Shown here in pieces: positions 1 through 32,777 of a stretch of 32,777 bases of DNA. The stretch spans positions 1 to 32,777 of the forward strand of contig CAMBQF010000022.1 in assembly GCA_945869825.1 (NCBI GenBank), read 5' to 3'. The notes under the pieces are model-generated. The model worked only from the letters and a program-made list of their open reading frames with translations. It was not told the origin of the DNA and did not search any database. The position numbers and the translations under genes are program-made. The stretch's first letter is position 1; each line of letters begins with the position of its first letter. Origin of the DNA: Chitinophaga pinensis (GTDB lineage Bacteria > Bacteroidota > Bacteroidia > CAMBQF01).

Positions 1-1928
1 TCCCCACAGGTGGTACCATATATGGTTATGATGGTGTAAAACAGGCATTTGAAACCGGCCGTGGCCGTATTGTTTTGCGTGCTAAAACACAGATTGAGCA
101 GTTTGAGAATGGCCGTGAGCGTATTATTGTAAACGAAATGCCATACCAGATTAACAAAGCCGAAATGATTAAAAAAACGGCAGCGTTAATTAATGATAAG
201 AAAATAGAAGGCATTACCGATATCCGCGACGAGTCTGACCGCGACGGTTACCGTGTTGTTTATGAGCTCCGCCGCGATGCTATTACCAACGTTGTACTTA
301 ATAATTTATACAAGCATACCGAGCTTCAAACATCATTCAGTGTAAATAATATTGCACTGGTAGATGGCCGCCCTACGGTATTGAACCTGAAAGACCTTAT
401 TGTAAACTTTGTGAAGCACCGCCACGAGGTGGTTGTGCGCCGCACACAATATGAGCTGGAGCAGGCTGAAAAGCGTGCCCACGTGCTGGAAGGTTACCTA
501 ATAGCCCTGGACCACCTTGATGAGGTGATTGCCCTAATACGTAGCTCTGCTACGCCCGAGGTTGCGAAGGATGGCTTAATGGCCAGCTTCCAGTTGAGCG
601 AGATACAGGCTAAAGCGGTTCTTGCCCTGCGTTTATCTACGCTTACCGGCATGGAGCGTGATAAGATTAAGGAAGAGTACGATGAGTTGATGAAGCTGAT
701 AGCTAACCTGCGTTTGATTTTATCTGACGAAGCGATGCGCTACGGTATTATTAAAGACGAATTGCGCGAGGTGATGGAGAAATACGGTGATGAGCGCCGT
801 ACCAATATTATATATGAAGGTGGCAACTTCCGTATGGAAGATATGATAGCTGATGAGGATGTTGTAATTACTATATCGCACATGGGCTACATTAAACGCA
901 CTGCCGCTACCGAATACCGCCAACAGGCTCGCGGTGGCAAAGGCAGCAAAGGTGCCCGTACCCGCGATGAGGACTTTGTAGAACAAATCTTTATTGCATC
1001 CACCCATAACTATATGCTGTTCTTTACAGAGCAGGGTAAATGTTTCTGGATGAAGGTGTACGAAATACCTGAAGGTTCTAAAGACTCTAAAGGCCGCGCT
1101 ATACAAAACCTAATACAAATAGGGCCAAACGATAAAATACGTGCCTTTATAAATGTAACCAACCTGGAAGAAGCCGGTAAGTTTATTGTAATGTGTACTA
1201 ATAAAGGTACGATTAAGAAAACCAAACTGGAAGCGTATAGCCGTCCACGTCAAAATGGCATAAACGCAATTACCGTTCGTGATGGCGAGACCTTATTAGA
1301 GGCCCGCTTGACAGATGGTAAAGCAGACATCTTAATGGCGCTACGTTCGGGCAAGTGTATCCGTTTCCCCGAAGCTAAAGCACGCCCAATGGGTCGCAAC
1401 GCATCGGGTGTTCGCGGTGTAAGCCTTGCACACGAAAATGATGAGGTTGTAGGTATGATTTGTATTAGCGACCCAACACACAGCGTATTGGTGGTGTCTG
1501 AAAACGGTTACGGTAAAAGATCGGACCTTGAGGACTACCGTATTACTAACCGTGGTGGCAAGGGTGTTAAAACCATTAGTGTAACCGATAAAACAGGTGC
1601 GCTTATTGCCCTGAAAGAGGTAACCAATGAGGACGACTTAATGATTATTACCCGCAACGGTATCATCATTCGCCTGGCAGTAGCCGATATGCGCGTAATG
1701 GGACGTGCTACCCAAGGTGTGCGCCTGATTAAGCTTGGTAGTAAAGATGCTATAGCAGCCGTTACCCAAGTGGAAAGCGACCCTGAAGAAGAACACGTAG
1801 TAATTGACGGCGAAGTATTAGAAGGGCCGGTAGTTGACGATGTGGAAATTGATGAACCTGAATTGGATGATGATGCTGATGTTGAGGGCGAGGAAGGCGA
1901 TGATGCCGAGCCGGAAACTGAAGAATAA
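1..1928 (+). CDS. gyrA: DNA gyrase subunit A, 3' part (5' end outside window)
   Basis: Catalytic subunit of the type II topoisomerase that introduces negative supercoils. The frame is open from base 3 (first residues PTGGTIYGYDGVKQAFETGR), so the gene enters from the left; a TTG at 75 is only an internal codon. The visible 641 residues cover the end of the breakage-reunion core, a long coiled-coil stretch (bases about 400-780) and the C-terminal DNA-wrapping beta-pinwheel. The GyrA box QARGGKG is encoded at 924-944, which separates gyrase from topoisomerase IV ParC; a degenerate blade repeat NRGGKGVKTI lies at about 1549-1578. The catalytic tyrosine lies upstream of the window. The last roughly 45 residues are a very acidic tail rich in Asp and Glu, as in several gyrases where such a tail tunes supercoiling. 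Identity is secure. Confidence 0.97.
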   Translation, partial: PTGGTIYGYDGVKQAFETGRGRIVLRAKTQIEQFENGRERIIVNEMPYQINKAEMIKKTAALINDKKIEGITDIRDESDRDGYRVVYELRRDAITNVVLNNLYKHTELQTSFSVNNIALVDGRPTVLNLKDLIVNFVKHRHEVVVRRTQYELEQAEKRAHVLEGYLIALDHLDEVIALIRSSATPEVAKDGLMASFQLSEIQAKAVLALRLSTLTGMERDKIKEEYDELMKLIANLRLILSDEAMRYGIIKDELREVMEKYGDERRTNIIYEGGNFRMEDMIADEDVVITISHMGYIKRTAATEYRQQARGGKGSKGARTRDEDFVEQIFIASTHNYMLFFTEQGKCFWMKVYEIPEGSKDSKGRAIQNLIQIGPNDKIRAFINVTNLEEAGKFIVMCTNKGTIKKTKLEAYSRPRQNGINAITVRDGETLLEARLTDGKADILMALRSGKCIRFPEAKARPMGRNASGVRGVSLAHENDEVVGMICISDPTHSVLVVSENGYGKRSDLEDYRITNRGGKGVKTISVTDKTGALIALKEVTNEDDLMIITRNGIIIRLAVADMRVMGRATQGVRLIKLGSKDAIAAVTQVESDPEEEHVVIDGEVLEGPVVDDVEIDEPELDDDADVEGEEGDDAEPETEE

Positions 1929-1961
1929 TCTTCAATGAACAGATAAAGAGATAAAGAATAT

Positions 1962-2006
1962 AAATCCCCCAAACCCGATAACTATCGGTTTTGGGGGATT
2001 TTTTTA
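1962..2006 (+). terminator. Intrinsic terminator after gyrA
   Basis: An 18-19 bp inverted repeat (arms about 1962-1980 and 1983-2001, one G-T wobble) centred on a CCCCC/GGGGG core is followed by a T run. It starts 34 bp after the gyrA stop codon and precedes the next promoter. Confidence 0.88.
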
Positions 2007-2115
2007 GAATGGTTTTATGGAAAAATTAAACTCAGGCACTCTAATTTTAGGCACGTAATTTGAAATAATGCGATAAACAGTTTAAAATGTAGTGTGTATA
2101 ATTGATACAAAGCAT

Positions 2116-2123
2116 TAATTTTG
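2116..2123 (+). promoter_or_regulatory. Bacteroidota -7 box upstream of the TPR gene
   Basis: TAATTTTG fits the TAnnTTTG consensus of the primary sigma factor of this phylum and lies 23 bp before the start codon at 2147. No clear -33 TTTG is seen at the ideal distance, so this is a moderate call. Confidence 0.5.
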
Positions 2124-2146
2124 AACGCTGATTTAACAGAACACAA

Positions 2147-3367
2147 ATGAAACTTAGAATCACTCTGGCAGCCGTAGCCTTAACAGCGGCAGTAAGTTTT
2201 GGCCAAAACGCGAAGGTTGTTTCGGCTTATAACTATTTAGAAAACTACAAACGTGATAGGCAGGGCGAGCCTGAGGCTTTAGGTAAAGCCAAAGAGAGCA
2301 TTGAGCCTGCTACTACCGACGAGAGTACCATGAACAAACCAAAAACATGGTATTACCGCGGCAATATCTACTTTGAAATTGGCCAAAGCAAAAACCCAAC
2401 ACATGCCGGTTTGGCTCCTGACCCTTATTATGATGCTGCATTTTCTTACCAAAAGTGTTTATTGCTGGACCCTAAATATGAATTTGCCAATATTGCTAAA
2501 ATGCAATACCGTTTTTGTTCGGCCCAGGTGCTAAACAAAGGAGTAACCGATTTTACTAATAAAGATTATACATCGGCCCTTATACAATTTGAAAAATGTA
2601 TTAAACTGGCAGAAGAGGGCAAAACCTTTGATACCCTTGCGGTACGTAATGCTTTGTTAGCTTCTAAAAACGGTAAAAATTACGATAAGGCGGTTTTTTA
2701 CATTAACAAGCTAAGTGCAGCCGGTATTGGTGGTGCGGCCAATTATTTAGACCTGTCGCGTATTTATGCTGAGAAGGGAGATACTGCCACATCTATGAAA
2801 ACGTTGCAGGAAGGCCGTGCTAAATATCCGAGCGATGTTAACCTTATTATTGATGAGCTTAATTACTACCTCATTAAAAACGATAACGTAGGCGCTGAGA
2901 AGAACCTGAAAGACGCTATTGCCGCCGACCCTAAAAACCCAACGCTATACTTTGCAGCAGGCACTGTATATAGCAATCTGGCCAAGGCCGCTACTGATAA
3001 AGCAGATACCGCTACAGCAAACAAGCAGTATACTAAAGCTGAAGAGAACTTTAAAAAAGCTATTGAGCTTAAGGCTGACTATGGCGATGCCTTGTTTAAC
3101 TTAGGCGTAGTGTATGTAAACCGTGGTAACATCTTCTTAGATAAATCGAATGCTTTTGTAGACAAACGCATGTTTAAAGAGGCTGATATTGAGAAAGATA
3201 AAGGCACTAAGCAATACCTGTTGGCTATTGAGTTTATTGAAAGAGCCCGTTTAACTGACCCTAAAGAAGTTATATACATAAAAGCACTTAAAGACCTTTA
3301 CGGCAAAGTTGAAAACGACGGCAAGTACAAGGAAATGAAAGACTTGCTTGATGGCATGAAAAACTAA
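2147..3367 (+). CDS. Secreted tetratricopeptide-repeat protein
   Basis: 406-residue protein with a clear signal peptide (MKLRITLAAVALTAAVSFGQ, cleavage near residue 20). The rest is helical and made of TPR-like units, for example around residues 130-165 (the FTNKDYTSALIQFEKCI segment), 195-230, 260-310 and 310-350, with Ala and Gly at TPR packing positions. It is therefore a periplasmic or outer-membrane-associated scaffold; the partner cannot be told from sequence. It has its own promoter-like box and terminator, so it is probably monocistronic. Bacteroidota genomes carry many such proteins with varied roles, so no specific function is assigned. Confidence 0.85.
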   Translation: MKLRITLAAVALTAAVSFGQNAKVVSAYNYLENYKRDRQGEPEALGKAKESIEPATTDESTMNKPKTWYYRGNIYFEIGQSKNPTHAGLAPDPYYDAAFSYQKCLLLDPKYEFANIAKMQYRFCSAQVLNKGVTDFTNKDYTSALIQFEKCIKLAEEGKTFDTLAVRNALLASKNGKNYDKAVFYINKLSAAGIGGAANYLDLSRIYAEKGDTATSMKTLQEGRAKYPSDVNLIIDELNYYLIKNDNVGAEKNLKDAIAADPKNPTLYFAAGTVYSNLAKAATDKADTATANKQYTKAEENFKKAIELKADYGDALFNLGVVYVNRGNIFLDKSNAFVDKRMFKEADIEKDKGTKQYLLAIEFIERARLTDPKEVIYIKALKDLYGKVENDGKYKEMKDLLDGMKN

Positions 3368-3387
3368 ATAGCTAATAAACGCTATTT

Positions 3388-3421
3388 TTAAAAAGCCACT
3401 CGAACCATGGGTGGCTTTTTT
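3388..3421 (+). terminator. Intrinsic terminator after the TPR gene
   Basis: Arms AAAAAGCCAC and GTGGCTTTTTT enclose an 11-base loop and end in a T run. It lies about 20 bp after the stop codon. A smaller AT-rich hairpin (AAATAGC / GCTATTT) precedes it. Confidence 0.85.
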
Positions 3422-3486
3422 GTTAATATCATATTGTAGCAACGTTTGGTTAATAATACTATTTTAGTGCCCACTTAAAAAACGAT

Positions 3487-4995
3487 ATGGCAAAAAATAA
3501 ACTATTTACTGTAAAACCATTGGCAAAACTAATGGCTGAAGCAACAGGAGACGAGAAAGGCCTTAAGAGGACATTGGGCGCTTGGTCTTTGTTGGCATTA
3601 GGCATAGGGGCTATTATTGGCGCTGGCTTATTTGTACGTACAGCAGCGGCGGCTGGCGGACATGCTGGTTCGGCTGTTACTATTTCATTTATTATTGCGG
3701 CGGTAGGCTGTGCCTTTGCGGGCTTGTGCTACGCTGAGTTTGCATCGATGATACCTATTGCAGGTAGCGCTTATACCTATGCCTATACTACAATGGGCGA
3801 AATTGTTGCCTGGATTATAGGCTGGGCATTGATATTGGAGTATGCACTGGGTGCTGCAACTGTTTCTATTGCTTGGAGCGAATACTTAAATAACTTGCTC
3901 GGGGGGGCAATACCTTACAACCTCTGTCATAGCCCGTTTGAGGTGGCCGCTGATGGCACTCACGGGTTAATTAACCTTCCTGCCTTGTTTATTATAGTAG
4001 TGCTAAGCCTGCTATTAATAAAAGGTACTAGCGAGTCGGCCATTGTAAATGCTATCATAGTATTTATTAAGGTGGCTATTGTATTGGTTTTTATCGCTAT
4101 TGGCTGGGGTTTTATAAACCCTTTAAACCATGCACCATATATGATACCAGCAACCCAGCCTTCTATAGATATGGGTGGAGGTAAATTTTGGGACTATTCC
4201 GAATTCTTTCACCATGGTTTTGGAGGAGTAATGCAAGGCGCAGCAATTGTGTTTTTTGCTTTTATTGGTTTTGATGCTGTTTCTACTGCAGCGCAGGAAG
4301 CTAAAAACCCCAAACGCGATATGCCTATTGGTATACTTGGCTCGTTAGCCGTATGTACTATATTATATATACTGTTTGCTCACGTGTTAACTGGGGTTGC
4401 TCCTTTTACTGATTTTATTGATCCTGTAAAGGGTAAAGAAGCATCAGTGTCATACGCAATACAGCAGTATATGCATGGTTACGAATGGTTAGGCACCGCT
4501 GTTACCATTGCTATTTTGGCCGGTTTCTCATCAGTAATGTTAGTAATGCTTATGGGCCAAAGCCGTGTGTTCTTTTCAATGTCGCACGATGGGTTGCTAC
4601 CTAAAATGCTTTCTGACCTTCATCCTAAATACCGTACCCCTTATAAAGCAAACCTGGTTTTAATGATTGGTGTAGGCATATTTGGTGCATTTATTCCAGG
4701 TAGCGTAGCTGGCGATTTAACATCAGTAGGTACCTTGTTTGCCTTTATTTTGGTTTGCCTAGGCGTAATTATTTTACGTTACAAAAGCCCTGAGATTCCA
4801 AGGGCGTTTAAAACCCCGCTAGTTCCATTGGTGCCAATACTAGGCATATTGGTTTGTGGCTTAATGATAGCTTCAGAGCCAGGCCAAACCTTAATTATGT
4901 CATTTATATGGATGGTTTCAGGGCTTGCGTTTTACTTTTTATACAGCATAAAAAATAGCAAGCTTAACAACCCGCACAAACACAAAGAAGAATAG
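3487..4995 (+). CDS. APC-family amino acid permease
   Basis: 502-residue polytopic inner-membrane protein of the amino acid-polyamine-organocation superfamily. The cytoplasmic N-terminus (about 35 residues, ending LKRTLGAWSL) leads into TM1, which has the family glycine-rich substrate motif GIGAIIGAGLFV (about residues 39-50). The sequence FAFIGFDAVSTAAQEAKNPKRDMP (about residues 258-281, written here as family landmark) is the TM6 / loop 6-7 signature of the cationic amino acid transporter (CAT/YfnA-like) branch. About 12-14 hydrophobic segments are visible, ending in a Lys-rich tail. It probably imports an amino acid by proton symport; the substrate is unknown. The gene is bracketed by terminators and stands alone. 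Confidence 0.9.
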   Translation: MAKNKLFTVKPLAKLMAEATGDEKGLKRTLGAWSLLALGIGAIIGAGLFVRTAAAAGGHAGSAVTISFIIAAVGCAFAGLCYAEFASMIPIAGSAYTYAYTTMGEIVAWIIGWALILEYALGAATVSIAWSEYLNNLLGGAIPYNLCHSPFEVAADGTHGLINLPALFIIVVLSLLLIKGTSESAIVNAIIVFIKVAIVLVFIAIGWGFINPLNHAPYMIPATQPSIDMGGGKFWDYSEFFHHGFGGVMQGAAIVFFAFIGFDAVSTAAQEAKNPKRDMPIGILGSLAVCTILYILFAHVLTGVAPFTDFIDPVKGKEASVSYAIQQYMHGYEWLGTAVTIAILAGFSSVMLVMLMGQSRVFFSMSHDGLLPKMLSDLHPKYRTPYKANLVLMIGVGIFGAFIPGSVAGDLTSVGTLFAFILVCLGVIILRYKSPEIPRAFKTPLVPLVPILGILVCGLMIASEPGQTLIMSFIWMVSGLAFYFLYSIKNSKLNNPHKHKEE

Positions 4996-5013
4996 TATTT
5001 AGATATTAGATAA

Positions 5014-5046
5014 CTAAAAAGGCTCTTTTATAAAGGGCCTTTTTTT
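5014..5046 (+). terminator. Intrinsic terminator after the permease
   Basis: Stem AAAAAGGCTCTTT / AAAGGGCCTTTTT with one G-T wobble and a 3-base loop, running into a T stretch, 20 bp after the stop codon. Confidence 0.85.
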
Positions 5047-5082
5047 ATGGGCAGATTTTTTTTAACTTGCTAAAAAGAACCT

Positions 5083-5439
5083 ATGAAAAAACTTTACATG
5101 GTATTGCCCGTAGCGGCTGTGTTTCTATTTGGAGCTTGCAAAAAGGATGATTCAGCAAACCAGCCTCGTACAATAGAATATTCTATTGAGTGCCCTAATT
5201 GCTTTGTTGTGTATTACGATGCTGATGGCAACCAGGTAAGTTTGCAGGATAAAAACAGCTTGTGGAAGCAGACTATTGAGGCAAAGCAAGGCGGCATAGT
5301 TTTGCTGGCGGCCCAAAACTCATCAGGTAGCCCTACGGCTGTTACGGGGCGTATAAAACTTAATGGCACTGTACTTACAGAGAAAACCACTTACTGCCCC
5401 ATAAGCGGAACAGTATTGGTTACTGATACTATACAATAG
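5083..5439 (+). CDS. Small predicted lipoprotein of unknown function
   Basis: 118-residue protein with a signal peptide and lipobox LFGAC at residues 15-19, followed by KKDD, so a lipid-anchored envelope protein is likely. The mature part contains CPNC near residue 37 and a further Cys near residue 107; three cysteines plus a short beta-rich pattern suggest one compact extracytoplasmic domain. I do not recognise the family. It ends 3 bp from the end of the convergently transcribed gldA gene, with no room for a separate terminator. Confidence 0.72.
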   Translation: MKKLYMVLPVAAVFLFGACKKDDSANQPRTIEYSIECPNCFVVYYDADGNQVSLQDKNSLWKQTIEAKQGGIVLLAAQNSSGSPTAVTGRIKLNGTVLTEKTTYCPISGTVLVTDTIQ

Positions 5440-5442
5440 GGT

Positions 5443-6354
5443 TTATTTGCCTTTGGTTAACTGGCGGAAAACGTCCTCAATACTAGCTTCCTCTTTATTG
5501 AGGGTTAGTACAGTTAGCTGTTTGTCTACCGCGTATTTAAATAACTCAGAACGTACATCTGCATTACCTTTAGAAGATATGCGGTACTTATTGTTGCCCA
5601 ATTCTTCCAGCTTAGTTACACCAGGTAGTTTTTTAAGTTCAGCCGTGTTAGGGGTCTTATCAAACTCAACCACAATGGCGGCATTGCCTACGCGGTATTG
5701 GTTTAGGGAATCAACCTTATCATCGGCTACTATTTTGCCTTTGTTAATGATGATAACCTTGTCGCACATAGCTTCTACCTCCTGCATAATATGGGTAGAC
5801 AGCATAACGGTTTTCTCCCTGCCCAGTTCTTTTATAAGTTGACGGATATCGACCAATTGGTTAGGGTCTAAACCGCTGGTTGGTTCGTCCAGTATCAGCA
5901 CTTCTGGGTCGTGTATCATGGCTTGGGCTAACCCAACACGCTGGCGGTAACCTTTACTAAGTGCGCCAATTTTTTTTGCCTGCTCAAGGCCCAGCCCTGT
6001 ACGTTCTATCATTTCGGCCACTCGGTTTTTTTTGTTCTTTATTTTGTAAATGCCGCAAATAAAGTCAAGGTACTCTTTAATGTACATTTCAAGGTACAAA
6101 GGGTTGTTTTCGGGTAGGTAGCCAATTTTGCGGCGTACATCTAAAGAGTTTTCAAACGTATCAAACCCGCATACTTTTACACTCCCCTGGTCGGGACTAA
6201 TGTAGCAGGTAATGATTTTCATCATAGTGCTTTTACCCGCACCATTAGGGCCTAAAAAGCCCACTATCTGGCCTTTTTCGGCATTAAATGAAACATTATC
6301 TAAGGCCTTTTGCGCGCCGTATAATTTGGTGATATTGCTAACCTGTATTGACAT
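5443..6354 (-). CDS. gldA: GldA-type ABC transporter ATP-binding protein
   Basis: 303-residue ABC ATPase. Walker A is GPNGAGKST (residues 35-43), the signature LSKGYRQRVGLAQ lies near residue 130, Walker B plus D-loop VLILDEPTSGLDP near 152-164 and the switch-loop His in STHIMQE near 188. The C-terminal about 75 residues form the extension typical of GldA/CcmA-like proteins. In Flavobacterium GldA works with GldF and GldG in gliding motility. Neither partner is adjacent here, so the symbol rests on sequence resemblance. An upstream in-frame GTG at 6360 exists, but ATG at 6354 matches the family start MSIQVSNITK. A TATATTTG -7 box ends just before it, implying an almost leaderless mRNA. Confidence 0.87.
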   Translation of the reverse strand: MSIQVSNITKLYGAQKALDNVSFNAEKGQIVGFLGPNGAGKSTMMKIITCYISPDQGSVKVCGFDTFENSLDVRRKIGYLPENNPLYLEMYIKEYLDFICGIYKIKNKKNRVAEMIERTGLGLEQAKKIGALSKGYRQRVGLAQAMIHDPEVLILDEPTSGLDPNQLVDIRQLIKELGREKTVMLSTHIMQEVEAMCDKVIIINKGKIVADDKVDSLNQYRVGNAAIVVEFDKTPNTAELKKLPGVTKLEELGNNKYRISSKGNADVRSELFKYAVDKQLTVLTLNKEEASIEDVFRQLTKGK

Positions 6355-6359
6355 TGCCA

Positions 6360-6367
6360 CAAATATA
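6360..6367 (-). promoter_or_regulatory. -7 promoter box of gldA, almost abutting the start codon
   Basis: On the minus strand TATATTTG is followed by GTGGCA and then the ATG at 6354. Only 5 bases separate box and start, so transcription would begin at or next to the start codon. No ideal -33 TTTG is visible. Confidence 0.55.
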
Positions 6368-6446
6368 CGCTAATGTGTGAACTGCATATTATAACAGATT
6401 AAAATGATTGTCAGAATTTTCAAATATAGTTTATAAGCCTTAGCCC

Positions 6447-6454
6447 TATATTTG
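6447..6454 (+). promoter_or_regulatory. -7 promoter box of rsgA-dtd
   Basis: TATATTTG matches the TAnnTTTG consensus exactly, 41 bp before the rsgA start at 6496. No consensus -33 element is seen at 19 bp. Confidence 0.55.
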
Positions 6455-6495
6455 TAGAGGTATATCAAGATGCACTTATCTTGTTCAGACAATAA

Positions 6496-7431
6496 ATGGA
6501 AGAAGGACTTGTAATAAAATCGACCGGGAGTTTTAGTACCGTGCGCTTAGACAGTGGAAACATTGTTGAGTGTAAGGTGCGTGGCAAGTTCCGTTTAAAG
6601 GATATTAAAACAACCAACCCCGTTGCTGTTGGCGATAGGGTAGAGGTGGAGGTTGATGCAGATGAGAACACATCGTGGATAGTAGGCTTGCACGAGCGGA
6701 AGAACTACATCATCCGCAAATCTATTAACCTATCAAAGCAGTTCCATATTATTGCCTCTAATATGGATCAGGCGCTGGTAGTGGCAACAGTTGCATCTCC
6801 ACGCACTTCAACCGGCTTTATCGACCGTTTTTTGGTAACAGCAGAGGCGTATTCCATTCCTCCTTTCATCGTTTTTAATAAGGTTGATTTGCTAACTGAA
6901 GATACCCGTGCGTTGCAGGATTGGTTCATCAACCTGTATACCAAAGCAGGGTATGAGTGCTTTGAAGTATCGGCCGCTACAGGCAAAGGCCTTGATGTAT
7001 TATTAGAAAAGTTAAAGGGGAAGGTAACCTTATTTACAGGCCATTCAGGTACGGGCAAGTCAACACTTATAAATACTATCGACCCTGAACTTAGGCTGCG
7101 TACAGGCATTATTTCAGTAGCACACGATAAGGGAAAGCATACTACCACCTTTGCCGAAATGTTTGAAATGAAAGGTGGTGGGGCTATTATTGATACACCG
7201 GGTATTAAAGAACTGGGTTTAGTTGAAATGGAGCCTGAAGAGCTTTCATCGTACTTTCCTGATATTTACAAATATCAGGGCTATTGTAAGTACACCAATT
7301 GTGTGCACGATGGCGAGCCGGGCTGCGCGGTGTTGCAGGCTGCGGAAGATGGCGATATTGAAGCGGAACGATACACCAATTACCTGGCTATTTTAGCCGA
7401 TTTAAAAGAACAAAAACAGAATTTATATTAG
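6496..7431 (+). CDS. rsgA: Ribosome small-subunit-dependent GTPase A
   Basis: 311 residues, the normal length for RsgA (YjeQ/EngC), which acts in late maturation of the 30S subunit. Domains: N-terminal OB fold (residues about 5-65), circularly permuted GTPase with G4 NKVD at 128-131 coming before G1 GHSGTGKS at 182-189 and G3 DTPG about residue 233, then a C-terminal zinc knuckle with CKYTNCVHDGEPGC (C-x4-C-x-H-x5-C). The G4-G1-G3 order is diagnostic. It is followed after 6 bp by dtd, so the two form a translation-related operon. Confidence 0.96.
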   Translation: MEEGLVIKSTGSFSTVRLDSGNIVECKVRGKFRLKDIKTTNPVAVGDRVEVEVDADENTSWIVGLHERKNYIIRKSINLSKQFHIIASNMDQALVVATVASPRTSTGFIDRFLVTAEAYSIPPFIVFNKVDLLTEDTRALQDWFINLYTKAGYECFEVSAATGKGLDVLLEKLKGKVTLFTGHSGTGKSTLINTIDPELRLRTGIISVAHDKGKHTTTFAEMFEMKGGGAIIDTPGIKELGLVEMEPEELSSYFPDIYKYQGYCKYTNCVHDGEPGCAVLQAAEDGDIEAERYTNYLAILADLKEQKQNLY

Positions 7432-7437
7432 TTAGTT

Positions 7438-7890
7438 ATGCGGGCAGTAATTCAGCGGGTTACAGAGGCATCTGTTACAATAGACGGAACTGTAAAGTCG
7501 AAGATTAAAAACGGGTTGGTAGTGTTGTTAGGTGTAGAGCCGGAGGATACCCTTGCCGATGCTGTTTGGCTATCTAAAAAGATAGGCCACATGCGTATTT
7601 TTGGCGATGATAAAGGGTTGATGAACCTGTCTGTGCAGGATATTGATGGAGAGGTAATGGTAATAAGCCAGTTTACCCTGTTTGCCTCTACAGTAAAGGG
7701 AAGCCGCCCATCGTTTATAAAAGCTGCAAAGCCTGAAATGGCAAGGCTTATGTACGAAATGTTTTGTAAAGAATTAAGGGATATTATAAGCCGCCCAATA
7801 CGTACCGGTGAGTTTGGCGCAGATATGAAAGTAGCCTTAATTAATAATGGCCCGGTTACTATCATTATGGACAGTAAGAACAAAGAGTAG
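7438..7890 (+). CDS. dtd: D-aminoacyl-tRNA deacylase
   Basis: 150 residues, the standard length. The enzyme removes D-amino acids (and glycine from tRNA-Ala) from mischarged tRNAs. Both active-site motifs are present: SQFTLFA (about residues 78-84) and NNGPVT (about 138-143), and the N-terminus MRAVIQRVTEASVTI is typical. It lies directly downstream of rsgA and ends convergently against the aminopeptidase gene. Confidence 0.96.
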   Translation: MRAVIQRVTEASVTIDGTVKSKIKNGLVVLLGVEPEDTLADAVWLSKKIGHMRIFGDDKGLMNLSVQDIDGEVMVISQFTLFASTVKGSRPSFIKAAKPEMARLMYEMFCKELRDIISRPIRTGEFGADMKVALINNGPVTIIMDSKNKE

Positions 7891-7947
7891 CAATTGTCAG
7901 GTGATTGGTTATATAATTGACATTGACCATTGTCAACTAACCATTAC
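7891..7947 (+). repeat. Imperfect palindrome between convergent genes
   Basis: The 53-bp spacer between dtd and the aminopeptidase gene is nearly all imperfect inverted repeat: GGTGATTGGTTATATAATTG-ACA on the left pairs with the complement of TGTCAACTAACC-ATTACACC on the right, and short TTGAC/GTCAA words recur. It resembles dispersed TTGAC-rich intergenic repeats that I associate with this phylum, and could also stop transcription from both sides, although it lacks a T run. Confidence 0.5.
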
Positions 7948-9914
7948 ACCTTCACTATCTTCTTCCTGATTGCTTTCTTTAGGCTACTGCTGTCTTTACC
8001 GTAGTTAGACCATACTGTAATAAAATATACCCCGTTGCGGTAAGGTGTCATATCAATATTAAACGACCCAAACTCTGCGTTTTGAATATCTCTGCCTTCC
8101 AGTAGTTTTCCAGATATATCATATAACTCAAAGCGCACCGCAGTATACAAAGGGCTATCAAACTTTACTTCAGCAGTGTTCTTTATTGGGTTTGGGTATA
8201 CTACTATCCCGTCGTCAGAATCTATATCGGTTTTAATAACCGTATTTTGCTGAACAACCAATATTTCGGGATCTACAATTACAGAATCAACAGGGAAGCC
8301 AGGTTGAAGGTCAAATATTTGCCCGTTGTAAGTATGTTCAAGTATTATAGTAGTGTCGTTTGTAGCGCTCTTCAACCTAACAGGTAATGGCCCTTCAAAA
8401 AAGTCAACCGAGGGGTGTGTAGGCTGTTGGTTTAGTTCTATTATCAAACGGCTTGATGGAAACTGGCCCCATTTAAGTGTATACAGTGGATGTCCCTGCC
8501 CATAATACCAGTCATCAAAAAACTCAGTTAGGTCTATGCCACTTTGCTCTTCAAAATGGTATTTCAGGTTCTCCGTCAAGGCAAATTTATAGGCTATTAA
8601 AGGGTCGTTTAAGTAATGCTTTATAGCGGTAAAAAAGTTATCATCGCCAATACGTAAACGTATCATGTGTAGTAAAAAAGCTGCTTTTCGGTAGCTAAGT
8701 CTTCCATTAAATATCCTGTTGCTGGTAGTTGTGTCACTACAAAATACAGATCCGTCGGTGGCCGCTATTATATTGTCATGAGATAGTTTTTTCCATGGCA
8801 GCCAATATTGTGGTTCAGTAAATTCATACGATATGCCAGTGCAATAGGTAGCAAACCCCTCATTTAACCATATATCCTGCCAAGATCCGCAAGTAATCCT
8901 GTTGCCAAACCATTGGTGTGCCAGCTCATGCGATACCAGCTCAAACCCAAAACTGCCCATAAAGCTCATAGTTTGGTGTTCCATACCGCCGCCCCAGCTC
9001 CATTGCGCATGGCCATACTTCTCGCTACCAAACGGGTAGGGCGTAAAAAGCGAATCGAATAAGTGCATAAACCTTACGGTTTGCGGGGTTTGCTGCTGCG
9101 CTACTGCTAGGTTTTGGGGGTATACATAGTTTAATATTTCTATCGTATCTCCATGCAAATAGGCAAAGTCTGAATAGATAGAGTAATCGCTACAGGCAAA
9201 GGCTATAAGGTATGTAACAATTGGGTAACGGTGTTTCCAGCGGTAGGTTTTAGTTAGCCCGTTATCTATGCTGCTAATTAATAACCCGTTAGAGCCCACC
9301 TCATATTTTTCAGGACAGGTAACATATACATCTATCGAATCAATTTTATCATTCAGTGTTTGTTTGCAGGGCCACCAATCTCGCGCACCGTAGGGCTCAG
9401 ATAGGGTAGTCATAACCGGTATACTATCATTTTGCCAATCTGTAGTAAACGATCCAAAACCTGAATTACCAGGCACCCCATGGTAAAAAATGGATACACT
9501 GTCTGTTTGCCCAATAGCAATGCTTGATGGTAGGGTAATGGTTACAATATCATTAAAGTGCAGGTGAGAAATAAGCACCCCATTATGTTTTACAGAATCT
9601 ACAAACAAAGCATCAATCAAATCAAAAGCTACGCTGTTGACTGCTGATGTTGCAGTAAAATAAGTGGTAACAGAGCCTTTTTGTATAGCCCTAACCGCAG
9701 GGTCTACTGTTATTTCCAACCTATGGTATTTCACATCATAGTTGCTACCTGTGCCAGTAGTTACATTGGCCTGCTGGGTTGATGAAAACAATAACCCCTC
9801 GGTATACACCAGCTTATTAAATTCAACTTGTTGTGCAGCTGGAGATATATCAGGTATTTGTGCCCGAATTACTAATGCAGCTAAAAGTCCTGTTAAAATA
9901 AATAATAACCTCAT
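7944..9914 (-). CDS. T9SS-secreted M1-family metallo-aminopeptidase
   Basis: 656-residue zinc peptidase. Signal peptide at residues 1-18 (MRLLFILTGLLAALVIRA). An N-terminal beta domain is followed by the exopeptidase motif GGGMEH (variant of GxMEN) and the zinc site HELAH at 329-333 with the third ligand E352 in NEGFATY, spacing HExxH-x18-E as in M1 peptidases. The C-terminal about 80 residues, beginning VVYPNPIKNTAEVKF and ending KKIVKV, form a type A T9SS sorting domain, so the product is exported through the outer membrane and cleaved or anchored. It lacks the large helical C-terminal domain of cytosolic M1 enzymes. The upstream beta-barrel gene ends 28 bp before it, so co-transcription is likely. 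Role: nutrient peptide degradation (inferred). Confidence 0.93.
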   Translation of the reverse strand: MRLLFILTGLLAALVIRAQIPDISPAAQQVEFNKLVYTEGLLFSSTQQANVTTGTGSNYDVKYHRLEITVDPAVRAIQKGSVTTYFTATSAVNSVAFDLIDALFVDSVKHNGVLISHLHFNDIVTITLPSSIAIGQTDSVSIFYHGVPGNSGFGSFTTDWQNDSIPVMTTLSEPYGARDWWPCKQTLNDKIDSIDVYVTCPEKYEVGSNGLLISSIDNGLTKTYRWKHRYPIVTYLIAFACSDYSIYSDFAYLHGDTIEILNYVYPQNLAVAQQQTPQTVRFMHLFDSLFTPYPFGSEKYGHAQWSWGGGMEHQTMSFMGSFGFELVSHELAHQWFGNRITCGSWQDIWLNEGFATYCTGISYEFTEPQYWLPWKKLSHDNIIAATDGSVFCSDTTTSNRIFNGRLSYRKAAFLLHMIRLRIGDDNFFTAIKHYLNDPLIAYKFALTENLKYHFEEQSGIDLTEFFDDWYYGQGHPLYTLKWGQFPSSRLIIELNQQPTHPSVDFFEGPLPVRLKSATNDTTIILEHTYNGQIFDLQPGFPVDSVIVDPEILVVQQNTVIKTDIDSDDGIVVYPNPIKNTAEVKFDSPLYTAVRFELYDISGKLLEGRDIQNAEFGSFNIDMTPYRNGVYFITVWSNYGKDSSSLKKAIRKKIVKV

Positions 9915-9942
9915 GGTATTGTAAATATATGCCTTTTAGGTG

Positions 9943-10599
9943 TTAATACCGTGGCCTTCTTACTCCTCTTTTAATAATATCGGGGTCGGCTTTTATATTT
10001 CGTTCACCAAACTTCCAGTTTATACCAATTGTAACATAACTCATACCATAGCCTCCTTCTACAAAAAAGCCTAAACGTTCTCCAGGGTACCACCGCATAC
10101 CCACAAAACCGGCTACCAATGGGCTAAAACCACCATAGCGCTTATATGGGTCTGCCTCAAAAATCGTAGGCGATTGGTCATAGTATTCATCCTTAAAAAA
10201 TTCATACCTGGCCCCTGCGTTCATTCCTATGTAGCAATTAAAATGCTGGGTCATTAAAAAAGTTGGGTGCAGCGCAACCCTAAATGCCAACACTGTATTA
10301 TTCCAGGCAACATTATAACCGTTATTAGGGTACTGGTAGTAAGCATGGTGGTATGCTCCTGTAACACCTAAACTAAGCAAGCCTACTTTATTAAATCCTA
10401 ACAACCCTTTTTCATAAGATACTGATAGGGCGGGCCATTGGCTGTTATCGCTGTAAAAGCTGGATACCCAGCCAAACCCAGCACCAAAACTAATCAGCGA
10501 GTTTTTCAATTCGTACGACCTGTCTTGCGCTTTTAAACTGTTGCTTGCCAACAAACAGAATACTACAAGGCTTGATATAATTAACTTTTTAACTATCAT
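9943..10599 (-). CDS. Predicted outer-membrane beta-barrel protein
   Basis: 218 residues with a signal peptide (residues 1-24, ending SLKAQ). The mature part has alternating aromatic/glycine-rich strands of 8-12 residues, such as ISFGAGFGWVSSF, GLLSLGVTGAYHHAYY, CYIGMNAGARYEFF and LGFFVEGGYGMSYVTIGINW, as in small 8-strand barrels. The C-terminus RGVRRPRY does not show the classic terminal aromatic of porins. Exact family not recognised. It lies immediately upstream of the secreted aminopeptidase gene on the same strand. Confidence 0.78.
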   Translation of the reverse strand: MIVKKLIISSLVVFCLLASNSLKAQDRSYELKNSLISFGAGFGWVSSFYSDNSQWPALSVSYEKGLLGFNKVGLLSLGVTGAYHHAYYQYPNNGYNVAWNNTVLAFRVALHPTFLMTQHFNCYIGMNAGARYEFFKDEYYDQSPTIFEADPYKRYGGFSPLVAGFVGMRWYPGERLGFFVEGGYGMSYVTIGINWKFGERNIKADPDIIKRGVRRPRY

Positions 10600-10608
10600 G
10601 GCATTAGT

Positions 10609-11305
10609 TACCTACAAATTTATAGTTTTAACGTCTCATTTTGGTTAAAAGTTTTTACAATGAATTCGCAGCTTGAGATAACCCCTGATGCAAAGATCAT
10701 AGGTAGGCGTTACACGTTTCATATTGTTGGCGGTGATAACACAACCGGTTTTTTTAATTTATTTTAAGAGGTTAAAGACCGTTACAAATAATATATAATT
10801 ACCAAGCCTTAAACCGTTGTTGTTTATTCGTAGGATAAATTAAGGTGGTTAAGTAATTAATCAGGATTATATTTTTAATCATAAAAATCCAGATAAAAGT
10901 AAAGCGTAGCGGTTCTGATAATGCTAAAACCTATGATTCTGTTCTTGTTGCTAAACCAGAATTCCAAGATATTCTACAGGAAGGCTATTATGCGCACACA
11001 GTAGACTATACTAAGTATAAAGTAGGCGATGCTATTACTATCGTTACTTTTTTTGACGAAAAAGTATGGACTTTTATGTTTAAACATATGGGCAAAGATG
11101 TTATTCAAAACAAAATTGACAAGGTGCGCTGCATTAAGCTAAAGCCCATATTACAAAAAGGTCTGCGTGTTAAAATGACTATCTGTCTAAATGAGGATGC
11201 AAACCATTTCCATAGCGCCTAAAGGCCGATGTGCTGGCAGGGGTCATTAAACTTGATATAAAAGGTTATTCTGGTTGGGTAGCTCCTTTGTCCATAGTTA
11301 AATAG
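10609..11305 (+). pseudogene. Decayed DUF3108-family gene
   Basis: This roughly 700-bp stretch has no long open frame, yet recognisable family segments read colinearly in different frames. Frame 1 from about 10609: FNVSFWLKVFTMNSQLEI, then GRRYTFHIVGGDNTTGFFN, then after an in-frame stop (10765) EVKDRYK, stop (10789), YI. Frame 2 from about 10856: NQDYIFNHKNPDKSK. Frame 3 from about 10905 to 11222: AKTYDSVLVAKPEFQDILQ, YYAHTVDYTKYKVGD, TFFDEKVWTFMFKHMGKD, DKVRCIKLKPILQKG, NEDANH. Frame 2 again to the stop at 11303-11305: KADVLAGVIKLDIKGYSG. Order and wording match my memory of DUF3108 periplasmic proteins (TTGxFDWFFKVRDRY, the C-x-K-LxPxLQKGR block, VGxIKxDLxGY). At least three frame changes and several stops make it a dead gene. 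Family naming is from memory. Confidence 0.82.
10615..10622 (-). promoter_or_regulatory. -7 promoter box of the beta-barrel/aminopeptidase unit
   Basis: Minus strand TAAATTTG fits TAnnTTTG and lies 15 bp before the start codon at 10599. It overlaps the 5' limit of the adjacent DUF3108 relic. Confidence 0.5.
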
Positions 11306-11316
11306 CCTTATATTTG
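11287..11316 (+). promoter_or_regulatory. Promoter of truA (TTTG-N18-TATATTTG)
   Basis: A -33 TTTG (11287-11290) and a -7 TATATTTG (11309-11316) are spaced by 18 bases, close to the Bacteroidota consensus. Its upstream half lies inside the last codons of the DUF3108 relic, and the -7 box ends 6 bases before the truA ATG, implying a very short or absent leader. Confidence 0.72.
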
Positions 11317-11322
11317 TGGCTT

Positions 11323-12075
11323 ATGCCACGCTACTTTATTCGTTTAGCATACAACGGTAACAATTATAATGGTTGGCAGGTACAGCCTAATGCGCCTACA
11401 GTACAGGCCGAGGTTGAAAAGGCTTTATCCACAATACTTAGGGCTGAAACCGAAGTAGTGGGCTGTGGCCGTACCGATACAGGTGTGCATGCTTCTGATT
11501 ATTATGCTCATTTTGATTTAGAAACAGCTATAGCCAATTCTGCCGATATGGTCTATAAGCTTAATAAGCTGCTTCCTCATGCTGTAGCCATTAAAAGTAT
11601 TGCTGAGGTTAATGCTGATGCTCATGCCCGTTTTGACGCGATTAAAAGGATGTACGAATATAAAATTGTCCGCCATAAAAGCCCCTTTACCCAAGGGGTT
11701 GCGTACTATTATACCGGCAACTTAGATTTAGAGCTAATGAATAAAGCTGCGGCATTATTACTTTCTGTTAAAGACTTTAAAGCATTCAGCAAAGCCCATA
11801 CTGATGTTAAAACTACACTGTGCGATGTTACGCAGGCTGAGTGGGAGGTAAAGGGCGATGTATTGGTATTTACTATTACCGCCAACCGCTTTCTTCGTAA
11901 CATGGTTAGGGCTATAGTAGGAACCTTGCTAAATGTTGGCAGGGGTAAAATGTCTATGGCAGAGTTTAAACAGGCTATTGCCAGTCTGGAGCGCTCAGAG
12001 GCTGGAGATTCTTCTCCTGCTGAGGGCTTATATCTTGCAGAGATAATATACCCTTCAACTATATTTAAAGGATAA
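11323..12075 (+). CDS. truA: tRNA pseudouridine synthase A
   Basis: 250 residues from ATG 11323. Converts U38-40 of the tRNA anticodon stem to pseudouridine. Landmarks: RYFIRLAYNGNNYNGWQVQP at the N-terminus, the catalytic block GCGRTDTGVHA with nucleophile D52, and the C-terminal FLRNMVRAIVGTLLNVGRGK typical of TruA. An in-frame TTG at 11314 gives a longer frame, but it lies inside the promoter -7 box, so the ATG is preferred. Confidence 0.95.
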   Translation: MPRYFIRLAYNGNNYNGWQVQPNAPTVQAEVEKALSTILRAETEVVGCGRTDTGVHASDYYAHFDLETAIANSADMVYKLNKLLPHAVAIKSIAEVNADAHARFDAIKRMYEYKIVRHKSPFTQGVAYYYTGNLDLELMNKAAALLLSVKDFKAFSKAHTDVKTTLCDVTQAEWEVKGDVLVFTITANRFLRNMVRAIVGTLLNVGRGKMSMAEFKQAIASLERSEAGDSSPAEGLYLAEIIYPSTIFKG

Positions 12076-12114
12076 AGTAAGACAAATTAGTATCTTGCAG
12101 TATATTTTAGTACT

Positions 12115-13314
12115 ATGATTTTCAGGTTACTTCCTATTCTTATTGTTACATCGCTTAGCGCGTGTGTTAAAGACTCTTCTAAACTAAAAATGATTCGCCG
12201 CCCTTATGTGCAAAACGTCTGGGCCGATAGTGCATCTGTTATCTGGAAAACCAATGTGCAGACAGACAATTGCCATATAATGTACGGAATCAACCAGGTG
12301 TATGCTGATAAGATGGGCAAAACGGTTAAAAACCCCGATGGTACTTTTACCCATACAGTTACCCTTACCGGCTTACAACAAGGCCAGCGCTACAAGTATA
12401 CTGTATACAATGATAATGTTATGCTTGACAATAGCGAAATGAATTTTATTGATGCACAGCGCACTGATAGTACTGTGGGTTTTAGCTTTTTAGCCTTTGG
12501 CGATATGGGGCGCAACCCTTATGATGATGGTTTTCCGCAGGTAACTGCCACCCAAATATTGGCGTTGCCAAGACACCCTGATTTTATTACAGCACTTGGC
12601 GATATTGTATATCCTTCGGGCGAAAGCAGCAAGTACGATGAATACCTGTTTGGTCCGTTTGCCTATGCTTTTTCTAATATCCCGTTTTACCCTGCACTAG
12701 GTAACCACGATTGGGGAGTAAACCCCGATGAGAACTTTTGTAAGGAGTGGAAACTGCCAAACAACGAACATTACTACAGCTACAATTATCAGAATACTCA
12801 TTTTATCACCCTCGATTCTAAAGATGGCGACTTCTACAACTTTGCAGAGCAAAAGGCATGGTTGATTAACGATTTGCAACAGGCGCAGGGCTTGTACGAT
12901 TTTATTGTTGTAAGCCTGCACCACCCCGGCCGCAATTGCACCTATAAAGGCGACGGGGCTAATGTAATGACGCTATATCCCATCTTTGCTCAATACAATG
13001 TAGATCTTGTTTTAAACGGCCACGCCCATACCTACGAACGTTTGCACCCTTTTGATGCTAATGGTAATGTATTAGAACAATTCCGTAACAACATTCAACA
13101 GTATCCTGACCTTCCAAACGGTTTTATCTCTATCACAGCCGGCGCCGGCGGTGTTTTACAGCCTAATTTTACACCCGATGGTTGCAACTTAGCGGCAAAG
13201 CAGTACCACAGGGGCCACTTTATACAATTCGAAATTTCCGGCAAAAAGCTAACAGCCAAAGCCTACGATTTACAAAGCGGTCTTGTGTTCGACCAGTTTG
13301 ACATGCAGAAGTAA
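12115..13314 (+). CDS. Lipoprotein metallophosphatase, purple acid phosphatase-like
   Basis: 399 residues. Signal peptide with lipobox LSAC ending at residue 17, then an N-terminal fibronectin-III-like domain (residues about 25-115, YVQNVWADSASVIWKTN) as in purple acid phosphatases, then a calcineurin-like metallophosphoesterase domain. All metal-binding blocks are visible: GDMG with D130, GDIVY, GNHDW, SLHHPG and GHAHTYER. It probably hydrolyses phosphomonoesters or related substrates at the cell surface or in the periplasm; the substrate is unknown. It starts 39 bp after truA, with a TATATTTTAG element just upstream that could be a poor promoter, so it may be co-transcribed with truA. Confidence 0.9.
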   Translation: MIFRLLPILIVTSLSACVKDSSKLKMIRRPYVQNVWADSASVIWKTNVQTDNCHIMYGINQVYADKMGKTVKNPDGTFTHTVTLTGLQQGQRYKYTVYNDNVMLDNSEMNFIDAQRTDSTVGFSFLAFGDMGRNPYDDGFPQVTATQILALPRHPDFITALGDIVYPSGESSKYDEYLFGPFAYAFSNIPFYPALGNHDWGVNPDENFCKEWKLPNNEHYYSYNYQNTHFITLDSKDGDFYNFAEQKAWLINDLQQAQGLYDFIVVSLHHPGRNCTYKGDGANVMTLYPIFAQYNVDLVLNGHAHTYERLHPFDANGNVLEQFRNNIQQYPDLPNGFISITAGAGGVLQPNFTPDGCNLAAKQYHRGHFIQFEISGKKLTAKAYDLQSGLVFDQFDMQK

Positions 13315-13324
13315 TAAAAGAAAA

Positions 13325-13385
13325 ATTTTAATGGCTCTCCTCATGCAAAGGGGGAGTGCTCAAGCCAAAGGCGGGTGGGATGGGG
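13325..13385. repeat. Candidate dispersed intergenic repeat
   Basis: The spacer between two convergent genes is unusually GC- and purine-rich compared with its flanks (CTCCTC..GGGGGAG with a 7-base loop, then GGCGGGTGGGATGGGGTGA). I recall similar CTCCC..GGGAGG..GGCGGGTGGG..GGGGTGA units in intergenic regions of other Bacteroidota, where they appear as phantom peptides reading GGWDGV. Only one copy is in this window. Confidence 0.35.
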
Positions 13386-13390
13386 TGAAA

Positions 13391-14101
13391 TTATTTAATC
13401 CACCGCATTTTAATAACGCCCCAAAAGGCTTCCTGGAAAATCTTTACACTCATTTTAGAGTGGCCAAGTACCCTGTCTTTAAACGTAATAGGGACTTCTA
13501 TTATAGGAACAAGCTTTTTAATGGCGCGGTATTTCATTTCTATCTGAAAAGCGTAGCCCAAAAACTTAACGTTATCTAAGTCAATTTTAGCAAGGGCCGA
13601 TTTATGGTAGCAAACAAAACCAGCTGTGGTATCGCGAATGCTTATGCCTAATACTATGCGTACATATACAGATGCAAAGTACGACATCAACCTGCGCTCT
13701 AATGGCCAGTTTTCAACCTTACCATCTTTAACATAGCGAGAGCCTATTGAAAGTTGCGCGCCACGTTCGGTACAAGCCAGTAATAAACGTTCCAAATCGG
13801 CAGGGTTATGAGAGAAATCGGCATCCATCTCAAAAATGTAATCATAGCCTTTTGCTAATGCCCACTTAAAACCATGTATATAAGCCGTTCCTAACCCTTG
13901 TTTGCCATGACGCACTTCCAGGTGCAGGCATTCGCTAAACACATTTTGTAATCTCCTAACAATATCAGCCGTTCCGTCAGGCGATGAATCGTCTACAATC
14001 AAAATATCAAATGCTGTTTTTTGAGAGAATACAGCCCGTATAATAGGCTCAATATTCTCCTTTTCATTGTAGGTTGGTATAATTACAATTGATGTGTTCA
14101 C
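13391..14101 (-). CDS. Polyprenol monophosphomannose synthase-like GT2
   Basis: 236-residue glycosyltransferase family 2 protein of the dolichol-phosphate mannosyltransferase (DPM1) type. Visible: IIPTYNEKENI at the N-terminus, DDSSPDGT (nucleotide binding), the metal-binding DADFSHNP near residue 96, GSRYVKDGKVENWP and the C-terminal block ITFKDRVLGHSKMS, all standard for the family. It transfers mannose or another sugar from a nucleotide sugar to a polyprenyl phosphate for later use in periplasmic glycosylation. No C-terminal membrane helices are present, as in the single-domain type. The start is GTG at 14101; no ATG is available nearby. It has a consensus promoter of its own and is separated from the upstream foldase gene by a strong terminator. 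Confidence 0.92.
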   Translation of the reverse strand: MNTSIVIIPTYNEKENIEPIIRAVFSQKTAFDILIVDDSSPDGTADIVRRLQNVFSECLHLEVRHGKQGLGTAYIHGFKWALAKGYDYIFEMDADFSHNPADLERLLLACTERGAQLSIGSRYVKDGKVENWPLERRLMSYFASVYVRIVLGISIRDTTAGFVCYHKSALAKIDLDNVKFLGYAFQIEMKYRAIKKLVPIIEVPITFKDRVLGHSKMSVKIFQEAFWGVIKMRWIK

Positions 14102-14115
14102 TGCTGAAATGACGG

Positions 14116-14146
14116 CAAATATAGCGCTAAAGGCCGTAGCCGCAAA
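14116..14146 (-). promoter_or_regulatory. Consensus Bacteroidota promoter of the GT2 gene
   Basis: On the minus strand a -33 TTTG (14146-14143) and a -7 TATATTTG (14123-14116) are separated by exactly 19 bases. The start codon GTG at 14101 follows 14 bases after the -7 box. Confidence 0.8.
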
Positions 14147-14203
14147 ATTGGGTTTTGATATTAATACGCCTTTATAACGCTATACGGCATAAATTGTTAT
14201 CTG

Positions 14204-14250
14204 TATTATAATAAAAAGCCCCGCCTTTAGCGGGGCTTTTTATTATAATA
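14204..14250. terminator. Perfect bidirectional terminator
   Basis: A perfect 21-bp inverted repeat (arms 14204-14224 and 14230-14250) around the 5-base loop CTTTA, with core GCCCCGC / GCGGGGC flanked by A5 and T5. It can act in either direction; its natural job is to end the minus-strand foldase transcript, whose stop codon lies 10 bp away. Confidence 0.93.
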
Positions 14251-14259
14251 ACTTATCGC

Positions 14260-16368
14260 CTAGTAAAAACGGTAACGTTTGTCAACAATATTAGCATCGC
14301 TTTCTAATGCGTTTACAGCATCAGAAAATGCACGAGAAGAGTAGTCGCTTAGGAATTGTTTCTTAAGTACTTTCATGTCTGCGTTGGCTGCTGGTTGTAA
14401 TTCGTTAACGCTTTCTACAACTACTACAAATACACCGCCCTGGCCAACAATAGGCTTAGATAATGCACCTGGTTTCATGGTAGTAATTGCACCTATAAGG
14501 GCAAGTTCGCGGCCAGCTCCCTGAATGAATACTGAGTTGTAAGGAAGACCGCTTGCTTCTACTGTAGCTTTTGCTTTAGTTGCTACCTGGTCAATAGTAG
14601 TGCTTCCACTTAGTGCTGTATTTAATTCAGCTACAAATTTGTCTGCTTTCTTAGCTTGTTTAGCTAGGGTTTCGCAGTCTTTCTTTACATCTTCAAAATT
14701 GGTAATGCCCTTGCTGCGTATTTCTTTTAGGCAACCAATAACATATTTATCACCTATTTGGAAAGCTTTAGAAACACTGCCTTTTTCAGCATTGTCGTTA
14801 GCCCATACTACAAGTTCTTTAGAGCCTGTTAAACCAGATACTTCTTTGTCGCCATCTTTAATAAAGGCAGGGCGAACTTGCAGGTTTTGCTTTTTAGCGG
14901 CAGCATCAAATGCATCAGCTGTAGTGTTATTACCGGCAAAGTCTGTTGCTTTTACGTAAGCAGCATCAATAGTTTCTTTACCCGGGGTAATCTCTTTTTC
15001 AATACTAACTATTATTACAGGGTATTCTTTTTGTTGTACTTCTAATAAGTGTACACCAAATTCTGTTTGTACAATCTGAATATCGCCAATAGCGCCGCTA
15101 AAGGCAGCATCGGCAAAAGGTTTAACCATTTGGGTGCGGCTAAAGAAACCTAGGTCGCCACCTCTCTGAGCCGTACCATCTGTACCAAATTTAGCAGCCA
15201 TCTCGGCAAAAGTAGTAGCACCTGATTTAATTGCTTTCCTTACGCTGTCAGCTTTTAGCTTAGCAGTTTCAGTTGGTATGTTTTTATCAAACAAAATGTG
15301 GCGGGCCTTAACCTGCATAGAGTCGCCTTTACTGCTTACTTTAATAATCTTGTAAACGTTGTTCTCCATATATGGGCCTAAAACAGTGCCTTTAAGGGCA
15401 GAGTTTACTGCAGAATCATAAGGTGTTGCGTTTTGGCCTTTAATAATGGTTGTAAATGGATTGCCTTTATTGTCAGAGTTTGACGTAGCAAAAATAGTAT
15501 CGTTAGTTGCATCTTTAAACTTAGGTACTAATGCTTCTATCGTTTTTTTAGTGTTCTCAATATCTTTTTGGGAAGGAATAATATCTATAGCCACTACATC
15601 AACCTTGCGGATGTTGTTTTTTAAACGGAAACGGAACTTGTTGTCGTCGTATGCTTTTTTGATATCGTCTTCACTAACGGTAACGGTGCTGTCAGCAACA
15701 GTGTCAAAACGTTTAAACACGTATTTAATGTTCGCGTTTTTGTTTTGTGTGTCAAATTTACGTTTAGCTTCAGCAGTAGTTACATAAAAGCCTTTGCTAA
15801 TAACAGATAGGTATTTGGTACGTTTACGGTCTGATATTAGGTTTTTTTCGAAATTAACCCATTGGTCATAAACCAATGCGCTTTTCTCGTCGTCTTCGTT
15901 CAGGTTATCAACATATTGGTGAACCAGTGCTGGGTTAAACGTACGGGTAGTGCTATCCTGAAAAATAGGTGCCTGTAATATCTGGGCGTTTATGTTACGA
16001 CCCCAAAGCATATCTCCTAATTCGTTTTTGGTTACGTCTACACCTAACTTTTCATATTGTGGAGTGTATACATAATCAGATATATAGCGGTTCCAAACTT
16101 CAGTAATAATATTGTCACGCATTTGTTGCTCTAGGGTAGACTGACCCGATTGTGCCAACACTGCGTTTTCAATCTTATCAACTTCCATCTGAAAATCGGT
16201 TTGCTTTACCTTACGGCCGTTTATCTCGGCTAAAAAGTTGCGGCTGTCGCCAAAAAACGACGAGCCATTTTGAAGCGCTCCACCTAAAATAAAGGCTAAC
16301 AATGCAAAGCCTACAAATAGTACAACAAAAATGCCTGCCCTGTTGCGAATACTTTCTAGTATTGACAT
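14260..16368 (-). CDS. PpiD/SurA-like membrane-anchored peptidyl-prolyl isomerase
   Basis: 702 residues. A short cytoplasmic N-terminus (MSILESIRNRAG) and a single membrane helix (residues about 12-32) are followed by a SurA-N-like chaperone domain (about 40-190) and a parvulin rotamase domain at about 340-450, with QVKARHILF, FAEMAAKFGTDGTAQRGGDLGFF, and FGVHLLEV (family blocks described, not contiguous). A further C-terminal region (about 460-690) looks like a second, degenerate parvulin-type and helical chaperone segment. This layout is that of PpiD, which helps newly exported proteins fold at the periplasmic face of the inner membrane. Longer than E. coli PpiD (623 residues). Monocistronic, ended by the strong hairpin downstream and divergent from the large histidine kinase gene. 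Confidence 0.9.
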   Translation of the reverse strand: MSILESIRNRAGIFVVLFVGFALLAFILGGALQNGSSFFGDSRNFLAEINGRKVKQTDFQMEVDKIENAVLAQSGQSTLEQQMRDNIITEVWNRYISDYVYTPQYEKLGVDVTKNELGDMLWGRNINAQILQAPIFQDSTTRTFNPALVHQYVDNLNEDDEKSALVYDQWVNFEKNLISDRKRTKYLSVISKGFYVTTAEAKRKFDTQNKNANIKYVFKRFDTVADSTVTVSEDDIKKAYDDNKFRFRLKNNIRKVDVVAIDIIPSQKDIENTKKTIEALVPKFKDATNDTIFATSNSDNKGNPFTTIIKGQNATPYDSAVNSALKGTVLGPYMENNVYKIIKVSSKGDSMQVKARHILFDKNIPTETAKLKADSVRKAIKSGATTFAEMAAKFGTDGTAQRGGDLGFFSRTQMVKPFADAAFSGAIGDIQIVQTEFGVHLLEVQQKEYPVIIVSIEKEITPGKETIDAAYVKATDFAGNNTTADAFDAAAKKQNLQVRPAFIKDGDKEVSGLTGSKELVVWANDNAEKGSVSKAFQIGDKYVIGCLKEIRSKGITNFEDVKKDCETLAKQAKKADKFVAELNTALSGSTTIDQVATKAKATVEASGLPYNSVFIQGAGRELALIGAITTMKPGALSKPIVGQGGVFVVVVESVNELQPAANADMKVLKKQFLSDYSSRAFSDAVNALESDANIVDKRYRFY

Positions 16369-16515
16369 AATTCTTTTAAGTTTTTAAAATCAGGCGGCGA
16401 ATATACAACTACCAAGCGAATTATAAAAATGCTAGTTGCATTTAGACTATCAACAATCCAATGTTGATTTAATCCCAAAAGCGCTTATATTGCTTATTTA
16501 TTAGGCTTATGGCCT

Positions 16516-16523
16516 TATATTTG
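16516..16523 (+). promoter_or_regulatory. -7 promoter box of the large histidine kinase gene
   Basis: TATATTTG lies 28 bp before the TTG start in the 183-bp divergent spacer shared with the foldase gene. No well-spaced -33 TTTG is visible. On the other strand TATATTCG (16405-16398) is a near-match box for the foldase gene. Confidence 0.5.
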
Positions 16524-16551
16524 CAGTATAAAACCCACAAATAAAATTATT

Positions 16552-19500
16552 TTGATTGCCAGGTTACGAGCAAATGCAGGATTTTTAGTTTTGGCCATAT
16601 TCTTCTTCTTGGCCGCGTGGGTTATAGATGGGTGGGATTTCTTTACCGAAAATAAGTCATCGGTTAGTTACAAGTTTAAAAAGGCCATAGAGCATAGGGA
16701 TACCCAATTGCAGGATATCCTTAAAGATGCTGATATTCATTTTGATACGTATACATATAAGGCATTTGTAGATGCGTATGGAGATAAGTTTGACAACCTG
16801 TATGATAAGCGCCAGTGTGGCCTTTTTATCTTTAGGAATGACTCTTTAGTATACTGGACAGACAACTCCATCCCCGTTGAAGACAACCTTTACTATTCTG
16901 ATTATAAGAATAAGATAGTCAACCTTAAAAGCGGCTGGTACCAAAGCGCTTACCGCGAAAGGGGACCTATAACCTTTCTTGTCTTGGGGCTTATAAAGCA
17001 CAACTTTCCCTATCAGAATAATTACCTGAGCAACAGCTTTCAGCATAGTTTTGATATACCCGATGAAGTAGAGATTAGCCTTCCTCCCCCAAGTGTTAGC
17101 CCTGCAGGGCAAATTACTAAAGGCGATAGCTATGAGTTAATTTACCCGGATGAGTTTAAGCCAGCCCAAACGCTCAGGTATATTTCTATTGCATTTTATT
17201 GTATGGCTATTCTATTGGTCCTCATGTTCTTTGAGCGGTCGTACAGGCAGGTGTGTAAAAAGCCTTATTCCGTATTTTATGCCATAAGTCTTATGGTGTT
17301 AGTGCTGTTACTGCGGTATATAAGTTTTACTGCCCGCTTTCCCGACAACCTTTATAACCTGGAGCTGTTCAGCCCTTTGTTATATGCCCAGTCAGAAACC
17401 CTACCATCCCTCGGCGATTTACTTTTAACAACCCTTACTGCGTTTTATGTGTTGTACCTTTTCTCAAGGTATATATCGCTAACAAGGTTTAAAGAGCGAT
17501 TACCAATTTGGCTCCGCTTTTCTATTTCAGTTATACTATTTTTAGTAATATTTCTAATAGCCCCTTTTACATTTGGAATTCTTAAAGGATTGGTAATCAA
17601 TTCTAATATATCATTTAATATAAATAATTTATTTAGTCTTACTGCCTATAGCTATGTTGCCTTTTTTGTTTTTGGTATTATATTATTAGGCTTGTTCATT
17701 TTTACCGATAAGCTTATTGGGGTTGTTATATACTATAGCAACAAATTAAAGTTTGGCTTAGGTGCTTTTGCCCTGGCTGTAGGCATATATATGCTGTTAT
17801 TTGTGTCTTATAGTTTTGATAGCCTTATATACGCCCTCTTCATCTTCCTAATATCGGGTATTATAATAGGCAATAAGTTACAACATCGTATTAGGTATAC
17901 TTTTACTTCAGCCCTGTTTCTGGTATTACTATTCGGCTTGTTTTCTACTTATATAATATCTTCTAATACCATACAAAAAGAAGGGCTTAACCGCGAATTA
18001 ATGGCATCTCGCCTTGCTGCAGAAAATGACCCTATCTTGGAATTTTTGTTTACCGATGTAAATAACAAGATACAGCGAGACAGCGTACTACATAGTTATT
18101 TATTGCCCAATAGCGAGGCTGCCGATAAAAAACAGTTTAAAGACCTTAACCAGCTGTATTTCAATGGTTATTGGGAAAAATATGAAACCAAGGTTACCGT
18201 TTTCGGGGCCGATAACTGTCCACTTCGGGTATTAAACACATCAACCCACCACGACCCTAATTACTTTGAAAGCCTGATTCGTGAACATGGTAGGTCAACG
18301 GTTTCTGATAATTTCTTCTTTTTAGATAATTCTAATGGCCGTATTAGCTACCTGGCAAAAATTAAGCTGAATAAAAAGGATGGTGGCGTTGATTATAGCG
18401 GAACGTTGTATTTGGAGTTTGAGTCGAAGTATAACCTGGAGGAAGTTGGTTACCCTGAACTTTTACTGGATAGGAAAGTAAAAGCTGAAGTAGATCTTAC
18501 TGATTATTCATATAGCCGCTATAAATATGGAAAGTTGGTTGGGCAGTATGGCAGGTATCCTTACAGCCTTTCTTCAGCTGTTTTTGGGTCACTAAACCAG
18601 GAATACAACTGGGTAGAGAGTGAGGGCTATACACACCTTATTGACAAAACAGATGCTGATACCATGGTGGTGCTTAGCCGCAAAAAGCCCGGCTTTTTAG
18701 ATGTTATCACTCCATTCTCTTACTTCTTCTTCTTTTATGGGCTACTCGCATTGGTATATTATATCATAGCAACAGTAAATGTCCGCAGGCAGCGCTCATC
18801 CCGTTCTTGGCTTTTTGGCACTATCGATTTTAAGAGCCGTATTCAGCTGACTGTCATAGTCATGCTAATGGTATCGCTTATTATTATTGGGGTGGGTACT
18901 ATTTATTATGTAGTTAACCAAAGCAGCTACAAAAACGAGGAAGTAATAAGCGAAAAGATACACTCCATATCTACTGAATTGCAGAATAAGATAGGTGGTT
19001 ACGACGCCATATACCCTTATATGTATGATGAGCTTAGCTTCTCCTTTAGCCGCATGTCAAATGTGTTCTTTTCTGATATAAATATGTACGATTTGAATGG
19101 CCGCCTGATAGCTTCATCTCGTCCTGTAATATTTGAAGAAGGCTTGGCAGGTAAAAACATAGACCCTTATGCCTTGCGTAAGCTCCGTATGAAACAAAAG
19201 ACGGAGTATATCCACGATGAAAACATCGGCGACCTTAATTACATATCAGCCTACGTTCCGTTCCGTAACCGTAACAATGTATTGCTGGGCTACATAAACC
19301 TACCATATTTTGCCAAACAAAGCGAGCTTAGGAAAGAGATTACAACAGTATTGGTGGCTATCGTAAATATCTATGTGCTGCTTATTGGCATCTCTTTAAT
19401 TGTGGCAATATTAATCTCTGACAGGATAACCCGCCCGCTGCGCCTTATACAAGAAAAAATGGGCCGCCTGCGGTTAGGTAAGTCTTACGAGTTGATTGAT

Positions 19501-20265
19501 TACAAAGCTAACGATGAGATTGGTCGTTTGGTTGCTGAATACAACCGGATGATTAAGGAGCTGGATGTAAGTGCCGAGCTCCTCGCCCGGTCAGAAAGGG
19601 AAAGCGCATGGAAGGAAATGGCCAAGCAGGTGGCACACGAGATTAAGAACCCGCTTACCCCAATGAAGCTGAGCGTGCAACAATTACAGCGCACCTATAA
19701 GCCCAACGACCCGCAATGGGAAGCCCAGCTAAAGCGCTTTACCCTGTCGTTAATTGAGCAGATAGATACCTTAAGCCGCATTGCTGGGGAGTTTGCCACC
19801 TTTGCGCGCATGCCTAAAACCCAGGCCGAAAGGGTTAATCTTTACGAGATGCTGGTTAACATGCAGCAACTACATGCTAACGATACCGGTGCAGTTATCA
19901 CCTTTAAACCCGAAACAGTTCCTCCGTGTATGGTTATTGCGGATAAAGAGCAGTTACTACGTGTGTTCAATAACCTAATAAAAAATGCCATACAGGCCAT
20001 ACCTGAAGATAAAGAAGGGCTAATTGTACTCGGTATTGTGCGTAGCGGCAATAGTTTTATTGCAACCGTGGCCGATAATGGAAATGGTATACCCGAAGAC
20101 CTTCACGACAAAATATTTACGCCCAACTTTACTACTAAAACCAGTGGCATGGGTCTTGGTTTAGCTATTGTTAAAAGTATTGTAGATAGTAGCGGAGGCA
20201 GCATTTGGTTTGAAACCAATGAGGGCGAAGGCGCTACGTTTTTTGTACAGTTACCTGCTGCATAA
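16552..20265 (+). CDS. Large NtrY-like membrane sensor histidine kinase
   Basis: 1237 residues, unusually long. An N-terminal helix (about 10-27) is followed by an extracytoplasmic segment, about seven further membrane helices (about 205-470), a second extracytoplasmic domain (about 475-725), a helix pair near 725-745 and 785-810, a third periplasmic region, and a last helix (about 935-960). Then come a HAMP domain (RPLRLIQEKMGRLRLGKSYE), HisKA with phospho-acceptor H1029 in VAHEIKNPLTPMKLS, and HATPase with N-box NLIKNAIQAIPE, G1 ADNGNGIPE and G2 GMGLGLAIVKS. The HEIKNPLTP H-box is the NtrY/NtrB subtype. No response regulator is adjacent. The start is TTG (an ATT lies two codons upstream); no in-frame ATG exists before residue about 400 of the alignment-relevant region, and the hydrophobic start supports TTG 16552. 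Confidence 0.92.
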   Translation: MIARLRANAGFLVLAIFFFLAAWVIDGWDFFTENKSSVSYKFKKAIEHRDTQLQDILKDADIHFDTYTYKAFVDAYGDKFDNLYDKRQCGLFIFRNDSLVYWTDNSIPVEDNLYYSDYKNKIVNLKSGWYQSAYRERGPITFLVLGLIKHNFPYQNNYLSNSFQHSFDIPDEVEISLPPPSVSPAGQITKGDSYELIYPDEFKPAQTLRYISIAFYCMAILLVLMFFERSYRQVCKKPYSVFYAISLMVLVLLLRYISFTARFPDNLYNLELFSPLLYAQSETLPSLGDLLLTTLTAFYVLYLFSRYISLTRFKERLPIWLRFSISVILFLVIFLIAPFTFGILKGLVINSNISFNINNLFSLTAYSYVAFFVFGIILLGLFIFTDKLIGVVIYYSNKLKFGLGAFALAVGIYMLLFVSYSFDSLIYALFIFLISGIIIGNKLQHRIRYTFTSALFLVLLFGLFSTYIISSNTIQKEGLNRELMASRLAAENDPILEFLFTDVNNKIQRDSVLHSYLLPNSEAADKKQFKDLNQLYFNGYWEKYETKVTVFGADNCPLRVLNTSTHHDPNYFESLIREHGRSTVSDNFFFLDNSNGRISYLAKIKLNKKDGGVDYSGTLYLEFESKYNLEEVGYPELLLDRKVKAEVDLTDYSYSRYKYGKLVGQYGRYPYSLSSAVFGSLNQEYNWVESEGYTHLIDKTDADTMVVLSRKKPGFLDVITPFSYFFFFYGLLALVYYIIATVNVRRQRSSRSWLFGTIDFKSRIQLTVIVMLMVSLIIIGVGTIYYVVNQSSYKNEEVISEKIHSISTELQNKIGGYDAIYPYMYDELSFSFSRMSNVFFSDINMYDLNGRLIASSRPVIFEEGLAGKNIDPYALRKLRMKQKTEYIHDENIGDLNYISAYVPFRNRNNVLLGYINLPYFAKQSELRKEITTVLVAIVNIYVLLIGISLIVAILISDRITRPLRLIQEKMGRLRLGKSYELIDYKANDEIGRLVAEYNRMIKELDVSAELLARSERESAWKEMAKQVAHEIKNPLTPMKLSVQQLQRTYKPNDPQWEAQLKRFTLSLIEQIDTLSRIAGEFATFARMPKTQAERVNLYEMLVNMQQLHANDTGAVITFKPETVPPCMVIADKEQLLRVFNNLIKNAIQAIPEDKEGLIVLGIVRSGNSFIATVADNGNGIPEDLHDKIFTPNFTTKTSGMGLGLAIVKSIVDSSGGSIWFETNEGEGATFFVQLPAA

Positions 20266-20267
20266 AA

Positions 20268-20645
20268 CTAAACGCCAAACAAATAGGCAGTAAACACCAC
20301 ACAAACTATTCCATCAAACACAGCGGCCGGTAGTAGCTTTTTAGTGTAGGTTTTTTTAATGTCTTTAATTACCCAAAACACCAGCAAGGCTTTTTCCATA
20401 AGGGTAACAGCTATTACAGGTATGCGCAATGCCTCATTAGTAGCCGCTAAAACCATTAATATGGCCAAGGCGCAAACCAATATGCCCCAATGGGCAAAAT
20501 AGAATTTTGCTGAATCATCTTTCAACTCAATATTCAAAACCTTATTGGCATAAAATGCCGGAAAGAAGAATTGAAAGGTTACTACTCCTGTTACAGGCCC
20601 TACTATATAAAGTATGGTAGAAATATTGTCTGTTATAAAATTCAT
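20268..20645 (-). CDS. Small four-helix membrane protein of unknown function
   Basis: 125 residues from ATG 20645 (MNFITDNISTILYIVGPVTG). Four hydrophobic helices at about 8-28, 50-66, 68-88 and 100-123 separated by short loops; a charged loop IKDIKKTYTKK follows helix three. A longer frame reaching 20801 overlaps the upstream gene and reads through an intergenic repeat, so it is not used. The gene is downstream of the fatty acid hydroxylase on the same strand and converges on the histidine kinase, 2 bp from its stop codon. Family not recognised. Confidence 0.7.
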   Translation of the reverse strand: MNFITDNISTILYIVGPVTGVVTFQFFFPAFYANKVLNIELKDDSAKFYFAHWGILVCALAILMVLAATNEALRIPVIAVTLMEKALLVFWVIKDIKKTYTKKLLPAAVFDGIVCVVFTAYLFGV

Positions 20646-20706
20646 AATGCAAAATGCACAATTCAAAGCGAATAACAATACATTATCAATTTTGCATTGA
20701 GAATTA
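20646..20706. repeat. Intergenic inverted repeat, likely dispersed element
   Basis: The spacer between the two minus-strand genes contains AATGCAAAAT and its inverse complement ATTTTGCATT about 33 bp apart, flanked by AATTC words. I recall AATTC/TGCAT-rich spacers of this kind in other Bacteroidota. If translated it gives the low-complexity phantom NSQCKIDN..CAFCIMNF. Confidence 0.45.
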
Positions 20707-21570
20707 TTAATTCTTCTTCTTGTACTCTTCTTTCGCCTTATTAAATGCCTTGTCTGTTCCAAATAGTTGGTCCATAAGGCCAATGGCGCTAAAGCTGCCA
20801 TTTACATGGTAATGGTGCCAGTCGTGGTGCACCGAATAAGCCATCCAGGGGAAAGCATAACCCGAGTGGGTATGTAAGGCATTTATAACCACTATCATTA
20901 TCCAGAATAAAACTACAAAAGGGTGGGGTTGTAGCAGAAGTACCCCTGCAAATACAGGGATAAGGTTACCCACGATATGCTCTACAAAGTGTACATAATG
21001 GGTTGCTATGGCAATAGATTCGCGGTACTCATGGTGCACACGGTGTATCTTTTTAAAAAAGTACTTGCGGTGCATAGTATGGTGCGCTGCAAAAAACAAA
21101 ACATCCTCAATTAGTATAAGCCCGGCAAGTTGCAATAAGGCAACCCACCAACTGGGTATAGCTACATTTACAGTATACCCAAGCTTTACCATAAAGTAAA
21201 ACAGCCCGGTTAAAAAGGGTAGGGTACCTAAAAATTGGTTTGCCAGCACCCTTGCTATAGCTTTAGATAAAGGCACTTTTGGCGATTTGCGCCTGCGCTC
21301 TTCCGGTATGTCTTGTATTTTGTATTTGTAAAGTGAATATGGCTTTTTAAACCTATCAAGTAATAAATAGGGGACACCCACACCCCAAAATATCAGCAGG
21401 TAAAAAGTAAAGCCTATAACAATTACAAATACATCGAGGCTTACCCTTTCCATAATCCAAGTCCAAGCTTTTGCGCCCATAAATTCTAAAAACAGCAGAA
21501 AAAGCCCCGTTAAGGTTAAAAAAATAAGGTTGTTTATAAATAAAGGGGGGTAATATTTAAAGCGTACCAT
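20707..21570 (-). CDS. Sterol desaturase / fatty acid hydroxylase family protein
   Basis: 287-residue integral membrane di-iron oxygenase-like protein. Four to six hydrophobic segments surround the histidine clusters HHTMH, HRVHHEY and VHHDWHHYH, plus HYVHFVEH between them, which together give the eight or more ligands expected of the family. Substrate may be a lipid such as a fatty acid, carotenoid or ornithine lipid; the sequence does not say which. Start ATG 21570, with a TACATTTG -7 box on the minus strand at 21599-21592. Confidence 0.9.
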   Translation of the reverse strand: MVRFKYYPPLFINNLIFLTLTGLFLLFLEFMGAKAWTWIMERVSLDVFVIVIGFTFYLLIFWGVGVPYLLLDRFKKPYSLYKYKIQDIPEERRRKSPKVPLSKAIARVLANQFLGTLPFLTGLFYFMVKLGYTVNVAIPSWWVALLQLAGLILIEDVLFFAAHHTMHRKYFFKKIHRVHHEYRESIAIATHYVHFVEHIVGNLIPVFAGVLLLQPHPFVVLFWIMIVVINALHTHSGYAFPWMAYSVHHDWHHYHVNGSFSAIGLMDQLFGTDKAFNKAKEEYKKKN

Positions 21571-21591
21571 GCCAAGTAATTGTTAGTTTAA

Positions 21592-21599
21592 CAAATGTA
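21592..21599 (-). promoter_or_regulatory. -7 promoter box of the hydroxylase gene
   Basis: Minus strand TACATTTG, 21 bp before the ATG at 21570. A second TACATTTG on the plus strand at 21662-21669 serves the divergent gene, so the 117-bp spacer holds two outward promoters. Confidence 0.55.
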
Positions 21600-21661
21600 A
21601 TAGAAACCTGTTGTTACACACTCTTAAGCGCTATTAATAAATCTGAAAAATTAATATTGCT

Positions 21662-21669
21662 TACATTTG
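21662..21669 (+). promoter_or_regulatory. -7 promoter box of the T9SS cargo gene
   Basis: TACATTTG fits TAnnTTTG and ends 18 bp before the ATG at 21688. Confidence 0.5.
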
Positions 21670-21687
21670 TGGCTTGGATATAGATTT

Positions 21688-23526
21688 ATGAAAAAGATAT
21701 ACTTAGTATTAGCTACCCTTGTTGGTTTTAGTTTTCAGGTTAATGCACAATGCGGCTTAGCAACTCCCGACCAAAGCTGCACGGTAAGCCCTGCTTACCC
21801 AAATACCTGCCCCGATGATAATTTGCCAGACGGTATAGCAGGCCAGCCATACACTGCCGATATTACCATGTGGTTTCCTGAGGTGTTTTTTGAGCCTAGC
21901 GCCGGGTTGGATGTAACTATGAATACAGTGACCATTAATGCAGTATCGGGCATGCCGTTTGGCTTTAACTACACTGCCAATCCTTCTACTGTTACCCCTT
22001 CGCAAAACGAGTTTGCTGGTATCCGTATTTGCGGTACACCCTTTAATGCTGGCGATTATACTGTTACCATTAGTATAACAGTACAAGCTTCGGCTTTTGG
22101 TATATCGCAAACAGTTAACCAAAACATCCCTATAGCTTTGCATATAGACCCTTCAACAGCAGGTAATGTAGCTTTTACTATAAATAACCCATCGGGTTGT
22201 ACCCCGCTGCCGTCGGCTTTTACTACCAACTTTCCTTCAAACGCAAACCCTGGTTACAGTTATTTTTGGAATTTAGGCAATGGTTTTTCAACCACCCAAG
22301 AAGTTATACCTCCGGTAGATTATATTGCGCCAAATGGCAATGATACTTTTTATGTTATAGAGCACTCTGTATCTATAGATACTATTGGCTTTTTTTTAGA
22401 AGCGGTGCAGGTAACCAATGTAAACTGTACCGATAATCCGGGCAATAACCCCGATGCTTATATTCGTATTTTAAATGGTCAGGGTCAAGAGGTCTATAAT
22501 ACAAGCTCCAGCACAATACAGGGCAACCCACCTTTCAACTGGACAATGAATATTCCCCTTAATTCACCTCCTTACAAAATACAGGTTTGGGACCAAGATG
22601 GTGGCCTTTTGGGCGCAGATGATAACTGTGCCGATAACGCGGAAGGAAGCAATGCGGGCATTAATATATTATTACCTGCTACAGAGGGGGTGTCTACCCA
22701 AATTGGCTCTACAGGTGGTTTAATACTAAACTATACAATTAACCACCCAGTAATTAATATTTCAGGCAGCGATACTATTTATGTGTATCCTAATCCGGCG
22801 GTTCCCGCTATTTCTGGCGATTTTGATTTTTGCCCTGGTACACAGGGTGCAGCAATTGTTTCAACCCCTGCATTCCAATATCAGTGGTATAGGGGCGATA
22901 CTTTAGTTGCAAATGCAATCCAGCAAACACACTTTGCTACTTTGCCCGGGCATTATAGTGTTCAGGTTACAAATCAGTTTGGTTGTAATGCCAGTAGCGA
23001 TACGGTAACTGTGAACCAATTTCCATTACCACAATTGCCAGCAATATCATATAGCGGAGGTTTATTACAAACAGATTTAACCAACCCTCCATTTCAGCTA
23101 CAGTGGTTTTACGAAGGGTTTGCCTTTGCAGGGCAAACGGCTCAAACCTGCCAGCCGTTGTTTGATGGTATGTATTATGTAAGGGCCGAAAATAGCTTCG
23201 GCTGTTACTCTTACAGCGATACAATTTCTGTTACCAAAGTAGGTATTGCTGAAGATGATGCCAATATGTTAAATTTTACAATTTTACCAAACCCTGCAAA
23301 TAGCAATGCCACTGTATACGTTAGCGGAATAGCATCCGGGCCTGTAGAACTTATTATTTACAATGTACTTGGTTCAGTTGTTATGCAAAAGCAGCTAAAT
23401 ATAAATAAGGGTGCAGTAAATAAATATGCAGAGACTATTGATGTAAGTGGATTGGCAAAAGGAATTTATAATGCTGCATTTAGATTTGGCAATAGCCAAA
23501 AGATATTGAAATTATTTGTTTATTAA
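21688..23526 (+). CDS. T9SS cargo protein with Ig/PKD-like domains
   Basis: 612 residues from ATG 21688; a TTG at 21667 lies in the promoter box and is rejected. Signal peptide residues 1-20 (ends FQVNAQ). The mature protein is Cys-, Thr- and Asn-rich: an N-terminal beta domain (about 20-160), a PKD-like segment (YSYFWNLGNG), and two Ig-like repeats with QYQWYRGDTLVAN (about 405) and LQWFYEGFAFAGQ (about 475), each ending in a Phe-Gly-Cys motif. The last about 80 residues, starting NFTILPNPANSNATVYV and ending ILKLFVY, are a type A T9SS sorting domain. A surface or secreted adhesin-like protein is likely, with no enzymatic motif seen. The histidine kinase gene starts 46 bp downstream. Confidence 0.88.
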   Translation: MKKIYLVLATLVGFSFQVNAQCGLATPDQSCTVSPAYPNTCPDDNLPDGIAGQPYTADITMWFPEVFFEPSAGLDVTMNTVTINAVSGMPFGFNYTANPSTVTPSQNEFAGIRICGTPFNAGDYTVTISITVQASAFGISQTVNQNIPIALHIDPSTAGNVAFTINNPSGCTPLPSAFTTNFPSNANPGYSYFWNLGNGFSTTQEVIPPVDYIAPNGNDTFYVIEHSVSIDTIGFFLEAVQVTNVNCTDNPGNNPDAYIRILNGQGQEVYNTSSSTIQGNPPFNWTMNIPLNSPPYKIQVWDQDGGLLGADDNCADNAEGSNAGINILLPATEGVSTQIGSTGGLILNYTINHPVINISGSDTIYVYPNPAVPAISGDFDFCPGTQGAAIVSTPAFQYQWYRGDTLVANAIQQTHFATLPGHYSVQVTNQFGCNASSDTVTVNQFPLPQLPAISYSGGLLQTDLTNPPFQLQWFYEGFAFAGQTAQTCQPLFDGMYYVRAENSFGCYSYSDTISVTKVGIAEDDANMLNFTILPNPANSNATVYVSGIASGPVELIIYNVLGSVVMQKQLNINKGAVNKYAETIDVSGLAKGIYNAAFRFGNSQKILKLFVY

Positions 23527-23572
23527 TATTTTTCAATATCTTTAAAAAACTAAACTGGCATGGAAATATTGA

Positions 23573-26185
23573 ATGAAAATAAACAGTCAATATAAACAGA
23601 TTAACTACGGCACTATATTAGATAGCAGTCAGGAAGTTTTTTGTGTTTTTGATATTGATAAAAATGTTGTTTCATATAATGATGAGTGGTTTAAGCTAAC
23701 AGGGGTAAATCTGTCAGACAAAGGCGCCAATGTGTTTTTGTCGATATTATTTTCTGATAAGGATATAAAAAATTTTACCCGTCATTTTGATAAAGCGGTA
23801 GCACAAAATCAAATAGTTAAGAGCGAGTTCCGCATTCGAAAAAACGAATTGGCTTTTCATACTATTTCATACACGTTGGTATATGATGGTAAAACAACTG
23901 TTTTTTTATCAGGACGCGTGGCAACATCTGATAAAAGGTTAAATCGCCTTAGGTCATTAATAGCTGAGCATACTACCTTGGGTGCATGGAAATATGATTT
24001 AATCGATAGTTCTTTAACATGGACTATAGGAACTTATGCAATTTTAGAAGCTGACGGAACTACCAGAATTACCCCTGAAACTTTATTAGATATTTGCCAT
24101 CCCGATTTTTTAGATGAATTATCTGAAAAATACTATAAACTTATTGAACAGGGTGAAGAATTTGATATTGAGGTAAAACTACTTAAACTCCGCAGTGGCA
24201 GCGAGATGTGGGCTAAAATATCTGGTTATGCTTACTTCAATGAATTAGGAAAGATAGAGCGGGTATATGGCATAGTGCAGGATATAGATAAGTATAAAAA
24301 GGCCGAAATAAATATTACTAACGAAAAACAAAAGGCCCAGATATACCTTGATATAGCAAGGGTAATTATTGTTGTATTAAAACCAGACCAAACAGTTGAA
24401 ATAATTAATAAAGCCGGCTGCGAAATTCTGGGATATAGAGAAGAGGAAATAGTAGGCCTAAACTGGTTTGATAAGGTTGTTCCACAATCAATAGCCGATT
24501 TATTAAAAGCTTCTTACGAAGATTTTATTTCAGGTAACCGGGATGATGACCACTCAGCTTATGAAAATCCGCTAATCACAAAATCTGGAGAACTGCGTTA
24601 TGTTTCCTGGAAAAATTCAATTTTAAGGGATAAAGAAGGAAAGATAATAGCTACTATCAGTTCCGGCGAAGATATTACCACAAGGAAAGTGGCAGAAGAA
24701 AAACTGCGACTTGAGCAAGAGCGCTATCGGTTAGCATTACAAGGTGTAGCCGCTGGTATTTGGGATTTCTTTGATATTAAAAACCAAAAACTATATGTCT
24801 CTCCCAAGTATCTGGAATTGATTGGCCGAGAATATGAAGAGAGAGAATATAGCCTGACAGAATTGGAATCGTGGGTAGACCCTGAATACCTTAAAATTGT
24901 ACAAGATGCTTTTTACAGGTATTTAGAAGTTAAAAATGATTATTACAGTGTTGAAGGCAAGTTTATAATGGGAGATGGCACAACGCGTTGGTTTTTATTT
25001 AGTGGAAAAGCACTTTGGGATAATGAGGGTAATGCTATAAGGGCGGTAGGCTCTATAATTGATATAGATGATAGGAAAAGGGCTGAAGAGCAAATTAAGG
25101 AGCGCGATGAAACACTTAAGGCTATAATTAATAATGGCCTTATGCATTCTATATTAGTTAATAAGGATGGGTTTATTTTAATGGTTGATGAACCTGTTAA
25201 TGTAAGGGCCGAAGAATTATATAAAAGCCCAATGCGCCCGGGTATGCACCTTTCTAAATTTGTACAGCCCGGCGATTATGGCTTGTTTGAAGAGCGTATT
25301 GCTAAAGCCTTGAGCGGAGAGGCTATTCTTTTTGAATATAATTTTAAAATTAATGAGGTGGATTTTTGGTTCCTGCTAAGTTTTGCGCCTGTTATAAAGT
25401 CGGATAATTCGGGTGTTGATAAAGTATTGCTCAACACCTTAGAAATAACAGAAACTAAAAAAGCTGAACTGGAGGTAATCAGGGCCAAACAACTGGCAGA
25501 AGAGGTTAGTAAATTAAAGTCTAATTTTTTGGCAAATATGAGCCACGAAATACGCACACCATTAAATGGTATGATAGGCCTTTCCAACCTGTTGGAGAAA
25601 GAAACAGACCTGGTTAAAATAAAAGAGCTTGTAACACTGCAAAAGCAAAGTAATAACCGGCTGCTGAATACACTAACTGGTATTTTAAATTTTGCAAGGC
25701 TTGAGTCTGAATTTGAAGGCATGCCCCTTAAGCGTATCAATGTGTTTGATATTATTACCAATGCCTATAATTCATTAAAAACCCAGGCCAGTGCTAAAAA
25801 TTTAGAAATTAGCCTGGTTTGCAATGACAGTAACTTATATACCCTGGCTGACGATGGCTTATTTTACCAGGTGTTTCATAACTTGATACACAACGCCATT
25901 AAATTTACCAACCAAGGAAAGGTAGTGATAGTTATAGGCAAAAAAGAAAAGTATATAAATGTAAATGTATCAGATACAGGAATTGGTATTGCCAATGATT
26001 TTGCAGATAAAATATTTTTTCCATTTTTGCAGGAGAGTCAGGGAGAAAACAGGCATTATCAGGGAAACGGCTTAGGCCTGTCAATAGCAAAACGCTATGT
26101 TGAACTATTGGGTGGCAGTATTACAGTTAACAGTGTAAAAGGGAAAGGCAGTTCATTTGAAGTATTGTTACCATTAGTAACATAA
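23573..26185 (+). CDS. Cytoplasmic multi-PAS sensor histidine kinase
   Basis: 870 residues without a membrane helix or signal peptide. About five PAS domains in series: residues about 15-110 (SSQEVFCVFDIDKNVVSYND), 125-245 (GAWKYDLIDSSLTWT), 255-375 (PDQTVEIINKAGCEILGYRE), 385-505 (GIWDFFDIKNQKLYVS) and 515-630 (SILVNKDGFILMV). PAC-like ends such as DIDDRKRAEEQ separate them. Then HisKA with H658 in NMSHEIRTPLNG and HATPase with N-box NLIHNAIKFTNQG, G1 DTGIGIA and G2 GNGLGLSIAK. Ends at residue 870 without the receiver domain of hybrid kinases; a single-domain receiver is encoded 10 bp downstream. Ligands of the PAS domains are unknown. Confidence 0.92.
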   Translation: MKINSQYKQINYGTILDSSQEVFCVFDIDKNVVSYNDEWFKLTGVNLSDKGANVFLSILFSDKDIKNFTRHFDKAVAQNQIVKSEFRIRKNELAFHTISYTLVYDGKTTVFLSGRVATSDKRLNRLRSLIAEHTTLGAWKYDLIDSSLTWTIGTYAILEADGTTRITPETLLDICHPDFLDELSEKYYKLIEQGEEFDIEVKLLKLRSGSEMWAKISGYAYFNELGKIERVYGIVQDIDKYKKAEINITNEKQKAQIYLDIARVIIVVLKPDQTVEIINKAGCEILGYREEEIVGLNWFDKVVPQSIADLLKASYEDFISGNRDDDHSAYENPLITKSGELRYVSWKNSILRDKEGKIIATISSGEDITTRKVAEEKLRLEQERYRLALQGVAAGIWDFFDIKNQKLYVSPKYLELIGREYEEREYSLTELESWVDPEYLKIVQDAFYRYLEVKNDYYSVEGKFIMGDGTTRWFLFSGKALWDNEGNAIRAVGSIIDIDDRKRAEEQIKERDETLKAIINNGLMHSILVNKDGFILMVDEPVNVRAEELYKSPMRPGMHLSKFVQPGDYGLFEERIAKALSGEAILFEYNFKINEVDFWFLLSFAPVIKSDNSGVDKVLLNTLEITETKKAELEVIRAKQLAEEVSKLKSNFLANMSHEIRTPLNGMIGLSNLLEKETDLVKIKELVTLQKQSNNRLLNTLTGILNFARLESEFEGMPLKRINVFDIITNAYNSLKTQASAKNLEISLVCNDSNLYTLADDGLFYQVFHNLIHNAIKFTNQGKVVIVIGKKEKYINVNVSDTGIGIANDFADKIFFPFLQESQGENRHYQGNGLGLSIAKRYVELLGGSITVNSVKGKGSSFEVLLPLVT

Positions 26186-26195
26186 ACCAATTTTA

Positions 26196-26579
26196 ATGAA
26201 CTTGAATAGTATGGCAGGAAAAATACTTTATGTTGAGGATGATGAGATTAACGCGTATTTAATGCGCCGGTATCTAAACAAATGGGAGGTTGATTTGGCC
26301 AGCGATGCCGAAACAGCACTAATACTTGCAAAACATGAACAATATAAAATTGTCTTATTAGATATCAATTTGGGCGATAGCAAAATGACAGGTGTTGAGG
26401 CTATGAAGATTTTAAAAGGGAACCCCCTGTATATTAATACTGTTTTTGCTGCTGTTACAGCCTACGCTATGCCCGAAGACAGGGACAGATTTTTGCTGGA
26501 TGGGTTTGATGAATACTTTTCTAAACCTGTTGATTACGAAAATTTAATAACCTTTATCGAAAAGACATTAGACGATTAA
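26196..26579 (+). CDS. Stand-alone receiver-domain response regulator
   Basis: 127 residues, a CheY-like receiver only, without DNA-binding or enzymatic output. Acidic pocket VEDDEIN, phospho-acceptor Asp in VLLDINLG, the Thr/Ser and Lys switch residues in AAVTAYAM and YFSKPV are all present. Begins 10 bp after the PAS kinase gene, so the pair is one transcription unit and the kinase is its likely phosphodonor. Two candidate starts: 26196 (MNLNSMAGK) and 26211 (MAGK); both are possible. Output may be through protein interaction or a phosphorelay (inferred). Confidence 0.92.
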   Translation: MNLNSMAGKILYVEDDEINAYLMRRYLNKWEVDLASDAETALILAKHEQYKIVLLDINLGDSKMTGVEAMKILKGNPLYINTVFAAVTAYAMPEDRDRFLLDGFDEYFSKPVDYENLITFIEKTLDD

Positions 26580-26611
26580 GTATATTCTGGTGCTTAATCC
26601 CTCTCAATCAT

Positions 26612-26619
26612 TATCTTTG
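26612..26619 (+). promoter_or_regulatory. -7 promoter box of the ychF operon
   Basis: TATCTTTG fits TAnnTTTG, 20 bp before the ychF start. It follows the response regulator gene by 32 bp. No ideal -33 TTTG is seen. Confidence 0.5.
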
Positions 26620-26639
26620 CGCCCTTATAAAAAAATACA

Positions 26640-27737
26640 ATGGGTTTACAGTGCGGTATTGTAGGTTTGCCAAACGTGGGGAAATCTACCCTTTTTAATT
26701 GTCTTTCAAATGCTAAAGCACAAGCGGCTAATTTTCCGTTTTGTACTATAGAGCCTAACGTGGGTACTATTACCGTGCCTGATGAGCGGCTGACTAAATT
26801 GGAACAAATGGTTAAGCCACAACGTGTGGTACCTACTACTATAGAAATTGTAGATATTGCAGGCCTTGTAAAAGGGGCAAGTAAGGGCGAAGGTTTGGGT
26901 AATAAATTTCTTGCCAACATTCGCGATACAGATGCTATTATTCACGTTTTGCGTTGTTTTGACGATCCTAACGTAGTACACGTAGATGGGTCAGTTAATC
27001 CCGTTCGCGATAAAGAGATTATAGACATCGAACTTCAGTTTAAAGATTTGGAATCTGTGGATAAGAAGATTCAGAAAGTAGATAAACTGGGTAGGGCAGG
27101 AGATAAAGATTCTAAAAAGGCTACAGAGGTGTTACTAGTTTATAAAGAACATCTGGAAAAAGGCCTAAATGCACGCACAGCCCCTGTTGCAGAAGAAGAT
27201 AAACGCCACATTGCCGATTTGGCTTTACTAACAGCCAAGCCTGTTTTATATGTTTGTAATGTTGACGAGGCTTCTGCTAAAAGTGGCAATGCTTATGTTG
27301 AACTTGTTAAAGCAGCAGTAGCTAATGAAAACGCCGAGGTGCTTATTATTACTGCCGCTATTGAAGCGGAAATTGCATCGCTTGAAACCTTCGAAGAGCG
27401 AGAAATGTTCTTATCTGACATTGGTTTGGAAGAGCCGGGTGTAAACAAGCTAATTAAATCAGCCTATAGGCTGCTTTCTCTACAAACCTACTTTACAGCG
27501 GGCGAAAAAGAGGTACGAGCCTGGACAATCCACAAAGGAGATACAGCCCCCCAAGCGGCTGGTGTTATCCATACTGATTTTGAAAAGGGATTTATCCGGG
27601 CTGAGGTTATACACTATGCCGATTTTGTTCAATATGGATCAGAATCTGCATGTCGGGATAATGGTAAACTATCTGTTGAAGGTAAAGAATACATTGTACA
27701 GGATGGCGATTTGATGCACTTCCGTTTTAACGTATAA
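26640..27737 (+). CDS. ychF: Redox-regulated ATPase YchF (OLA1 family)
   Basis: 365 residues, the standard length. Obg-related P-loop ATPase that binds ribosomes and takes part in stress control of translation. G1 is GLPNVGKST near residue 8, G3 DIAGL near residue 70, and the position of the GTP-specifying NKxD is CNVDE, the altered form that gives ATP preference in this family. A coiled coil (about 130-200) and a C-terminal TGS domain (about 280-365) follow. First gene of a tight five-gene run. Confidence 0.96.
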   Translation: MGLQCGIVGLPNVGKSTLFNCLSNAKAQAANFPFCTIEPNVGTITVPDERLTKLEQMVKPQRVVPTTIEIVDIAGLVKGASKGEGLGNKFLANIRDTDAIIHVLRCFDDPNVVHVDGSVNPVRDKEIIDIELQFKDLESVDKKIQKVDKLGRAGDKDSKKATEVLLVYKEHLEKGLNARTAPVAEEDKRHIADLALLTAKPVLYVCNVDEASAKSGNAYVELVKAAVANENAEVLIITAAIEAEIASLETFEEREMFLSDIGLEEPGVNKLIKSAYRLLSLQTYFTAGEKEVRAWTIHKGDTAPQAAGVIHTDFEKGFIRAEVIHYADFVQYGSESACRDNGKLSVEGKEYIVQDGDLMHFRFNV

Positions 27738-27743
27738 TACACT

Positions 27744-28382
27744 ATGATAAAAGTCGCCACGTTTATATTCAACCCATTTTATGAGAACAGCTATGTTGCA
27801 TATGATGAAACAGGCGAATGTGTAATTATAGATCCGGGTTGCTACAATAACAGGGAAGAACAGGAATTGGTTGATTTTATAGAAGCTGAGGGCCTAAATC
27901 CGGTGCTACTATTAAATACCCATTGCCATGTAGACCATATAATGGGTAACAAATTCATATTTGATAAATATGGCCTACTTCCGCAATACCATCGTATAGA
28001 ACAAACTGTTTTAGAAGCAGCTCCTTCGCATGCCCGTATGTTTGGGGTAGAAATGGTTCCATCCCCATCAGCAGAAAGATATCTGGATGAAGGGGATGTT
28101 TTAGAATTTGGTAATAGTAGTTTTCAAATATTATTTCTTCCTGGTCATTCACCTGGTAGTATTGCTTTTTATAACGAAGAACAGAAAATTATTTTTGGCG
28201 GCGATGTGTTGTTTTATTTAAGCATTGGTCGTACAGATTTGCCAAGCGGAAATCACAGTCAGCTAATAACAAGCATCAAAAAAAGCCTGTTTAGGCTTGA
28301 TGATGAATACCTTGTTTATTCAGGGCATGGGCAAACAACCACATTGGGAAACGAAAAGCGCTTTAACCCATTTCTTCAGTAA
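27744..28382 (+). CDS. MBL-fold metallohydrolase, glyoxalase II-like
   Basis: 212 residues. Metallo-beta-lactamase fold with di-zinc motif THCHVDH (H60, H62, D64, H65), then GHSPGS with a further His, GGDVLF with bridging Asp and the C-terminal SGHGQTT His, as in YcbL/hydroxyacylglutathione hydrolase-like proteins. It may hydrolyse a thioester, but lacks the C-terminal substrate domain of true glyoxalase II, so the substrate is open. Begins 6 bp after ychF and ends 2 bp before the next gene, so it is translationally linked. Confidence 0.9.
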   Translation: MIKVATFIFNPFYENSYVAYDETGECVIIDPGCYNNREEQELVDFIEAEGLNPVLLLNTHCHVDHIMGNKFIFDKYGLLPQYHRIEQTVLEAAPSHARMFGVEMVPSPSAERYLDEGDVLEFGNSSFQILFLPGHSPGSIAFYNEEQKIIFGGDVLFYLSIGRTDLPSGNHSQLITSIKKSLFRLDDEYLVYSGHGQTTTLGNEKRFNPFLQ

Positions 28383-28384
28383 GA

Positions 28385-29260
28385 ATGGTTGTAAAGTACA
28401 TAGGTGAAGTTGTTCCCGGCAAGCTCAGCTCTGCATCGGCGGTTGAGGTTTTTGATAATAAGGTATACATTGCGGGCGACAACATTAATTTTATCTATTT
28501 ATACAGCAAGCGTTTCTTTTTAATTGATAGGGTAAAGCTTTTTGCTGATGCTGATTTTGAGGAGCAGAAAAAGCCGGTAAAAAAAGATTGGGAAGCAATG
28601 TCTGTTATTACCGCAGCCGGAAGATACCCTAAGTTGCTGCTAATTGGTTCGGGGTCTAAAAATGTAGTGCGCGATTATGCTATCCTCTTAAACCTGTCAT
28701 CACGCAAAATTAATAATGTAGAACATTGGCCACGCTTTTATAATTCGGTTAGAAAATTTCTTAAGCCTGATGAAGAATTGAATATAGAGGGTCTGGCGCA
28801 GGTAAAAGACCATCTTGTATTATTAAACAGGGGCAATGTTAATACAGGCAATGCTATTTTTATAACCGATGTTAGCGCTGCATTTCATTACACAGATTTT
28901 ATTCATAGGATAGAATCAGCCCCGTTTGATATTGCAGAAACAAAAGCAGGGTTTACAGGTGCATATTATTTAGAAGAAATAGATACCCTTTTTTATACAG
29001 CAGCTGCTGAATTAACTTCAAATGCTTATTATGATGGTAAAGTGTTAGGCAGTGCAGTTGGGTGTTTCTTTAATGTTAGTCAACGGCTAAAAGACAATGT
29101 GTGGGTACCTGATAAACAGATTGCCTTTAATAATCAGTTACAAGGTAAAGTAGAATCGCTTACCTTGCTTCGTAAAATTGATAACAAATATGTATTCCTT
29201 GTCGTTACAGATAATGATGGTGTCCCAGGCTCTATGTACCAGTTATTAATTGAATTATAA
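28385..29260 (+). CDS. DUF6929-like protein of unknown function
   Basis: 291 residues, no signal peptide. The sequence is strand-rich with repeated blocks (KVYIAGDNINFIYLYS, KLLLIGSGSKNV, EGLAQVKDHLVLLNRG, YVFLVVTDNDGVPG), suggesting a beta-propeller-like fold as in esterase-like/phytase-type proteins. Resembles a Bacteroidota family I know as DUF6929, a recollection to be checked. Sits 2 bp after the MBL gene and 11 bp before lepB. No catalytic residues can be named. Confidence 0.75.
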   Translation: MVVKYIGEVVPGKLSSASAVEVFDNKVYIAGDNINFIYLYSKRFFLIDRVKLFADADFEEQKKPVKKDWEAMSVITAAGRYPKLLLIGSGSKNVVRDYAILLNLSSRKINNVEHWPRFYNSVRKFLKPDEELNIEGLAQVKDHLVLLNRGNVNTGNAIFITDVSAAFHYTDFIHRIESAPFDIAETKAGFTGAYYLEEIDTLFYTAAAELTSNAYYDGKVLGSAVGCFFNVSQRLKDNVWVPDKQIAFNNQLQGKVESLTLLRKIDNKYVFLVVTDNDGVPGSMYQLLIEL

Positions 29261-29271
29261 GTGTATTAGGT

Positions 29272-30672
29272 TTGATTGTTTTATCTCCGGCAATAATAAT
29301 ATCTATAGCAATTGTTACTGCAATAGTATTGCATGCAGCCTTGTTCCTCCTCTTTAAAAAAGCGGGTTTTGCAGGTTGGAATGCTTTTGTCCCGGTGCTG
29401 AATATATTTACAATATTTAAAATTACCGGCCGGAAATGGTATTGGCTTATTCTCATGCTACTGCCTGTTATAGGCTTTTTGTTTGTAATGATTGCCTTTT
29501 TTGATCTCCTGCATTCTTTTGGTCGCAGGCGGTTTTATCATTTTTTGTTAGGCTTGTTTTTTGGCCCATACTACCTCTTTATTGTAGCGTTAAATAAAAA
29601 AGTTGAATATACAGGGCCAAGGCTTAAATACGCAACCCCTGCTCCTGTGTTCCGCGAGTGGGCAGAGGCTGTTATCTTGGCTGTTGTTTTAGTTACCGCT
29701 TATATAAAGCCATTTTGGTTTGAAACGTATAATATTCCAAGCCAATCAATGGAGGGTACTTTGCTAATGGGCGATTATATATTGGTTAGTAAGGTTAAAT
29801 ATGGCCCCAGGTTACCTATTACACCTATTGCAATACCCTTTATGCAAAATGCTAATGGGCAAAATAATTCGTATTTAGATAATTTCAGGCTTCCTTATTT
29901 CAGGCTGCCTGGTTTCGGGTATGTAAAGAGGGGAGACGTTGTTGTTTTTAATTTTCCTGCTGATGACTCAAAGCCAGTAGACCGAAAAACCAATTATATA
30001 AAGCGTTGTATAGCTTTACCTGGCGATACCCTTTTTATAGATAATAAAGTAGTTAAAGTTAATGGATATATAAAGGCAGCCCCGCCGTTAGCCCAATATA
30101 ATTACATGGCAGAAATGAATGGTAATGTAAATCCTGAGTATTTTAACGGACTGGGTTTTGGCGATGCTACACCCGTTACCAGCCTTAGCTTTTACCAGTT
30201 TAGCATTAATACACTAATGGCCGACAGCCTTTCAAAACTGAAAGATGTAGATACTGTCAGAATGGTTTGCTATGCTCCAAATCGTAGGATATTGGAAGTT
30301 TTTCCTCAGTCTCCTGCCTATCCTTGGAACCTCGATAATTTTGGCCCATTATATATCCCTAAAAAAGGGCAAACTGTTGTTCTTAATGAACAGAACATTA
30401 AGCTCTATGAGCGAATTATTAAGGTATATGAGCAAAACGATTTAAGGGTTAATGGACCATATATCAAGATTAATGGTGGAAACGTCAGCTCCTACACATT
30501 TAAACAGAATTATTATTTTATGATGGGTGATAACCGAGATAATTCATCCGATTCGCGTTTTTGGGGTTTTGTGCCCGAAGACCATATTGTTGGTAAGGCC
30601 TGGTTTATTTGGCTTTCAATTGATGCAGAGCATAATATCAGGTACAATCGTTTATTTCAAACTATTGAATAG
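29272..30672 (+). CDS. lepB: Signal peptidase I with N-terminal membrane extension
   Basis: 466 residues; cleaves signal peptides of exported preproteins at the inner membrane. An extra N-terminal membrane module of about 110 residues with three or four helices (FKKAGFAGWNAFVPVLNIF, a DUF5684-like pattern) precedes the canonical helix and catalytic domain. Catalytic Ser is S159 in PSQSMEGTL and the general base Lys is K244 in YIKRCIALPGD; box D/E is MGDNRDNSSDSR near the C-terminus. A long insertion (about 255-375) separates boxes, as is common in Bacteroidota. The start is TTG at 29272; upstream ATT/ATA codons exist but no ATG or GTG, and the previous stop is at 29258. Confidence 0.93.
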   Translation: MIVLSPAIIISIAIVTAIVLHAALFLLFKKAGFAGWNAFVPVLNIFTIFKITGRKWYWLILMLLPVIGFLFVMIAFFDLLHSFGRRRFYHFLLGLFFGPYYLFIVALNKKVEYTGPRLKYATPAPVFREWAEAVILAVVLVTAYIKPFWFETYNIPSQSMEGTLLMGDYILVSKVKYGPRLPITPIAIPFMQNANGQNNSYLDNFRLPYFRLPGFGYVKRGDVVVFNFPADDSKPVDRKTNYIKRCIALPGDTLFIDNKVVKVNGYIKAAPPLAQYNYMAEMNGNVNPEYFNGLGFGDATPVTSLSFYQFSINTLMADSLSKLKDVDTVRMVCYAPNRRILEVFPQSPAYPWNLDNFGPLYIPKKGQTVVLNEQNIKLYERIIKVYEQNDLRVNGPYIKINGGNVSSYTFKQNYYFMMGDNRDNSSDSRFWGFVPEDHIVGKAWFIWLSIDAEHNIRYNRLFQTIE

Positions 30673-30676
30673 TGTT

Positions 30677-31282
30677 ATGGATACCCCTTTATTAAGTATC
30701 GCTTATTTACCACCCGTTGAGTATTTTTCAATTATGGCTAATTATGATAGTGTGAAGGTGGAATCGAAGGAGCATTTTGTTAAACAAACCTATCGTAACC
30801 GGGCTGTAATTTTGGGCGCTAATGGCCCATTACCTTTAATCATACCTTTAAAAAAAGGTAAGAATAACCAACAGTTAATCACCGAAACAGAGATTGATTA
30901 TTCATCAAACTGGCAAACTGTGCATTGGCGTGCTATTAAATCAGCTTATGGGGGCTCACCGTTTTTTGAACACTATGCAGATTTTTTTGCCTCTTATTAC
31001 CAAAGGCGTTACTTGTATTTATTTGAATACAATATTGAACTTACAAAGCTGCTTTTAAAGCTATTTAAATTAAATTGTGAAATTAGCTTTAGTAGTGAAT
31101 TTATAGTGCCTTCAGCTATTGCGGGCGACTATAGGTATTCAATTACACCTAAAACAATTAGTTCCTATACTCCAATTCCGTATCGTCAGGTTTTTTCAGA
31201 TAAATTTACCTTTACCCCTAATTTAAGTGCCATAGACTTACTCTTTTGTATGGGCAATAGGGCTAATACCGCGTTAAATTAA
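30677..31282 (+). CDS. WbqC-family protein
   Basis: 201 residues from ATG 30677; a longer frame beginning at 30527 overlaps lepB and is rejected. Contains the WbqC blocks IAYLPPVEYFSIMANYD near the N-terminus, KQTYRNRAVI, HWRAIKSAYGGSPFFEHY and LFEYNIELTKLLL. The family is tied to surface polysaccharide loci in other bacteria, with no settled biochemical activity. Begins 4 bp after the lepB stop and closes the five-gene run. No clear terminator follows; two small palindromes (31282-31293 and 31301-31312) lie after it. Confidence 0.85.
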   Translation: MDTPLLSIAYLPPVEYFSIMANYDSVKVESKEHFVKQTYRNRAVILGANGPLPLIIPLKKGKNNQQLITETEIDYSSNWQTVHWRAIKSAYGGSPFFEHYADFFASYYQRRYLYLFEYNIELTKLLLKLFKLNCEISFSSEFIVPSAIAGDYRYSITPKTISSYTPIPYRQVFSDKFTFTPNLSAIDLLFCMGNRANTALN

Positions 31283-31439
31283 AATTGCAATTTAAATTTG
31301 ATGGTTAACCATAAATCTTGATGTTATTTTTTTATTATTTTTTATATGCTGAATATTTATCAATGTATTGATTTGTAAATAGATATACTGCTTATTATTT
31401 TTTGTTAGTAATTAAACTTCATCTGTTTTTTATTTCTTA

Positions 31440-31470
31440 TTTGTATTTGAACTTCAAAAAGTTACTTTTG
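31440..31470 (+). promoter_or_regulatory. Consensus promoter of the collagen-like gene
   Basis: A -33 TTTG (31440-31443) and a -7 TACTTTTG (31463-31470) are separated by exactly 19 bases, 27 bp before the ATG. It lies in a very AT-rich 215-bp spacer with no gene. Confidence 0.7.
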
Positions 31471-31497
31471 AACATAACATTGTTGAAAATCTAACTT

Positions 31498-32777
31498 ATG
31501 AATTCATCTATACGCTTAAAATTTTCATTGTCAATACTGTTTGTGTCATTTGCAATTCAAATAGGTTTGGCTCAACCTGCTCCGCCACAGGGGGTAAATT
31601 ATCAGGCTGTCGCAAGAGATAACTCTGGAGTTATTTTAGCAAATAACCCAATCGATGTCAGGATTGCGATTCTTTCTGATACTATCACTCCGGTTATTCA
31701 ATACGAAGAGGAGTTTCTTGGTTTGCAAACAAACCAGTTTGGTTTATTCAATCTGGTAATTGGTCAGGGTAATCCTATTGGCGGTATACAAACTTCATTT
31801 GCCAATATACCATGGGGAGCATCGGAGACTTTTGCAAGGATACGTGCAAATACGGGTACTGGTTATATAAATATGGGTACCATGAAATTATGGTCTGTTC
31901 CCTATGCCCTATATGCGGGTTCTGTTAATGGGGCGCAAGGCCCAACAGGTCCTCAAGGCCCTGTCGGTCCATTTGGCCCACAAGGTGCTCAGGGTGCCCA
32001 GGGACCCGCCGGTTCGCAAGGTCCTGCAGGCCCAACCGGTTCGCAAGGATTAGCAGGCCCGGCTGGTCCTCAAGGAGCACAAGGTGCCCAAGGTCCTGCC
32101 GGTCTTCAAGGTCCTACAGGTTCAACTGGTCCGCAAGGTTTAATAGGTCCTGTTGGTCCTCAAGGTCCCCAAGGTCCAGCGGGTGCAGATGGAATCGATG
32201 GCACAAACGGAGTAGACGGTGCACAAGGTCCTGTTGGACCAGCGGGTCCCCAAGGCCCAGCCGGTGCAGATGGAATCAATGGCACAAACGGAGTAGACGG
32301 TGCACAAGGTCCTGTTGGACCAGTGGGTCCTCAAGGTCCTGCCGGCGCAGATGGAATCAATGGCACAAACGGAGTTGACGGTGTGCAAGGCCCTGTTGGA
32401 CCAGCGGGTCCTCAAGGCCCAGCCGGTGCTGATGGAATCAATGGTATAGATGGAGCAGTTGGCCCACAAGGTCCTGCCGGTGCAGATGGAATAAATGGCA
32501 CAAACGGAGTAGATGGTGCAGTTGGTCCTCAAGGCCCAGCGGGTCCTCAAGGTCCTGCTGGCGCAGATGGAATCAATGGAGCAAACGGTGTTGATGGTGC
32601 GCAAGGTCCTGTTGGACCAGCAGGTCCTCAAGGTCCTGCCGGCGCAGATGGAATCAATGGTATAGATGGAGCAGTTGGCCCACAAGGTCCTGCCGGTGCA
32701 GATGGTATAAATGGCACAAACGGAGTAGACGGTGCACAAGGTCCTGTTGGACCAGCGGGTCCTCAAGGCCCAGCTGG
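31498..32777 (+). CDS. Secreted collagen-like Gly-X-Y repeat protein, 3' end outside window
   Basis: The frame is open from ATG 31498 to the window edge (426 residues visible). Signal peptide residues 1-25 (ends IQIGLAQ) and an N-terminal domain of about 115 residues beginning [18 protein letters not shown] and ending [15 protein letters not shown], a domain often placed before collagen-like or tail-fibre-like repeats in Bacteroidota. From about residue 143 every third residue is Gly ([14 protein letters not shown]...), with Gln, Pro, Ala and Asp in X and Y positions, so a triple-helix-forming, probably trimeric, surface fibre is likely (inferred). Pro-rich triplets dominate first, then [17 protein letters not shown] blocks repeat. 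The C-terminus, which would show any T9SS domain, is not in view. Confidence 0.9.
32185..32777 (+). repeat. 81/54-bp tandem repeat array inside the collagen-like gene
   Basis: Units start with the codons for ADG (GCAGATGG) at 32185, 32266, 32347, 32428, 32482, 32563, 32644 and 32698. The steps are 81, 81, 81, 54, 81, 81 and 54 bp, so every step is a multiple of 27 bp (three collagen triplets). The 27-residue unit reads [16 protein letters not shown] plus [11 protein letters not shown]; the 18-residue form is [18 protein letters not shown]. Units are nearly identical at the DNA level. The array runs to the window end. Confidence 0.9.

Follow-up and report, generated by a model that had tools for sequence, protein, structure and literature searches.

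Bacterial pseudogene relics as old as the one described here are unusual. The gene from which this relic derives belongs to the DUF3108 family (PF11306), to which the available parts of the papers naming the family assign no function. A YmcC-fold entry is named in PMC4364669. This entry was not reached by sequence, because searches of solved structures yielded either two chance-level matches (E 0.14 and 0.63, with the domain of the congener G001) or, at E 0.01, none (with the profile A1 described below). The G001 domain matched no NCBIfam family, and no constant neighbour partner of DUF3108 was seen by eye at the loci of relatives, one locus (L016) being left out because spurious frames hid the gene.

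DUF3108 genes are widespread and seldom missing in the class, yet they can be lost, and their absence is recurrent. In a survey of 197 genomes of the class at least 90% complete, sampled from a larger group, PF11306 was found in 179, including the genome analysed here (G000) and G001. Two families lack it in every sampled member (f10 and f28, 6/6 each), and six more genomes without it, one of 0.5 Mb, are distributed over six other families. The match in G000 is the weakest best match among the 179; the next weakest has an E-value of 4.6e-34 (G100). In a search of 20 relatives and G000 itself, 17 of the 18 genomes outside the genus feature a full-length DUF3108 match devoid of stops, and the profile search found no match in the remaining one (G011).

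The genus was compared through three genomes: G000, which carries the window (the whole stretch of 32,777 nucleotides that was analysed), G001 (CP096135.1), which was described, as a member of the order AKYH767, from a Lake Zurich amoeba culture (PMC9583780), and G002, a pond MAG (assembly of JAIXUZ010000423.1).

Fragments of a DUF3108 gene upstream of truA

Profile A1 was derived from ten sequences out of 22 full-length places found in the search of relatives, the G001 sequence entering via locus L038. Within G000, it aligns to four colinear pieces in three frames, interrupted by five stops (Table 1), with E-values of 1e-23, 2e-7, 4e-5 and 0.002. The Pfam profile itself recognises piece 3 (E 5.9e-8; 33.3 bits against a curated cut-off of 26), its sole match in the genome, and A1 covers the same piece from 10920 (10920-11210, profile positions 133-233). 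No second convincing DUF3108 match is present elsewhere in G000, as A1 gave, up to an E-value of 10, a single further match, which is weak (0.05) and contains a stop. The relic is thus a member of PF11306 by descent, as evidenced by the score above the cut-off and by the four A1 pieces. Its closing TAG (11303-11305) falls opposite the G001 stop codon in the alignment.

Table 1 Features of the relic and of its immediate neighbours (positions in the window).
Feature	Position	Strand	Remarks
Barrel gene, 218 aa	9943-10599	-	Third-position-biased changes; "beta-barrel" is the label of the original prediction
Candidate -7 element of the barrel gene, TAAATTTG	10615-10622	-	15 nt before the barrel start
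Junction left by the shared 5' loss (net about 240 bp)	10640-10660 (approximate)	+	From distances between the barrel ATG and codon 19
DUF3108 (PF11306) pseudogene	10660-11305	+	A1 profile positions 53-263 of 264; three frames, colinear
Relic piece 1	10660-10806	+	Window frame 1; A1 positions 53-101; two TAA inside (10765, 10789)
Nonsense codon TAA common to G000 and G002	10765-10767	+	Tyr codon (TAC) in G001; three-way alignments
Relic piece 2	10805-10891	+	Window frame 2; A1 positions 102-130; two TAA inside (10841, 10850)
Relic piece 3	10902-11210	+	Window frame 3; inside a 121-codon stop-free stretch; PF11306 positions 91-191
Relic piece 4	11207-11299	+	Window frame 2; A1 positions 233-263; one TAG inside (11213)
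Candidate -7 element of truA, TATATTTG	11309-11316	+	6 nt before the ATG
truA, tRNA pseudouridine(38-40) synthase, intact	11323-12075	+	Third-position-biased changes

The region does not encode a live PF11306 protein. The single open frame over about 209 domain positions is missing, as stops and frame changes intervene and no ORF reaches 80 aa; the N-terminal signal peptide is also missing, the 5' end being gone and the profile match beginning at position 53. In relatives a signal peptide is visible by eye, and G001 has one before its frame change.

These results bear out the original prediction, which described the gap as a DUF3108 pseudogene decayed over several frames. The gap holds no long ORF, as it had stated (no start-bearing ORF of at least 80 aa between 10600 and 11313), and the profile search that it proposed returned DUF3108 matches in all three frames, colinear and accompanied by lesions. 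The peptides that it quoted were recovered by six-frame reading in the claimed frames, namely GRRYTFHIVGGDNTTGFFN and EVKDRYK in window frame 1, NQDYIFNHKNPDKSK in frame 2, TVDYTKYKVGD and DKVRCIKLKPILQKG in frame 3, and KADVLAGVIKLDIKGYSG again in frame 2. It had also taken the relic to adjoin the barrel gene. The relic is real but is recognisable only from about 10660, the segment 10600-10659 being sequence upstream of the barrel gene.

Shared lesions and flat codon positions

G001 has the DUF3108 domain at the matching place and in the same orientation, within a single 236-codon open frame (E 5.6e-49). G002 carries a DUF3108 remnant only (E 4.1e-12) with two TAG codons. The comparison of sister genomes suggested by the original prediction therefore found the domain open in one congener and decayed in the other. 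Two lesions are common to G000 and G002. One is the nonsense codon at 10765; the other is the loss of the 5' part of the gene, comprising the start codon, the signal peptide and the first 18 or so codons of the G001 open frame. Counted from the barrel start codon, codon 19 of this frame is reached after 309 nt in G001, against 67 nt in G000 and 68 nt in G002, a net loss of about 240 bp. Since both lesions are shared, the gene died before G000 and G002 split. The original prediction had missed this largest lesion; the 5' loss and the sharing of lesions are additions of the present analysis. A frame-changing gap at G001 codon 92 is also found in both genomes and was not counted as shared, because its length differs (2 and 1 nt, respectively).

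Other lesions are private. Found in G000 only are three frame-changing indels (near 10789-10802, near 10883 and near 11210-11214), which agree with the "about three" frame changes foreseen, together with a deletion of 12 nt near 11172 that keeps the frame, and four stops (10789, 10841, 10850 and 11213). Both stops that had been named at the outset, at 10765 and 10789, are real, and the last three are further ones. The exact places of gaps move by some bases between the two three-way alignments. G002 has frame changes and stops of its own in the relic.

The syntenic G001 gene, against which these disabling lesions are read, has an open domain and one frame change between the signal peptide and the domain, so that a fully intact reading frame is found in none of the congeners. 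This single frame change is most likely a sequencing error, because the genome was assembled with Flye from Nanopore R9.4.1 reads (PMC9583780) and 5 of the 24 window genes compared are likewise split between frames in G001; a real early lesion is the less likely reading. One of the split genes is the counterpart of the gene at 75-1928, labelled gyrA by eye. Claims of gene loss drawn from CP096135.1 need care, given this proportion of split genes.

Substitutions were assigned to codon positions over 649 columns of the relic, using G001 as the outgroup. At positions 1/2/3, the G000 branch carries 21/22/23 substitutions and the G002 branch 21/12/21, and the third-position share (44/120) is not different from one third (p = 0.44). 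The corresponding counts (G000, then G002) are 6/3/17 and 5/2/19 in truA, 7/5/28 and 3/3/18 in the barrel gene, and 7/7/18 and 5/2/14 in codons 1-179 of the gene at 7944-9914. The relic differs sharply from these three flanking genes in the ratio of positions 1+2 to position 3 (76:44 vs 55:114; Fisher p = 2.3e-7). As its codon positions are flat, the relic has decayed without detectable selection since inactivation. The neutral pattern is weaker in the 3' half, in which 36/83 substitutions (43%, two branches pooled) fall at third positions (p = 0.06); this half still differs from the flanking genes (p = 0.0004). In contrast, relic sites at which G001 differs from both G000 and G002 are distributed 18/18/55 (p = 1.5e-7). 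The gene was therefore under purifying selection earlier, or is still so in G001.

Candidate promoters at the edges and other features of the window

Promoters of Bacteroidota contain a -7 element, TAnnTTTG, the last G of which is at -5 in Flavobacterium johnsoniae, according to PMC6847099. This motif is found at both edges of the relic in all three genomes and, on the truA side, a TTTG is located at a spacing of 18 from the candidate -7 element in two of the three. Because TAnnTTTG occurs 46 times over both strands of the window, the case for promoters is built on the position and recurrence of the motif and not on its presence. The relic is likely bounded by the promoters of both neighbours. 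On the barrel side, G000 and G002 are identical at 55/60 columns, significantly more than in the body of the relic (460/595; p = 0.008). On the truA side, identity (31/37 columns) does not differ significantly from that of the body (p = 0.42). The original prediction suggested that the relic may persist owing to the truA promoter in its last codons. The recurrence of the motif in the three genomes favours this view, which the conservation of the truA side does not, and such a role is a plausible candidate. Applied to the candidate promoter, the -5 rule predicts a truA leader of about 2 nt; truA might thus be translated from a nearly leaderless mRNA (window 11309-11323) if this promoter holds. 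No Pfam or NCBIfam family was found for the 218-aa barrel gene.

DNA similar to 10400-11400 was not found in the plasmid collection, and no viral contig contained a 25-base exact pattern taken from the relic.

Additional features of the window were recorded. An 870-aa gene, a histidine kinase by eye (23573-26392), is absent from the matching place in the G002 contig C40, as is the first part of the next gene, a response regulator by eye. G001 has both genes, the 870-aa one being split over frames. A short, mostly intergenic element at 13312-13395 has relatives elsewhere (78-89% identity over 28-78 bases), with one more match in G000, five in G002 and one in G001. The segment 1923-1964, at and just past the end of the gene at 75-1928, has several matches in G002 and G001 (87-100% identity over 26-42 bases), which perhaps reflect low complexity only. 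The window ends in a long repetitive stretch (31700-32777) that displays repeats in a six-frame reading and has many partial matches in G001 and G002.

Origin and course of the loss

Taken together, the data almost certainly describe a gene killed in the common ancestor of G000 and G002, decaying separately thereafter in the two lineages, the relic of which lies between the likely promoters of its neighbours. That a live gene has merely been broken by wrong indels in the assembly is a very unlikely reading, to the point of being negligible. Frame changes of this kind do exist in the Nanopore assembly of G001, but a nonsense substitution and a 5' loss are common to G000 and G002, and separate assemblies are not expected to share errors. 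Moreover, none of the 22 window genes present in the fetched G002 contigs has a frame change, while the G002 relic has several; this check covered 22 of 24 window genes on three contigs, in which some genes are cut by contig ends and two are missing. Substitutions spread evenly over the codon positions in the relic, unlike those in the three flanking genes tested, and this also argues against such errors, and the original prediction was right in rejecting them.

Use of the sequence in its present state was weighed in two forms. It is highly improbable that the 3' part (10902-11210) continues to be translated into a useful truncated protein. The stop-free stretch of 121 codons in G000 and the third-position share in the 3' half might suggest such a use, but piece 3 offers no start codon yielding 80 aa, and the signal peptide and first 52 profile positions are gone. 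Read in the G001 register, the G002 counterpart is interrupted by three stops (codons 109, 120 and 184), with a fourth shortly after it (210), and two deletions (codons 114 and 131) change its frame. In neutral simulations, a 108-codon piece remained open in 34% of runs with 36 substitutions and in 27% with 46, so that, given also the three stops in G002, the open stretch is no evidence of use; in G000 alone, substitutions in the 3' half are spread 13/14/19 over the codon positions. A present role as a non-coding element (a leader, a small RNA or an antisense RNA) is improbable as well. It would fit the candidate promoters at the edges and the higher conservation of the barrel side, yet the body retains just 460 of 595 ungapped columns identical between G000 and G002, with 46 gap columns, its best 40-base bins (e.g., 10880-10919, 37/41) are isolated, and no Rfam match was obtained at gathering scores over 10400-11500.

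Returning to a loss in the common ancestor, the course of events may be outlined as follows. The ancestor of the AKYH767 genus had one copy of a gene encoding an exported DUF3108 protein, flanked by the divergently oriented barrel gene and by truA. Before G000 and G002 diverged, their common ancestor lost the 5' end of this gene and its Tyr codon became TAA; either event may have come first. Each lineage afterwards acquired private indels and stops under no detectable selection, leaving about 650 bp between the apparent promoters of both neighbours. These promoters may be the reason why the edges escaped deletion.

The loss, dated to before the split of two species, shows that a protein found in most sampled genomes of the class can disappear from freshwater Bacteroidota. 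One of the three congeners has the gene and two lack it, a set in which correlated changes can be sought. For instance, the loss might be tied to a change of the envelope in G000 and G002, and a comparison with f10 and f28 could reveal the role of DUF3108, a rather unlikely prospect at present.

Compared with the PF11306 family, the relic shares the sequence profile, the colinear order of motifs and a syntenic ortholog with an open domain in G001. It differs in the lack of a start and of a signal peptide, in three frame-changing indels and in several stops, and is no longer a coding member. As a gene relic it is ordinary and well documented, and it predates the split of G000 and G002. As in other bacterial pseudogenes of lineage-specific gene loss, ancestral lesions are shared, later lesions are private and codon positions are flat. 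Nothing of note sets it apart from bacterial pseudogenes generally, except that it is rather old, as judged from the 460 of 595 ungapped columns that are identical in G000 and G002.
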